A DNA stretch of 64,000 bases, from NCBI RefSeq assembly GCF_000746525.1, contig NZ_CP009048.1, forward strand, positions 3,403,501 to 3,467,500, in the 5' to 3' direction. The stretch is from Pseudomonas alkylphenolica (GTDB lineage: Bacteria > Pseudomonadota > Gammaproteobacteria > Pseudomonadales > Pseudomonadaceae). Both the position numbers and the translations under genes were made by a program. The notes beneath the pieces were generated by a model that worked only from the letters and a program-made list of their open reading frames with translations, made no database searches and was not told where the DNA came from. Numbering within the stretch: the stretch's first letter is position 1; each line of letters opens with the position of its first letter. Shown in pieces: positions 1 through 64,000 of this stretch.

Positions 1-1
1 C

Positions 2-1363
2 GCTGCGGCCCTGGCTGAAGACGTTGACCTGGCTGTGGCCGCAGCCAAACGTGCATTCCCCGGTTGGGCTGCCACACCTGGCGCCGAGCGCGGTCGGCTG
101 CTGATGAAGCTGGCCGATCGCATCGAAGCCTGCAGCGATGAGCTGGCCCGCCTCGAATCGCTGGATACCGGCCATCCGCTCCGTGATTCGAGGATTCTTG
201 ACGTACCGCGCACGGCCGCTTGCTTCCGCTATTTTGGCGGAATCGCAGACAAGATTGAAGGCAAGGTGATCCCGGTCGACGCAGGGTACCTCAACTACGT
301 GCAGCGCAAGCCGATCGGCGTAGTCGGGCAGATCGTACCGTGGAATTTCCCGCTGATGTTCACCAGCTGGAAGATGGGCCCGGCTCTGGCAGCGGGCAAT
401 ACCGTGGTACTCAAGCCGTCGGAGCTGACGCCGCTCTCGACACTGCGTATCGCCGAACTGATGAAAGAAGTGGGCTTCCCGGACGGCGTGGTCAACATCG
501 TTCCAGGCTACGGCCATACTGCCGGACAGCGTCTGGCTGAACACCCGGATGTCGGCAAAATCGCCTTCACCGGCTCCACCGCCACCGGGCGCCGCATCGT
601 CGAAGCCTCCCAGGGCAACCTCAAGCGCGTACAGCTGGAGCTGGGCGGCAAGGGTGCCAACATCGTTTTCGAAGACGCCAACCTCGACGCCGCCGTCAAC
701 GGCGCCGCCTGGGCGATCTTCCACAACCAAGGTCAGGCTTGCATCGCCGGTTCGCGTTTGCTACTGCAAGAAAGCATCGCCGACGAGTTCCTCGAGCGCT
801 TCATCACCTTGGCCCGGTCGATTCGCCTCGGCGATCCGCTGGACCCGAATACTGAGATGGGCCCGCTGACCTCGGAGCTGCATCGCGATCGAGTGCTGTC
901 GTTCGTCGACATCGCACGCCAGCAGGGCGGGCGGATTCTCACCGGTGGCAAAGCGCCGAATGATCCGGCTTTGGCCTCGGGGTTTTATGTCGAGCCGACG
1001 GTCGTTGAAGCCAAGCCAGGTGACCGCGTTGCCCAGGAAGAGGTGTTTGGTCCGTTCGTGACCGTGCTGCGTTTCAAGACCGAAGAGGAAGCGCTGGAGA
1101 TTGCCAACGGCACAGAATACGGCCTGGGTAGTGGCCTTTGGACCCGCGACCTGCAGCGCGCCCATCGAGTAGCGGAAAAGATCAACGTCGGCATGTGTTG
1201 GATCAACTGCTACAAGCGCGTCAGCCCCGGTAGCCCGTTTGGCGGTCTGGGTCAATCCGGTTACGGCCGGGAGATGGGTTTCGACGCCATTCACGACTAT
1301 ACCGAGGCTCGCTCGGTATGGGTCAACGTCGACGCCAAGATCCTTCCCCACTACCCACGCTGA
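2..1363 (+). CDS. hapE: 4-hydroxymuconic semialdehyde dehydrogenase (ALDH family), 5' end cut by window
   Basis: The reading frame is open to the left edge, so the start codon lies outside; about 454 residues are visible of an expected ~490. It is an NAD(P)-dependent aldehyde dehydrogenase: the general-base Glu sits in LELGGKG (codon 638-640) and the catalytic Cys in GQACIAGSR (codon 740-742). It lies 9 bp before a maleylacetate reductase, in the order of the hap cluster of P. fluorescens ACB, where HapE oxidises 4-hydroxymuconic semialdehyde to maleylacetate. The family is certain; the substrate rests on synteny. hapC and hapD (hydroquinone dioxygenase) are expected immediately to the left. 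Confidence 0.85.
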   Translation, partial: AAALAEDVDLAVAAAKRAFPGWAATPGAERGRLLMKLADRIEACSDELARLESLDTGHPLRDSRILDVPRTAACFRYFGGIADKIEGKVIPVDAGYLNYVQRKPIGVVGQIVPWNFPLMFTSWKMGPALAAGNTVVLKPSELTPLSTLRIAELMKEVGFPDGVVNIVPGYGHTAGQRLAEHPDVGKIAFTGSTATGRRIVEASQGNLKRVQLELGGKGANIVFEDANLDAAVNGAAWAIFHNQGQACIAGSRLLLQESIADEFLERFITLARSIRLGDPLDPNTEMGPLTSELHRDRVLSFVDIARQQGGRILTGGKAPNDPALASGFYVEPTVVEAKPGDRVAQEEVFGPFVTVLRFKTEEEALEIANGTEYGLGSGLWTRDLQRAHRVAEKINVGMCWINCYKRVSPGSPFGGLGQSGYGREMGFDAIHDYTEARSVWVNVDAKILPHYPR

Positions 1364-1372
1364 GGCCACCTC

Positions 1373-2440
1373 ATGAACGAATTCATCTATCAAGGCACGC
1401 CGACCCGAGTGATTTTCGGGGCAGGCAAACTCGCCAGCCTCAGTGACGAAATCCAGCGCTTGGGCGCCCGTCGCGCGCTGATCCTGACCACACCGGAGCA
1501 ACAGGAACTGGGCGAGCAGGTCGCCAGGTTACTGGGTGATCGCAGCGCCGGCGTCTATCCCTACGCGGTGATGCATGTACCGCTGGAAACAGCGCAAGCG
1601 GCCCGCGAGGAGGCCGTGCGCCGCGAAGCGGATTGCTGCGTGGCCGTAGGTGGTGGTTCGACCATCGGCCTGGGCAAAGCCATCGCCATGGGCAGCGGTT
1701 TGCCGATCCTGGCGGTCCCGAGCACTTACGCCGGATCGGAGATGACCCCGATCTACGGCCTGACCGAAAACCGCCTGAAGAAAACCGGTCGTGATCCACG
1801 GGTCCTGCCCAAGACCGTGATTTATGACCCGGAGCTGACGCTGACTCTACCGGTGAGCATGTCGGCCTGCTCCGGCATGAACGCCATGGCCCATGCGATT
1901 GAAGCCTTGTACGCCGAGGACGCCAACCCGGTGATCTCGTTGATGGCCGAAGAATCGATCCGCGCATTGGCGCAGGCACTGCCGAAAATCGTCGACGACC
2001 CGCAAAACGTCGAGGCCCGTGGCCAGGCGCTACAAGGCGCATGGCTGGCCGGTATCTGCCTGGGTTCGGTGGGCATGGCGATCCACCACAAGTTGTGTCA
2101 CACCCTCGGCGGGACCTTCAACCTGCCGCACGCCCAAGCCCATGCGATCGTCCTGCCCCACGCGGCGCACTACAACCGTAAAGCTGCTGCCGAGCCCTTG
2201 CGCCGTGCTGCTCGCGCATTGGGCGGCGAGTATTCCGATGAAGTCGGGCCGCTGCTCTACGCCTTGAACCGTCGCCTGGGGATTCCCTTGGCGTTGTCCG
2301 AGATTGGCTTTCCCGAGCATGGCCCTGCCGAAGCCGCTGGTATTGCCTGTGCCAGCCCGTACTACAACCCGCGGCCGTTCGAACAGGATGCCATCGAAGC
2401 ATTGCTGACCCGTGCGTTGAAGGGGCAGGCACCGGCCTGA
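1373..2440 (+). CDS. hapF: Maleylacetate reductase
   Basis: A 355-residue protein of the iron-containing alcohol dehydrogenase superfamily, in its maleylacetate reductase branch. It has a glycine-rich nucleotide loop (VAVGGGSTIGLGKAIA, about residues 90-105), the PSTYAGSEMT segment and the HKLCHTLGG motif with its conserved histidines. It reduces maleylacetate to beta-ketoadipate, the last committed step of hydroquinone breakdown. The ATG is 9 bp after hapE and one operon is likely. Length is normal for the family and no lesions are seen. Confidence 0.92.
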   Translation: MNEFIYQGTPTRVIFGAGKLASLSDEIQRLGARRALILTTPEQQELGEQVARLLGDRSAGVYPYAVMHVPLETAQAAREEAVRREADCCVAVGGGSTIGLGKAIAMGSGLPILAVPSTYAGSEMTPIYGLTENRLKKTGRDPRVLPKTVIYDPELTLTLPVSMSACSGMNAMAHAIEALYAEDANPVISLMAEESIRALAQALPKIVDDPQNVEARGQALQGAWLAGICLGSVGMAIHHKLCHTLGGTFNLPHAQAHAIVLPHAAHYNRKAAAEPLRRAARALGGEYSDEVGPLLYALNRRLGIPLALSEIGFPEHGPAEAAGIACASPYYNPRPFEQDAIEALLTRALKGQAPA

Positions 2441-2483
2441 AGGTATTGCCGCTGTCCGTCGATTGCCACATGAGAATAACAAG

Positions 2484-3359
2484 ATGAAAGACCTAGACTT
2501 GTCTTCCGAGCGCGAGATTACCGCCCGCGCCATCAACAGCTTCGGGCACACACCCAATATTCGCCTGCGCTTTTTGCTGCAGACACTGGTGAAGCATGTT
2601 CACCGGTTTGCCAGCGAGGTCGAGCTCAGCGAATCCGAGTGGTTCCAGGCAATTCAGTTCCTCACTGCCACGGGGCAGAAGTGTGATGACTTGGTGCGGC
2701 AGGAATTCATCCTGCTGTCTGATGTGCTAGGCCTGTCCATGTTGGTCGATGCTATCGAGCATCGCAGTGGCGTCGATGCAACCCAGAGCACTGTGTTCGG
2801 GCCGTTCTATATTGCCGGCATGCCTGACCGCGAATACGGCGAGAACATGGCGTTGATTCCCGGTAGCGCCTCGCTGATCACAGGTTACGTCCGCGACGCC
2901 GCTGGCAACCCGTTGCCAGGCGCCACGCTGGATGTCTGGCAGACCGCCGAAAACGGCCAGTATTCAGGTCAGGACGTCGCGCAGCCACATGGCAACCTGC
3001 GCGGTCGTTACTTCGCCGACGAACAGGGCCGCTATGCCATTCGCAGCGTGGTGCCGGTCAGTTATCCGATCCCCACCGACGGCCCGGTCGGCGACCTGCT
3101 GGAGGCCAGCGGCCGTCATCCGTGGCGCCCGGCGCACCTACATTTCATGCTCGACGCGCCAGGTCATCGACGCTTGGTCACCCATCTGTTTAACGATGAC
3201 GATCCCTACATCAATTCCGACGCCGTGTTCGGCGTCAAGGATTCGCTGCGGGTCGCATATCAGCAACGGGCAGCCAGTGACCCACTCGCAGCGCAGTTTG
3301 ATATCGGCACGGATTTCCGCCTAGCGACGTTCGACTTCGTGCTGGAGGCCTCGGCATGA
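2484..3359 (+). CDS. hapG: Intradiol ring-cleavage dioxygenase (hydroxyquinol 1,2-dioxygenase-like)
   Basis: A 291-residue protein with an N-terminal helical dioxygenase domain and a C-terminal beta-sandwich. The Fe(III) ligand region is visible: tyrosines in GRYFADEQGRY and PVSYPIP, and the two histidines of RPAHLHF. A TTG 21 bp upstream is in frame, but the ATG at 2484 (MKDLDLSSER) matches the family start. HapG sits between hapF and hapB in strain ACB, where its role is unproven because hydroquinone itself is opened by HapCD. It may handle hydroxyquinol as a side branch. Its stop overlaps the next start. Confidence 0.87.
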   Translation: MKDLDLSSEREITARAINSFGHTPNIRLRFLLQTLVKHVHRFASEVELSESEWFQAIQFLTATGQKCDDLVRQEFILLSDVLGLSMLVDAIEHRSGVDATQSTVFGPFYIAGMPDREYGENMALIPGSASLITGYVRDAAGNPLPGATLDVWQTAENGQYSGQDVAQPHGNLRGRYFADEQGRYAIRSVVPVSYPIPTDGPVGDLLEASGRHPWRPAHLHFMLDAPGHRRLVTHLFNDDDPYINSDAVFGVKDSLRVAYQQRAASDPLAAQFDIGTDFRLATFDFVLEASA

Positions 3360-3667
3360 ACCAGTTCTTTGCCATTTTCGCGACCGACAAGCCCGACCTC
3401 GAACCATTGCGCAGTGAGATCCGCCTCAGGCACCGCGAGTACCTGCGCGAACCACATCCTCATCGCGTGGTAGTACGCCTGGGTGGACCGACCTTGAGCA
3501 GCTGCCAAGGCGCAATGAATGGCACTTTGCTGGTGGTAGAGGCCGGCAGCCTGAGCGAGGCAGAAGCTTTTTTTGCCGACGATCCTTATGCCCAGGCCGG
3601 GCTATTCGAACGCGTCGAGATCCGGCCCTGGAGTTGGGGCCTTGGCAATCCGCAGATGAGAGCCTGA
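3356..3667 (+). CDS. hapH: YciI-family protein
   Basis: A 103-residue protein with the YciI/ferredoxin-like fold: an N-terminal MNQFFAIFATDKPD strand, an R-x2-H-x2-YL segment, and a C-terminal VEIRPWSWG strand with an FFADDPYAQAGLF helix. Translation is coupled to hapG (ATGA overlap at 3356-3359). Members of this family sit in many chloro- and hydroxyaromatic pathways, where some dehalogenate and most are uncharacterised. Position matches hapH of the P. fluorescens ACB cluster. The biochemical role is unknown. Confidence 0.8.
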   Translation: MNQFFAIFATDKPDLEPLRSEIRLRHREYLREPHPHRVVVRLGGPTLSSCQGAMNGTLLVVEAGSLSEAEAFFADDPYAQAGLFERVEIRPWSWGLGNPQMRA

Positions 3668-3670
3668 GCC

Positions 3671-4060
3671 ATGGCAGCAATCGAACTGTGCGCCCTTGAT
3701 CAGGTCCCCGATGGCGGCGCACTCGGGCTCGAAACCACACTGCAAGGGCAATCTACGGCGTTGGTGGCGGTGCGACGCGGCATGCAGGTGTGGGTCTACC
3801 GCAATCGCTGCCCGCATTTTTCCATCCCCCTGGACTATCAACCGGGGTCGTTCAGTACCTACCAGACGCGGCTATTGATGTGCGTGCATCACGGGGCGAT
3901 GTTTCGTTTCGATGATGGCCGCTGCATCGATGGCCCTTGCGAGGGGGCGCGGCTGGACAGTGTCCCGGTGTACCAGCAGGACGGCTCGCTGTGGTTGGAC
4001 GAGGTTAATGGCGCACCCGTGCTGGTACCGCTGACAGGAGTGCAATGCCATGACGCTTGA
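3671..4060 (+). CDS. hapI: Rieske-type [2Fe-2S] ferredoxin
   Basis: A 129-residue soluble protein with the Rieske cluster motif CPH, then 21 residues, then CVHHG, giving the two Cys and two His ligands. There is no signal peptide or transmembrane segment. It matches hapI of the hap cluster. No partner oxygenase or reductase is encoded in the visible operon, so its electron acceptor is unclear; one idea is reactivation of the iron dioxygenase, as XylT-type ferredoxins do for catechol dioxygenase. It starts 4 bp after hapH and overlaps hapB by 11 bp. Confidence 0.83.
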   Translation: MAAIELCALDQVPDGGALGLETTLQGQSTALVAVRRGMQVWVYRNRCPHFSIPLDYQPGSFSTYQTRLLMCVHHGAMFRFDDGRCIDGPCEGARLDSVPVYQQDGSLWLDEVNGAPVLVPLTGVQCHDA

Positions 4061-4958
4061 TGTCGAGTCTGCCCAATTGCTCAAGAAATTGGCCGAGAGC
4101 GGGCTGAAGCCGTTTCATTTGATGCAGCCAGCCGAGGCTCGCGAGCTGATGGCAGGCCTGCGTCCCGAGGCCGAAGGGCCTGCGATGCACCATGTCGAAG
4201 AGGTGCAATTAGGTGGCGTGCGTTTACGGGTCTTGACCCCCAACGCTGTGGTTCGCGGCTCCATCCTTTACCTGCATGGCGGTGGCTGGGTGGTCGGTGG
4301 TCTTGATGACTTCGACCACTTCGCTCGTCAGTTGGCGCAGCGCACGCAGTGCACTGTGGTGCTGGTCGATTACCGCCTGGCGCCCGAGTTTCCATTCCCG
4401 GCTGCTCTGGATGACGTCGAGCAAGCGGCCCAGTGGCTGGTGGATCGCCGCGCGCAGCTGGCTGGCTCGGCCAATGGCCCGTTGATCGTTGCCGGCGATA
4501 GCGCCGGCGGCAACCTGGCGGCCGTGTTTGCCCAGCGGGCTGCCCAGCGTGGCCAGTCGCATTGGGCTCTACAGGTATTGCTCTACCCGGTCACCCAAGC
4601 GGATCTCGATGGCCCGAGTTACCTCGATTCGCAACGCCAGTTACTACTGACCCGCGAGGACATGCGCTGGTTCTGGGATCACTACCTGCCACAAGCCGAT
4701 CAGCGCCAGCAGGTGTCGGCTTCACCATTGGCAGCGAGGGATCTGCGTGGAGTACCACCAGCCGTGGTGCTGACGGCGGAATTCGATGTGCTACGCGAAG
4801 AAGGCCAGGCCTACGCCGACCGCCTAGCGCAGGCCGACATCACCGTTGTACAGCGCTGCTTCATCGGGCAGATGCACGGCTTCGTGACCATGCCGCTCCT
4901 CAGTGCCAGTCACACTGCGCTGGAGTGGCTCGGGGAGCAGATTGAGCCCTGGCTGTAG
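4050..4958 (+). CDS. hapB: 4-hydroxyphenyl acetate esterase (alpha/beta hydrolase, HSL family)
   Basis: A 302-residue hormone-sensitive-lipase-type esterase. The oxyanion motif is LHGGGW (about residue 75), the nucleophile elbow is GDSAGGN, the acid lies in AEFDVLREEG and the catalytic His in QMHGF. In the hap route this arylesterase splits the product of the Baeyer-Villiger step, 4-hydroxyphenyl acetate, into hydroquinone and acetate. The ATG at 4050 lies inside the end of hapI and is preceded by CAGGAG. Position directly before the monooxygenase supports the assignment. Confidence 0.88.
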   Translation: MTLDVESAQLLKKLAESGLKPFHLMQPAEARELMAGLRPEAEGPAMHHVEEVQLGGVRLRVLTPNAVVRGSILYLHGGGWVVGGLDDFDHFARQLAQRTQCTVVLVDYRLAPEFPFPAALDDVEQAAQWLVDRRAQLAGSANGPLIVAGDSAGGNLAAVFAQRAAQRGQSHWALQVLLYPVTQADLDGPSYLDSQRQLLLTREDMRWFWDHYLPQADQRQQVSASPLAARDLRGVPPAVVLTAEFDVLREEGQAYADRLAQADITVVQRCFIGQMHGFVTMPLLSASHTALEWLGEQIEPWL

Positions 4959-5018
4959 ACCCTTTAAGCCCATTACGAGCAATCGACAATACCCTGACAA
5001 CAAACAAGAGGTTTACCC

Positions 5019-6941
5019 ATGAGAACCTACAACACCACTTTGGCTTCCCTTGAATGTGATGATGAAACCCTGCGTGCCCACCTGCAAGGGGCGGATATTC
5101 CGACTCTACTGTTGACCGTGGCACACTTGACCGGCGACCTCAATGTGCTCAAACCAGCCTGGAAACCTGTGGTTGCCATGGGTGTCGCGCACAGCGGCAT
5201 GACGCCCGAAGTGGAGGCCGAGGTTCGCGAGGACTGCCTACAAAAGCTACTGGCCTTCCGCGACAGCGGTCTGCCGGTGCCGGCTCGGCCGAGCAGCGAG
5301 CAGTTGCATGCTTTGGGGACCTGGCTGATGGGTCCAGTCATTGAACCGTACTTGCCCTTGGTTGCAGAGGAACTGGTGACCGCCGAAGAAGACCCTCGCG
5401 CGCCCCGCTGGCATAAAGATCATGTGGCGGCCGGCCGCGAGTTCAAGGTAGTGATCATTGGTGCCGGCGAGAGCGGCATGATCGCCGCGTTGCGTTTCAA
5501 GCAGGCAGGCGTGCCCTTCGTCGTCTACGAGAAAGGCACCGACGTTGGCGGCACCTGGCGCGAAAACACCTACCCGGGTTGTCGCATCGACATCAACAGT
5601 TTCTTCTACAGTTTCTCCTTCGCCCGCAGCACCTGGGACGACTGTTTTGCCCCTGGCCCGCAGGTGTTCAGCTACATGCAGGCGGTGGCGCGGGATAAGG
5701 GCCTGTACGACCATATCCAGTTCAATACTGAAGTCACCGATGCCCATTGGGACGAAGACCGCCAGCGCTGGCAGCTGCTGTGCCGCGACAGCGCCGGGCA
5801 AACCCGTGTCGATAGCAACGTGGTGGTGTTCGCCGTCGGGCAACTGAATCGGCCGATGATCCCGGCCATTCCTGGTAAAGAGACGTTCCAAGGCCCGGCG
5901 TTCCATTCGGCGCAGTGGGATCACAACGTTGACTGGAGCGGCAAGCGAGTCGCCGTGATCGGCACCGGGGCGAGCGCTGCCCAGTTCATCCCGCAACTGG
6001 CCAAGACCGCCGCCGATCTTAAAGTCTTTGCGCGCACTACCAACTGGCTGCTGCCCACACCTGATCTACACGAGAAAATCTCTGACAGCTGCAAATGGCT
6101 GCTCGCCAATCTGCCCAACTACAGCCTGTGGTATCGAGCGACCAAAGTCATGCCACAAAGTGTTGGCTTTCTTGAGGATGTCGTGGTCGATGTCGATTAC
6201 CCCCCGACTGAAGTCGCGGTATCAGCACGCAACGATCAATTGCGCCGGGACATCTGCGCCTGGATGGAGCCGCAGTTCGCTGACCGGCCGGACTTGCGTA
6301 ACGTACTGATTCCGGATTCGCCAGTCGGCAGCAAGCGCATCATCCGTGACAATGGCACCTGGATATCGACGCTCAAACGTGACAACGTCAGCATGATTCG
6401 TCAACCGATCGAAGCAATCCGTCCCACGGGTATTTGTTGTATCGACGGCACTGTACACGAGTTCGACCTGATCGTTTACGGCACCGGCTTTCATGCCTCC
6501 AAGTTCTTGATGCCGATCAACATCACCGGGCGCGACGGCCTGGCACTGCGCGAGGTCTGGAAGGATGACGACGCCCGTGCCTACATGGGCATGACCGTAC
6601 CCGGCTTTCCCAACATGTTCTGCATGTACGGTCCTAACACCGGGCTGGTGGTGTACAGCACCATCATTCAGTTCTCGGAGTTCACCGCGACCTACATTGT
6701 CGACGCCGTGCGGCTGCTGCTGGAAGGTGGGCACCAGAGTATGGAGATCAAAGCGCAGGTGTTCGAGAGTTACAACCAGCGTGTCGACCAAGCCAACGGC
6801 TTGCGAGCCTGGGGATTCTCGCGGGTAAACAGCTGGTACAAAAACAGCAAAGGCCGGGTGACGCAGAATTTCCCGTTCAATGCCGTCGAATTCTGGCATA
6901 GGACCCACGAAGTACAGGCTACCGACTACTGCCTTTCCTGA
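5019..6941 (+). CDS. hapA: 4-hydroxyacetophenone monooxygenase (FAD Baeyer-Villiger monooxygenase)
   Basis: A 640-residue protein, the length of the characterised P. fluorescens ACB enzyme and similar to it along its whole length as recalled. It has a long N-terminal extension, a first Rossmann motif GAGESG (148-153), the Baeyer-Villiger fingerprint FxGxxxHxxxW at 290-300, and a second nucleotide motif GTGASA (315-320). With NADPH and O2 it inserts oxygen into 4-hydroxyacetophenone to give 4-hydroxyphenyl acetate. AAGAGG precedes the ATG. It closes the hap operon. It was called hapE in early papers and hapA in the later cluster description. Confidence 0.95.
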
Positions 6942-7033
6942 TCGCCTCCCTAGCGGGGTTCCAGTCACAGCCTTACTATGCGAAAGCAGGCGGTGCCTGG
7001 CCGCCAGGTAATAATTACAAGAAGGGGAAGGTC

Positions 7034-7966
7034 ATGGATCGTCTACTCATTACGGAAGCATTCGTGCACGTGGCACAGACCGGTAGTTTCTCCAAGGCGG
7101 CGGAGCAGTTGGGCGTGACCCGTTCGGTGATTACTAATCGTGTGCAACAGCTTGAGACGTTCATCAATTCTCCGCTGTTTCATCGCAGCACTCGCCACGT
7201 CCGCCTTTCGGACATCGGCGAAGCCTATTTCCAAGAATGTGCCGACATGGTCGCCGGCTTTCACGGTTTGACCGAGAAAATGCGCAACCAACGCTCCAAC
7301 CTCACCGGCCAGTTACGCGTCCAGGTCCTGCAAGGATTTGCCATCGATCACCTGGGCCCGATGTTAGCCGAGTTCACCGCAATGTATCCAGAGATCGAGT
7401 TCGATGTCGTGGTCAATGACCGCGTGGTCGACCCGATCGAAGAGGGCTTCGACATCGCTTTTCAGATGTTCCCGCCGATGGCCGAGCGCTTGGTGGTGCG
7501 CAAGCTGTTCAACGTCCACAGGTTGTTCTGTGCGTCGCCCGCATACTTACGCGAACAGGCCGCGCCCGAGCATCCACAGCAGCTCAAGGATCACCGTATA
7601 GCGTTGTACGGTGGCTACCCGTCACGCAACCGATGGCAGTTCACATGGGGTGAGGAGTGCATCGATCTGATCCTGCACGGCCAGGTGCGCTCCAGTTCGG
7701 TCCATCTGCTGCGCGATTACGCCTTGAGCGGGGCTGGCATCACCTGCTTGCCCACCCTCATCGCTAGTAACTACCTTATCAGCGGGGAGTTGGTACCAAT
7801 TTTGACCAACTATCGGCTGTCATCCTTCGACTTCGCCGCCGTGTATCCAGAAACCCAGCGTCGGGCACTGAAGGTGCGGACCTTGATCGATTTTTTGATC
7901 GAGCGTATCGGTGATGCGCCTGAATGGGATCAGCAATTACTGGATCGCGGGATACTGATCCTCTGA
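7034..7966 (+). CDS. LysR-family transcriptional regulator
   Basis: A 310-residue LysR-type protein. The N-terminal winged helix-turn-helix is clear (about residues 5-62, FVHVAQTGSFSKAAEQLGVTR), followed by a linker helix and a substrate-binding domain from about residue 90. It lies 92 bp after hapA on the same strand and 170 bp before the PchX/flavoprotein genes, so it could govern either block. The ligand is unknown; an alkylphenol or hydroxyacetophenone is a reasonable guess. GGGGAAGG precedes the ATG. Confidence 0.85.
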   Translation: MDRLLITEAFVHVAQTGSFSKAAEQLGVTRSVITNRVQQLETFINSPLFHRSTRHVRLSDIGEAYFQECADMVAGFHGLTEKMRNQRSNLTGQLRVQVLQGFAIDHLGPMLAEFTAMYPEIEFDVVVNDRVVDPIEEGFDIAFQMFPPMAERLVVRKLFNVHRLFCASPAYLREQAAPEHPQQLKDHRIALYGGYPSRNRWQFTWGEECIDLILHGQVRSSSVHLLRDYALSGAGITCLPTLIASNYLISGELVPILTNYRLSSFDFAAVYPETQRRALKVRTLIDFLIERIGDAPEWDQQLLDRGILIL

Positions 7967-7979
7967 TCACGAAGGATGG

Positions 7980-7996
7980 TTCGCTGTCTTAGCGAA
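7980..7996. promoter_or_regulatory. Inverted repeat behind the LysR gene
   Basis: TTCGCT-5 bp-AGCGAA is a perfect six-base dyad 14 bp after the LysR stop. It could be a weak transcription end or an operator for the following pchX-like operon, whose start is 140 bp downstream. No T-run follows. Confidence 0.3.
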
Positions 7997-8135
7997 AACA
8001 TGGCAACGCGGTATCGCCTCCGAATTCTGTAGGCACCCCTTATAGATCAATGGCTTGAGATGAAACGGCAACAGACCCTAGCGCCAACCTGGCGTAGGAC
8101 TTGTTTGCCGAGCCAGCAACATTCAGGAGAACAGC

Positions 8136-8795
8136 ATGAAGCGTCCACCCCCAATCAAATACCAACCTGGGCCCCACCTCATAACCTCGCGCAGAACCTT
8201 TCTTCTGGGAACAGCCGCTACGCTGGGTATGACCGTGGTCAGTACTCCTCTGCTCAGCATGGCAGCTAGCCTGGCAAGCCCCGTACGCCAGGAGACTCTG
8301 TCCCTATGTCGTATTGTTTACGACCCCCGTCACCCGGCCAGCGCCCGATTCGGCGCTCAGTCCGAACAGGCGGGCCATGCAACCCATGCCATGCGAGGTG
8401 ATGTAACCGAATTGTGGACTGAGTATCTGGCTGAGCAATGGCGCAAGCAGCCCGTCGCCATTGCTGGCATGACACACGCTGACGCCTTGTTCGTATTGGA
8501 ACGACTCGGTTGGGATCATGGCCTGCGCGTGACCTTCCGCGCCGAACATCGGGTGCAGGCGAATGGCATTACAACTCACAGTATCGCCGGCCCCGAGTCC
8601 ATGCTGGCCAGTTGCGCAGCACTTGCAGCGCAACGATACGAATGGGCGGACTGCATGGCCGGTGTGGTCAGATATCCTCCCAGGCAAGCCATCCTACTCG
8701 CTGAAAGATCGCTGGCCATGCCCGGCAATTACCCGACTGACTCTGCCCGTCCACTCTACACCTGGGTCATCACCCCTCATCACCGCATTGTGTAA
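8136..8795 (+). CDS. PchX-like Tat-exported protein of unknown function
   Basis: A 219-residue protein with a twin-arginine signal: SRRTFLLG at about residues 18-25, then a hydrophobic stretch and an Ala-rich cleavage zone near residue 45. The mature part resembles no enzyme I recognise. It weakly aligns with the second PchX at 55722-56405, with shared GMT/GLL-x-DA-x5-VL and VxGxTxH-like segments. In both loci the gene sits directly upstream of a VAO-family flavoprotein that lacks any signal peptide; here the gap is 35 bp. The shared context suggests a role in export, flavinylation or assembly of that flavoprotein. AGGAG precedes the ATG. Confidence 0.7.
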   Translation: MKRPPPIKYQPGPHLITSRRTFLLGTAATLGMTVVSTPLLSMAASLASPVRQETLSLCRIVYDPRHPASARFGAQSEQAGHATHAMRGDVTELWTEYLAEQWRKQPVAIAGMTHADALFVLERLGWDHGLRVTFRAEHRVQANGITTHSIAGPESMLASCAALAAQRYEWADCMAGVVRYPPRQAILLAERSLAMPGNYPTDSARPLYTWVITPHHRIV

Positions 8796-8830
8796 GCGAC
8801 CAACCAATATCTTGATAGTGGAGTGAAGCC

Positions 8831-10471
8831 ATGAACTATCCACAGGGCGTGAGCGCCCAGGACTTCGATTCAGCATTGGACGAGTTTCGCCGTATCGTCG
8901 GTGCCGACAACGTGTTTATCAGCGAGGCGGATGTTGCCCTCTATCGGGATGCCTATTCACCAAAGTGGGGTGAATCGGACGAACTGGTAGCCTCCGCTGC
9001 CGTAGCCCCGACCACGGTCGAGCAAGTACAGGCCATAGTCAAGGCTGCCAACCGCTTGAGGATTCCATTGTTTGCCATATCCACGGGCAAGAACCTTGGT
9101 TATGGCGGCTCCGCTCCCAATATGAGCGGTAGCGTCATTGTCGATTTGAAACTGTTGAACAAGATCATTGAGGTCGATGACAAACGAAACTTCTGCATTG
9201 TGGAGCCAGGCGTTTCTTATTTTGACCTGTATAACTATATTCAGGAACGCGGTCTGAAGCTGATGATGGATGTCCCCGATCCGGGCTGGGGTAGCCCACT
9301 GGGTAATGCCCTGGATCACGGTGTTGGTTATACCTTGGGCAACTACCGTGACCATTTTGGCTCGCATTGCGGTATGGAAGTAGTGTTGCCGGACGGCGAA
9401 CTGCTGCGTACTGGTATGGCTGCGGTACCGGGTGCGGAAACCTGGGGCGAGAACAAATATGGTTACGGGGCTTATGTTGACGGCCTGTTCGCCCAGTCCA
9501 ACTTCGGTATCGTCACCAAGATGGGCTTCTGGATGATGCCGCAGCCCGAGCATTATCTTTCCTGTATGGTCAAGGTACCCCGTTACGAAGATATTATTCC
9601 GCTGATTGATACGGTCAATTATCTGGAAGACCAGGGTCTTATTGGTCATCCGCGCTATGGCTGCCCGATGGACTCGTTATGCCTGATGTGGGAGCCGGAG
9701 TCTTATAAGACGACCCGCGAGCTGATGCAACTTAATAATCAGCCAGGCGGTGCATCCGTTGCCGAGTACCAGAGTTATGCACAAAACCATGGGCTGGAAT
9801 ACTGGAATGTGGTGTTGAATTTCTACGGACCAAAAAAAACCCTGTTTGCCAACTGGGAGTATGCTCAGGAAAAATTCGCTGATATTCCCGGTGTACAGTT
9901 CGAGCAGTTGGAATCCTACAGCCTGCCCATTGCCAAGAAGGATCAGCAGAAGCTGCGTCACCAGGTGGCTCTTGGTATTCCGAATATGTCCATCTTTTCC
10001 ATAGGCGCACGCTCCGAAGCCATGCCAAACCCCGATGATGGCCATGCCTGGTTTGCCCCTATCGTGCCCCGTAACGGCAAGGCTTTCATCAAGGCCCATG
10101 AGGTATTTTGCAAAGCTGCCAAGGAACTTGGGCTGACCAGTGCGCCAATTGCGCGAACCAATGTTCCGCAGACATGGCAATACCGCAGTTATATTTACTT
10201 GTTCCCTTTCTTTATTTCGCGCAGTGACAAGGAACAGAACAGGAAAGCGGTCGATCAGTTCATCACATTGGTGAAGCTCGCCGCCGAGCACGGCTGGACG
10301 GAGTACCGCACTGCGCCGATCTTCCAGGATATCGTTGCCAGTACTTACTCCTTCAATAACAACGCGCTGCTGCGCTTTCAGAGTCTGCTCAAGGACACAG
10401 TTGATCCGAATGGCATTATTGCGCCAGGCCGGGGGGGAATCTGGCCGAAGCGTTACCGGGAGGATGCATGA
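8831..10471 (+). CDS. 4-alkylphenol/eugenol hydroxylase-type flavoprotein subunit (VAO/PCMH family)
   Basis: A 546-residue FAD-linked oxidase: an N-terminal FAD-binding domain (about 50-230, with STGKNLGYGG) and a C-terminal cap. Active-site Tyr91 and Tyr492-Arg493 match the phenol-binding Tyr95 and Tyr473-Arg474 of p-cresol methylhydroxylase. The FAD-linking tyrosine of PCMH is not conserved (FSIG instead of FGLY); instead GHAWFAP puts His405 where vanillyl-alcohol oxidase attaches FAD. The C-terminus DPNGIIAPG-x5-P is also VAO-like. With the adjacent cytochrome it probably acts as a dehydrogenase/hydroxylase on 4-ethylphenol. No signal peptide. Its stop overlaps the cytochrome start. Eugenol or 4-propylphenol are alternative substrates. 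Confidence 0.85.
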   Translation: MNYPQGVSAQDFDSALDEFRRIVGADNVFISEADVALYRDAYSPKWGESDELVASAAVAPTTVEQVQAIVKAANRLRIPLFAISTGKNLGYGGSAPNMSGSVIVDLKLLNKIIEVDDKRNFCIVEPGVSYFDLYNYIQERGLKLMMDVPDPGWGSPLGNALDHGVGYTLGNYRDHFGSHCGMEVVLPDGELLRTGMAAVPGAETWGENKYGYGAYVDGLFAQSNFGIVTKMGFWMMPQPEHYLSCMVKVPRYEDIIPLIDTVNYLEDQGLIGHPRYGCPMDSLCLMWEPESYKTTRELMQLNNQPGGASVAEYQSYAQNHGLEYWNVVLNFYGPKKTLFANWEYAQEKFADIPGVQFEQLESYSLPIAKKDQQKLRHQVALGIPNMSIFSIGARSEAMPNPDDGHAWFAPIVPRNGKAFIKAHEVFCKAAKELGLTSAPIARTNVPQTWQYRSYIYLFPFFISRSDKEQNRKAVDQFITLVKLAAEHGWTEYRTAPIFQDIVASTYSFNNNALLRFQSLLKDTVDPNGIIAPGRGGIWPKRYREDA

Positions 10472-10824
10472 TGAAGAAGTTACTGCTATGCAGCATCTCA
10501 GCCATGCTGACGCTGACCTCTCTGACAACATCAGCACAGGATCAGCAGTTGACACAGGGGAAAGCGCTATTCGGCAAGTGGTGCGTCGCTTGTCACGGAG
10601 CAGGACCAGGCCACCCCGGCACCCAGGCACTTGATCAGCGCTATCAGGGGTCGATGCCTGGTGTACTGGAACAACGTACCAACCTCTCGCCGGAGTTTGT
10701 TGCAGTCTTTGTCCGTAATGGCATTTCAGTCATGCCGTTCTTCCGCAAGACCGAGATCAATGACAATGAACTCGCTGCAATCGGCGCCTATCTATCGTCG
10801 CCGAAAGGCACAGCCGGTAACTGA
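10468..10824 (+). CDS. Cytochrome c subunit of the 4-alkylphenol hydroxylase
   Basis: A 118-residue c-type cytochrome with a Sec signal peptide (cleavage near SAQD, residue 23), the haem motif CVACH (about residues 39-43) and a distal Met in SVMPFF. It overlaps the flavoprotein gene by 4 bp, so the two are probably translated together. The mature ~95-residue size fits the small cytochrome subunits of PCMH-type flavocytochromes, which pass electrons from covalent FAD to periplasmic acceptors such as azurin. Confidence 0.88.
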   Translation: MMKKLLLCSISAMLTLTSLTTSAQDQQLTQGKALFGKWCVACHGAGPGHPGTQALDQRYQGSMPGVLEQRTNLSPEFVAVFVRNGISVMPFFRKTEINDNELAAIGAYLSSPKGTAGN

Positions 10825-10829
10825 GCCTC

Positions 10830-10861
10830 ACATTAACGCCCCACGTATGGGGCGTTAATGT
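10830..10861. terminator. Strong hairpin between convergent genes
   Basis: A perfect 14-bp stem (ACATTAACGCCCCA) with a CGTA loop starts 5 bp after the cytochrome stop and lies 26 bp beyond the end of the opposing SDR gene. There is no clear T-run, but its position suits a bidirectional terminator. Confidence 0.7.
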
Positions 10862-10887
10862 CCCAGTGGCTTATGAGGGCGCTTGAC

Positions 10888-11640
10888 TTAGACAATCGTG
10901 TAACCACCATCTACCAGGTAATAGGCACCGGTGACAAAGGAAGCATCGTCGGAAAGCAGAAAACGCACCACCTTGGCTACCTCATCGGGACGACCCAGGC
11001 GGGCGAGCGGGTGGCGACTGATAAGCTCGTTACGGGTTTCGTCTGGCAACGCATCCAGTAAAGGAGTGTTGATATAAGCTGGACCGACAGCATTGATTCG
11101 CAGCCCCTGCGCCCCATATTCCGCTGCGGTATTTCGGGTCAGTCCGATCACACCATGCTTGGCGGCGGTATAGCCGCCCATGCCGATATTGGCTACCGCA
11201 GAATGAATCGAGGCCATATTCACGATAGCACAGTTCTCAGCACCTGCTGCGAGCAGTGCCGGAATCTGAGCACGCATGCCGTAAAAAACGCCGTTGAGGT
11301 TGATATTGATGACGCGATTCCAATCTTCAATATCGGCCTCTGCCGCATCGGCCACATTGCTGGCGACGCCAGCATTGTTCACTGCATAGTTCAGCTTACC
11401 AAATGTATCTACAGCAAAAGCTACCAGCATTTCGTTATCCTCCACCAAGGCACTGTTGGCAACGAATACAGCCGCTTCGCCGTCAGCTGCCATGATTTCA
11501 TCCACTACCCGCTGGGCGCTGTCCCGATTGATGTCAGCCACGACCACCTTGGCGCCAAGTCGGGCGAGCTCTTTGGCTACCGCCTCGCCAATACCAGAAC
11601 CAGCCCCTGTAACCAGAGCAACCTTGTTATCGAATATCAT
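10888..11640 (-). CDS. Short-chain dehydrogenase/reductase, candidate 1-(4-hydroxyphenyl)ethanol dehydrogenase
   Basis: A 250-residue classical SDR: cofactor motif TGAGSGIG near the N-terminus, NNAG, and the catalytic Ser with YTAAK. The Asp after strand 2 (VVVADINR) favours NAD. It converges on the flavocytochrome operon. Oxidation of 1-(4-hydroxyphenyl)ethanol to 4-hydroxyacetophenone is the one step missing between the hydroxylase and HapA, so that role is inferred from context. GAGGTAGGA precedes the ATG. Confidence 0.75.
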
Positions 11641-11688
11641 GCTGTCCTACCTCTCTTTCTTTACTGAATTATGGTCGTCGGCCAGGCT

Positions 11689-11715
11689 CGACTTTCATGA
11701 CCGACCTGAAAGTCG
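11689..11715. promoter_or_regulatory. Inverted repeat upstream of the SDR gene, possible operator
   Basis: CGACTTTCA-9 bp-TGAAAGTCG, perfect nine-base arms, lies 49-75 bp upstream of the SDR start. The remaining 11641-11908 gap shows no gene on either strand. The binding protein is unknown. Confidence 0.4.
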
Positions 11716-11908
11716 CGATCCGTCAATTCATTACTGCTCACAACGAGCATTCGGCGAAGCCGTTCAAAGGAACAAAACGGGTGAAGCCATCATCAGTTCG
11801 GTACATAAGGCAAAACTGAGCGTGATAAAAAATAAACCAATGAATTAAGCGCTCAGGACACTAGGAACCGGAACCGTGGTGATGCCATCTGCTTAGGTCG
11901 CCGTCGGA

Positions 11909-12526
11909 TCAGTCCTCCGCTAGAAAGCTCGCTGGCGGATTCATCAGTACATGCCAGAGAACGTTCAGCGTTGAGTGAACAGATTCAATAGCGTTACCCT
12001 CTTTTTGCAAGCAATCAAACAGCAAGCCTGTCGTACTAACACCAAAAAACTCCATCACTCGCCGTATATTGAGCGACGCGGTCAATTCGCCAGCGCCCAC
12101 GGCATTTTCAATTACCGTTTTGAGATGCTGCATGAATCGTCCTCTGACACCAGCCAGTCGTTGCTGATGAACGGCTGAGTCCCCTCCGCAAGCCCCCTGA
12201 TACATCATGATCTCTGCCAAGCGCCGAGGAATTTCTTCGCTGATCGTTTCTATCAGGCGTTGTTGCAACTGCTGCCACGCCAGCGATAGAGGAAGGTCTT
12301 TAGCCAAAGTGCTTTCCAGTGGGAGAATTTGCTCATCGAAAATTGTTTTAAGCAAATCCTCCTTGCCCCTGAAATGCCAATAAATTGCGCCTCGAGTGAC
12401 ATTGGCCCGCTGCGCGATGTGCTCAAGCGTTGTTTCAGTCACACCAGCCTGTGAGAAAAGTTCTGTGGCTGCGGCCAGAATCCTCTGGCGTGTCAGTGCG
12501 GCCTCCGCTGCTGTCTTTCTAGCCAT
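11909..12526 (-). CDS. TetR-family regulator of the efflux pump (TtgW/SrpR-like)
   Basis: A 205-residue TetR/AcrR regulator: the N-terminal helix-turn-helix contains TRQRILAAATELF and VTRGAIYWHF (about residues 10-50), followed by an all-helical ligand domain. A GTG two codons upstream is possible, but the ATG is preferred. It follows the IclR gene with only a few bases between, so both are co-transcribed. This IclR-TetR pair divergent from an RND operon is the layout of srpSR-srpABC and ttgVW-ttgGHI. In the srp system SrpR counteracts the IclR repressor. Confidence 0.78.
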   Translation of the reverse strand: MARKTAAEAALTRQRILAAATELFSQAGVTETTLEHIAQRANVTRGAIYWHFRGKEDLLKTIFDEQILPLESTLAKDLPLSLAWQQLQQRLIETISEEIPRRLAEIMMYQGACGGDSAVHQQRLAGVRGRFMQHLKTVIENAVGAGELTASLNIRRVMEFFGVSTTGLLFDCLQKEGNAIESVHSTLNVLWHVLMNPPASFLAED

Positions 12527-12533
12527 CGACACG

Positions 12534-13316
12534 TTATCCGTGAATTGTCCGAGGCATCCGACCGATCACCTCTTCAATATTCTTCTTGCATACCTGCAAC
12601 GCGTGCTGAAAACGCCCCCCCGCGATCATTGCTCGCGAAGTTGGCGCTACGATCGAGATTGAATAGAGCCCCAAATAGGTGTCGAGCAGCGCGGCATAGG
12701 AACACAGGCCCTCGATGTATTCGTTCTCATCCGTTGCCACACCGCTGGCCTTGACGTCCTTCAATTGCGCCAGCAATGCCTCGCGCTTCAGGCTTTTGGC
12801 CGTGCACGCCGGCAATGGATCAGGCAGCAAGGCACGCAGGGTATCTTCAGGGAGTTCGGCCAACAGCACCTTGCCCCCCGAGGTCGCCATGGCGGGTACA
12901 TGGATACCGATTGGAAAAACGACCCGCAGCTCTCGCTCGGCCACGATTCGGTCCATCACATAGACTTTGTCGCCGGACAGCGACGACAGGCACGTCGACT
13001 CCTGCACCTGCTCCGACAGCGAAGTCAGGTGAGGCCTGACCAGGGAAATGATATCCATCTGGGTTTGAGTGATGAGTTGGCCGAACGCCGGCCCCAGGCG
13101 AAAACCACCACTCGGCCCCCGTGCTTTCACCAAATGTTCCACCGCTAGTGCATTGATGATGCGCTGCACCGTCGAACGCGGTAGATCGACCACCTGGGCG
13201 ATCGCCGCCAGACTCAACCCCTGGGGATTGTTGCCCAACGCCCGCATGATCGACGCGGCGCGGGCGATAACTTGTATCCCGCCATGTTTGCCAGTGCTTT
13301 CTTCCGTACTTGTCAT
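12534..13316 (-). CDS. IclR-family repressor of the efflux pump (TtgV/SrpS-like)
   Basis: A 260-residue IclR protein: winged helix (about residues 15-75; [26 protein letters not shown]) and a C-terminal effector domain with [18 protein letters not shown]. It resembles TtgV, TtgT and SrpS, which repress RND pump operons and release DNA on binding aromatic solvents. Divergent from the pump genes, with a palindrome at 13477-13495 in the shared control region. Which of the three it most resembles cannot be settled by eye. Confidence 0.85.
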
Positions 13317-13456
13317 ACCACCCTCTTGATGTCCGTCTGTCGCGGCTCGCCGCCACTTTGCGCCGCCACTTTAGTGCCAACCGCTCGATCCAGCCAGCAC
13401 GTGGGCTTCTGAACAAAGGCTATGCTGAGTGAGTGCCTACCTTATGCCAGCAGTGC

Positions 13457-13495
13457 TTGACTTGGCAAAACCATATTGCGGTACACTATACCGCA
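13457..13495 (+). promoter_or_regulatory. Putative pump promoter with overlapping palindromic operator
   Basis: TTGACT at 13457-13462 and TACACT at 13482-13487 form a possible promoter with a long 19-bp spacer. The -10 region lies inside TGCGGTACACTATACCGCA (13477-13495), a perfect seven-base dyad. It sits 54 bp before the adaptor gene and upstream of the divergent IclR gene, as expected for a TtgV/SrpS-type operator. The overlap suits repression by blocking RNA polymerase. Confidence 0.55.
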
Positions 13496-13548
13496 TTACG
13501 ATTCATTAACCAGTACCTGATCGCCCGACCTCGCACAGGAGACACGCG

Positions 13549-14697
13549 GTGAAGTTCAATAAATCATTCCATTCAAGACAGCTGATCCCCCTGGCAGCCC
13601 TTTGGCTGCTGGCGGGTTGCGGTAACCAGGAGGCCGCGAAGAACGAGCAGCCGCCCCCCGAAGTCGGGGTCTATACCGTGAAGTCACAGGCGCTGACATT
13701 GACGACCGACCTGCCGGGGCGTACCTCGGCTTTTCGCATTTCCGAAGTCCGGCCTCAGGTGTCGGGCATCCTGGAAAAACGCCAGTTCGTCGAAGGCGCC
13801 GAGGTCACGCAAGGCCAGCCGCTGTACCAGATCGACCCACGCACCTATCAGGCCCGCCAGGCCAAGGCCGAAGCCACGCTGCTGGCGGCACAGAACCTGG
13901 CGCGGCGCTACGAGCGACTGCTCAAGACCAACGCCATCAGCCAGCAGCAGTACGACGATGCCCAGGCCGCCTGGAAACAGGCCCAGGCTGAAGCCCAGGT
14001 CGCACGGATCGATGTGCAGTACACCAAAGTGCTGGCACCGATCTCGGGGCGCATCGGCCGCTCGGCTGTCACCGAAGGCGCATTGGTGACCAATGGCCAG
14101 GCCCAGGCGCTGGCCACCGTCACCCAGCTCGACCCGATTTATGTCGATGTCAATCAACCTATCACCCGCTTGCTTGGGCTGAAGCGTGCGCTGGAATCCG
14201 GGCGCCTGCAGCGGGTAGGTGAAGACCGGGCACAAGTCAGCCTCACACTGGATGACGGGTCCCTTTATCCGCTCAAGGGCGTGCTGCGTTTCTCTGAAGT
14301 CAGCGTCGACCCCACCACTGGCTCGGTGACCCTGCGGGCCGAGTTCCCCAACCCCGACCGCAAGCTGCTGCCAGGCATGTTTGTCCACGCGCTGCTCAGC
14401 GAAGGTGAACAGCAGGCGGCCATCCTCGTTCCGCAGCAGGCGGTGGGCCGCGATGCCCGCGGCACCCCGACCGTATGGGTGGTCAAACCCGACAGCACCG
14501 TCGAACGGCGCGAAGTGGAAACCTTGCGCACCGTGGGTAATGCCTGGTTGATCGGCGACGGCATCAAGGATGGCGAACGCGTGATTACCGAAGGTGTGCA
14601 ACTAGCCCGCGCCGGGATCAAGGTCAAGCCAGTGGACGCCAAGAACGTCAACCTGGTCGCCGATTTCCCGCCACTGGCGGACACCCAGTCCCATTGA
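13549..14697 (+). CDS. ttgG: RND efflux periplasmic adaptor lipoprotein (TtgG/SrpA-like)
   Basis: A 382-residue membrane-fusion protein. A lipoprotein signal with LLAGCG puts the lipidated Cys at about residue 24. Barrel-sandwich and coiled-coil hairpin segments follow (RPQVSGIL; about 95-160), then the beta-barrel domain. It starts with GTG, with CAGGAG upstream. First gene of a three-gene RND operon next to IclR/TetR regulators; it links the inner-membrane pump to the outer-membrane channel. The symbol could equally be srpA. Confidence 0.8.
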   Translation: MKFNKSFHSRQLIPLAALWLLAGCGNQEAAKNEQPPPEVGVYTVKSQALTLTTDLPGRTSAFRISEVRPQVSGILEKRQFVEGAEVTQGQPLYQIDPRTYQARQAKAEATLLAAQNLARRYERLLKTNAISQQQYDDAQAAWKQAQAEAQVARIDVQYTKVLAPISGRIGRSAVTEGALVTNGQAQALATVTQLDPIYVDVNQPITRLLGLKRALESGRLQRVGEDRAQVSLTLDDGSLYPLKGVLRFSEVSVDPTTGSVTLRAEFPNPDRKLLPGMFVHALLSEGEQQAAILVPQQAVGRDARGTPTVWVVKPDSTVERREVETLRTVGNAWLIGDGIKDGERVITEGVQLARAGIKVKPVDAKNVNLVADFPPLADTQSH

Positions 14698-14711
14698 GGA
14701 GTTAGTGATCC

Positions 14712-17700
14712 ATGTCTCGCTTTTTCATTGATCGGCCGATCTTCGCCTGGGTGCTGGCGATCGTCGCCATGCTGGCGGGGGCGCTGTCGCTGATGAACAT
14801 GCCCATCAGCCAGTACCCCAACATTGCCGCACCCGCCGTGTCGATCCAGGTCACCTACCCGGGTGCTTCGGCCCAGACCGTGCAGGACACCGTGGTCCAG
14901 GTCATCGAGCAGCAGCTCAGCGGCCTCGACGGCTTCCGCTACATGTCCGCCGAGAGTGCCTCGGACGGCAGCATGAACATCATCGTAACCTTCGAACAGG
15001 GCACCAACCCGGACATCGCCCAGGTCCAGGTGCAGAACAAACTGCAGCTGGCCACCCCGCGCCTGCCTGAGGAGGTGCAACGCCAAGGCCTGCGGGTGGT
15101 GAAGTACCAGATGAACTTCTTCCTGATCATCGGTCTGGTGGACAAGACCGGCAAGATGACCAACTTCGACCTGGGCAACGTGATTGCCTCGCAATTGCAG
15201 GACCCGATTTCGCGTATCAATGGTGTGGGCGACTACATGCTGTTCGGCTCGCCCTATGCCATGCGCATCTGGCTCGACCCGGTCAAGCTCAACAGCTACC
15301 AGCTCACCCCAGGCGATGTGGCCCAGGCCATTCGCGAGCAGAACGTGCAGGTATCCTCCGGCCAGCTCGGCGGTTTGCCGACCCGCTCCGGTGTGCAGCT
15401 CAACGCCACGGTACTGGGCAAGACCCGCATGACCACCCCGGCCGAGTTCGAAGAGATCTTGGTCAAGGTCAAGGCCGATGGCTCCCAGGTACGCGTCAAG
15501 GACCTGGGCAAGGTCGCCCTGGCTTCCGACAACTTCGCCATCTCGTCGAAGTACCGCGGCGAGTACTCGGCGGGCCTTGCCCTGCGCCTGGCCAGCGGCG
15601 GCAACCTGCTGGAGACGGTGAAAGCAGTCAAGGCGGAGCTGGAAAAACAGAAAGCCTACCTGCCTGAAGGCGTCGAGGTGATCTACCCGTACGACACCAC
15701 GCCGGTCGTCGAGGCATCCATCGAGTCGGTGGTGCATACCATCGGCGAAGCGGTGATCCTGGTGTTCCTGGTGATGTTCCTGTTCCTGCAGAGCTTCCGT
15801 GCGACGCTGATCCCGACCCTGGCGGTGCCGGTGGTGTTGCTGGCAGCCTTTGCCCTGCTACCGACCTTCGGCATCACCATCAACGTATTGACCATGTACG
15901 CCATGGTGCTAGCGATCGGACTTCTGGTGGACGATGCCATCGTCGTGGTGGAAAACGTCGAGCGATTGATGCACGAGGAAGGCTTGTCGCCCCTTGAAGC
16001 GACGCGCAAGTCCATGCAGCAGATTTCTGGTGCCTTGGTCGGCATCGGTATGGTGCTGTCTGCGGTGTTCGTGCCCATGGCCTTCTTCGGCGGTTCGGCG
16101 GGCATCATCTACAAGCAGTTCGCCGTCACCATCGTCATCTGCATGGCGTTGTCGGTACTGGTTGCGCTGATTTTCACACCCGCCTTATGCGCCACCATTC
16201 TCAAGGCCCCACAAGGTCATGGGCACCAAGAGCGAAAAGGCTTCTTCGGCTGGTTCAACCGCGTTTTCGACCGTAGTACCGCACGCTTCGAACGCGGCGT
16301 GGGCGGCATCCTCAAGCACCGTGGCCGCTACCTGCTGATCTTCGCCCTGATCACCGCCGGCACCGGCTATCTGTTCACTCAAATTCCCAAGGCGTTTCTA
16401 CCGAACGAGGACCAGGGGTTGATGATGGCAGAGGTGCGCATGCCACTGAACGCCTCGGCCGAACGTACCGAAGCCGTGCTGCAGGAGGTCAAGGACTACC
16501 TAGTCAACGACGAAGGCGAACTGGTCGAGCACGTCATGACGATCAACGGCTTCAACTTTGCCGGCCGTGGGCAGAACTCCGGCCTGGTACTGATCGTGCT
16601 CAAGGACTGGGCCGTCCGCCAAGGTGCAGGGCAGGATGCGTTCAGCCTGGCCCAGCGCGCCAATGAGCGTTTAACCCATATCAAAGACGGCCAGGCCATG
16701 GTCTTCGTGCCCCCTGCCATCCTCGAGATGGGTAACGCGATGGGCTTTGACCTGTACCTGCAGGACAACTCCGGCCTGGGCCACGAGGCTTTGATGAAGG
16801 CACGCAACCAGTTCCTGCAACTGGCGGCAGAAAACCCCAAGCTCAAGGCCGTGCGCCCCAATGGCAAGGATGACGAGCCGCAGTTCCAGGTGCGCATCGA
16901 CGACGAGAAAGCCCGCGCCCTGCAGGTCAGCATCGCCTCGATCAACGAAACCATGAGCGCTGCCTGGGGCTCGATGTATGTCAATGACTTCATCGACCTG
17001 GGCCGGGTCAAGCGTGTGTACCTGCAAGGCGTCGACAGCTCGCGCATTTCGCCGGAAGACTTCGACAAATGGTACGTGCGCAATGCCCTGGGCGAAATGG
17101 TGCCGTTCTCGGCGTTCGCCACCGGTGATTGGGTCTACGGCTCGCCCAAGCTGGAACGCTACGGTGGTATCTCGTCCTTGCAGATCCTCGGTGAACCGGC
17201 CGCTGGCTACAGCACCGGTGACGCCATGGTGGCGATCGGCGAGATCATGCAGCAACTGCCACCGGGTATCGGCCTCAGCTACAACGGCCTGTCCTACGAG
17301 GAGATCAAGACCGGCAACCAGGCCCCGATACTCTACGCCCTGACCGTCATCATCGTGTTCTTGTGCCTGGCGGCACTGTACGAAAGCTGGTCGGTACCCG
17401 TGTCGGTAATCTTGGTGGTGCCACTGGGCATCCTCGGCGCCGTACTCGCGACCCTGATGCGTGGCCTCGAGGCCGACGTGTACTTCCAGATCGGCCTGAT
17501 GACCACAGTCGGCCTGACCGCGAAGAACGCCATCCTGATCATCGAGTTCGCCAAGGAACTGTACGAGAAAGAAGGCATGCCGCTGGCCAAGGCGGCCATC
17601 GAAGCGGCCAAGCTGCGGCTGCGGCCAATCATCATGACCTCGCTGGCCTTCACCTTCGGTGTATTGCCCATGGCACTCAACACCGGCGCCGGTGCCGGCA

Positions 17701-17849
17701 GCCAGCACTCGATCGCGACCGGTGTCGTCGGCGGGATGATCACCGCCACGGTCCTGGCCGTGTTCTTCGTCCCCTTGTTCTACGTGGTGGTGGTGAAATT
17801 GTTCGAACGCAAGCAACGAGTGGCAGCAGCCCAAGGAGAGTCGGCATGA
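14712..17849 (+). CDS. ttgH: RND efflux inner-membrane transporter (TtgH/SrpB-like)
   Basis: A 1045-residue HAE1-family proton-driven pump. The N-terminus [17 protein letters not shown] is canonical. Twelve membrane segments are arranged as one plus five in each half, with two large periplasmic loops. The conserved proton-relay Asp pair lies in [16 protein letters not shown] (about 400-415). In this family it expels toluene and other solvents and some antibiotics. It is in-operon, 14 bp after the adaptor, and overlaps the channel gene by ATGA. Confidence 0.85.
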
Positions 17850-19273
17850 AGCTGCGATACCTCTCGATCGCGCTGGGGCTGACCTTGCCAGGCTGCAGCC
17901 TGATCCCCGACTATCACCGCCCTGAAGCACCCATACAGGCAGACTGGCCCGCGGGCCCGGCCTACGCGAAAGACCAGGCACAAGGTGGGCAAGAAGCCAC
18001 CCTGAGCTGGCAGACGTTCTTCCGCGACCCCGCCATGCGCCAGTTGATCGGCGTCGCGCTGGAGCACAACCGCGACCTGCGCCAGGCAGCGTTGAATGTC
18101 GAGGCATACCGGGCGCTGCACCGCATCGAGCGCTCGGCCCTGTTCCCGACGATCGATGCCAACGCTGACGGAACACGCCAGCGGGTGCCCGACGACTTGT
18201 CCACCACCGGCAATACCGAGATTCAGAGCCAGTACTCGGCGACCCTGGGCATTGCCTACGAAGTGGACATGTTCGGCCGCCTGCGCAGTCTGGAACATGC
18301 TGCGCTGCAGCAGTACCTGGCCACCGCCGAAACCCAGCGCGCCGTGCAGATTGCCCTGGTCGGCGACGTTGCCATTGCCTACCTCACCTGGCGCAGCGAC
18401 CAGGCCCAGTTGGAACTGGCCAGCTCCACCTTGGACAGCTACCAGTACAGCCTGGACCTGATTCGCTCCAGCAGCGAAGTCGGCACCGCCTCGGCGCTCG
18501 ATGTACGCCAGGCGCGCAGCCTGGTGGAGACCGCACGTGTGCAGAAAGCCCTGTACACCCGTCAGGTCGCGCAGGACGTCAACGCCCTGCAGTTGCTGCT
18601 CGGCACCAAGTTGCCGGGCGACCTGCCGGCCCGCGACACCCTGGAACAACCGCTGGCAACGCTGTCTGCAGGCATGCCGGCCGACCTGTTGCTGCGTCGG
18701 CCGGACATCCGCGCGGCCGAACACCGCTTGCTGGCGGCCAATGCCGACATCGGCGCGGCACGCGCGGCGTTCTTCCCCAGCATCAGCCTCACCGCAGCGG
18801 CAGGGACCGCCAGCCGCGATCTCGACGGCCTGTTCGAGGGTGGCTCGGGGGTCTGGAGCTTCATGCCGCAGATCAACCTGCCGATCTTTACCGCCGGCCG
18901 CCTGAGCGCCAACCTTGATTACCGCAAGGTGGTCAAGGACATCAATGTCGCCCAGTACGAGAAAAGCATCCAGGACGCCTTCCGCGAGGTGGCCGATGGG
19001 CTGGCGGCACACGGTACATTCGGTGAGCAGTTGCAAGCCCAACACGACCTGGTCGATAACAATCAGGAGTACTACAAGCTGGCCAACCAGCGTTACGACG
19101 AAGGGGTGGACAACTACCTGGTAGTGCTCGACGCGCAGCGCGAACTGTTTGCTGCCCAACAGCAATTGCTCAAGGACCACCTGAGCCAGCTCAGCAGCGA
19201 AGTCAGCCTGTTCAAGGCGCTCGGTGGCGGCTGGGATGCCCAGCCTTCCAGGCCCCTTGTCAGCCTGAAATGA
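17846..19273 (+). CDS. ttgI: Outer-membrane efflux channel, NodT/OprM family (TtgI/SrpC-like)
   Basis: A 475-residue TolC-type lipoprotein channel: signal ending in LPGCS (lipidated Cys at about residue 17), then two repeats of the outer-membrane efflux domain with the typical [17 protein letters not shown] and [23 protein letters not shown] segments. A much longer open frame extends upstream, but the ATG overlapping the pump stop, preceded by AAGGAGAG, gives the family-standard start. It completes the tripartite pump. Confidence 0.85.
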
Positions 19274-19311
19274 TGCATTCCCGGGTCGGTCCGCGCCGAC
19301 CTGGGAATGCA
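19274..19311 (+). terminator. Terminator-like hairpin after the efflux operon
   Basis: A 16-bp stem with one mismatch (arms TGCATTCCCGGGTCGG and CCGACCTGGGAATGCA) and a 6-base loop begins at the stop codon of the channel gene. No T-run follows, so it may be attenuating rather than fully terminating. Confidence 0.55.
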
Positions 19312-19347
19312 ATAACCCAGTCGTTTTACAGTCGTAAGGAATACATA

Positions 19348-19866
19348 GTGAATACTCGCCTAACCCTTATCAGTGTGGCGACACTGAGCCTGCTCTCCCC
19401 GCTTGCAGACGCCGCGAGCATCACAGGAGCGGTCGGTGTCACCGGCCAGGGTGACATGACCTTCCGCGCAGGACTGGAACAGGCATGGGACAAAAGCTGG
19501 TGGCAAACCGATACCGGCCATCTCAGTGGCTACTGGGATGGCGCCTATACCTACTGGGAAGGTGGAGACGAAGCATCTGGCGCTCACTCGCTATCGTTCA
19601 GTCCAGTCTTCATCTATGAGTTTTCCGGCTGGCGCTATGCTCCCTATATCGAAGTGGGCGTGGGTGTCGCCCTCTTTTCGAAAACCGATGTCGGCGAGCA
19701 GAAGCTTGGCTCCTCGTTCAACTTCGAAGACCGCATTGGTGTCGGCTTGAAACTTTCCGACGAACAGAAAGTGGGGATCCGCGCCATCCACTACTCCAAC
19801 GCGGGCATTAAGCAACCCAACGATGGTATCGAGTCGTACTCACTGTTCTACACCCACAGCTTCTAA
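19348..19866 (+). CDS. PagL-like lipid A 3-O-deacylase
   Basis: A 172-residue outer-membrane beta-barrel with a Sec signal peptide (cleavage after SPLADA). The C-terminal AIHYSNAGIKQPNDGIE carries the His-x-Ser dyad and conserved Asn/Gly/Glu pattern of PagL acyloxyacyl hydrolases. The start is a GTG preceded by TAAGGA; the frame also opens further upstream. It removes the 3-position acyl chain of lipid A. It follows the solvent pump, so an envelope-stress role is plausible. Confidence 0.75.
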   Translation: MNTRLTLISVATLSLLSPLADAASITGAVGVTGQGDMTFRAGLEQAWDKSWWQTDTGHLSGYWDGAYTYWEGGDEASGAHSLSFSPVFIYEFSGWRYAPYIEVGVGVALFSKTDVGEQKLGSSFNFEDRIGVGLKLSDEQKVGIRAIHYSNAGIKQPNDGIESYSLFYTHSF

Positions 19867-19995
19867 CCCCATGAACGCAACGGCTAGGGCGGCTGCCTCA
19901 GGTCTTGCCCGATGACAACTGCCAAGCCATCCACAGTATCTATAGGTCATATATTGACCATTGATTTCAAATATACCAAGTGCTTCGCTAAGTTA

Positions 19996-20013
19996 AGTCA
20001 TACGTAAATGACT
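19996..20013. promoter_or_regulatory. Dyad upstream of the SDR/NDH gene group
   Basis: AGTCATACGTAAATGACT, perfect six-base arms around ACGTAA, lies 20 bp before the SDR start and just ahead of its AAGGAG ribosome site. Possible operator; the regulator is unknown, though a LysR gene ends the same gene group. Confidence 0.4.
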
Positions 20014-20032
20014 CTTCCCAAGGAGATCGAGC

Positions 20033-20794
20033 ATGACAGCACAACGCGTACTCGTAACAGCCGGCGCCGGCGGCATTGGCCGCGCCATCGTCAAGGCATT
20101 CATGGACAAGGGCGCCAGCGTCTTTGCCTGTGACATCGACACTGATGGCCTGGCCAAGCTGGAAGCGGAACTCCCAGGCGTTCACACCGCCCGCTGCGAT
20201 ATCTCCGACCTCGCTGACATCGAGAAGATGGTCAAAGAAGCGGTGAACGTACTCGGCGGCCTGGACGTATTGGTCAACAATGCAGGCATCGCCGGCCCTA
20301 CCGCTCCGGTTGACCAACTGGACCCGGCCGAATGGGGCAAAGTGGTTCAGGTCAACCTCAACGGAACCTTCGCCGTGACCCATTTCGCTATTCCCCACCT
20401 CAAGCAATCGCCTGCGGCCTCGATCATCAACATGTCCTCCGTTTCGGGCCGCTTCGGCTACCCAAACCGCAGCGCATATTCCACCACCAAGTGGGGTCTG
20501 ATCGGCTTCACCAAGACCCTGTCGATCGAGTTGGGCGCCTTCAATATTCGCGTCAACGCCATCCTCCCCGGTGCCGTCGACGGGCCGCGCTTCCAGAAGG
20601 TCCTCGAAGGCCGCGCCATGGTCAGCGGCAAGAACGTCGAAGAAGAAACCGTCCAAGCCCTGGCTTCGCAGTCGATCAAACATCTGGTCAACCCAGCCCA
20701 CATCGCTGACCTTGCAGTGTTCATCGCCTCAGACAGCGGCCAGTCAATTTCCGGGCAGATGCTGCCGATCGACTGCGACATGCAGCACGCTTGA
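20033..20794 (+). CDS. Short-chain dehydrogenase/reductase
   Basis: A 253-residue classical SDR: TAGAGGIG cofactor loop, CDID (acidic residue favouring NAD), NNAG, and catalytic Ser with YSTTK. It heads a co-directional set with a lipocalin-like protein and an NDH-2-like flavoprotein, 14 bp before the former. The substrate is unknown. It is not closely related to the SDR at 10888-11640, differing at most variable positions. Confidence 0.78.
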   Translation: MTAQRVLVTAGAGGIGRAIVKAFMDKGASVFACDIDTDGLAKLEAELPGVHTARCDISDLADIEKMVKEAVNVLGGLDVLVNNAGIAGPTAPVDQLDPAEWGKVVQVNLNGTFAVTHFAIPHLKQSPAASIINMSSVSGRFGYPNRSAYSTTKWGLIGFTKTLSIELGAFNIRVNAILPGAVDGPRFQKVLEGRAMVSGKNVEEETVQALASQSIKHLVNPAHIADLAVFIASDSGQSISGQMLPIDCDMQHA

Positions 20795-20808
20795 GAGGAG
20801 AGAAGCAC

Positions 20809-21264
20809 ATGAGCGAAAAACTGCGCGACCAACTGGTAGGTGCCTGGAAACTGCACTCGTACGTGGAAATTCCAGTAGATGGCTCCGAGCCTTTCTACCC
20901 AATGGGTGAAAAGCCCATGGGCATCATCATGTACACCCCCGACGGCTACATGTCTGCCCAGCTCATGAAGCCAGGCCGCGCGCCGTTCGCGGTCAACGAC
21001 TTCTACGAAGGCACACTGGAAGAATACAAGGCCGCAGGCTCGACCTACATTGCCTACACCGGGCCGTTCAAGGTCAACGAGCAGAACCGCACCCTGACCC
21101 ACAGCATGTTCATCTCGCTGTTCCCCAACTGGATGGGGCAAACCCAGCCACGCGTGGTCAGCATCGAAGGTGATGTGCTGACGCTGGGCACTGCCTCGCC
21201 CATCAGTTCCAAGGGCAAAACTGTCAATTCCAAGCTGGTCTGGCACCGCGCCCAGCCCGAGTGA
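20809..21264 (+). CDS. Lipocalin-like domain protein
   Basis: A 151-residue soluble protein with the lipocalin-like (Lipocalin_5) pattern: LVGAWKLHSYVEI near the N-terminus, MGIIMYTPDGYMSAQL, and a TGPFKVNE strand. The family includes small-molecule-binding and isomerase-like proteins found beside SDRs in secondary-metabolite and catabolic clusters. The ATG at 20809 follows GAGAGGAGAG. No catalytic role can be assigned. Confidence 0.7.
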   Translation: MSEKLRDQLVGAWKLHSYVEIPVDGSEPFYPMGEKPMGIIMYTPDGYMSAQLMKPGRAPFAVNDFYEGTLEEYKAAGSTYIAYTGPFKVNEQNRTLTHSMFISLFPNWMGQTQPRVVSIEGDVLTLGTASPISSKGKTVNSKLVWHRAQPE

Positions 21265-21327
21265 CACTTCCTTTCATCCAGGCTGCTTCGTTCTGAAGCA
21301 GCCTGATTCAATTCGATTGAGAACCCC

Positions 21328-22626
21328 ATGACACATCGAATCGTTGTCGTAGGCGGTGGCGCCGGTGGTCTTGAGCTGGTGACCCGCCTCGGTCGAACCC
21401 TGGGCAAAAAGCGCAAGGCGCAGATCACCCTGGTCGACGCACACCTGACACACATCTGGAAACCGCTGCTGCACGAGGTGGCGACAGGCTCGCTCAACAG
21501 CACGGATAATGAACTCAACTATATTGCCCAGGCCAAGTGGAACCACTTCGAGTTCCAGATCGGCCGGCTTGTTGGGCTGGATCGGGCCAACAAGTGCATC
21601 CACTTGGCCGCCACGCTGGATGAGCTTGGCAACGAGCTGGTGCCCGCCCGGGCCCTGACCTACGACACCTTGGTCATCGCTATCGGTAGCGTGACCAACG
21701 ACTTTGGCACTCTTGGCGCGGCGGAACACTGCATTTTCCTCGACGCCCCCAAACAGGCACTGAACCTGCACCGCCAGTTGCTCAGCCAATACCTGAGCGC
21801 CCATGCCCGGCAGGAGAGCGATAGCCAGATGAACATCGCCATTGTTGGCGCTGGCGCCACAGGTGTAGAGCTGGCAGCGGAACTGCACCATGCGGCCGAA
21901 GAGCTCGCAGCCTATGGCCTCAACAGCATCGCCCCGCAGAACATGCAGATCAACCTGATCGAAGCGGGCCCACGCGTGCTCCCTGCCCTGCCTGAACGCA
22001 TCGGGACGGCCGTGCTGCACGAACTGGAAAAACTCGGCGTAAAGGTTCATACCCGCTCAGCGGTCAGCGAGATTACTGCCGATGGCATGCTCACCGCCAA
22101 CGGCGATTTCATCCCCGCCACCTTGAAGGTCTGGGCTGCCGGTATCCGCGCACCGAGTTTCCTCAAGGACCTCGACGGACTGGAAACCAACCGTATCGAC
22201 CAATTGGTCGTGCAGCGCAACCTGCAGACTACGCGCGACGAAAACATCTTCGCCCTGGGCGATTGCGCCGCTTGCCCGATGGGCGACGACAGTGGCAAGA
22301 ATGTCCCACCCCGCGCCCAGACCGCGCACCAGCAGGCCTCCCTGCTCGCCGTGTCATTGAAGCACCGGCTCGAAGGCAAGCCGCTAGCCGACTACCAGTA
22401 CCAGGACTATGGCTCGCTGGTATCGCTGGCCAAATACAGTGCCGTAGGCAACCTCATGGGCAGTGTGCTGGGGAGTGTCAAGGTCGAAGGCTGGCTGGCA
22501 CGCATGTTCTACGTGTCACTGTACCGTATGCACCAGGTGGCACTTTACGGTCTGTTCAGGACCGGCCTTCTGATGATCAACGACCGCATTGGCCGTCGCA
22601 CCAACCCTCGCATGAAGCTTCACTGA
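21328..22626 (+). CDS. NDH-2-like FAD-dependent NADH dehydrogenase
   Basis: A 432-residue two-dinucleotide-binding flavoprotein: FAD motif GGGAGGLEL at the N-terminus, NAD(H) motif GAGATGVELA at about residue 175, the second FAD motif with GDCAA near residue 312, and a C-terminal amphipathic segment (about 385-420) typical of membrane-attached type II NADH:quinone oxidoreductases. It may re-oxidise NADH made by the adjacent SDR. Length is normal for NDH-2. Confidence 0.82.
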   Translation: MTHRIVVVGGGAGGLELVTRLGRTLGKKRKAQITLVDAHLTHIWKPLLHEVATGSLNSTDNELNYIAQAKWNHFEFQIGRLVGLDRANKCIHLAATLDELGNELVPARALTYDTLVIAIGSVTNDFGTLGAAEHCIFLDAPKQALNLHRQLLSQYLSAHARQESDSQMNIAIVGAGATGVELAAELHHAAEELAAYGLNSIAPQNMQINLIEAGPRVLPALPERIGTAVLHELEKLGVKVHTRSAVSEITADGMLTANGDFIPATLKVWAAGIRAPSFLKDLDGLETNRIDQLVVQRNLQTTRDENIFALGDCAACPMGDDSGKNVPPRAQTAHQQASLLAVSLKHRLEGKPLADYQYQDYGSLVSLAKYSAVGNLMGSVLGSVKVEGWLARMFYVSLYRMHQVALYGLFRTGLLMINDRIGRRTNPRMKLH

Positions 22627-22756
22627 ACTCAGGCGCCTTCCGCGTTGTTGCTTGAACCATGGCCGGCAGACTTGCGGACTGCCGCGCCCTCTAGGCGACT
22701 ACCTGTAACTGCGCAGCAACGTAATCTGTCAATCCAATAACAATGAGGTAAGCCCT

Positions 22757-23977
22757 ATGACGTCGAACCGGTGGATAAACATTACTGCCGCCGTTCTGGT
22801 TCTGCTTTGCACGGGTTCGATCTATGCATTCAGCGTGTTTTCCGGCCCCTTGGCCGTTGCACGCGGCTGGACGCCAGAGCAAGTGGCCCTGGCCTTCACC
22901 ATCAGCACTGCGGTGTGTCCGGTACCCATGATCATTGCCGGCAAGTTCGTCGACCGCGGGTATGCGCGCAGTTCGATGCTACTCGGCGGTGCCGCTTTTG
23001 GCCTGGCCTTCATCCTGATGAGCCATTTTTCCTCGCTGACAGCGCTTTACCTGGGTTACGGCGTATTGGGCGGGGTGGGTATCTCGTTCGCCTATGCCGG
23101 TGCACTGGGCAATGCCACCCGCTACTTCCCCGACAAGCGCGGCATGGCCACTGGCCTGGTGACCGCGGGCAACGGCGCCGCGGCCCTGCTGACCGCGCCT
23201 TTGCTCAACATGCTGATCAACCAGTACGGCGTCCTCTCGGCGCTCAACACCACCGGCCTGGTGTTCATCGCCATTGCCGTGTTGTGCGGCATGGTCTGCC
23301 GCTCGGCGCCCAACGACTACCGCCCTGCGGGTTGGACGCCCAGCACATCCCACGACCAAGCCGACCATAGCCTGAACTGGCAGGCGATGATGAAAAGCCC
23401 GGTCTTCTACTTGATGGTCACCCTGATGGCCTCCGGCGCACTGTCAGGCTTGATGATTGCGGCCAACGTCTCGCCCATCGGCCAGTACATGTTCGCCCTC
23501 AGTGCCAGCACCGCAGCGCTCTATGTCGGCCTGTACGCCGCCAGCAACGCCGCAGGACGTTTCATCTGGGGTGCGGTGTCCGATCGCATCGGCGGTGCCA
23601 ACGCGCTGATTGTCATCTTCCTGTTGATCGCCTCGATGCTCATGTTGCTGGCCAGCAGCACCACGACCACTGGTTTCGCCGTTGCCATCTGCGGCATTGG
23701 CATTGCCTTCGGTGGCGTGATGGGGGTATTCCCTTCACTGGTGTCTCAGCGCTTTGGCGCGCGCTATTTTGGCGTCAACTACGGCATCATGTTCTGCGGT
23801 TACGCCATTGCAGCGGCCATCGGGCCGCAGTTGGCGGTCTCCATGGCGGCGGCAAACGGTGGCGACTTCAGCCAGGCGTTCTACATTGCCATCATCATCT
23901 GCCTGGTCGGTGCGGCGCTGGCCGTGCTGCTCAGCCGCAGCTTGCTGCAATGGAGGTGCGCACAGGCCCAGGGCTAG
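22757..23977 (+). CDS. MFS transporter, oxalate/formate-antiporter-like
   Basis: A 406-residue major-facilitator protein with about 12 transmembrane helices. The N-terminal half has ITAAVLVLLCTGSIYAFSVF and the short motif-A loop DRGYARS; the second half has WGAVSDRIGG. It resembles the OFA family, whose members move small carboxylates. It lies in the SDR/lipocalin/NDH group and before a LysR gene. The substrate is not deducible. Confidence 0.8.
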   Translation: MTSNRWINITAAVLVLLCTGSIYAFSVFSGPLAVARGWTPEQVALAFTISTAVCPVPMIIAGKFVDRGYARSSMLLGGAAFGLAFILMSHFSSLTALYLGYGVLGGVGISFAYAGALGNATRYFPDKRGMATGLVTAGNGAAALLTAPLLNMLINQYGVLSALNTTGLVFIAIAVLCGMVCRSAPNDYRPAGWTPSTSHDQADHSLNWQAMMKSPVFYLMVTLMASGALSGLMIAANVSPIGQYMFALSASTAALYVGLYAASNAAGRFIWGAVSDRIGGANALIVIFLLIASMLMLLASSTTTTGFAVAICGIGIAFGGVMGVFPSLVSQRFGARYFGVNYGIMFCGYAIAAAIGPQLAVSMAAANGGDFSQAFYIAIIICLVGAALAVLLSRSLLQWRCAQAQG

Positions 23978-23998
23978 ACAATCGCCCGTCATCTCTGC

Positions 23999-24033
23999 AA
24001 AGGTGCCCGATCCGCCGATCGGACACCTTTTTC
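23999..24033 (+). terminator. Rho-independent terminator after the MFS gene
   Basis: Stem AAAGGTG-CCGATC pairing with GATCGG-CACCTTT, with one unpaired base on each arm, followed by TTTTT. It ends 27 bp before the LysR start, so that gene is probably transcribed from its own promoter. Confidence 0.75.
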
Positions 24034-24059
24034 ATTTGAACCACACTTTGGGAGCTGCC

Positions 24060-24986
24060 ATGGAACTGAGCGATATCGACCTCAACCTTCTGCTCTCGCT
24101 CGATGTACTGCTGCAGGAATGCAACGTCACCCACGCCGCCCTGCGCATGAACATCAGCCAACCAGCATTGTCGGCGCAACTGGCCAGGCTACGCGTCGCA
24201 TTCGATGACCCCCTGTTGTTACCCGCCGAAAAAGGCCGCGGCATGACCCCCACCGCCATGGGGCTTTCGTTGAAGGAGCCATTGGCACTGGCGCTCAGTA
24301 CTCTGCGCCAGGTTGTGCGCTTTCAACCCAGCTTCGACCCGGCAACGGACGAGCGCAGCTTTCATATCGCCGCCAGCGACAATGCAATGGTTGCCCTAGG
24401 CCTGCCGCTGCTCGAGCGTCTCAACGGGTTTTCGCCTAATAGCCTGCGTTTCATCTTCAGCCGTCCGCAAACCGAACAAGTCGCCGCGCAATTCGAAAGA
24501 GGAGAGATAGATTTGCTGATCGACGACGCAAGGCTGGTTCCCGAAGGCCTCAAAAGCCGCCCTCTGACCCGTGATCGCTTTCTCATGGCGCAGCGCAAAG
24601 GGCATCCGCGTGGTAACGGTGCCTTGGACCTCGATGGATACTGCGCGCTGCAGCATGTACTGGTGTCAAACGAGTCGAACAACTTGCTCGGCTACATGGA
24701 TGAACATCTCTCGGTTCTGCAGCGCAGCCGGCAGCTGGCAGTGACGCTGCCGCAGCTGACATTGGTGTCGCGAGTGCTCCGCAATAGCGATCTTGTCTGC
24801 ACATTACCGGCGTCACTGTTGGCGCCATTCGCCGACGATCTGGATGTGTTCGAACTGCCGTTTGCCGCCCCGGATTTTGCGCTCAACCTGGCCTGGCACC
24901 CCCGCAATCACTTTGATCCGGGCGTCACCTGGCTCAGGGAGCTGATCTGGCAGACCACGAACGATCAACTATTGTTCGGCATGTGA
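24060..24986 (+). CDS. LysR-family regulator (NodD/NahR-like)
   Basis: A 308-residue LysR protein beginning MELSDIDLNLLLSLDVLL, the pattern of the NodD/NahR/LinR subgroup. The helix-turn-helix spans about residues 20-45 (VTHAALRMNISQPALSAQLARLR). An open frame extends upstream, but the ATG is set by the family start and the terminator just ahead. It probably controls the MFS/SDR genes. Its 3' end overlaps the tail of an opposing porin remnant by about 20 bp. Confidence 0.83.
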   Translation: MELSDIDLNLLLSLDVLLQECNVTHAALRMNISQPALSAQLARLRVAFDDPLLLPAEKGRGMTPTAMGLSLKEPLALALSTLRQVVRFQPSFDPATDERSFHIAASDNAMVALGLPLLERLNGFSPNSLRFIFSRPQTEQVAAQFERGEIDLLIDDARLVPEGLKSRPLTRDRFLMAQRKGHPRGNGALDLDGYCALQHVLVSNESNNLLGYMDEHLSVLQRSRQLAVTLPQLTLVSRVLRNSDLVCTLPASLLAPFADDLDVFELPFAAPDFALNLAWHPRNHFDPGVTWLRELIWQTTNDQLLFGM

Positions 24987-25339
24987 GGCAGGTCGAAGAG
25001 TCGATCAAAGCTGATGTTCAATTGCAGACCGAGCACCAGAGTATTGTCGATGCTGTGGGCAGAGGTTGGCGTGTAGCGGGATTGAAGGTGTACTGGATGT
25101 TCGGCATCACGGTCACACCGGGCGCTACATGGATGCCGTAGTTCAGCTCGATGATTTCCTCGTGCGAGGACACACGGGTACTACCGCCGCCAACTTGGCG
25201 CATACCCGTGAGGAAGTCCACTTCCTTGTCGCTGAAGCCGATATGCGAGACCGCTAAACCAATGGTGTCCTGGTCACGCCCGCGAAACGTGCCGGTCTTG
25301 ACCAATCCAGCTTTGGTCGTATAACGCAGCCTTTACTGG
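24965..25339 (-). pseudogene. C-terminal fragment of a carbohydrate-selective porin (OprB-like), frameshifted
   Basis: Only about 120 codons of the 3' end remain: GLVKTGTFRGRDQDTIGLA, the ELNYGIHVAPGVTVMPNIQY strand, then the final strand in another frame (SAHSIDNTLVLGLQLNISF...DLP). The frame change is near 25070. The 5' part is absent: upstream is a stop and unrelated sequence. The terminal beta-strand pattern is that of OprB porins. It is non-functional and marks the start of the decayed zone. Confidence 0.65.
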
Positions 25340-25728
25340 GGGATGCAGCGGAAATCTTGGACTACCTGGAGGTAGTTCATGTATTCATACGAAGACCGTA
25401 TCCGACAAGCATGCAGTTGGGAATCTGGGACATTAGCGGAATGAGGAAGCGTGCAACAGCGTGAAATTGAAACGACTGCAAGCTACGAACAGGGATGAAG
25501 GTCTCAATGTTGCCGCTGATGCTGAATTGCCCCAACTACCGAAATTTTACTGACCCAAGCTTCTGCCTCGAAAAGCATTATCAGTGCTGGCTTTGAGTTG
25601 ATTGCTGCTGGGTCAGCGTTGCGCCGGCCTAAGGGGATGCGGACTGGGGAGGGTCGGTTGGTGGGGTATGCGAGCGAGGAAAAGAGCCAGCTCATTGCCA
25701 GAGCCAAGGCAGAATAGCTTTTCGGTTC
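25340..25728. other. Gap with transposase debris
   Basis: No intact gene. At 25379 an ATG opens MYSYEDRIRQA, resembling the first residues of an IS3-family OrfA, but the similarity stops after about ten codons. Around 25550-25718 there is an open stretch on the plus strand (SIISAGFELIAAGSALRRP...) with no start and no recognised family. Confidence 0.35.
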
Positions 25729-25828
25729 CATGAGCCTCATAAATTTGCGCCAACCATTGCACCCCAACCCCCGAACCGGTGAAAGCTACCTCAGTCTCAT
25801 CTGTAGTCACAGTGCGCTCCACGATTTC

Positions 25829-26185
25829 GTGGCGCGCATTTCAGTTGACTTATATGGTGGTGGCACCATAATCGCCATCCTGCGTTGCTACGCCGAGAAG
25901 AAGGATGGTTATTGGATTGCCACCTGCCCGCAATTTACCCTGGCCGCTCAAGGTGACACCTTTGAGGAGGCCAAGGAAAAGCTCGAAAGACAGATTAAGC
26001 CCTACGTGGTAGAAGCTCTCACTGTCGACAAGGAGCATGCAGCAGATCTGCTTGGTCGGCGAGCACCTCTATCTATGCGGTTAGGCTATGAAGTTAAAGC
26101 GTTCTTCTGGTCGCTCGCTCAGCGTCGTAGCGCCAAGAAGAAAATCAGATTCTTCAACGAGCCTACGCTTCAGTACGTTTGCTAA
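25829..26185 (+). CDS. hicB: HicB-like antitoxin
   Basis: A protein of about 118 residues. The core CYAEKKDGYWIATCPQF...QGDTFEEAKEKLERQI is the partial RNase-H-like HicB domain; a C-terminal basic tail (QRRSAKKKIRFF) may bind DNA. The start is uncertain: the frame is open from 25730, but the family-like part begins at the GTG at 25829. It ends 9 bp before the hicA remnant, the reverse of the usual hicA-hicB order but common in this subfamily. It looks intact while its toxin does not. Confidence 0.62.
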   Translation: MARISVDLYGGGTIIAILRCYAEKKDGYWIATCPQFTLAAQGDTFEEAKEKLERQIKPYVVEALTVDKEHAADLLGRRAPLSMRLGYEVKAFFWSLAQRRSAKKKIRFFNEPTLQYVC

Positions 26186-26194
26186 GGATTGTGA

Positions 26195-26409
26195 ATGGGC
26201 TTTGGGCGACACCGCCCTCTCAACTACAGAGAGGTCACTGCGGTACTGAAAAAGCTTGGATTTCGATTCAGGAATCAGGAAGGAAGCCGTGAACAAACGA
26301 CGGAAACCCGTTCCGTAAGGTGACCGTGGAGAAGCCCAAAGCCCCATTTCACGGCGACTTAATCAAATACATGTGCCTGCAAGCGGGCGTTAGCAAGAAA
26401 AAGTTCTAA
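26195..26409 (+). pseudogene. hicA: HicA-like mRNA interferase toxin, frameshifted
   Basis: Reading from the ATG gives NYREVTAVLKKLGFRFRNQE, the HicA N-terminus, then runs out of frame at about 26290-26305. The next frame supplies GNPFRKVTVEKPKAPFHGDL and IKYMCLQAGVSKKKF up to the TAA. The span is 215 bp, not a multiple of three; loss of one base near the GGAAACC stretch would explain it. The expected catalytic-site GSH reads GSR here. A sequencing error is possible. Confidence 0.62.
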
Positions 26410-26442
26410 AAGCTGGTTGATTGATCTGAATCACGACCAGAG

Positions 26443-26465
26443 AAGCCCGCCTCGACGGGCTTTTT
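26443..26465 (+). terminator. Terminator after the hicBA genes
   Basis: AAGCCCG-5 bp-CGGGCTT followed by a T-run, 34 bp after the hicA stop: a standard intrinsic terminator. The stretch from here to 26611 holds no recognisable feature. Confidence 0.75.
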
Positions 26466-26611
26466 CATGCCTGTCATCCTTTTGTAACACCACTCCAGCA
26501 CTATGACTGAGCCAAAGGGATTTGGCCCCGTCTACAGAAGGTTCTGCTGGCTAGGATTCTTTCGCTAATGCGCCCTACGTCGACAATGGCGAGCTCGAAC
26601 AGCGCTAGCAA

Positions 26612-26941
26612 TCAATCTAAGCATTCTCTCGCTACCTGACGAAGCTTGTCGCCTGAAAGAAAGCTTCCTTTATAAAACGTAGCACGGCTGCCATCGTGGT
26701 ATTCGACGACTTCCAATACTTCATCGGAGGTCACGGCGCTGGGTGCTGTTATCCGATAACCATTGGTGATCGACTTTTGCCAAGCATGCGGAGCTACTGC
26801 TAGCCATTTCGGTAGCACGCACGCCGCGTACTCCTCAGGCGTTTTGTCCGTCAGTTTGCTGCCAGTAGGATTTCCTGGTGATGCACAGCCAATAAGGCTC
26901 GCAGCCAGTGTGGAGCAAATCAGAATCCGAAAATTAGGCAT
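26612..26941 (-). CDS. Small hypothetical lipoprotein
   Basis: 109 residues. The N-terminus is a lipoprotein signal, with LIGC placing the lipidated Cys at about residue 19. The mature part (TPEEYAACVLPKW, VEYHDGSRATFYKG, ARECLD) resembles short Pseudomonas lipoproteins of unknown function often found on mobile DNA. The ATG at 26941 is preferred over one 42 bp upstream because it starts the signal sequence. Confidence 0.6.
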   Translation of the reverse strand: MPNFRILICSTLAASLIGCASPGNPTGSKLTDKTPEEYAACVLPKWLAVAPHAWQKSITNGYRITAPSAVTSDEVLEVVEYHDGSRATFYKGSFLSGDKLRQVARECLD

Positions 26942-27113
26942 ATGCAGTTGACCAATGTGAGCTCTGCATATTTTACCAGTCATCGCCAGGAGCCACTAAT
27001 CAACGAACGTAGTACGCCTGCTCATGATGAGCAATTAAGGCTCCAGTAGTCGCCCTGCAATTTATGCGATGACGGATCAGTGCTCTGCGTGGAAAAGCAG
27101 CCCTCCATGAGCC

Positions 27114-28535
27114 TAATGCTGTTCACTTAAGCGGAGCAGCCTTACGGTCTACTGGAAATCGGGGTTTTGAGATCTTCACCGTCCTTGGCCTCGAAGGCCT
27201 TGGACGGTGATCCAGAAACAATCCTCCGATACCTGCCCTTAACTCTGCCAATCGTCTCCCTGTGGCTGAAATCGGGTTGGCCGCTGCCATCACAATCAAT
27301 TGCACCGCGATGTACTGACAAGCCGGTTTGAAACGGATGTCTGAGGGCGCTCGGCCAAACGCCACCGCTGCCTGACTGGCTTCCCGACGAATTACGTTGT
27401 AAGCCAGCAAAAGTCCCCACACCTCCTGATAAATCAGCTCGACTTTTTTACTGCGCAAGGTCATGGCGTTCTGTTGCATCGAACTCTTGATGTCCCTGAA
27501 GCCCAGCTCGATCTCCCAGCGTTCCTGATAAAGCTTGGCAACGGCCTTGGTGGTGTAGGTCTCGGCCGGCAAGGACGTCATGACGGTCTTCACTTTGCCT
27601 TGAATTTCATAGCTGACTTCGCGTACTTCCCAGTGCGATGGAAGCGTCGGATTTCGCTTTCTGGCCTGCGGCGAGACTTTCATACGCACCAAACGGTCGT
27701 GCTGGCTGTAACGGACCACCTCCTCACAGACCAGTCCTTTTTTTGCCGGGATCAACCAATGACGGTGGGTGCCCGAACTGCTCAGACTCGACAGCAGCTC
27801 GGCGCCCCAGAACCCTTTGTCGAACAGCGTCACCGAATGGTCGGGAATCTGCTGCAAAAACTCGTCGGCCAAGCGCATTTCACTGCGTCGGTAAGGGCTC
27901 ATTTGAGCATCCAGGATCACGTGCGAACGCACATTCATTGGCGCTACCAGGCGCAGCATCGGAAACGGTGTCTGGCGTTCGCTCAGAGTATTTCCCGACC
28001 CGAAGTGATCTCGCAGCTCGGGCGTATCCGGGGTGCGCAAAAGCGCACCGTCCACCGCGAAGACCTGCAGTTCATGCCAGGCATCATCGTCATAACGCTC
28101 TGCACCCCATTGGTTGCCGGACTTGCGGAATAACCACTCAACAGGATCGGCGCCGAGCCGTTTACGAGCTTCGGTTACACCACTGCGGGCCAGCAAGTGG
28201 TCTGAGGCCAGGCCTTGGGAGCAGATGTTCAAACGTCTGGCCACCTCGTGAACCGGCTCGTCACGAAATAAGGCCATGCCGAGCACCAGCCAAAGCACTT
28301 GATCAGCGGGCAGGCGCCGTCGGCGAATGGTCGCCTGACTCGACAAATCCAGTGCAGACGCGACCCATTCAATGGGAATGTTTTGGGTGAAAGTGCTCAG
28401 GTCGCAGAAGTTGAAAAGGTCGCCGAGGTCGAGCAGGTCCTGTTGAACAGACATAAAAAATCCGATGCCAGTGGTCTGGCATCGGATTTTCTAGGAAGCC
28501 CGCCGTGAGCTCAAATGCTTAAGTGAACAGCATTA
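27114..28535. mobile_element. IS4-family insertion sequence, complete
   Basis: A 1422-bp element bounded by perfect 19-bp inverted repeats (TAATGCTGTTCACTTAAGC at 27114-27132 and its complement at 28517-28535) around one transposase gene. The flanking bases do not form an obvious target duplication, so one side may have been rearranged after insertion. Its right side abuts an orphan coding fragment. Confidence 0.85.
27123..28454 (-). CDS. IS4-family transposase
   Basis: A 443-residue DDE transposase. An N-terminal DUF4372/IS4-N-like domain precedes the catalytic core: FAVDGALLRTPD (first Asp), VTLFDKGFWG (second Asp), and YQERWEIELGFRDIKSSM, the Y-(2)-R-(3)-E-(6)-K signature with the catalytic Glu. 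The 3' end overlaps the left inverted repeat. It appears intact, so the element may be mobile. Confidence 0.9.
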   Translation of the reverse strand: MSVQQDLLDLGDLFNFCDLSTFTQNIPIEWVASALDLSSQATIRRRRLPADQVLWLVLGMALFRDEPVHEVARRLNICSQGLASDHLLARSGVTEARKRLGADPVEWLFRKSGNQWGAERYDDDAWHELQVFAVDGALLRTPDTPELRDHFGSGNTLSERQTPFPMLRLVAPMNVRSHVILDAQMSPYRRSEMRLADEFLQQIPDHSVTLFDKGFWGAELLSSLSSSGTHRHWLIPAKKGLVCEEVVRYSQHDRLVRMKVSPQARKRNPTLPSHWEVREVSYEIQGKVKTVMTSLPAETYTTKAVAKLYQERWEIELGFRDIKSSMQQNAMTLRSKKVELIYQEVWGLLLAYNVIRREASQAAVAFGRAPSDIRFKPACQYIAVQLIVMAAANPISATGRRLAELRAGIGGLFLDHRPRPSRPRTVKISKPRFPVDRKAAPLK

Positions 28536-28699
28536 CCCACTGGCCGGCACTGTAGCCATCGGGATCGAACAGCTTCTCCTTGCGTGTGCTATGACGGTGG
28601 ACATACAAAATTTTGTGGCGAATGGCGATACCAATGAACGGGATATCTGGATAGCACTCACCGGTTGAGAAGTCGATTTTCAGGATCAGCTCTCTTTTG
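28536..28699 (-). pseudogene. Orphan internal gene fragment between IS4 and a Tn3-type end
   Basis: The minus strand is open for about 54 codons (KRELILKIDFSTGECYPDIP...DPDGYSAGQW), with no start because the transposon end at 28700 cuts it and no stop because the IS cuts it. I do not recognise the family. It looks like real coding sequence trapped between two mobile elements. Confidence 0.4.
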
Positions 28700-28737
28700 G
28701 GGGCGAATAGAGAAAACGGATATTTTCGTTCGCTAAG
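28700..28737 (+). repeat. Lone 38-bp terminal inverted repeat of a Tn3-family transposon
   Basis: Begins GGGGCGAATAGAGAAAACGG and ends CGTTCGCTAAG. The outer 20 bases are identical to those of the IRs at 49545-49582 and 61493-61530; the inner half differs. The GGGG end faces left, so the element it belonged to extended right. No matching tnpA is adjacent. The following 28738-28946 stretch has no recognisable gene. Confidence 0.75.
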
Positions 28738-28946
28738 CGCTCTGTCTGTCTGAGGTCGTAGAGGTGGACGCCGTGGCGTCGGGCTTTCAGCCCATTTCTA
28801 TTTGTTACACGCGCAACTCGTCCATACCCATCAACTGCTTTCGAGCCATCCACAGATTTGCCTTCCTCGCTCTCTCACCGTCTTCGGTGATCCCAACCCC
28901 ACGAGCGCTGGAAACGGCCTGACAGATGCACAACGGATTGGCTGGC

Positions 28947-29471
28947 TCAGCCCCCCATGCGCTTGAACGTGTCATCCTTCTTGACGAAGTGATGAAACAG
29001 TGCAGCGCCGATGTGGCCGACCACCAGAATCACCAACAGCCAGGCCAGCGGCGAATGCAGGTTGCCGAGGCTGATCATCCAGTCGGTTTCCACGCCGGTC
29101 TTGGCGACCAGTTGTACCCCGAAGACCTTCAGCCCGTAGCCGTTGCCGAGCATCACTAGAACGCCGGTGATCGGCATCAGCAGCATGCAGGCATAGAGCA
29201 GGCCATGTCCGGCCTTAACTAGCAGAGCGGGCGACCCGACAGGCTGTGGGCGTTGTTGCCGTTGACCCAGCGCCCAGAGCAGGCGCAGCACAATCAGCAC
29301 CAGCAACAGGCCGCCGAAGGATATATGCCAAGGCACGATGGTTTGACCGATCCAGTGCTCGCCGTCATCGATGCGGTCGCCCAGCTTGAAAAACTGCAAC
29401 CCGATCAGCAGGGCCATCGTCCAATGCAGAAGACGGGTAATTCCGCCATACCGGTGCGCTGAGTCTTGCAT
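28947..29471 (-). CDS. Cytochrome b561 family protein
   Basis: 174 residues and four transmembrane helices. Haem-ligand histidines are visible in the first helix (RLLHWTMALL), the second (IVPWHISFGG), and the later ones (GHGLLYACM, LHSPLAWLL, VGHIGAALFHHF). It is a membrane di-haem cytochrome that usually exchanges electrons between quinone and a periplasmic or cytoplasmic partner. AAGGAG precedes the ATG at 29471. It is the last gene of a minus-strand set with DUF2218, SDR and an extradiol dioxygenase. Confidence 0.85.
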   Translation of the reverse strand: MQDSAHRYGGITRLLHWTMALLIGLQFFKLGDRIDDGEHWIGQTIVPWHISFGGLLLVLIVLRLLWALGQRQQRPQPVGSPALLVKAGHGLLYACMLLMPITGVLVMLGNGYGLKVFGVQLVAKTGVETDWMISLGNLHSPLAWLLVILVVGHIGAALFHHFVKKDDTFKRMGG

Positions 29472-29499
29472 GTTCTTCTCCTTGTTCTTGTAAAGGCGA

Positions 29500-29790
29500 T
29501 CAAGACGCCTGCCGGTTCCAGACAAAATCGGGCAGTGGCTTGGAGTCCATGCGTTGCAAATGATCGCCGACAACCGTTTGCAAGTGTTGGATCTGTTCCT
29601 CCTCGGCGGCTTGCAAACGGACGTGCAGTCCGCCTTCCAACGCCTTGAGCAAGCAGTGTCCAATGTTAAGTTCTATCTCGCCCTGCTGTTCGTCGCAGAT
29701 GACCGAAAACTTGTGGCTCCAGTGCTTGCACAGACGCGTAATCAGTCGTTGTGGATTGTCAGTGGCTATCTGAGCAGTAGAAACAAACAT
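29500..29790 (-). CDS. DUF2218 domain protein
   Basis: 96 residues matching the DUF2218 pattern: a start with STAQIATDNPQRLITRLCKHW, then a middle GEIELNIG strand and a LQTVVGDHLQRM helix. The family is small, soluble and of unknown function, and is often linked to iron uptake or redox genes. The start at 29790 is set by AGGAG nine bases upstream. It lies 28 bp before cytochrome b561 and 58 bp after the SDR. Confidence 0.75.
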   Translation of the reverse strand: MFVSTAQIATDNPQRLITRLCKHWSHKFSVICDEQQGEIELNIGHCLLKALEGGLHVRLQAAEEEQIQHLQTVVGDHLQRMDSKPLPDFVWNRQAS

Positions 29791-29848
29791 GATGAATCTC
29801 CTGTTAATCAGCCCTCGCCGGCTACTGCGCGGTAAGGGCAACGGTCAG

Positions 29849-30643
29849 TCAGGCAATGCTTTCGACGATGCCACCCTCGACGCGCAAGGCCGAACCCGTA
29901 GTCGCACTGGCCTGGGGCGAGGCGGCATAGACGCAGAGGTTGGCCACTTCCTCGGGGCTGGCAAAGCGACGAATCAGGCTCGACGGGCGATTCTCGGCGA
30001 GGAACAACGCTTCCATTTCCGTCGCAGACACGCCACGCTCGCGCGCCATGTTGTCGATGAAGGCGATAGCGCCCTCGGTACGGGTTGGTCCTGGCAGGAT
30101 GGTGTTGACGGTCACGCCGCTACCGGCCAGGACCTTAGCCAGGCCACGCGACAAGCCCTGCAAGGCCGCTTTGCTGACACCGTAATGGACCATTTCGCTG
30201 GGTATGTTCAACGCAGACTCGCTGGAAATGAACTGAATCCGTCCCCAGCCGCGCTCTTGCATGCCTTGGGCATAGTGACGCGCCAAACGCACGCCGCTCA
30301 TTACGTTGACCTGGAAGATTTCCTCCCAGTCCGCATCGCTGATGTCAAAGAATGCCTTGACGCCGTAGATGCCCAGATCGTTGACCAGGATGTCTGCCTG
30401 TGGCTCGGCATCGATCAGCGCCTGGCAGCCCACAGCGGTGCCTAGATCGGCGACTAGGCCGCGTGCCTGCGCACCGGCTTGGGTAGCCTGCAACTGGGCC
30501 AGGGCCGCATCGACGCGGTCCTGCTGGCGGCCGCAGATAACTAAGGTAGCGCCGGCATCGGCCAGCCCCTTGGCAATGGCCAGGCCGATACCGCCCGTGG
30601 AACCGGTGACGATGGCGGTCTTGCCGGAAAGATTGATGATCAT
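29849..30643 (-). CDS. Short-chain dehydrogenase/reductase
   Basis: A 264-residue SDR with GSTGGIGLA cofactor motif, VNDLGIYG in place of the usual NNAG, and catalytic Ser plus YGVSK. The CGRQQDR segment after strand 2 suggests NADP. It lies 19 bp after the extradiol dioxygenase, with AGGAGG before the ATG. The NNAG-to-NDLG change is seen in some SDR subgroups. Substrate unknown. Confidence 0.8.
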   Translation of the reverse strand: MIINLSGKTAIVTGSTGGIGLAIAKGLADAGATLVICGRQQDRVDAALAQLQATQAGAQARGLVADLGTAVGCQALIDAEPQADILVNDLGIYGVKAFFDISDADWEEIFQVNVMSGVRLARHYAQGMQERGWGRIQFISSESALNIPSEMVHYGVSKAALQGLSRGLAKVLAGSGVTVNTILPGPTRTEGAIAFIDNMARERGVSATEMEALFLAENRPSSLIRRFASPEEVANLCVYAASPQASATTGSALRVEGGIVESIA

Positions 30644-30662
30644 GTTCTACCTCCTGAGAGAA

Positions 30663-31478
30663 TTAGCCGAAACGGAAGGCCGACAGCGTGGTTTCCATCA
30701 CCCGGTCGGTAAAGATGCATTGGCCAGCGCTCTCGCCCGCCGCACCGGCGACCAGCATCAGCGGCAGCAGATGTTCCTCGGCGCGCGGTGGATGGCACAG
30801 CCGCGCTGAAGGTGCCTGCACCCAATCGGCCAAGGCCTGCTCGCGTTGCTGCGGTATGGATTCGACAGCCTGTACCAGCCAGCGGTCGAACTCCTCGGAG
30901 ATCGGCCCGAAACGTGGGTCGCCATAGCCGCGCATGTTGTGGAAGCTCATGCCGCTGCCGACGATCAGCACGCCGTCGTCGCGCAACGCTGCCAGCGCAC
31001 GACCGGCATCCAGGTGTGCCTGCGGGTCCAGGTCGTGGCGCAACGACAGTTGCACCACCGGAATGTCGGCGTCAGGGAACATTAGCATCAGTGGAATGAA
31101 CATACCGTGATCGAAGCCGCGCAGCGGATTTTCCTGTGCCGGCTGTTGCGCCTGGCCGAGCAGCCCGGCGATGCGTGCCGCCAGTTGCGGTTCACCAGGA
31201 GCCGGATAGCGCAGCTCGTACGTATGCTCTGGAAAGCCGTGGTAGTCGTAGATCAACTCCGGCTGCGGGCCGCTGGTTACGCTGAATACCGGATCCAGCC
31301 AGTGGGCCGAGACCAGCACGATCGCCGTAGGGCGCGCGGGCAAGGTATTGGCCACGTTCTTCAGGAACTCCGCCATATGGTTCCAGGCGGTGGGCGGATT
31401 CCAGTCCATAAAGAAGCAAGGGCCCGCACCATGGGGCACGAACAGGGTCGGCATACGGGTATTGCTGATAGCGGTCAT
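30663..31478 (-). CDS. Class III extradiol dioxygenase, DODA/YgiD type
   Basis: A 271-residue LigB-superfamily protein. The N-terminal VPHGAGPCFF, the VSAHW motif, RGFDHGMFIPL and the late LPLMLVAGA segment match the zinc/iron-binding 4,5-DOPA dioxygenase family (YgiD). It opens catecholic rings in related systems; here the substrate is unknown. First gene of the minus-strand set, divergent from a broken LysR gene. The ATG at 31478 follows GGAGAG. Confidence 0.83.
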   Translation of the reverse strand: MTAISNTRMPTLFVPHGAGPCFFMDWNPPTAWNHMAEFLKNVANTLPARPTAIVLVSAHWLDPVFSVTSGPQPELIYDYHGFPEHTYELRYPAPGEPQLAARIAGLLGQAQQPAQENPLRGFDHGMFIPLMLMFPDADIPVVQLSLRHDLDPQAHLDAGRALAALRDDGVLIVGSGMSFHNMRGYGDPRFGPISEEFDRWLVQAVESIPQQREQALADWVQAPSARLCHPPRAEEHLLPLMLVAGAAGESAGQCIFTDRVMETTLSAFRFG

Positions 31479-31586
31479 GGGCACTCTCCGCACGTTTTAA
31501 TTGACTGCATGGAGTATCGCTTGAATAATTTATATAGATAACCCACCAAATACTGCCTTCACTTCCTACTCGCAGAGTGAGATAAC

Positions 31587-32507
31587 ATGCTCGATCGCGT
31601 AACTGGCATGCGTATCTTCGCTCGTGCCGTCAGTGCCGGCAGCCTGTCCGCTGCGGGCCGGTACCTGGGCATGTCGTCGGCGATGGCCACTAAGCATGTC
31701 GATGCTCTGGAGGCGCACCTGGGAGTCAAACTGCTGCACCGTACCACACGCCACCTGAGCCTGACCGAGGCTGGCAGTGATTACTTGGAGCTTGCCTGCG
31801 CATCCTGCCGGAGATCGATGAAGCCGAAGCCAGCGCCACCTCGCAACGGGTCGATGCCCGCGGACTGCTGCGCATGAACATGCCGCTGTCATTCGGCAGC
31901 CGTTTCATTGCGCCGTTGCTGCCAGCCTTCAGACACCGGCATCCGGCGCTCAAGATCGAACTGGGGCTGACCGACAGCGTGGTGGACTTGCTTGACGGCG
32001 GCTGGGACCTGGCGATCCGCATCGGTCAGTTGACCGACAGTCCGCTGCAGGCCCGCAAGCTCGGTGATTGTGCGTAGGTCGTCTGCGCCGCGCCCAGTTA
32101 TCTCGACCAACGCGGCGTACCCCGGCGGGTGGCCGACTTGGCCCAGCACAATTGCCTGGCCTACACCCTGTCGTCCTGGGCCGGGGGTAAGGAATGGGCC
32201 TTCGGTCGCGACGGTAGTGTGCGCGTGACGATCAACGGTGATCTTGCCGCCAATAATGGCGACGCCCTGCTGGCCGCCGCTGTGGGCGGACAGGGGTTAA
32301 TCTACCAACCGGATTTCATCGTCTCGGACGCTCTCAAGCGCGGTGAACCGGTCGCCCTACAACTTGATCATCCGACCTATGCCTTGGGCGGCATCTACGC
32401 CGTCTACTCGCCAGATCGCCGTCCGCCGGCCAAGGGCCAAGGTGCGGGTGATGATTGATTACCTGGCCGAGGCGTTCACTCAGAACCCCTCATGGCAGAA
32501 CGCCTGA
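31587..32507 (+). pseudogene. LysR-family regulator with multiple disruptions
   Basis: The N-terminal helix-turn-helix (FARAVSAGSLSAAGRYLGMSS) reads well to about 31790, where the frame changes. The new frame gives RILPEIDEAEAS...FGSRFIAPLLPAFRHRHP to a TAG at 32075, continues beyond it in the same frame (VVCAAPSYLDQRG), and shifts again near 32440 to end KVRVMIDYLAEAF...QNA at 32507. Three lesions make inactivity likely. It was probably the divergent regulator of the extradiol dioxygenase operon. Confidence 0.8.
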
Positions 32508-32589
32508 ACCTCTCGGACTGCTGGATCGACATCCTTGGTGTTGTCCCCACTCCGCCAGCGGGGAGCTCGACCCAACTAACTGTAACCCT

Positions 32590-33064
32590 CAACGCCCTGC
32601 CACGAGCGAGGCCGTCCTACGTAACCTGCAAAGACGTTTGATCAGCTGCATCGAACGCCAACACCGGCATCAGGAGTGGCTGGGGCTTCTCAAAAAGATC
32701 AATCGCGAAACGCCCAAGCATCTTCAGCTGCATCTGTTCATGGACAATTACGCCACGCCCAAGCCCCCAAAAGTGAAGACTTGGCTTGAGAAGCACAAGA
32801 GCGTCCACATGCATTTCACTCCGGCCTCCAGCCAGTGGATGAACATGATTGAACGCTTCTTTCACAACACCACGGTGGATTTTCGCAGGGGTAGCTCCAA
32901 CTCTGATCGCGAATTGGATAGCTCGACTGCCACGTTCCGGGCACTGCGAAATGCGCTGCCACCCGCTATGCCTGGAATGCGAAGGGAGACGATATCGTGA
33001 ACAAGATACAGCGAGCCCGTGGGGCAATGGCCTCACAGGCTTTATTTTCAAACAGCACACCAGG
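32590..33064 (+). pseudogene. IS630-family transposase remnant (C-terminal part)
   Basis: The plus strand encodes LHLFMDNYATPKPPKVKTWL and the Ser-rich region before MNMIERFF, the DDE core with the second Asp and the Glu. Near 32955 the frame shifts to ATRYAWNAKGDDIVNKIQRA, the usual IS630 C-terminus. The N-terminal third is missing, so the copy is dead. The exact left end is uncertain. Confidence 0.75.
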
Positions 33065-33344
33065 GGCTGTTGACGTTTCACATCGTTAGCCAGAGAAATC
33101 CGCAAGCCAGGGCTACCACGCTTTCGTAATTTCGTTTCAGCTTGTCATACCGAAACGCCACAGCCCGGTAATGTTTCAGACGCGCAAAGGCGTTCTCGAC
33201 CACTTGCCGGTAGCGGTAGATACCCGGCATTGCCCTTGATCGAGTTGCGCTTTCTCGGGATCACCGAACGAGCGCCCTGAGCTTCGATTTGTTCGCGGAT
33301 TCGCTCACTGTCATAGCCTTACCAGTAGCTGAAATGACGAGACT

Positions 33345-33345
<1 letters not shown>
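33064..33345 (-). pseudogene. IS5-family transposase remnant with one terminal repeat
   Basis: The minus strand ends with AFRYDKLKRNYESVVALACG (stop at 33078), the C-terminus typical of the IS427 group of IS5. Upstream codons (RIREQIEAQGARSVIPRKRN) are in a shifted frame. The terminal repeat GGGCTGTTGACGTTTC is at 33064-33079 and its inverted partner at 34641-34656, beyond the hmp gene. The transposase N-terminus is missing. Confidence 0.7.
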
Positions 33346-34656
<1,311 letters not shown>

Positions 34657-34709
34657 ATAGCAGCATGCTGCTTGTGACTTGGCAGATCGTTGGCCAGAAC
34701 TCGACGGTT

Positions 34710-34877
34710 CTATAAGGTTATTGTCACCCCCGGCCTTCGCCCAGGGGTAGCAGGGGCGTGAGGCCACTGGAGAGGGTTCGATCCGGTCAGCAATTTGCGC
34801 CCGTCGCCGTTGATGTCATGGCACCAGGCGTCGTCGACCATCTGCTGGAACACGCGCATGAACTGAAGCCCATCCAT
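34710..34877 (-). CDS. Small hypothetical ORF, possibly a remnant
   Basis: 55 codons beginning MDGLQFMRVFQQMVDDAWCH, with GAGGTGAG upstream, just beyond the catalase end on the same strand. I do not recognise it. It could be the stump of a longer gene whose 3' part is lost. A long imperfect inverted repeat (34864-34918) overlaps its start and may be the catalase terminator, which argues against expression. Confidence 0.25.
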   Translation of the reverse strand: MDGLQFMRVFQQMVDDAWCHDINGDGRKLLTGSNPLQWPHAPATPGRRPGVTITL

Positions 34878-34914
34878 CACTCACCTCGACGCGGAGAGTG
34901 ATGGATGAGGGGCT

Positions 34915-35515
34915 TCAGCCTTCGCCCATGCCTTCAGCCGGCTTCGTTGTCACGGTGCTGGTGCGCACCTTCTCTTCGATACGTCGCCCGACATTGGCGT
35001 CGGCGTTTTTCCAATAGTCGAAGGCGCACTCCAGCACGGGGCTGCGCACACCGCCAAGCAGGCTACCCGCGACCTGATCGACCAGCGCTTCCCGCTGTGC
35101 GTCGTTGAACACCTCGCGCACCAGGATACCAGGCTGGCCGAAGTCGTCGTCCTCGGCGTGCAGCGTGGAGGCACTGCGCACCATCGCGCCGTCGGCTTCC
35201 CAGCCATCTTCCGCCGGGCCGGTGGTGTCGGCCCATGGCCGTCCGTCGCTGTGGGTACGTATACGGGCGCGCTGCCGCTGTGCTCGTAGGCCATCTGGCC
35301 GTCAAACTGATAAGTGTTCACCGGAACCTTGGGCTGGTTGTCTGGCAACTGATGGAAGTTGGTGCCGATGCGATTGCGCTGCGCGTCGTTGTAGGCGAAC
35401 GCGCGGCCCAGCAGCATCTTGTCGGGTGACAGGCCGATGCCCCGCATCGTGTTGCCCGGCGAGAACGCGGCCTGCTCGATCTGGGCGAAGAAGTTCTCCG
35501 GGTTGCGGTTCAGGG
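34915..35515 (-). pseudogene. Catalase C-terminal fragment, truncated and frameshifted
   Basis: About 200 codons of a haem catalase: [20 protein letters not shown] and the RAFAYND / [15 protein letters not shown] region, then after a frame change near 35265 [20 protein letters not shown] and the C-terminus ([20 protein letters not shown]). Loss of one A in what was probably a CCC-AAC-AGC stretch explains the shift. The 5' two-thirds is cut off by the transposon end at 35514-35551. Confidence 0.8.
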
Positions 35516-35551
35516 GGAGCCCGCAGAATTCGGAAAAAATCGTACGCTAAG
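35514..35551 (+). repeat. 38-bp Tn501-type terminal repeat
   Basis: Starts GGGGAGCCCGCAGAATTCGG and ends TCGTACGCTAAG; the inner 21 bases equal those of the IRs at 49545-49582 and 61493-61530, while the outer part is Tn501-like. GGGG faces left into the catalase gene. Confidence 0.85.
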
Positions 35552-35650
35552 CTCTGAATCCCAGTCTGGGGAGTAGCGGAACAGGAAATGCACTTAAGCC
35601 AACTCCCTGTTTCGTGACCTGTGGGCATGATTAGGCCAGTGGGTTCTGAA

Positions 35651-35688
35651 AAGGGCAGCTCAGAAAACGGAAAATAAAGCACTCTAAG
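35651..35688 (+). repeat. Tn21-type terminal repeat relic upstream of chrA
   Basis: CTCAGAAAACGGAAAATAAA is the Tn21-type middle; the outermost bases (AAGGGCAG) and the inner CACTCTAAG have drifted. It sits 99 bp inside the Tn501-type IR and 147 bp before chrA, suggesting the chrA module came on a Tn21-like element. The 35552-35835 gap holds no gene. Confidence 0.7.
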
Positions 35689-35835
35689 GCGTAAGTAAGC
35701 GTGCTCTTGTTAAAGCCAAAGCTAGAACTAACTGCATAGAACGCATCGAGGCATTTTCTATGTTTAATAAGCGGGTTTCGTTATCGAATTTCGATTATTG
35801 TGATTCAACCTGACGCAAATCATGAAGGCGAAAGC

Positions 35836-37041
35836 ATGACCACCCCCCCTCCCAATGACAGCAGACCATGGTCGGTCTTTCTTATTTTTCTGCGACTTGG
35901 ATTGACCTCTTTCGGCGGCCCCATCGCGCATTTGGGCTATTTCCGCGCCGAATTCGTCACACGGCGGCGCTGGCTCTCTGAACGGAGCTATGCTGACTTG
36001 GTCGCGCTTTGTCAGTTCTTGCCAGGGCCTGCAAGCAGCCAGGTCGGCATAGCGGTAGGACTGTCTCGGGCTGGATACGGCGGGGCGCTGGCTGCTTGGG
36101 CTGGCTTCACGCTGCCGTCTGCCATAGCCTTGATCCTTTTCGCGCTCGGCATCTCCAGCTATGGCGATTACGTCTCGCAGGGCGCGTTGCATGGATTAAA
36201 AGTGGTTGCTGTTGCCGTGGTCGCTCAAGCGGTATGGGGCATGGCGCGCAACCTATGCACGGATGGGTTGCGAGTCACCATCATGGCAATTGCTACCTGT
36301 GTCGTTTTACTTGTGCCGTCCGCATGGGGGCAGGTCGGCGTAATTGCTATCGCAGGCATCGCAGGCCGGTTATTGTTCAAGCCAGCGCAAATTATTGAGC
36401 ACGGCCCACTACCTATCACGGTCAGTCATCGGGCGGGCGCGTTCTGGCTCTCGCTGTTCTTTGTCTTGCTGATTGGTCTGCCGGTGTTGGCCAAACTAAT
36501 GCCAAGTCAAACCATGGAAATGGTGGATTCCTTCTATCGTGTCGGATCACTGGTGTTCGGCGGTGGTCACGTTGTGCTGCCATTGCTGCAAGCCGAAGTC
36601 GTGCCCTCAGGCTGGGTGAGCAATGAATCCTTCCTCGCCGGGTACGGGGCAGCTCAAGCGGTACCCGGCCCCTTGTTCACATTCGCCGCGTTCCTTGGTG
36701 CCTCGATGAACACGGCCCCGTCGGGCTGGATCGGTGGCCTTGTGTGCCTACTGGCTATCTTCGCACCCTCGTTCTTACTGGTCGTCGGGGCAATGCCATT
36801 TTGGGAGCGCCTGCGCCGCAATACGGGCACCCAAGCCGCGCTGGCCGGGATCAATGCCGCTGTAGTTGGCCTGCTGCTCGCAGCCCTCTATCACCCTGTA
36901 TGGACTAGCGCAATTTTTCAGCCGCAAGACTTCGGCTTGGCATTAATCGCCCTTGTCGCACTTATGTTCTGGAAGCTCCCGCCGTGGCTGGTTGTCGTCA
37001 GCAGCGGTGCAGCGGGGTGGCTGTTGAGTGTCGCGCTGTGA
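35836..37041 (+). CDS. chrA: Chromate efflux transporter ChrA
   Basis: A 401-residue CHR-family protein made of two homologous halves, each starting with the CHR signature: FLRLGLTSFGGPIAHLGYF near residue 20 and FYRVGSLVFGGGHVVLPLL near residue 235. About 10-12 membrane segments. It exports chromate from the cytoplasm. The ATG at 35836 is chosen over one 36 bp upstream because it fits the family start. It overlaps the 5' region of the PadR gene frame and is probably co-transcribed with it. Confidence 0.9.
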   Translation: MTTPPPNDSRPWSVFLIFLRLGLTSFGGPIAHLGYFRAEFVTRRRWLSERSYADLVALCQFLPGPASSQVGIAVGLSRAGYGGALAAWAGFTLPSAIALILFALGISSYGDYVSQGALHGLKVVAVAVVAQAVWGMARNLCTDGLRVTIMAIATCVVLLVPSAWGQVGVIAIAGIAGRLLFKPAQIIEHGPLPITVSHRAGAFWLSLFFVLLIGLPVLAKLMPSQTMEMVDSFYRVGSLVFGGGHVVLPLLQAEVVPSGWVSNESFLAGYGAAQAVPGPLFTFAAFLGASMNTAPSGWIGGLVCLLAIFAPSFLLVVGAMPFWERLRRNTGTQAALAGINAAVVGLLLAALYHPVWTSAIFQPQDFGLALIALVALMFWKLPPWLVVVSSGAAGWLLSVAL

Positions 37042-37051
37042 GGCACGAAAA

Positions 37052-37357
37052 ATGACTGACCAAGACCTCTACGGCGGTTTGATCCGCCTGCACATCCTTC
37101 ACCATGCAGCCGAGGAACCCGTCTTTGGACTGGGGATCATCGAAGAGCTACGCCGTCACGGCTACGAGATGAGTGCCGGCACGGTGTACCCGATGCTGCA
37201 CGGCCTGGAAAAAAAAGACTATCTGACCTCACGTCACGAACGCACGGGGCGACGTGAACGGCGTGTTTATGTAATTACTGAACAGGGCAGAACTGCACTT
37301 GCTGATGCGAAAACAAAGGTCAAGGAGCTGTTCGGGGAGTTGATAGAAGGAGATTGA
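37052..37357 (+). CDS. PadR-family regulator
   Basis: A 101-residue winged-helix protein with the PadR core: LIRLHILHHAAEEPVFGLGI, EELRRHGYEMSAGTVYPMLH and YVITEQGR. PadR proteins are small-ligand repressors. It lies 10 bp after chrA, so it probably controls chromate-transporter expression. Chromate-linked PadR regulators of this size accompany chrA on several transposons. Confidence 0.82.
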   Translation: MTDQDLYGGLIRLHILHHAAEEPVFGLGIIEELRRHGYEMSAGTVYPMLHGLEKKDYLTSRHERTGRRERRVYVITEQGRTALADAKTKVKELFGELIEGD

Positions 37358-37367
37358 GCTTTTTACA

Positions 37368-37401
37368 TGTCAGGTTGAGCTATACCCTAACTGGATGTCA
37401 G
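37368..37401. other. Transposon resolution site, subsite I
   Basis: TGTCAGGTTGAG...CTGGATGTCAG matches subsite I of Tn21/Tn501 res as recalled. Subsites II and III are at 45885-45953, 8.5 kb away across the inserted mer element. Confidence 0.7.
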
Positions 37402-37417
37402 GCAAGGCCGCACCGCG
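37402..37417 (+). repeat. 16-bp direct repeat abutting the Tn5053-type element (left copy)
   Basis: GCAAGGCCGCACCGCG touches the TGTCA end at 37418. An identical copy touches the other end at 45868-45883. Removing the element and one copy restores a continuous res region. Confidence 0.8.
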
Positions 37418-37560
37418 TGTCATTTTCAGAAGACGACTGCACCAATTGACGGGGCGTAACGCCAGATGTGCAGGCGACTCCTGACAACGCAATATCAGAA
37501 GTCATCTGCACCAATCTCGACTATGCTCAATACTCGTGTGCACCAAAGCGAGGTGTGAGC

Positions 37561-39243
37561 ATGGCGTCAGACACATCATTGATTGCCGAGCAAGGCGTGG
37601 CCACCCTGCCCGATGCGGCTTGGGCGCAGGCCCGGCAACGGGCGGAAATCATCGGGCCGCTGGCAGCGCTTGATGTGGTCGGGCATGAAGCCGCCGATGC
37701 CGCTGCTCACGCGCTTGGCCTGTCCAGGCGGCAGGTGTATGTCCTAATCCGCCGTGCCCGGCAAGGTGCTGGGCTTGTGACGGACCTGGCTCGCAGCCGA
37801 TCCGGCGGCGGAAAAGGCAAGGGACGCTTGCCGGAATCAGTTGAGCGCATCATCCGCGAGTTGCTGCAAAAGCGCTTCCTGACCAAGCAGAAGCGTAGCC
37901 TGGCAGCGTTCCACCGCGAGGTCGCGCAGGCTTGCAAAGCGCAAAAGCTGCGGGCGCCGGCGCGCAACACCGTGGCTCTGCGGATCGCCGGCCTCGATCC
38001 GCTCAAGGCCACTCGCCGCCGGGAAGGTCAGGATGCGTCCCGCAGCCTGCAAGGTGTCGGTGGTGAGCCTCCCGCCGTGACCGCGCCACTGGAACAAGTG
38101 CAGATTGATCACACGGTCATCGACTTGATCGTGGTGGACGAGCGCGACCGGCAACCGATTGGCCGTCCGTATCTGACCATCGCCATCGACGTGTTTACCC
38201 GCTGCGTGCTCGGCATGGTCGTCACGCTGGAAGCGCCGTCATCTGTTTCGGTCGGCCTGTGCCTTGTGCATGTCGCCTGCGACAAGCGTCCCTGGCTGGA
38301 GGGTCTGAACATAGAAATGGAGTGGCCGATGAGCGGCAAGCCCAGGCTGCTCTACCTGGACAACGCGGCCGAGTTCAAGAGCGAAGCGCTACGCCGAGGC
38401 TGCGAGCAGCATGGCATCCGGCTTGACTATCGCCCGCTCGGGCAGCCGCACTACGGCGGCATCGTGGAACGGATCATCGGCACGGCGATGCAGATGATCC
38501 ACGACGAATTGCCAGGGACGACCTTCTCCAACCCTGACCAGCGCGGCGACTACGATTCCGAAAACAAGGCCGCCCTGACGCTGCGTGAGCTGGAGCGCTG
38601 GCTCACATTGGCGGTCGGCACCTACCACGGCTCCGTGCACAACGGCCTGCTCCAGCCGCCGGCAGCGCGCTGGGCCGAAGCTATCGCGCGGACCGGCGTG
38701 CCAACCGTCATCACTCGCACCACGGCTTTTCTGGTCGATTTTCTGCCCATCATCCGCCGCACGCTGACCCGCACCGGCTTCGTCATCGACCACATCCATT
38801 ACTACGCCGATGCGCTCAAGCCGTGGATAGCTCGGCGCGACCGCTTGCCTGCGTTCCTGATCCGGCGCGACCCGCGCGACATCAGCCGCATTTGGGTGCT
38901 GGAGCCGGAGGGGCAGCACTATCTGGAAATTCCATACCGCACCTTGTCGCACCCGGCTGTCACCCTCTGGGAACAACGACAGGCGCTGGCGAAATTGCGG
39001 CAGCAAGGGCGCGAACAGGTGGATGAGTCGGCGCTGTTTCGCATGATCGGCCAGATGCGCGAAATCGTGTCCACCGCGCAGAAAGCTACGCGCAAGGCGC
39101 GGCGCGACGCGGATCGACGCCAGCATCTCAAGGCAACGGCAGTTCTTTTCAAAACCACGCCACCACCGGACGCGGACATGGCTGACCCGCAGGCAGACAA
39201 CCAGCCACCTGCCAAACCGTTCGACCAGATTGAGGAGTGGTAG
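37561..39243 (+). CDS. tniA: TniA DDE transposase
   Basis: 560 residues, the normal size. An N-terminal helix-turn-helix region precedes a Mu/retroviral-type integrase core: QIDHTVIDL (first Asp), LYLDNAAEFKSEAL (second Asp) and GGIVERIIGT (Glu). The frame is open to 37468, but the ATG at 37561, after GAGGTGTGAGC, is the standard start. TniA cuts and joins the transposon ends. Confidence 0.93.
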   Translation: MASDTSLIAEQGVATLPDAAWAQARQRAEIIGPLAALDVVGHEAADAAAHALGLSRRQVYVLIRRARQGAGLVTDLARSRSGGGKGKGRLPESVERIIRELLQKRFLTKQKRSLAAFHREVAQACKAQKLRAPARNTVALRIAGLDPLKATRRREGQDASRSLQGVGGEPPAVTAPLEQVQIDHTVIDLIVVDERDRQPIGRPYLTIAIDVFTRCVLGMVVTLEAPSSVSVGLCLVHVACDKRPWLEGLNIEMEWPMSGKPRLLYLDNAAEFKSEALRRGCEQHGIRLDYRPLGQPHYGGIVERIIGTAMQMIHDELPGTTFSNPDQRGDYDSENKAALTLRELERWLTLAVGTYHGSVHNGLLQPPAARWAEAIARTGVPTVITRTTAFLVDFLPIIRRTLTRTGFVIDHIHYYADALKPWIARRDRLPAFLIRRDPRDISRIWVLEPEGQHYLEIPYRTLSHPAVTLWEQRQALAKLRQQGREQVDESALFRMIGQMREIVSTAQKATRKARRDADRRQHLKATAVLFKTTPPPDADMADPQADNQPPAKPFDQIEEW

Positions 39244-39245
39244 CC

Positions 39246-40154
39246 GTGGAAGAATATCCCATCATCGACTTGTCCCACCTGATGCCGGTGGCCCAGGGCT
39301 TGGCCCGTCTTCCGGCGGACGAACGCATCCATCGCCTTCGCGCTGACCGCTGGATCGGCTATCCGCGAGCAGTCGAGGCGCTGAATCGGCTGGAAGCCCT
39401 GTATGCGTGGCCGAACAAACAACGCATGCCCAACCTGCTGTTGGTCGGTCCAACCAACAACGGCAAGTCGATGATCGTCGAGAAATTCCGCCGCACCCAT
39501 CCGGCCAGCTCCGACGCCGACCAGGAGCACATCCCAGTGTTGGTTGTGCAGATGCCGTCCGAGCCGTCGGTGATCCGCTTCTACATCGCGCTACTTGCCG
39601 CGATGGGCGCGCCATTGCGCCCGCGCCCACGGCTGCCGGAAATGGAGCAATTGGCGCTGGCACTGCTGCGCAAGGTCGGCGTGCGCATGCTGGTGATCGA
39701 CGAGTTGCACAACGTCCTGGCCGGCAACAGCGTCAACCGCCGGGAATTCCTCAATCTGTTGCGTTTCCTCGGCAACGAGCTGCGCATCCCGCTGGTCGGG
39801 GTCGGCACACGCGATGCCTACTTGGCGATCCGCTCGGACGACCAGTTGGAAAACCGCTTCGAGCCGATGATGCTGCCGGTGTGGGAGGCCAACGACGATT
39901 GCTGCTCACTGCTGGCCAGCTTCGCGGCTTCACTCCCGCTGCGGCGACCCTCGTCGATTGCCACGCTGGATATGGCCCGCTACCTGCTCACGCGCAGCGA
40001 GGGCACCATCGGCGAGCTGGCGCACCTGTTGATGGCGGCGGCCGTCGCTGCCGTGGAGAGCGGTGAGGAAGCGATCAACCATCGCACGCTCAGCATGGCC
40101 GATTACACCGGTCCCAGCGAGCGGCGGCGGCAATTCGAGCGGGAACTGATGTGA
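39246..40154 (+). CDS. tniB: TniB ATP-binding transposition regulator
   Basis: 302 residues, an AAA+ ATPase with Walker A GPTNNGKS (about residues 68-75) and Walker B LVIDELHN. GTG start with GAGGAG eight bases upstream; a GTG three codons earlier is possible. It helps TniA choose target sites. It begins 2 bp past the tniA stop and overlaps tniQ by 4 bp. Confidence 0.9.
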   Translation: MEEYPIIDLSHLMPVAQGLARLPADERIHRLRADRWIGYPRAVEALNRLEALYAWPNKQRMPNLLLVGPTNNGKSMIVEKFRRTHPASSDADQEHIPVLVVQMPSEPSVIRFYIALLAAMGAPLRPRPRLPEMEQLALALLRKVGVRMLVIDELHNVLAGNSVNRREFLNLLRFLGNELRIPLVGVGTRDAYLAIRSDDQLENRFEPMMLPVWEANDDCCSLLASFAASLPLRRPSSIATLDMARYLLTRSEGTIGELAHLLMAAAVAAVESGEEAINHRTLSMADYTGPSERRRQFERELM

Positions 40155-41341
40155 AGCCAGCGCCACACTGGCCACTGCATCCGGCTCCCAGGGAAGGCGA
40201 AGCCTTGTCTTCGTGGCTCAACCGCGTGGCCCTTTGCTATCACATGGAGGTGTCCGAGCTGCTGGAGCACGATCTTGGTCACGGCCAGGTTGATGACCTG
40301 GACACCGCGCCACCACTGGCGCTGCTGGCGATGCTCTCCCAGCGGAGCGGCATCGAGCCGGACCGGCTGCGTTGCATGAGTTTCGCCGGCTGGGTGCCTT
40401 GGCTACTGGACAGCCTTGATGATCAGATTCCAGACGCATTGGAAACCTATGCGTTCCAGCTCTCGGTGCTGCTGCCGAAACTCCGCCGTAGGACGCGATC
40501 CATCACGAGCTGGCGTGCCTGGCTGCCCAGCCAGCCGATACATCGCGCCTGCCCGCTCTGTCTGAACGACCCGGCAAACCAAGCCGTACTGCTTGCATGG
40601 AAGCTGCCCCTGATGCTGAGCTGCCCGCTGCATGGCTGCTGGCTGGAATCCTATTGGGGCGTGCCTGGGCGGTTTCTCGGCTGGGAGAACGCCGACACTG
40701 CGCCGCGCACCGCCAGCGACGCGATTGCGGTGATGGACCGGCGCACCTGGCAGGCACTGACGACCGGCCATGTGGAGCTGCCGCGCCGACGCATCCACGC
40801 TGGATTGTGGTTTCGGCTACTACGCACGCTGCTCGATGAGCTGAACACCCCGCTTTCGACGTGCGGAACCTGCGCGGGGTATCTCCGCCAAGTCTGGGAA
40901 GGCTGCGGGCATCCGCTGCGTGCTGGGCAAAGTCTGTGGCGACCGTATGAAACCCTGAACCCGGCAGTACGGTTGCAGATGCTGGAGGCGGCGGCAACGG
41001 CAATCAGCTTGATTGAGGTGAGGGATATAAGCCCGCCGGGCGAGCATGCAAAGCTGTTCTGGTCCGAACCCCAAACCGGTTTCACCAGTGGCCTGTCGGC
41101 GAAAACGCCGAAGCCCGAACCCGTCGATCACTGGCAACGGGCGGTCCAGGCTATCAATGAGGCGATCATTGAAGCGCGGCACAACCCCGAGACGGCTCGC
41201 TCGCTGTTCGCGTTGGCTTCCTATGGTCGGCGCGACCCCGCTTCCCAGGAACAGTTGCGCGCCACCTTTGCAAAGGAAGGCATCCCTCCGGAATTTCTGT
41301 CACATTACGAGCCTGATGGACCCTTTGCATGTCTTAGATAG
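40151..41341 (+). CDS. tniQ: TniQ transposition protein
   Basis: 396 residues. The N-terminal TniQ domain has WPLHPAPREGEALSSWLNRV and zinc-finger-like cysteine pairs (CPLCL; CGTCAGYL). TniQ is needed for formation of the transposition product in Tn5053-type elements and is distantly related to the TniQ of CRISPR-associated transposons. In-operon with tniB (ATGA overlap). No lesion seen. Confidence 0.9.
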   Translation: MKPAPHWPLHPAPREGEALSSWLNRVALCYHMEVSELLEHDLGHGQVDDLDTAPPLALLAMLSQRSGIEPDRLRCMSFAGWVPWLLDSLDDQIPDALETYAFQLSVLLPKLRRRTRSITSWRAWLPSQPIHRACPLCLNDPANQAVLLAWKLPLMLSCPLHGCWLESYWGVPGRFLGWENADTAPRTASDAIAVMDRRTWQALTTGHVELPRRRIHAGLWFRLLRTLLDELNTPLSTCGTCAGYLRQVWEGCGHPLRAGQSLWRPYETLNPAVRLQMLEAAATAISLIEVRDISPPGEHAKLFWSEPQTGFTSGLSAKTPKPEPVDHWQRAVQAINEAIIEARHNPETARSLFALASYGRRDPASQEQLRATFAKEGIPPEFLSHYEPDGPFACLR

Positions 41342-41392
41342 AGTGACGGGTTAAGTGACAAATTTTGACGACCAGAACTTTCCGGCGCACAC

Positions 41393-41420
41393 TGTCACAT
41401 AATCGAACGTATATGTGACA
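41393..41420. other. Resolution-site dyad for TniR
   Basis: A 28-bp imperfect palindrome, TGTCACATA...TATATGTGACA, in the 87-bp gap between tniQ and tniR, where Tn5053-type elements keep their res site. Confidence 0.7.
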
Positions 41421-41428
41421 GGTACGAC

Positions 41429-42043
41429 ATGCTGATAGGCTACATGCGGGTATCGAAGGCGGACGGCTCCCAGGCTACCGATTTGCAGCGCGACGCGCTG
41501 ATTGCCGCCGGGGTCGATCCAGTACATCTTTACGAGGACCAGGCATCCGGCATGCGCGAGGATCGGCCCGGCTTGACGAGCTGCCTGAAGGCGTTGCGAA
41601 CTGGCGACACACTGGTCGTGTGGAAACTGGATCGGCTCGGACGCGACCTGCGACATCTCATCAACACCGTGCACGACCTGACTGGGCGCGGCATCGGCTT
41701 GAAGGTATTAACCGGGCACGGCGCGGCCATCGACACCACGACCGCCGCCGGCAAGCTGGTCTTTGGCATCTTCGCCGCCCTGGCCGAGTTCGAGCGCGAG
41801 TTGATCGCGGAGCGCACGATTGCCGGCCTAGCCTCGGCCCGCGCGCGCGGGCGGAAAGGCGGCCGGCCGTTCAAGATGACCGCCGCCAAGCTGCGGCTGG
41901 CGATGGCGGCAATGGGTCAGCCAGAGACCAAGGTCGGCGACCTGTGCCAGGAACTTGGCGTCACGCGGCAGACCCTGTATCGGCATGTTTCACCCAAGGG
42001 TGAGCTACGTCCAGATGGCGAGAAGCTACTCAGCCGAATTTGA
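41429..42043 (+). CDS. tniR: TniR serine resolvase
   Basis: 204 residues. Resolvase fold with catalytic Ser in YMRVSKADGS (residue 10), the WKLDRLGRDLRHL segment and FAALAEFERELI helix, and a C-terminal helix-turn-helix (VGDLCQELGVTRQTLYRH). It resolves cointegrates at the adjacent res dyad. Complete. Confidence 0.92.
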   Translation: MLIGYMRVSKADGSQATDLQRDALIAAGVDPVHLYEDQASGMREDRPGLTSCLKALRTGDTLVVWKLDRLGRDLRHLINTVHDLTGRGIGLKVLTGHGAAIDTTTAAGKLVFGIFAALAEFERELIAERTIAGLASARARGRKGGRPFKMTAAKLRLAMAAMGQPETKVGDLCQELGVTRQTLYRHVSPKGELRPDGEKLLSRI

Positions 42044-42095
42044 TGCCGGCATGAGGCAACGTAGCGACAGCGTGGTTTGTCTCAATGGGAAGCGC

Positions 42096-42332
42096 TCATG
42101 ATCGATCTTTGAAGGCCCGCAGCAGTCGTGTCACAGACAGGACGAACAAACCGGTCAGCGTGAGGGCTGCGATACCCCAGTACTCTCCGATGAACGCGCC
42201 GGCCGTCGTGCCGGCCAGCACAATGGCGAGAATCGGCAAATGGCAGGGACAGGTGAGCACGGCCAGCGCGCCCCACAGGTAGCCGGTGATCGGTTTGTGC
42301 GTCTCGGACGGCAAGCGCTCGGGGCTGTTCAT
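42096..42332 (-). CDS. merE: MerE mercury transport protein
   Basis: 78 residues with two predicted membrane helices and the Cys-Pro-Cys-His-type motif LTCPCHLPI in the first helix. It contributes to uptake of inorganic and organic mercury. Last gene of the mer operon; overlaps merD by 4 bp. Confidence 0.9.
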
Positions 42333-42694
42333 GGCAGACTCTCCGCGTGCTGTGCCGGCTCGGTCGGCATGGTGGCCAACTGCACCTCCAGATCGGCCAA
42401 CGCTTCGCGCCGACGCTCGACGAACTGGCGCAGAACGGCAAGCTGCGCGGCCGCTTCATCGCCGTCCGCAGCATCCAGCGCCCGGCACAGCCGCGCCAGC
42501 GCGTCCAGGCCGATGCCCGCCTCGAAGGCCGCCCGCACGAAGCACAGCCGTTGCAAGGCGGCATCATCGAACAGGCCATAGCCGCCCGGGGTGCACGCCA
42601 CCGGACGCAGCAATCCGCGCAGCAGGTAGTCGCGCACGATATGCACGCTCACCCCGGCATCAAGGGCCAGCCGGGACACGGTGTAGGCGCTCAT
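42329..42694 (-). CDS. merD: MerD co-regulator
   Basis: 121 residues. A MerR-like N-terminal winged helix ([21 protein letters not shown]) without the mercury-binding cysteines of MerR. MerD binds the mer operator weakly and displaces MerR to shut off the operon after detoxification. Placed 16 bp after merA. Confidence 0.9.
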
Positions 42695-42710
42695 TGAAAA
42701 CCTCCTTTTT

Positions 42711-44877
<2,167 letters not shown>

Positions 44878-44892
44878 GGTGAACTCCTGTGA

Positions 44893-45243
44893 TCAATAGA
44901 AAAATGGCACGACGTAGGGAAATCCGAGCGCGACCAAAACCAGCACGGCCACGCCCCAGAAAATGAGCTTGTAAGTAGCTCGCACTTGGGGAATCGCGCA
45001 AACCTCACCCGGTTTGCAGGCGGCTGACGGCCGGTAGATGCGCCGCCAGGCGAAGAACAACGCCACCAGCGCCACGCCGATAAAGATGGGGCGATAGGGT
45101 TCCAACACCGTCAAGTTGCCGATCCAAGCGCCGCTGAACCCCAAGGCGATCAGAACCAGCGGCCCGAGGCAGCAAGCCGAGGCGAGGATGGCGGCCAGCC
45201 CGCCAGTGAAGAGCGCGCCGCGCCCGTTTTGAGGTTCAGACAT
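44893..45243 (-). CDS. merT: MerT mercury transporter
   Basis: 116 residues, three membrane helices. Cys pair in the first helix (SACCLGPLVL) and a second pair in the cytoplasmic loop (AACKPGEVCAIP). The ATG at 45243 is chosen because it gives the standard MerT length. First gene of the structural operon. Confidence 0.95.
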   Translation of the reverse strand: MSEPQNGRGALFTGGLAAILASACCLGPLVLIALGFSGAWIGNLTVLEPYRPIFIGVALVALFFAWRRIYRPSAACKPGEVCAIPQVRATYKLIFWGVAVLVLVALGFPYVVPFFY

Positions 45244-45278
45244 ACGTTTGTCCTTTCGAATCTGAATTGGATAGCTTA

Positions 45279-45309
45279 AGCTTACTTCCGTAGTTATGTA
45301 CGGAGTCAA
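45279..45309 (-). promoter_or_regulatory. mer promoter and MerR operator
   Basis: On the minus strand TTGACT (45309-45304) and TAAGCT (45284-45279) are 19 bp apart, the over-long spacer typical of MerR-controlled promoters. The dyad TCCGTAGTTATGTACGGA (45287-45304) lies in the spacer. MerR-Hg(II) untwists it to start merTPFADE transcription; merR is read divergently. Confidence 0.9.
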
Positions 45310-45314
45310 GCGAT

Positions 45315-45749
45315 ATGGAAAACAATTTGGAGAACCTGACCATTGGCGTTTTCGCCAGGACGGCCGGGGTCAATGTGGAGACCATCCGGTTCTATCAGCG
45401 CAAGGGCTTGCTCCCGGAACCGGACAAGCCTTACGGCAGCATTCGCCGCTATGGCGAGACGGATGTAACGCGGGTGCGCTTCGTGAAATCAGCCCAGCGG
45501 TTGGGCTTCAGCCTGGATGAGATCGCCGAGCTGCTGCGGCTGGAGGATGGCACCCATTGCGAGGAAGCCAGCAGCCTGGCCGAGCACAAGCTCAAGGACG
45601 TGCGCGAGAGGATGGCTGACCTGGCGCGCATGGAGGCCGTGCTGTCTGATTTGGTGTGCGCCTGCCATGCGCGGAAGGGGAACGTTTCCTGCCCGCTGAT
45701 TGCGTCACTGCAAGGGAAGAAAGAACCGCGCAGTGCGGACGCGGTGTAG
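45315..45749 (+). CDS. merR: MerR mercury-responsive regulator
   Basis: 144 residues: winged-helix DNA-binding domain ([20 protein letters not shown]), a long dimer helix, and the three mercury-binding cysteines in [15 protein letters not shown] and VSCPL. It represses and, with Hg(II), activates the mer promoter. Divergent from merT. Confidence 0.95.
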
Positions 45750-45765
45750 CCCGAGGGAACTACGC

Positions 45766-45803
45766 CTTAGCGTGCTTTATTTTCCGTTTTCTGAGGCGAC
45801 TCC
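45766..45803 (-). repeat. Tn21-type terminal repeat relic beside merR
   Basis: Read inward from 45803 it starts GGAGTCGCCTCAGAAAACGG and ends GCACGCTAAG, nearly the Tn21 IR. Such a vestige next to merR in Tn5053-type elements points to capture of the mer operon from a Tn21-like ancestor. Confidence 0.8.
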
Positions 45804-45867
45804 AACGTCAGAAAAGACCGTGCGGTCGACTTTTGATATTTCGTGCTGTCGCCTTCTGAAAGTGACA

Positions 45868-45883
45868 GCAAGGCCGCACCGCG
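45868..45883 (+). repeat. 16-bp direct repeat abutting the Tn5053-type element (right copy)
   Basis: GCAAGGCCGCACCGCG, identical to 37402-37417 and touching the TGACA end at 45867. Confidence 0.8.
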
Positions 45884-45884
45884 C

Positions 45885-45953
45885 CGTCAGAATAGAGTCC
45901 GCTTTCACATTCTTTGACACATGCTTGCCAAGGTCATAGATTTCAGCCTGACA
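45885..45953. other. Transposon resolution site, subsites II and III
   Basis: CGTCAGAATAGAG...TTTGACA (45885-45917) and GGTCATAGATT...CCTGACA (45932-45953) resemble subsites II and III of Tn21-type res and lie just before tnpR. Subsite I has been displaced to 37368-37401. Confidence 0.65.
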
Positions 45954-46018
45954 AATTCAAGGCTTCGGGCGCAATGGAACCAAAAACCAACGTAAGCCCT
46001 ACAGCCCATGGAGGCATC

Positions 46019-46579
46019 TTGCAGGGACAACGCATCGGTTATGTCCGGGTCAGCAGTTACGATCAGAATCCGGAGCGGCAACTTGAGCAAGTCGAGGTCG
46101 GCAAGCTGTTCACCGACAAAGCCTCGGGCAAGGACACCCAGCGTCCCCAGCTGGAGGCCATGCTCGGCTTCGTCCGCGAGGGCGACACCGTTGTGGTGCA
46201 CAGCATGGATCGCCTGGCCCGTAACCTCGATGACTTGCGACGCCTGGTGCAGAAGCTGACCCAGCGCGGCGTGCGTATCGAGTTCCTGAAAGAGGGCCTG
46301 GTGTTCACCGGCGATGACTCGCCGATGGCCAACCTGATGCTGTCGGTGATGGGGGCCTTCGCCGAGTTCGAGCGCGCCCTGATCCGTGAGCGGCAACGGG
46401 AGGGCATCGCCCTGGCCAAGCAGCGCGGCGCGTACCGGGGCCGCAAGAAGGCCCTGTCCGACGAGCAGGCTGCTACCCTGCGTCAGCGGGCGTCAGTCGG
46501 AGAGCCCAAAGCGCAGCTTGCCCGCGAGTTCAACATCAGCCGGGAAACTCTCTACCAGTACCTACGCACGGACGATTGA
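46019..46579 (+). CDS. tnpR: TnpR serine resolvase
   Basis: 186 residues from a TTG start (MQGQRIGYVRVSS), the size and start of Tn501/Tn21 TnpR; an in-frame ATG at 45974 would add 15 residues. Catalytic Ser in RVSSYDQNPE, MDRLARNLDDL, and the helix-turn-helix REFNISRETLYQYLR at the C-terminus. Four bases before tnpA. It should resolve cointegrates at res, which is now split. Confidence 0.9.
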   Translation: MQGQRIGYVRVSSYDQNPERQLEQVEVGKLFTDKASGKDTQRPQLEAMLGFVREGDTVVVHSMDRLARNLDDLRRLVQKLTQRGVRIEFLKEGLVFTGDDSPMANLMLSVMGAFAEFERALIRERQREGIALAKQRGAYRGRKKALSDEQAATLRQRASVGEPKAQLAREFNISRETLYQYLRTDD

Positions 46580-46582
46580 TAC

Positions 46583-49549
46583 ATGCCGCGTCGCTTGATC
46601 CTCTCGGCTACGGAGCGGGATACCCTGCTCGCGTTGCCGGAAAGCCAGGATGACCTGATCCGCTACTACACCTTCAACGACTCCGACCTGTCGCTGATCC
46701 GCCAGCGGCGCGGCGACGCCAACCGCCTGGGCTTCGCGGTGCAGCTCAGCCTGCTGCGATATCCAGGCTATGCGCTGGGCAGCGACAGCGAGTTGCCCGA
46801 GCCGGTCATCCAGTGGGTGGCCAAGCAAGTTCAGGTCGACCCAACGAGTTGGGCGAAATACGGCGAACGCGACGTGACTCGCCGCGAGCACGCCCAGGAA
46901 CTGCGCACCTACCTACAACTGGCCCCGTTCGGCCTGTCCGACTTCCGCGCCCTGGTGCGCGAGCTGACCGAGTTGGCCCAGCAGACCGACAAGGGGTTGC
47001 TGCTGGCCGGCCAGGCGCTGGAGAGTCTGCGGCAGAAGCGGCGCATCCTGCCGGCGCTGAGCGTGATTGACCGGGCCTGCTCGGAAGCCATTGCGCGGGC
47101 CAATCGCCGGGTCTACCGCGCCCTGGTCGAACCACTCACGGACTCGCATCGGGCCAAGCTGGACGAGCTGTTGAAGCTCAAGGCCGGCAGCAGCATCACC
47201 TGGTTGACCTGGTTGCGGCAGGCCCCACTAAAACCGAACTCCCGGCACATGCTCGAACACATCGAGCGGCTGAAGACATTTCAGCTGGTGGATTTGCCCG
47301 AAGCTCTGGGCCGGCACATCCACCAGAACCGCCTGCTCAAGCTGGCCCGCGAGGGTGGGCAGATGACGCCCAAAGACCTCGGTAAGTTCGAGCCGCAGCG
47401 GCGCTACGCGACCCTGGCCGCCGTGGTGCTGGAGAGTACGGCGACCGTGATTGATGAGCTGGTCGATCTGCACGACCGCATCCTGGTCAAGCTGTTCAGC
47501 GGCGCGAAGCACAAGCATCAGCAGCAGTTCCAGAAGCAAGGCAAGGCGATCAACGACAAGGTGCGCCTGTACTCCAAGATCGGCCAGGCCCTGCTGGAGG
47601 CCAAGGAAAGCGGCAGCGATCCCTACGCCGCCATCGAGGCGGTGATTCCCTGGGACGAGTTCACCGAGAGCGTCAGCGAGGCCGAGCTGCTGGCCCGGCC
47701 GGAGGGCTTCGACCATCTGCACCTGGTTGGCGAGAACTTCGCCACCCTGCGCCGCTATACGCCGGCCTTGTTGGAGGTGCTGGAACTGCGCGCCGCCCCG
47801 GCTGCGCAAGGCGTGCTGGCGGCCGTGCAGACCCTGCGCGAGATGAACGCCGACAACCTGCGCAAGGTGCCGGCCGATGCGCCCACCGCCTTCATCAAGC
47901 CGCGCTGGAGGCCGCTAGTGATAACCCCGGAAGGCCTCGACCGGCGCTTCTACGAAATCTGCGCCCTGTCAGAGCTGAAGAACGCGCTGCGCTCCGGCGA
48001 CATCTGGGTCAAGGGCTCGCGGCAGTTCCGCGACTTCGACGACTACCTGCTGCCGGCAGAGAGGTTCGCCGCGCTCAAGCATGCGCAGGCTCTGCCCCTG
48101 GCGATCAACCCGAACAGCAACCAGTACCTGGAAGAGCGCTTGCAGCTGCTGGACGAGCAGCTGGCCACCGTCACCCGCCTGGCCAAGGACAACGAGCTGC
48201 CCGATGCCATCCTCACCGAGTCAGGGCTGAAGATCACCCCACTGGATTCCGCGGTGCCCAATACCGCGCAGGCGCTGATCGACCAGACCAGCCAGTTGCT
48301 GCCGCGCATCAAGATCACCGAACTGCTGATGGACGTGGACGACTGGACGGGCTTCAGCCGCCACTTCACCCACCTGAAGGACGGTGCCGAGGCCAAAGAC
48401 CGGACATTGCTGCTGTCAGCGATCCTGGGCGATGCGATCAACCTCGGGCTGACCAAGATGGCCGAGTCGAGCCCCGGCCTGACCTACGCCAAGCTGTCCT
48501 GGCTGCAAGCCTGGCACATCCGAGACGAAACCTACTCGGCGGCCCTAGCCGAGCTGGTCAACCACCAGTACCGTCATACCTTCGCCGCTCACTGGGGCGA
48601 CGGCACGACCTCTTCTTCCGATGGCCAGCGCTTCCGGGCGGGCGGTCGGGGCGAAAGCACCGGGCACGTCAACCCGAAGTACGGCAGCGAGCCGGGGCGG
48701 CTGTTCTACACCCATATCTCCGACCAGTACGCACCGTTCAGCACCCGCGTGGTGAATGTCGGCGTGCGCGATTCCACCTATGTGCTCGACGGCTTGCTGT
48801 ACCACGAGTCCGACCTACGGATTGAGGAGCACTACACCGACACGGCTGGCTTCACCGATCACGTCTTCGCCTTGATGCACCTGCTGGGCTTCCGCTTCGC
48901 ACCGCGCATCCGCGACCTCGGCGAAACCAAGCTGTATGTTCCGAATAGCGTCCAGGACTACCCGACATTGCGCCCAATGGTTGGCGGTACCCTGAACATC
49001 AAGCATGTCCGCGCCCACTGGGACGACATCCTGCGCCTGGCCAGCTCGATCAAGCAGGGCACCGTCACTGCCTCGCTGATGCTGCGCAAGCTCGGCAGCT
49101 ACCCGCGCCAGAACGGTCTGGCCGTGGCCTTGCGCGAACTGGGCCGGATTGAGCGCACACTGTTCATCCTCGACTGGCTGCAAAGCGTAGAGCTACGTCG
49201 CCGCGTGCATGCCGGACTGAACAAGGGCGAGGCGCGCAACTCCCTGGCCAGGGCGGTGTTCTTCAACCGCCTCGGCGAAATCAGGGATCGGAGCTTCGAG
49301 CAGCAGCGCTACCGGGCCAGCGGTCTCAACCTGGTGACGGCCGCCATCGTGCTGTGGAACACGGTGTACTTGGAACGCGCCACCCAGGCGATGGGCGAAG
49401 CGGGGAAGTCGGTGGATGGCGAGCTGCTGCAGTACCTGTCGCCGCTGGGGTGGGAGCACATCAACCTGACCGGCGATTATGTCTGGCGGCAGAGCCGCAG
49501 GCTGGAGGACGGGAAGTTTCGGCCGCTAAGGCTGCCCGGAAAACCTTAG
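46583..49549 (+). CDS. tnpA: Tn3-family transposase TnpA (Tn21/Tn501 group)
   Basis: 988 residues, full length. It begins [20 protein letters not shown], the Tn501-group N-terminus, and contains the conserved Tn3 transposase C-terminal domain ([43 protein letters not shown]). Its final codons overlap the terminal repeat. The protein is identical, over all of the part visible, to the inverted copy at 61526-64000. Confidence 0.95.
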
Positions 49550-49582
49550 CGTACGATTTTTTCCGTTTTCTCTATTCGCCCC
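49545..49582 (-). repeat. Right 38-bp terminal repeat of the chrA transposon
   Basis: Read inward from 49582: GGGGCGAATAGAGAAAACGG to TCGTACGCTAAG. Identical to the IR at 61493-61530 in the opposite orientation. The flank outside is ATAAG. Confidence 0.9.
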
Positions 49583-49662
49583 ATAAGGGCCTCTCCGCTA
49601 GGACTCCCCCTTTGCCACGCTCGTTCAGCGTCATTGCCCAGTTCGCTCAGGGCCGACGAAAC

Positions 49663-49690
49663 GAAAAAACGGCCAAAAGGCCGTTTTTTC
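49663..49690 (-). terminator. Terminator of the pca operon
   Basis: GAAAAAACGGCC-AAAA-GGCCGTTTTTTC, a perfect stem with A- and T-runs on both sides, 35 bp past the pcaC stop. It is symmetric and may also stop transcription coming out of the transposon. Confidence 0.88.
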
Positions 49691-49725
49691 TGTGTTACTT
49701 CCAGAGGCTGATGCTGCGCTCCGGA

Positions 49726-50121
49726 TTACTTTTGCAGCGATTCCACGCCCACCTCGTCCCAGAGCTCCTGCGCCAGGTGGAAGGTGTGGTTGGCAGCCGG
49801 AATGCCGCAATAGATCGCCGACTGCATCAGCACTTCCTTGATCTCGTCGCGAGTCACGCCGTTGTTTTTCGCCGCCTTGAGGTGCAGCTTGAGCTCGCCT
49901 TCGCGGTTCATGCCGATCAGCATGGCGATGGTGATCAGGCTACGGGTATGCCGAGGCAGGCCGGGGCGGGTCCAGATATCACCCCAGGCGTGGCGGGTGA
50001 TCATTTCCTGGAACTCTTCGGTGAACGGCGTCAGGTTCTCCAGGCTGCGGTCCACGTGGGCATCGCCCAGTACCGCGCGGCGTACCTGCATGCCGGCTTC
50101 GTAACGCTGTTTCTCGTCCAT
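49726..50121 (-). CDS. pcaC: 4-carboxymuconolactone decarboxylase
   Basis: 131 residues of the CMD/AhpD-like family; start MDEKQRYEAGMQVRRAVLGD and the conserved TRPGLPRHTRSLITIAML and HLKAAKNNGVTRDEIKEVLM segments. It decarboxylates 4-carboxymuconolactone to beta-ketoadipate enol-lactone. GGAG lies before the ATG, 26 bp after pcaB. Last gene of the operon. Confidence 0.94.
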   Translation of the reverse strand: MDEKQRYEAGMQVRRAVLGDAHVDRSLENLTPFTEEFQEMITRHAWGDIWTRPGLPRHTRSLITIAMLIGMNREGELKLHLKAAKNNGVTRDEIKEVLMQSAIYCGIPAANHTFHLAQELWDEVGVESLQK

Positions 50122-50147
50122 TTTTGGCTCCGGATAAAAAGTTGGGG

Positions 50148-51512
50148 TTAATCAAGGGCGCCGAGTCGGCGATGCTCATCGACAACGCGGGTGACCCACG
50201 TCGGTGCCAAGCCGAGGTAATGGGCTGGGTCAAGCAAACGATCCAGCTCTTCTGCCGTGAGCTGCGCGCTGACCTGCTGGTCATCGCCCAGCACAGCGCG
50301 AAGATGGCGTTTCTCGGCCACGGCGCGGCGGCAGCACTGTTCGACCAGGTGATGGGACGCGTCACGACCGATGCGTTGCGCCAGGGCAATGCTCACCGCT
50401 TCCGCCAGCACCAGGCCCTGGGTCAGCTCCAGGTTGGCACGCATGCGCTCGGCATCGACTTCCAGATCCGGCACAACAATCAAAGCCTGCGCGAGCGCCC
50501 CGGAGACGAGGCAGCAGATTTCCGGCAAGGTTTCCCATTCGGCATGCCACAAGCCCAGGCTGCGCTCATGCTCTTGGGGCATCGCCGCGAACAAGGTGGA
50601 GACCAGACCCGGCACGCGGGTTGCCGCGCCGATCAGCACCGCCGCGCTCACCGGGTTGCGCTTGTGCGGCATGGTGGACGAACCACCCTTGCCCGGCGCG
50701 GACGGCTCGAACGCCTCGCCCACGTCGGTTTGCATCAGCAGCGACAGGTCGCGGCCAAACTTACCCAGCGTGCCGGCGATCAGCCCCAGTACGCTGCCGA
50801 CTTCAACAATACGGTCACGCTGGGTATGCCAAGGCTGTTCGGGCAGCGTCAGTTGCAACTCGTTGGCCAGCGCGACCGATACCGGCAGCGCCTGTTCACC
50901 CAGCGCGGCCAAGGTGCCGGCGGCGCCGCCGAACTGCAGGCACAGCAGGCGGGGCTTGAGTTCGGCCAGGCGCTGACGGTGACGATTCAACGCATCGAGC
51001 GTACCGGCCAGCTTCATGCCGAGGGTCACCGGCGTGGCGTGTTGCAGCCAGGTACGCCCCGGCAACACGGTGCTCGCGTGTTTTTCCGCCTGTATGGCCA
51101 AGGCATCGGCCAAGGCGGACAGGTCCGCCTCGATCAGCGCCAGCGCAGCACGCAGTTGCAACACCAAGCCTGTATCCATGGCGTCCTGGCTGGTAGCGCC
51201 CAAATGCACATAGCGCTCGGCTTCGGCATCGCTCTGGGCGATCTGGCGGCCCAGGGATTTAACCAGCGGAATCGCCGAGTTACCCGCAGTGGCAATCGCC
51301 TGCGCCAGCGCAACCGGATCGTACAGATCCGCCTGGCAGGCCGCCTCGATAGCCGGCACGACATGCGCGGGGATCAGCCCGACAGCCGCTTCGGCACGCG
51401 CCAGCGCGGCTTCGAAGTCAAGCATGCCCTGTAGGCGACCCCGGTCGGAAAACACGTCCCGCATGGATGCCTGGGTAAAATAGGCATCGAAAAGCTGGTT
51501 GCTGACACTCAC
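50148..51512 (-). CDS. pcaB: 3-carboxy-cis,cis-muconate cycloisomerase
   Basis: 454 residues of the fumarase/aspartase superfamily, with the signature GSSTMPHKRNP near residue 270 and the first conserved region HLGATSQDAMDTG. It lactonises 3-carboxymuconate to 4-carboxymuconolactone. GTG start preceded by AGGAGG and overlapping the stop of the ATPase gene (GTGA), so it is coupled to it. Confidence 0.94.
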   Translation of the reverse strand: MSVSNQLFDAYFTQASMRDVFSDRGRLQGMLDFEAALARAEAAVGLIPAHVVPAIEAACQADLYDPVALAQAIATAGNSAIPLVKSLGRQIAQSDAEAERYVHLGATSQDAMDTGLVLQLRAALALIEADLSALADALAIQAEKHASTVLPGRTWLQHATPVTLGMKLAGTLDALNRHRQRLAELKPRLLCLQFGGAAGTLAALGEQALPVSVALANELQLTLPEQPWHTQRDRIVEVGSVLGLIAGTLGKFGRDLSLLMQTDVGEAFEPSAPGKGGSSTMPHKRNPVSAAVLIGAATRVPGLVSTLFAAMPQEHERSLGLWHAEWETLPEICCLVSGALAQALIVVPDLEVDAERMRANLELTQGLVLAEAVSIALAQRIGRDASHHLVEQCCRRAVAEKRHLRAVLGDDQQVSAQLTAEELDRLLDPAHYLGLAPTWVTRVVDEHRRLGALD

Positions 51513-52597
51513 GATTCAGCCTCCTGAAAAGAACAGAGCGACGCAGCATTCGCCACGTCGAGCGCTTGCAACTGCTGCAGGCGACTATGGGTACGGGAAA
51601 AATCAGTATGACTACCGGCGCGGCACAGCACGTCCGGTCGGTCGACACCGCCGAGAAGCAGGCGCACGCCGCTGTCATAGGCAATGTCGATGAAATTCAA
51701 AAAACGCTGTTGCACGTCGATACCCTCGCCATCCAGACGGGGCACCGTGCACACGGTCAGCTCGGCAAAGTGCGCGCACAGCCAGAGGTAATCCGCACTG
51801 GAGCGCGGACTGCGGCACAACTCGGCGAAGTCCAGCCAAGCAATTTGGCCATCTCGGGCACGCAGACGCAGGGGACGCCGATTGACGTCGACGACCAGGT
51901 CACGCTCGGCCTGCGCGGGCGGAGCCAAGGGGGTTGCTTCCCAGCCCGCATCGCCAGCCAGCGGCCAGCAGAACTGTCCCCAGTCCCGCGTGGATTCGCT
52001 GCGGTAGTCCTGACCACCGTCCAGTTCCAGCACGTCGAAGCGAGCCTCGATCAATTTGATCGTGGGCAGGAATCGCTCGCGGTACAGCGGATTGGGGCAC
52101 AGCTTCGACGGCGGGTAATTGGACGTGCAGACCACGCCAACCCCCTCTTCCACCAGCACTTTGACAAGACGGCCCAAAAGCATGGCGTCGCCAATGTCAT
52201 GCACGTGGAACTCATCGAAGCACAACAGACGTGTGCTGCCCGCCAATTCTCGCGCGGCCAGAACCAACGGATCGGGTTGCCCGGCGTAGGCGCGGATCAG
52301 GGCTTGCAGCTCGGCCAGGAACGCGTGGAAATGCACCCGCCGCTTTTCGGCCAGCGGTGCGGCGGCGTACAACGCGTCCATGACGAAGCTTTTGCCACGC
52401 CCTACGCCACCCCACAGATAAACACCGGCGGCGGGACGGCGCAGAAAAGAACGGCGCCGCCCCAGAAACGCCGACAGCCATTGACCTAGCAGGTCAACGG
52501 CCGCCTGTTGCGCCGCGTCGGCTCGGTAACCCCGGGCCGCGAGACGCGTTTCGTACTCGTGCCGGAGCAGCTGCCCCGGCGATGTCTCAGAAGTCAA
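51509..52597 (-). CDS. AFG1/ZapE-like P-loop ATPase inside the pca operon
   Basis: 362 residues with Walker A GGVGRGKS (about 64-71) and Walker B LLCFDEFHV; the SNYPPSKL segment after sensor 1 and the HFAELTVCTVPRL and C-terminal NFIDIAYD...LLLGG motifs are those of the AFG1/ZapE family. Relatives are inner-membrane-linked ATPases acting in cell division or in quality control of respiratory complexes. The start is a TTG overlapping the pcaG end by 11 bp, and its stop overlaps pcaB, so it is translationally embedded between pcaG and pcaB. It has no known role in protocatechuate breakdown. Confidence 0.82.
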   Translation of the reverse strand: MTSETSPGQLLRHEYETRLAARGYRADAAQQAAVDLLGQWLSAFLGRRRSFLRRPAAGVYLWGGVGRGKSFVMDALYAAAPLAEKRRVHFHAFLAELQALIRAYAGQPDPLVLAARELAGSTRLLCFDEFHVHDIGDAMLLGRLVKVLVEEGVGVVCTSNYPPSKLCPNPLYRERFLPTIKLIEARFDVLELDGGQDYRSESTRDWGQFCWPLAGDAGWEATPLAPPAQAERDLVVDVNRRPLRLRARDGQIAWLDFAELCRSPRSSADYLWLCAHFAELTVCTVPRLDGEGIDVQQRFLNFIDIAYDSGVRLLLGGVDRPDVLCRAGSHTDFSRTHSRLQQLQALDVANAASLCSFQEAES

Positions 52598-53198
52598 AAA
52601 AGACTGTCTCGTTCTCGCCCTGAATGCGGATATCGAAGCGGTACACCACTTTGCCGTCCTGCTCTTCGCGGGTGGCGATCAGCGTCTGACGGCGTTCGGG
52701 CTGTTCGATCAGGTTGAGCACCGGATCAGCGGCGTTGGCTTCGGCTTCGTCATCAAAGTAGATGCGGGTCGCCAGCTGGATGTTGATCCCGCGGGCAAAC
52801 AGCGACACGTTGATGTGCGGTGCCTGCGGACGGCCATCGGCTGCGTTCACCACACCCGGCTTGACGGTCTCGATGGTCCACTCGCTGCCGGCATCGAAGG
52901 TGGTGGCGGTACGGCCGAACCCATTGAATGGCTTGTCGAGGTTGTATTCCTCGTCGTACACGCCTTCGTGGTTGGCTTGCCAAACTTCCAGGAAGGAGTC
53001 GCGCACCAGGTGACCGTTGCCGTCGAAGACACGACCGATCACCGTGATGTGCTCGCCGGGCGCCTCGGGCTTGGCCAGTTGATTCCAGATTTCCTGTTCG
53101 CGGGTCGGGTTACCGGCTGCGGCCAGCGCCAGGCCGATGTGCACGTAGGGACCGGCGGTCTGGGAGGTGGTCTCGCGGAGCAGATTGATCTCAGTCAT
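52587..53198 (-). CDS. pcaG: Protocatechuate 3,4-dioxygenase alpha subunit
   Basis: 203 residues, intradiol dioxygenase fold (TAGPYVHIGLAL, FLEVWQANHEG, PHINVSLFARG). The alpha subunit lacks the iron ligands and shapes the active site together with PcaH. The ATG at 53198 follows GGAGGCG; an earlier in-frame start is disfavoured. It lies 10 bp after pcaH. Confidence 0.95.
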   Translation of the reverse strand: MTEINLLRETTSQTAGPYVHIGLALAAAGNPTREQEIWNQLAKPEAPGEHITVIGRVFDGNGHLVRDSFLEVWQANHEGVYDEEYNLDKPFNGFGRTATTFDAGSEWTIETVKPGVVNAADGRPQAPHINVSLFARGINIQLATRIYFDDEAEANAADPVLNLIEQPERRQTLIATREEQDGKVVYRFDIRIQGENETVFFDF

Positions 53199-53208
53199 GG
53201 TCGCCTCC

Positions 53209-53928
53209 TCAGATGTTCTCAAACCAGGTTTTGCGCTGGCCGCGCAACACGATATCGAAACGGTACGCCAGGCAATCCATGGGGTTGTTGGCGGTCAGGT
53301 CCAGACGCGCAATCATGGTTTGCACCGCTTGCGGATCGTTCACCGCCTTGACGATCGGGCAGTGCGGGATCAGCGGATCACCTTCAAAGTACAGCTGAGT
53401 GATCAGCTTGGTGCAGATCGCCGGGCCGCTGATGGAGAAGTGAATGTGCGCCGGACGCCAGTCGTTCGGGTTGTTACGCCACGGATACGGACCCGGCTTG
53501 ATGGTGCGGAAATGGTAACGGCCTTCGCTGTCAGTCAGCGCACGGCCCACGCCACCGAAGTTCGGATCGAGCGGAGCCAGGTAACGGTCGTTCTTGTGGC
53601 GGTAGCGGCCGCCGGCGTTGGCTTGCCACATTTCCACCAGGGTGTGCGGGATCGGCTTACCGAACTGATCCACCACACGGCCGTGAACGATGATGCGTTC
53701 ACCGATCGGCAGCGCACCGGTATTGAAGTTGAGCAGCAGATCGTTGTCGTGCTGGCCCATCTTCAGGTGCGTAAAGTCCGGACCGCTGGTCTCGGAAATG
53801 GATTGAGGAATACTGACCAGTGCCTGGCGCGGGGAACGCCCGACCGAGGTCTTGTAATCAGGGGTCAAGGCTTTGGGGTGCCAATTGCGGTCACGCATGA
53901 CAAAACGACGTTCTTGAGCGTCGGACAT
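53209..53928 (-). CDS. pcaH: Protocatechuate 3,4-dioxygenase beta subunit
   Basis: 239 residues. Fe(III) ligands are visible: Tyr in [10 protein letters not shown], Tyr in KPGPYPWRN, and two His in [10 protein letters not shown]. With PcaG it opens protocatechuate to 3-carboxymuconate. The ATG at 53928 (MSDAQERRF) follows AGGAG; the frame opens further upstream without a ribosome site. First gene of pcaHG-ATPase-pcaBC. Confidence 0.96.
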
Positions 53929-54079
53929 GTCGATCTCCTGTTTTTGTAATGACGGAGGGTCGTTGAATCGAACGGAGCCGAGTCTCGGCCAATTGCCCAC
54001 AGGTTGAAATTGAAACCTTGCACGACATGAATAACCATTTGGTTATCCAACCTCATTCGACTCGCGCCTTCCGCTTATA

Positions 54080-54107
54080 AAACGCCCGGGCCTAGGCCCG
54101 GGCGTTT
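54080..54107 (-). terminator. Terminator of the pch operon
   Basis: AAACGCCCGGGCC-TA-GGCCCGGGCGTTT, a perfect 13-bp stem, then TTAT on the minus strand, 36 bp past the pchF stop. It separates pchACXF from pcaH. Confidence 0.88.
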
Positions 54108-54142
54108 CTATTGGTTAACCGGTGGCTAACCAGCCGTCAGCA

Positions 54143-55708
54143 TCAGAAATCGTTATTGAGGTCGATGCCCGAGCGGCCCGGAGCGAGGATGTTGTTCGGG
54201 TCCACCGCACGCTTGATGGCATGCTCCAGCTTGCGCTTGACCGGGCCATAGCTCTGCGCCACGCGATCCTGGAAGCGGGTGTTCACCCGATACACCGCAT
54301 AGCCTTCCTTCTCGAACTCATCCAGCAGCTCATTGAAGCAGGCGTCGGCGCGCTTGGTTTCCTCAGGATTGGTGCGGTCGTAGAGCACGTCGATGACGTG
54401 GTGCATGTCGCGCGGCGCCACGATGAACTCGGCCACATAATCCAGGCCGTACTTGTGCAGAACGCGCTTGGCCATGGCCGCCTGCTTCTTGCACTCGCTG
54501 CCACGCGCCTCGCTGACCGGCGCGAACCACATGGAGCCACCGCCCCCACGCCAGTTGTACAGGCCGAATTCCTGCAGGTTGGGCACGCCGGACATCAGCT
54601 GGGCACGGTATTTGAACGGCTGGGTGTCACCCGCCTCTTCCTGGGTGACGATACGGCCCTTGCCAAGTTTCTTGAAGACGTCAGTTACGATCTTCCAGTT
54701 TACGTCGACCTGTTCCTGGGTACCGTACAGCGCAGCGTAGAGGTTCCAGGCACCCATGCCGGTGTCTTTCTGCATCTGCTTGATCACGCTATCCGGCGTG
54801 TGGCCCGGCTCGGTGGTGTACTGGGCGCGGGTCAGGTGCGCACTGCCGGCTTCCCACAAGGTGCTGGCGATTACCACCGAGTTGGGGATGGTGTTGCTCA
54901 TGCGCAGCGGGCGCAGTGCATCGACGATCTCGACGATGTCCGCCTCGTCCTCGAAGATCACTTCGAACGGCTTGAACACGGGCGGCTTGGGCATCAGCCA
55001 GAAGCCCATCTTGGTGCAAATGCCATAGTTGGCCTGAGTGAACATGCCATCCAGGGTCGGACCATAGCCCCATTTGAAAATCTGCCAGGTGTTGCTGCCA
55101 GGCACGCCACCCATGCCGGTGCGGTAAACGTCACCGTTGGCCAGCACCACTTCCATGCCGCACTGCATCATGAAGTGTTCGCCGTAGGGGGTGTAGCCCA
55201 CGCCTCGGTCCATGGTATTGCCGACCGGGCCGGCAATCGCCGAGGGTGCCGAGAACGACAGCATCACCGGCAGGTTGTTTTCCTGGATGTAGTCATACAT
55301 CTGACCGAAGGTAACCCCCGGCTCGACCAGCGCATAGCACATTTCCGGGTCGATCTTGATGATCTTGTTCATCTTCTTCAGGTCAAGGATTACCTGACCG
55401 CGCTGCACCGGCGCGGCGGACCCGTAACCGAAGTTGCGCCCAGTGGAGATGGTCCAGATCGGAATTTTGTGTTCGTTACAGATCTTGACTACACCCTGCA
55501 CCTGCTCGACGGTGGTCGCGGTGACGGCGGCCGAGGGGGCATGAGCCGCATTCTCGACCGGCATCATGATCTTGTTGTAAGGCACCAACTGGTCGGATTC
55601 GACCAATACATTATCGTCACCCAGCAAGGCGCGGAATTTCTGCACCGCCTTGTTGAACTCGCCCTGCGTTACCCCTTTGGGCAACACAGCATTGTTTTGC
55701 TCGGACAT
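54143..55708 (-). CDS. pchF: p-Cresol methylhydroxylase flavoprotein subunit
   Basis: 521 residues, exactly the PCMH flavoprotein length. Tyr95 (NFGYG), Tyr384 (FGLYNWRGG), Tyr473 and Arg474 (AVYRV) fall at the positions known from PCMH: 384 carries the covalent FAD, the others bind the phenol. It oxidises p-cresol to 4-hydroxybenzyl alcohol and on to 4-hydroxybenzaldehyde, passing electrons to PchC. No signal peptide, although the enzyme is reported as periplasmic. It starts 13 bp after pchX. Confidence 0.96.
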   Translation of the reverse strand: MSEQNNAVLPKGVTQGEFNKAVQKFRALLGDDNVLVESDQLVPYNKIMMPVENAAHAPSAAVTATTVEQVQGVVKICNEHKIPIWTISTGRNFGYGSAAPVQRGQVILDLKKMNKIIKIDPEMCYALVEPGVTFGQMYDYIQENNLPVMLSFSAPSAIAGPVGNTMDRGVGYTPYGEHFMMQCGMEVVLANGDVYRTGMGGVPGSNTWQIFKWGYGPTLDGMFTQANYGICTKMGFWLMPKPPVFKPFEVIFEDEADIVEIVDALRPLRMSNTIPNSVVIASTLWEAGSAHLTRAQYTTEPGHTPDSVIKQMQKDTGMGAWNLYAALYGTQEQVDVNWKIVTDVFKKLGKGRIVTQEEAGDTQPFKYRAQLMSGVPNLQEFGLYNWRGGGGSMWFAPVSEARGSECKKQAAMAKRVLHKYGLDYVAEFIVAPRDMHHVIDVLYDRTNPEETKRADACFNELLDEFEKEGYAVYRVNTRFQDRVAQSYGPVKRKLEHAIKRAVDPNNILAPGRSGIDLNNDF

Positions 55709-55721
55709 TGATCAGACTCCT

Positions 55722-56405
55722 TCAGGCCTCGATCGAAAAAGAAACGAAACTGCCGGTCAGACCGGTGCTCACCGGGGCAGGCGCCGGCATGGCCGGTTGC
55801 TCACCCAGCGACGCCAGCAAATAGCCAACAGCAGACGCCCACTCGGAGGTATGCTCGCCACTGCGCGACGGTGCGCTCAACTGGCGCGGCGCAGCCAGAC
55901 TGCCCTGACGTTCGTCGGCGATATGAAAACCGGCACCACAGGCATGCAGCTGACGGCCGAGGCGACGCGAGCAGCCATCGGCCAGGTCGCTGCTGAGCAG
56001 ACGGTGGTGAGTAACGCCCGCCACACTGCTGTGCTGGCCGAGCCACTGCACCCGAGCGCCGGCGCTGCGGGCCATATCCAACACAAGGGTGGCTGTGGCG
56101 TCATCCAGCAGGCCGATCACACGCATCGGCTGACCACTGCGCAGCTGACGCTCGAAGCCCAACAGGCGACCGAGATCATGATCAAAGCGCTGAACCTGCA
56201 GCTGCGACCCTGCCGCAGCCTGAGCGCCGCGCAGGAAAACCGACTCAGCCGCACCCGCGCTGACCAGCGCCAACACCGGTCGTACGGCAGCGCTCGGCGC
56301 CGGGCTCTCGCCAGCTGCCAGCGCCCGCAGCGGACCGGCCATGGCCATACCGGCGATACTGCTCAGGGCCATGCCCTTGAGCACGAAACGACGATTCATA
56401 CTCAT
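55722..56405 (-). CDS. pchX: PchX, Tat-signal protein of the p-cresol operon
   Basis: 227 residues from MSMNRRFVLKG, with NRRFVLKG as twin-arginine motif, a hydrophobic core and Ala-rich cleavage site (ALAAGES). The mature part is Ala/Leu-rich and of unknown function. Gene order pchA-pchC-pchX-pchF matches P. putida NCIMB 9866/9869. AGGAG precedes the ATG at 56405; longer starts lack a signal sequence. A weak homologue occupies the same place at 8136-8795. Confidence 0.85.
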   Translation of the reverse strand: MSMNRRFVLKGMALSSIAGMAMAGPLRALAAGESPAPSAAVRPVLALVSAGAAESVFLRGAQAAAGSQLQVQRFDHDLGRLLGFERQLRSGQPMRVIGLLDDATATLVLDMARSAGARVQWLGQHSSVAGVTHHRLLSSDLADGCSRRLGRQLHACGAGFHIADERQGSLAAPRQLSAPSRSGEHTSEWASAVGYLLASLGEQPAMPAPAPVSTGLTGSFVSFSIEA

Positions 56406-56415
56406 GACAGTCTCC

Positions 56416-56757
56416 TCAAGGCTGAGCCGCTGGGGCCGGCAGGCTCGACAGGTATTCAGCCACCTGAGTAAGGGATTCGTCATCAACATAGGACGCCGGG
56501 AATGCCGGCATGGCACGGAAGCCGTTGCGCACAATGGCCTTGATGTAGGCTTCCGGCAGGCCGCGACCCTCAAGAACCGGCCCTACCCCGACTTCGGGCT
56601 TGTGGCAATGGCCACAAACCTTGTCATACAGGTTCTTGCCACTGCCCCACTGGCTGTCGGCCTGCGCCTGTCCCGCTGCGACCAGCAGACCAAAGGGAAG
56701 CACAACTCCAGTCACGAGCATCCGTTTCACAGCTGCGCCGCTAAAGGGAAATGTCAT
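56416..56757 (-). CDS. pchC: p-Cresol methylhydroxylase cytochrome c subunit
   Basis: 113 residues with a Sec signal (cleavage after AGQAQA) and mature ~80 residues; haem motif CGHCH and distal Met in FRAMPAF. It accepts electrons from PchF. GGAG lies before the ATG at 56757; an in-frame start 42 bp upstream is less likely. It lies 51 bp after pchA and 10 bp before pchX. Confidence 0.93.
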   Translation of the reverse strand: MTFPFSGAAVKRMLVTGVVLPFGLLVAAGQAQADSQWGSGKNLYDKVCGHCHKPEVGVGPVLEGRGLPEAYIKAIVRNGFRAMPAFPASYVDDESLTQVAEYLSSLPAPAAQP

Positions 56758-56808
56758 TTGTTGCTCCAATTTCAATAAGGTGGGTTGACGGTTAGGCAAG
56801 CCGTCAAC

Positions 56809-58692
<1,884 letters not shown>

Positions 58693-59614
58693 CTACAGCG
58701 GTACGCTGAACTTCAGCCAGAAGGCGCTGCCATCGGCGCGGTTGCGCACGCCTATTTCATCCTGCCATTTGCCACTCAGTGACCAGCCGGAGGCGCTGCT
58801 GTACTGCACCGACGGACCGATGGCAAAGGCCCGCCCGCGATTGTCGGCCACAAGATGGCCATCGAGTTTGTCGTCACTAATCTGCTTGTAGACGTAACCG
58901 CCCACACCCAGCACCCAGCCATTGCCCAGCCCCCAGCCCACGGCGTAATCGGCGTGCAGCTCGCGGCCGGACTTGTAGTCCGTATCGGGATTTTTGAAGT
59001 TGTATTCGTGCATTAACCGCATATCGACATTCAGGCCCGCCGGATCCAGGTAGGTCAGCGCATAAATAGCCTGGAGGGTGACGAAGTTGGTGCCCAGGTT
59101 CACCAGGTCGTCTTTGTCGTACTCGCTACCGGTGGGCAGAATCAAATCCACGCCCATGGCCGTGTGCAGCTTGTCGCTGTGGTGAAAACCGATCACCGGC
59201 CCCAGGTGCGCATCGCCGATGCCGCGCTTGTGATCCCGCTGGCCATCGAGATTGAGACGAATGTCATTGAGGGGCACCAGCGCGTGAAACCCCAGAGTGC
59301 CACCCAGCACCTGCTGTTCGGTAACCCAGATGAAGCGCGGCACCAGCGTGGTGACCCGCAGATCGAACCCCACGTCGAGCTTGTCGCCGGAATTGTCGCA
59401 ATTCATTCGCCGTATAGTTTCCTGCATATAATTGAGCATAGGTACCCGGCGGCGGCAGGATGCCCATCAAGTAATTCTCGATACCCATCGGCCATGATGA
59501 ACCACCGCCCTCGGTGGCCTGCGCGGTAGCGACACAGCCGCCCAGCGCGGTTGCGAATACGATTTTTTTCAGAAAAGGGAGGGAGGCACGAAAGTCAGGG
59601 GAAAACATTTTCAT
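58693..59614 (-). pseudogene. Outer-membrane channel of the SphA/phenol-MetA family, frameshifted
   Basis: From the ATG at 59614 a Sec signal (VFATALGGCVATAQA) leads into SSWPMGIENYLMGILPPPGT and AQLYAGNYTANEL; from about 59400 the homologous reading is one frame over (DNSGDKLDVGFDLRVTTLVP) to the stop at 58693. The join TTG-C-GAC can be explained by loss of CG from a CGCG tract. Intact members are ~300-residue barrels next to aromatic degradation genes. A sequencing error would look the same. Confidence 0.75.
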
Positions 59615-59718
59615 GGGGTGTAACCCTGGTGAGTTTTAATGCAGTCCGCCCAAGCGGGCAAACGTGTTTTTTATGATTATTGATCGCAATTTTCCCAGCC
59701 TAAAAACTAGACGATCAG

Positions 59719-59752
59719 AGTCAGCGGCGGCACGCAAAACCGTCCGCTGACT
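59719..59752 (-). terminator. Hairpin after the alcohol dehydrogenase
   Basis: AGTCAGCGG and CCGCTGACT pair across a 16-base loop, with TTTTT a few bases further on the minus strand. 52 bp past the stop of the dehydrogenase. Confidence 0.45.
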
Positions 59753-59803
59753 GCTGTTATCGTCGGCATCCCTGCCGGTCTTACTTGCGCTTGCGCGCTT
59801 TCC

Positions 59804-60913
59804 TTAGGACATGCGCAGGATGGGCTTGATCACCTTGCCGGTCTTGGAGTCTTCGAGCGCTTGCTCAATCTGGTCGAGCTCGTAATAGGTAACCAGGCGG
59901 TCAAACGGGAAACGCCCTTGCTTGTGGAGTTCGACGAGCGAACCGATGAGTTGACCGGAACGCCCGCCCCCACCCAGTACGCCGATGACGCGCTTGCCCC
60001 ACAACGTCGAGAGATGATCCAGAGAGAAGGAGGCACCGGCGGGTGCGCCACCGATCAGCACCAGCGTGCCAAGCATCCCCACCGTCTGCGCCATGGTCTC
60101 GATCACCTTGATGACACCCGTGCAATCGAAGGCGAAATCGACGGTTGACCCGGTAATTTTTTTGACTTCCTCAACCAGATCGCTGGTGCGCGAGTTGATG
60201 GTGTGGGTCGCGCCAAATTCGAGGGCCATTTCCAAGCGGTTATCGTGCACATCGGCAGCGATAATCTTCGTCACCCCCGAGTTACGGGCCGCCATGATCG
60301 CGGCAAGGCCTACCGCACCCACGCCGACGACAAGAATCGAGTCGCCCAGCTTGGGGCGGGCTTCATTCAGGACCGCGCCGGCACCGGTGGCCAGGCCGCA
60401 GGCCAGAGGGCCAAGCAATTCGAGCGGCACTTCGTCGGGAACCTTGACCAACGCATCGGCAGACACGATGGAATGCGTGGCGAACGAAGACTGGCCGAAG
60501 AAGTGGCCGTTGAGCTCCTGACCGTTGCGCGAATAGGCGGTGGTTCCCTTGAGCTCGCCCTTGAAACGGCGACCCGACACCAGCGCATCACCGGTGTGCA
60601 GGCAATAGCGCGGCTGCCCGTCCAGGCAATTGCGGCATTCCCCGCACGAGGGCCAGCCGATGATCACCTTGTCGCCGGGAACCAGCGTGGTCACGCCCGG
60701 GCCCACAGCTTCCACGACACCGGAACCTTCATGACCCAGCACGCATGGGAACGGCATCGGCATGTCGCCGGCCCGGGTGATGGCATCGGTGTGACAAACC
60801 CCGGAGGCCACGATACGGAGGCGCACTTCACCACGTCCCGGCTCCGAGAGCTCGATCTCCTCAAGCTTGAAGGGTGCATCTTTCGCCTCGACTACCAGCG
60901 CGCGAATCTTCAT
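59804..60913 (-). CDS. Zinc-dependent aryl-alcohol dehydrogenase
   Basis: 369 residues of the medium-chain dehydrogenase family. Catalytic zinc residues are in SGVCHTDAI and GHEGSGVVE; the structural zinc cysteines are in SCGECRNCLDGQPRYC; the NAD fold has GVGAVGLAAI with a following Asp (AADVHDN). It resembles benzyl-alcohol dehydrogenases; oxidation of 4-hydroxybenzyl alcohol released by PCMH is the likely role. AAGGAG precedes the ATG. Possibly transcribed with the channel gene. Confidence 0.83.
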   Translation of the reverse strand: MKIRALVVEAKDAPFKLEEIELSEPGRGEVRLRIVASGVCHTDAITRAGDMPMPFPCVLGHEGSGVVEAVGPGVTTLVPGDKVIIGWPSCGECRNCLDGQPRYCLHTGDALVSGRRFKGELKGTTAYSRNGQELNGHFFGQSSFATHSIVSADALVKVPDEVPLELLGPLACGLATGAGAVLNEARPKLGDSILVVGVGAVGLAAIMAARNSGVTKIIAADVHDNRLEMALEFGATHTINSRTSDLVEEVKKITGSTVDFAFDCTGVIKVIETMAQTVGMLGTLVLIGGAPAGASFSLDHLSTLWGKRVIGVLGGGGRSGQLIGSLVELHKQGRFPFDRLVTYYELDQIEQALEDSKTGKVIKPILRMS

Positions 60914-61319
60914 ATCTTGACTCCTTGGTTACTCATAAATATTGCCCGAGCAGAGCATCTCTGCGCCGGGCGGGTCGCGTCGTTTAATCCCATCCATACA
61001 CCCGACGCCCTTGATCCAAGGGTGCCGGCGATTCCAATAGCTGTCATGGAATGTTCCCCTCTGCGCGCACTCTTGTCGAGGCGCCCGCGTGGCGCCGTAG
61101 CGCCGCTCGGAATAAGACAAGGGCAGCACCTAGCGCATGACCGGGTGTTGTCGTCGGTTTTTTCGGCTGACGAGACTACCCCTTTTCTTTTCAATTCCGA
61201 AGCCAACGCAGTCAAATAATCCCTGCTTATTCAATCCGTTAGGAGGGCCCCGCATCTAGCCAAGACACCGCAAGCCACTTGCGCGGAATGTTAAAGCAAT
61301 ACATTCGCATCCGTCGAAT
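60914..61319. other. Intergenic region upstream of the alcohol dehydrogenase
   Basis: No gene is recognised. It contains a GC-rich palindromic stretch (GGCGCC repeats, 61079-61110) and must hold the dehydrogenase promoter, unless transcription now comes from the AraC stump or transposon side. Confidence 0.5.
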
Positions 61320-61492
61320 TCAGCGGGGCTCGAGATTACCGGCCTCGCTGACCTCCGACCGAAAGGCATTGGGCGACTGGCCACTCAGGCGCTTGAAGAA
61401 GCGTGAAAAATACGTCGGATCGCTGAAACCCAGCTTGTCTGAAAGCTGGCTGATGGTTATGCCGGTGTAAATCAGCTCACGTTTGGCTTCAA
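61320..61492 (-). pseudogene. C-terminal stump of an AraC-family regulator (PobC/HpaA-like)
   Basis: 57 codons remain: [32 protein letters not shown] and [12 protein letters not shown], the second helix-turn-helix of AraC proteins and close to PobC/HpaA regulators of hydroxybenzoate and hydroxyphenylacetate genes. The 5' part is replaced by the transposon end at 61493; an open frame runs through the repeat into transposase DNA but is not a real fusion. Confidence 0.82.
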
Positions 61493-61530
61493 GGGGCGAA
61501 TAGAGAAAACGGAAAAAATCGTACGCTAAG
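61493..61530 (+). repeat. 38-bp terminal repeat of the second tnpA-bearing transposon
   Basis: Same 38 bases as 49545-49582, opposite orientation, GGGG facing left toward the catabolic island. Flank outside: TTCAA. Confidence 0.9.
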
Positions 61531-64000
61531 GTTTTCCGGGCAGCCTTAGCGGCCGAAACTTCCCGTCCTCCAGCCTGCGGCTCTGCCGCCAGACATAATC
61601 GCCGGTCAGGTTGATGTGCTCCCACCCCAGCGGCGACAGGTACTGCAGCAGCTCGCCATCCACCGACTTCCCCGCTTCGCCCATCGCCTGGGTGGCGCGT
61701 TCCAAGTACACCGTGTTCCACAGCACGATGGCGGCCGTCACCAGGTTGAGACCGCTGGCCCGGTAGCGCTGCTGCTCGAAGCTCCGATCCCTGATTTCGC
61801 CGAGGCGGTTGAAGAACACCGCCCTGGCCAGGGAGTTGCGCGCCTCGCCCTTGTTCAGTCCGGCATGCACGCGGCGACGTAGCTCTACGCTTTGCAGCCA
61901 GTCGAGGATGAACAGTGTGCGCTCAATCCGGCCCAGTTCGCGCAAGGCCACGGCCAGACCGTTCTGGCGCGGGTAGCTGCCGAGCTTGCGCAGCATCAGC
62001 GAGGCAGTGACGGTGCCCTGCTTGATCGAGCTGGCCAGGCGCAGGATGTCGTCCCAGTGGGCGCGGACATGCTTGATGTTCAGGGTACCGCCAACCATTG
62101 GGCGCAATGTCGGGTAGTCCTGGACGCTATTCGGAACATACAGCTTGGTTTCGCCGAGGTCGCGGATGCGCGGTGCGAAGCGGAAGCCCAGCAGGTGCAT
62201 CAAGGCGAAGACGTGATCGGTGAAGCCAGCCGTGTCGGTGTAGTGCTCCTCAATCCGTAGGTCGGACTCGTGGTACAGCAAGCCGTCGAGCACATAGGTG
62301 GAATCGCGCACGCCGACATTCACCACGCGGGTGCTGAACGGTGCGTACTGGTCGGAGATATGGGTGTAGAACAGCCGCCCCGGCTCGCTGCCGTACTTCG
62401 GGTTGACGTGCCCGGTGCTTTCGCCCCGACCGCCCGCCCGGAAGCGCTGGCCATCGGAAGAAGAGGTCGTGCCGTCGCCCCAGTGAGCGGCGAAGGTATG
62501 ACGGTACTGGTGGTTGACCAGCTCGGCTAGGGCCGCCGAGTAGGTTTCGTCTCGGATGTGCCAGGCTTGCAGCCAGGACAGCTTGGCGTAGGTCAGGCCG
62601 GGGCTCGACTCGGCCATCTTGGTCAGCCCGAGGTTGATCGCATCGCCCAGGATCGCTGACAGCAGCAATGTCCGGTCTTTGGCCTCGGCACCGTCCTTCA
62701 GGTGGGTGAAGTGGCGGCTGAAGCCCGTCCAGTCGTCCACGTCCATCAGCAGTTCGGTGATCTTGATGCGCGGCAGCAACTGGCTGGTCTGGTCGATCAG
62801 CGCCTGCGCGGTATTGGGCACCGCGGAATCCAGTGGGGTGATCTTCAGCCCTGACTCGGTGAGGATGGCATCGGGCAGCTCGTTGTCCTTGGCCAGGCGG
62901 GTGACGGTGGCCAGCTGCTCGTCCAGCAGCTGCAAGCGCTCTTCCAGGTACTGGTTGCTGTTCGGGTTGATCGCCAGGGGCAGAGCCTGCGCATGCTTGA
63001 GCGCGGCGAACCTCTCTGCCGGCAGCAGGTAGTCGTCGAAGTCGCGGAACTGCCGCGAGCCCTTGACCCAGATGTCGCCGGAGCGCAGCGCGTTCTTCAG
63101 CTCTGACAGGGCGCAGATTTCGTAGAAGCGCCGGTCGAGGCCTTCCGGGGTTATCACTAGCGGCCTCCAGCGCGGCTTGATGAAGGCGGTGGGCGCATCG
63201 GCCGGCACCTTGCGCAGGTTGTCGGCGTTCATCTCGCGCAGGGTCTGCACGGCCGCCAGCACGCCTTGCGCAGCCGGGGCGGCGCGCAGTTCCAGCACCT
63301 CCAACAAGGCCGGCGTATAGCGGCGCAGGGTGGCGAAGTTCTCGCCAACCAGGTGCAGATGGTCGAAGCCCTCCGGCCGGGCCAGCAGCTCGGCCTCGCT
63401 GACGCTCTCGGTGAACTCGTCCCAGGGAATCACCGCCTCGATGGCGGCGTAGGGATCGCTGCCGCTTTCCTTGGCCTCCAGCAGGGCCTGGCCGATCTTG
63501 GAGTACAGGCGCACCTTGTCGTTGATCGCCTTGCCTTGCTTCTGGAACTGCTGCTGATGCTTGTGCTTCGCGCCGCTGAACAGCTTGACCAGGATGCGGT
63601 CGTGCAGATCGACCAGCTCATCAATCACGGTCGCCGTACTCTCCAGCACCACGGCGGCCAGGGTCGCGTAGCGCCGCTGCGGCTCGAACTTACCGAGGTC
63701 TTTGGGCGTCATCTGCCCACCCTCGCGGGCCAGCTTGAGCAGGCGGTTCTGGTGGATGTGCCGGCCCAGAGCTTCGGGCAAATCCACCAGCTGAAATGTC
63801 TTCAGCCGCTCGATGTGTTCGAGCATGTGCCGGGAGTTCGGTTTTAGTGGGGCCTGCCGCAACCAGGTCAACCAGGTGATGCTGCTGCCGGCCTTGAGCT
63901 TCAACAGCTCGTCCAGCTTGGCCCGATGCGAGTCCGTGAGTGGTTCGACCAGGGCGCGGTAGACCCGGCGATTGGCCCGCGCAATGGCTTCCGAGCAGGC
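61526..64000 (-). CDS. tnpA: Tn3-family transposase TnpA, second copy, runs off the right edge
   Basis: About 825 C-terminal residues are visible; the N-terminus lies beyond 64000. The protein is identical, as far as can be read, to residues of the copy at 46583-49549, and the nucleotide sequence appears identical too. Together the two copies form inverted repeats of at least 2.5 kb around 49583-61492. Whether this copy also carries tnpR, res or chrA cannot be seen. Confidence 0.95.

Follow-up and report, generated by a model that had tools for sequence, protein, structure and literature searches.

PchX, a twin-arginine signal protein encoded beside signal-less flavoproteins of the p-cresol methylhydroxylase type, as a likely Tat hitchhiker

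PchX is a small protein that bears a twin-arginine (RR) signal. Comparison of gene neighborhoods makes it likely that it serves as a dedicated Tat hitchhiker, binding a folded, FAD-loaded flavoprotein and supplying the export signal in trans. A first-pass annotation of a 64,000-nucleotide stretch of Pseudomonas alkylphenolica DNA (the window) had proposed that PchX gives the RR signal in trans to the flavoprotein PchF. This core of the proposal is now strongly supported by a linkage survey and by two replacements of the signal in cis. The enzyme concerned, p-cresol methylhydroxylase (PCMH), is described as periplasmic (Hopper 1985, as cited in the excerpts available of PMC12724174).

Two flavocytochrome loci and the PchX family

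In both flavocytochrome loci of the window an RR protein is encoded directly 5′ of a signal-less VAO-family flavoprotein and the cytochrome has a Sec-type signal, as the first-pass annotation had described. On the minus strand the gene order is aldehyde dehydrogenase (56809-58287), pchC, pchX, pchF and the subunits of protocatechuate 3,4-dioxygenase, with a gap of 13 nt between pchX and pchF. On the plus strand (8136-10824) the order is RR protein, VAO-family flavoprotein and cytochrome. The features are as follows.

54143..55708, minus strand: pchF, p-cresol methylhydroxylase flavoprotein, signal-less, the proposed cargo (PDB 1dii match)
55722..56405, minus strand: pchX, small RR-signal protein, proposed Tat hitchhiker/escort; ORF start MSMNRRFVLKGMALSS (homologues, AF2 model)
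56313..56405, minus strand: Tat signal peptide of PchX, MSMNRRFVLKGMALSSIAGMAMAGPLRALAA (from the sequence itself; end placed by eye)
about 56416..56757, minus strand: pchC, c-type cytochrome subunit with Sec-type signal (ORF and Cytochrome_CBB3 match; start codon by eye)
8136..8795, plus strand: second PchX-family protein, RR signal ITSRRTFLLGTAATLG (ORF, 31 homologues, intermediates linking it to PchX)
8136..8240, plus strand: Tat signal of the second PchX, RR at 8190-8195 (from the sequence itself; end by eye)
8831..10471, plus strand: second VAO-family flavoprotein, signal-less, proposed cargo (36% identity to PchF; FAD_binding_4)
10468..10824, plus strand: second c-type cytochrome subunit with Sec-type signal (ORF and Cytochrome_CBB3 match)

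Both RR proteins have an NRR or SRR signal and a hydrophobic stretch; the Pfam TAT_signal model matched the second of them with an E of 0.055, below the family cut-off. The Sec-type signals of both cytochromes were judged by eye. PchF is the classical p-cresol methylhydroxylase, since its top-scoring match to PDB 1dii spans 521 of 521 residues. It has Tyr at position 384, the FAD-linking site, and its N-terminus, MSEQNNAVLPKG, is signal-less. The host genome encodes TatC, as well as a third pchC-pchX-pchF set (L002/L125, G000:C1:2218456-2220722) whose PchF is 80% identical. Window positions 4050-11640 bring together genes for an esterase-type hydrolase, a Baeyer-Villiger-type monooxygenase, a LysR regulator, the PchX-like protein, the flavoprotein, the cytochrome and an SDR. 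These look like a 4-ethylphenol/hydroxyacetophenone route, and the second flavocytochrome of the window may be a 4-ethylphenol methylenehydroxylase.

BLASTP between the two RR proteins of the window gave no convincing alignment (best piece 14 residues, E 0.025), and HHalign of the two starting PchX sets gave only a probability of 25 and an E of 8e-4. The two are joined instead through intermediate members: L022, L060 and L100 match both family models, which were started from 120 listed of the 254 PchX homologues found at E≤1e-3 and from all 31 homologues of the second protein. By these models we assign both proteins to one very divergent family, PchX. The RR pair is its best-kept feature. RR stood within the first 40 amino acids in 120 of 120 PchX homologues among the matches listed and in 28 of the 31 homologues of the second protein, and was invariant in the 120-row PchX alignment. 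Iterated models gathered 170 PchX-family ORFs in the loci retrieved, and 162 of them passed a strict RR filter. When the eight failures were inspected by eye, RR was present in L062, L120 and L139, KR replaced it in L118 and L182, L200 was unclear, and the signal was out of view in L095 (contig start) and L075 (masked stretch in front). Over 72 loci PchX proteins share a median pairwise identity of 25%, compared with 66% among the flavoproteins and 38% among the cytochromes. With PchX alone as query no plasmid match was obtained, although PchX-family genes do occur on plasmids (L133-L147), because the family is too divergent for one query. No Pfam or NCBIfam family scored above its cut-off for PchX proteins, and pchX is mostly annotated as a hypothetical protein in the records seen.

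The AF2 model of PchX has a disordered signal segment (residues 1-38) and a predicted alpha/beta domain (39-227), with a pTM of 0.77 and pLDDT mostly above 85. A fold search gave no clear PDB relative among the matches listed, and the best PDB sequence match (E 0.39) was an unrelated enzyme. A linked-chain AF2 prediction of PchX with PchF, made from a shallow alignment and without FAD or the dimer, showed no confident docking at a pTM of 0.65, which by our own estimate is about the value for two undocked domains; the model thus speaks neither for nor against binding. Evolutionary distances of PchX correlated more closely with those of PchF (Spearman 0.62, or 0.57 when the cytochrome was controlled for) than with those of the cytochrome (0.31; corresponding partial value 0.14); this is mild support, since the cytochrome gene was picked automatically.

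Linkage of PchX to flavoprotein genes

The survey comprised 236 flavoprotein ORFs, each with at least 400 matched residues; two shorter pieces among 238 were left out. Sources were named genomes, searches by class, genus and phylum, 16 of 34 plasmid records, and a single family, apparently Sphingomonadaceae, represented by 229 genomes. Two locus pairs are duplicated between sources, and Geobacter-type PCMH lies outside the survey. The counts rest on the family model and on genes recognized by eye, since the first RR filter missed true PchX genes and the loose one flags shadow frames, mostly on account of which it marked 20 of the 41 cytochrome-less rows. Seeds chosen by eye for the family model were L083, L086, L093, L128, L136 and L139.

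A cytochrome gene lies beside 195 of the 236 flavoprotein ORFs. PchX was found within 3.5 kb of 167 of these and farther away in the retrieved stretch for 8; another 12 flavoproteins have their own Tat signal, and 8 have neither. Among the 41 flavoproteins without a cytochrome gene, 31 have neither, 8 have PchX, one has a far PchX and one an own signal (L164). The association of PchX or an own signal with the cytochrome gave a Fisher p of 8e-23 when relatedness was ignored, and a median p of 0.016 (range 0.008-0.375) in a tree-aware independent-pairs sign test; it is weaker but present once ancestry is allowed for. The pattern was kept on collapsing at 99.5, 90 and 80% identity. At 80%, the 92 cytochrome-linked clusters comprise 73 near PchX, 7 with a far PchX, 5 with an own signal and 7 with neither, while among the 25 cytochrome-less clusters both PchX and an own signal are absent from 19.

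Half of the eight cytochrome-linked ORFs with neither PchX nor an own signal lie on short or cut contigs (two ORFs of L110, L171 and L173). The real exceptions are L187, L195, L216 and L222, with at least 3 kb retrieved on each side; the three genomes that hold them carry PchX at other loci. Eight PchX loci have no cytochrome by the criteria used. In two of them, L095 and L097, the locus begins where its contig is cut; L174 and L236 do contain a CxxCH frame, at a greater distance or on the opposite strand; and for L055, L075, L140 and L148 no cytochrome gene was found nearby. In L140 and L148 PchX lies directly 3′ of the flavoprotein gene, and there it may track export rather than the cytochrome. 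Neither cytochrome nor PchX was found at the actinobacterial loci L138, L144 and L146. For 171 flavoproteins with a nearest PchX, its gene is 5′ on the same strand in 115, 3′ on the same strand in 53 and 5′ on the other strand in 3. Six alphaproteobacterial loci have PchX 5′ of the cytochrome gene, and in L069 it stands ahead of a tandem pair.

Absence of pchX from most pchF loci had been named beforehand as evidence against the hitchhiker proposal. In the named genomes, where the best 80 of 575 loci were scanned from PchF to PchX, a PchX-family gene was present in 79 of the 80 (the model recognized 77, and L068 and L091 were added by eye), and at the lone exception, L032, the contig ends 196 bases upstream. 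In two of the 79, L095 and L075, the signal itself is out of view. The reverse searches ran from PchX to PchF. Among 249 Pseudomonas genomes, 11 yielded 12 PchX places at E below 1e-70, all directly 5′ of 12 PchF places with identity of at least 79%; a 13th match (G515, E 5e-4), with an inner stop and no flavoprotein nearby, looks like chance. In 369 genomes of the class a close PchX model found six places, five of them next to PchF. The remaining one (G134, E 5e-4) encodes another RR protein, which has no flavoprotein nearby and whose sequence ends in GGCGG, as that of SoxY does. Adjacency of PchX and PchF is more than chance. Records named for nitrifiers (Nitrosomonas, Nitrosospira, Nitrotoga, Nitrospira, Nitrobacter) also contain pchX-pchF-like loci, with PchF 61-86% identical (L062, L066, labeled ‘Nitrospirae’, L070, L071, L073, L075, L076, L078, L089, L090 and L092).

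Flavoproteins with their own signal and the competing explanations

A gene-linked periplasmic Tat substrate with another job would also be expected to show strong linkage. Absence of PchX where the cargo has its own signal is predicted by hitchhiking and is not predicted by an assembly or redox role. RR signals were scored in all 236 flavoproteins, and other signal types by eye in the printed N-termini. Fifteen flavoproteins were flagged and 13 accepted; L204 and L238 were rejected, their RR lying upstream of the likely start codon. None of the 13 loci contains a PchX match, and a cytochrome gene was detected beside 12 of the 13 flavoproteins. In L135, on a Novosphingobium plasmid, the flavoprotein starts with MSDLNLDRRGLLGAGIIGAASLGLGTGASA, the cytochrome gene is adjacent and PchX is absent. 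Homologues of this flavoprotein have RR in the first 25 amino acids in 116 of the 120 matches listed; three of the other four start later in the protein, and one has LR. On a FastTree phylogeny 12 of the own-RR flavoproteins form one clade with support of 100, nested in a 108-row clade in which PchX accompanies 94 of the remaining 96 rows. L175 stands apart from them, next to L120, which has PchX. The tree thus shows two origins of an own signal. Since the enzyme carries the tag and the PchX gene is missing in both lineages, PchX probably carries the tagless enzyme out. In L159, L160 and L161 a lipobox-like LASC follows the RR signal of the flavoprotein, and these three may be Tat lipoproteins.

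The alternative that survives best, and one that we still consider unlikely, is that PchX is an assembly or flavinylation factor for PchF-PchC in the periplasm, going through Tat by itself while PchF is exported otherwise. Linkage of PchX to cytochrome loci and its absence beside most cytochrome-less loci fit such a factor equally well. However, it leaves the 13 own-Tat loci without a PchX match unexplained, 12 of them with a cytochrome, and a signal-less periplasmic flavoprotein as well. A flavinylation factor is further disfavored by the occurrence of PchX with and without Tyr384: in the 167 PchX-linked flavoproteins with a cytochrome, this position is Tyr in 87, another residue in 63 and unaligned in 17, a count that ignores any covalent FAD bond through another residue.

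Very improbable is a second alternative, in which the cytochrome, through its Sec signal, directs the flavoprotein into the periplasm and PchX does something else. The window cytochrome does bear a Sec-type signal, and the survey found a cytochrome gene adjacent in 195 of 236 cases. Yet proteins cross Sec as unfolded chains, and c-type cytochromes receive their haem in the periplasm, so the apocytochrome is unfolded and cannot form the complex before export. Moreover, the own-Tat lineage retains its cytochrome and yet has RR on the flavoprotein, and L140 and L148 pair PchX with a flavoprotein where no cytochrome gene is nearby. This explanation has been proposed for the bisphenol F (BPF) hydroxylase BpfAB, whose localisation is ascribed to the cytochrome signal in the excerpts of PMC12724174.

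We find it hard to credit that PchX acts in the flavocytochrome as a redox partner or handles its substrate. The 162 mature PchX sequences share no conserved cofactor motif (CxxCH occurs in none and CxxC in 3, and 45 lack Cys altogether), PchX diverges very fast, and BpfAB, made in E. coli from just its two genes, showed activity in an assay to which FAD and PMS were added (PMC12724174, in the parts available). A role only in flavinylation or electron transfer, which the first-pass annotation had offered as its alternative, fits poorly, given the lack of such a motif and the presence of PchX both with and without Tyr384. Scarcely tenable, finally, is the view that the linkage merely reflects common descent and inherited operons and says nothing about function. 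Relatedness among the 236 ORFs is widespread and the tree-aware test is barely significant, but the linkage outlasts collapsing at 80% identity, gene order varies (115, 53 and 3 of 171), and absence of PchX has twice accompanied an own signal on the flavoprotein.

State of the cargo, known systems and meaning

In one respect the hitchhiker proposal needs revision. Its original rationale was that covalent FAD requires folding before export, and covalent attachment before export is unlikely. Kim et al. reportedly showed in 1995 that covalent attachment of FAD requires the cytochrome subunit. Since that subunit is loaded with haem in the periplasm and 63 of the 167 flavoproteins have another residue in place of Tyr384, the exported cargo is probably not yet flavinylated; the FAD-loaded flavoprotein is more likely what must fold in the cytoplasm. 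BpfA and BpfB made in E. coli contained about 0.4 FAD per complex (PMC12724174, available excerpts).

We propose that PchF, made without a signal, would fold and take up FAD in the cytoplasm. PchX would bind the FAD-loaded PchF, and its RR signal would carry the PchX-PchF pair through TatABC. PchC would cross unfolded via Sec, gain haem in the periplasm and join PchF there, and the covalent FAD-Tyr384 bond, where one exists, would form when PchF meets PchC. Release of PchX in the periplasm is probable because the p-cresol enzyme is given as PchF2PchC2, with PchX not named, in the excerpts of PMC12724174. PchX is thus probably an escort rather than a subunit. We advance a broader version only tentatively. 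In it PchX would be a detachable Tat escort that, once in the periplasm, passes the flavoprotein with its FAD on to the cytochrome with its haem; this hand-over would trigger both the release of PchX and, where Tyr384 is present, covalent flavinylation, making export, assembly and cofactor locking one ordered sequence. Such escorts would serve in a large part of the flavocytochrome superfamily, and twice the signal would have moved to the cargo and the escort been lost.

Several known systems resemble this scheme in part. Tat chaperones of the TorD/NapD type serve one Tat cargo each; they are cytoplasmic and signal-less and bind the signal of the cargo. PchX is likewise dedicated to its cargo, but it has its own signal and its cargo has none. 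E. coli PaoABC consists of molybdenum, FeS and FAD subunits, and the carrier is the FeS subunit of the enzyme. The likeness to PchX is that subunits of PaoABC ride Tat on the signal of a partner (PMC4273604, in the text available). In BcGDH, the FAD-glucose dehydrogenase of Burkholderia cepacia, the gamma subunit is the hitchhiker, and the GMC flavoprotein needs it for secretion. There, too, a small RR protein is paired with an FAD catalytic subunit, which passes electrons to a multi-haem c subunit; the differences are that the cargo is of the GMC type and that gamma, built of five helices, remains part of the enzyme complex (all from the available parts of PMC6719666). PchX, in contrast, has a predicted alpha/beta domain, and scanning 120 PchX homologues gave no match to the GMC gamma family at E≤0.01. 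BcGDH gamma was also absent from the fold-search matches listed, which by itself is no proof of a different fold.

BpfAB is a flavoprotein-cytochrome pair like PchFC, and the related loci L137 and L129 have a small RR gene 3′ of the cytochrome gene. The numbering of the BPF locus leaves an unnamed ORF between cytochrome and hydrolase in the excerpts of PMC12724174, which do not mention a small RR gene. In L137, from another strain of the BPF species, the gene at this place encodes an RR protein.

Tat hitchhiking is known elsewhere, but the PchX carrier family appears to be undescribed. By sequence it has no relation to Pfam or PDB families, and it serves the VAO/PCMH superfamily. The literature searched contained no proposal of PchX as an export escort and nothing relevant on a gene of the name pchX, although an older proposal tied to the pch genes is possible. 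As far as the texts were available, papers on cresol methylhydroxylase that touch on twin-arginine export had nothing on PchX, and those on its flavinylation did not mention periplasm, signal peptide or twin-arginine. No paper was found that joins Tat hitchhiking with cresol enzymes, or eugenol hydroxylase with a signal peptide.

If the hitchhiker reading is true, it would explain how a signal-less, cofactor-bearing enzyme long known as periplasmic arrives there, and it would give a function to a gene mostly called hypothetical protein in the records seen. PchX would be a new carrier family with no detectable sequence relation to the gamma-type hitchhikers. Periplasmic expression elsewhere of enzymes of the PCMH, eugenol-hydroxylase or BPF-hydroxylase type would then probably require either that pchX be included as a third gene or that the flavoprotein be given a Tat signal. 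Thanks to the in-cis swaps, the escort idea can be tested directly.
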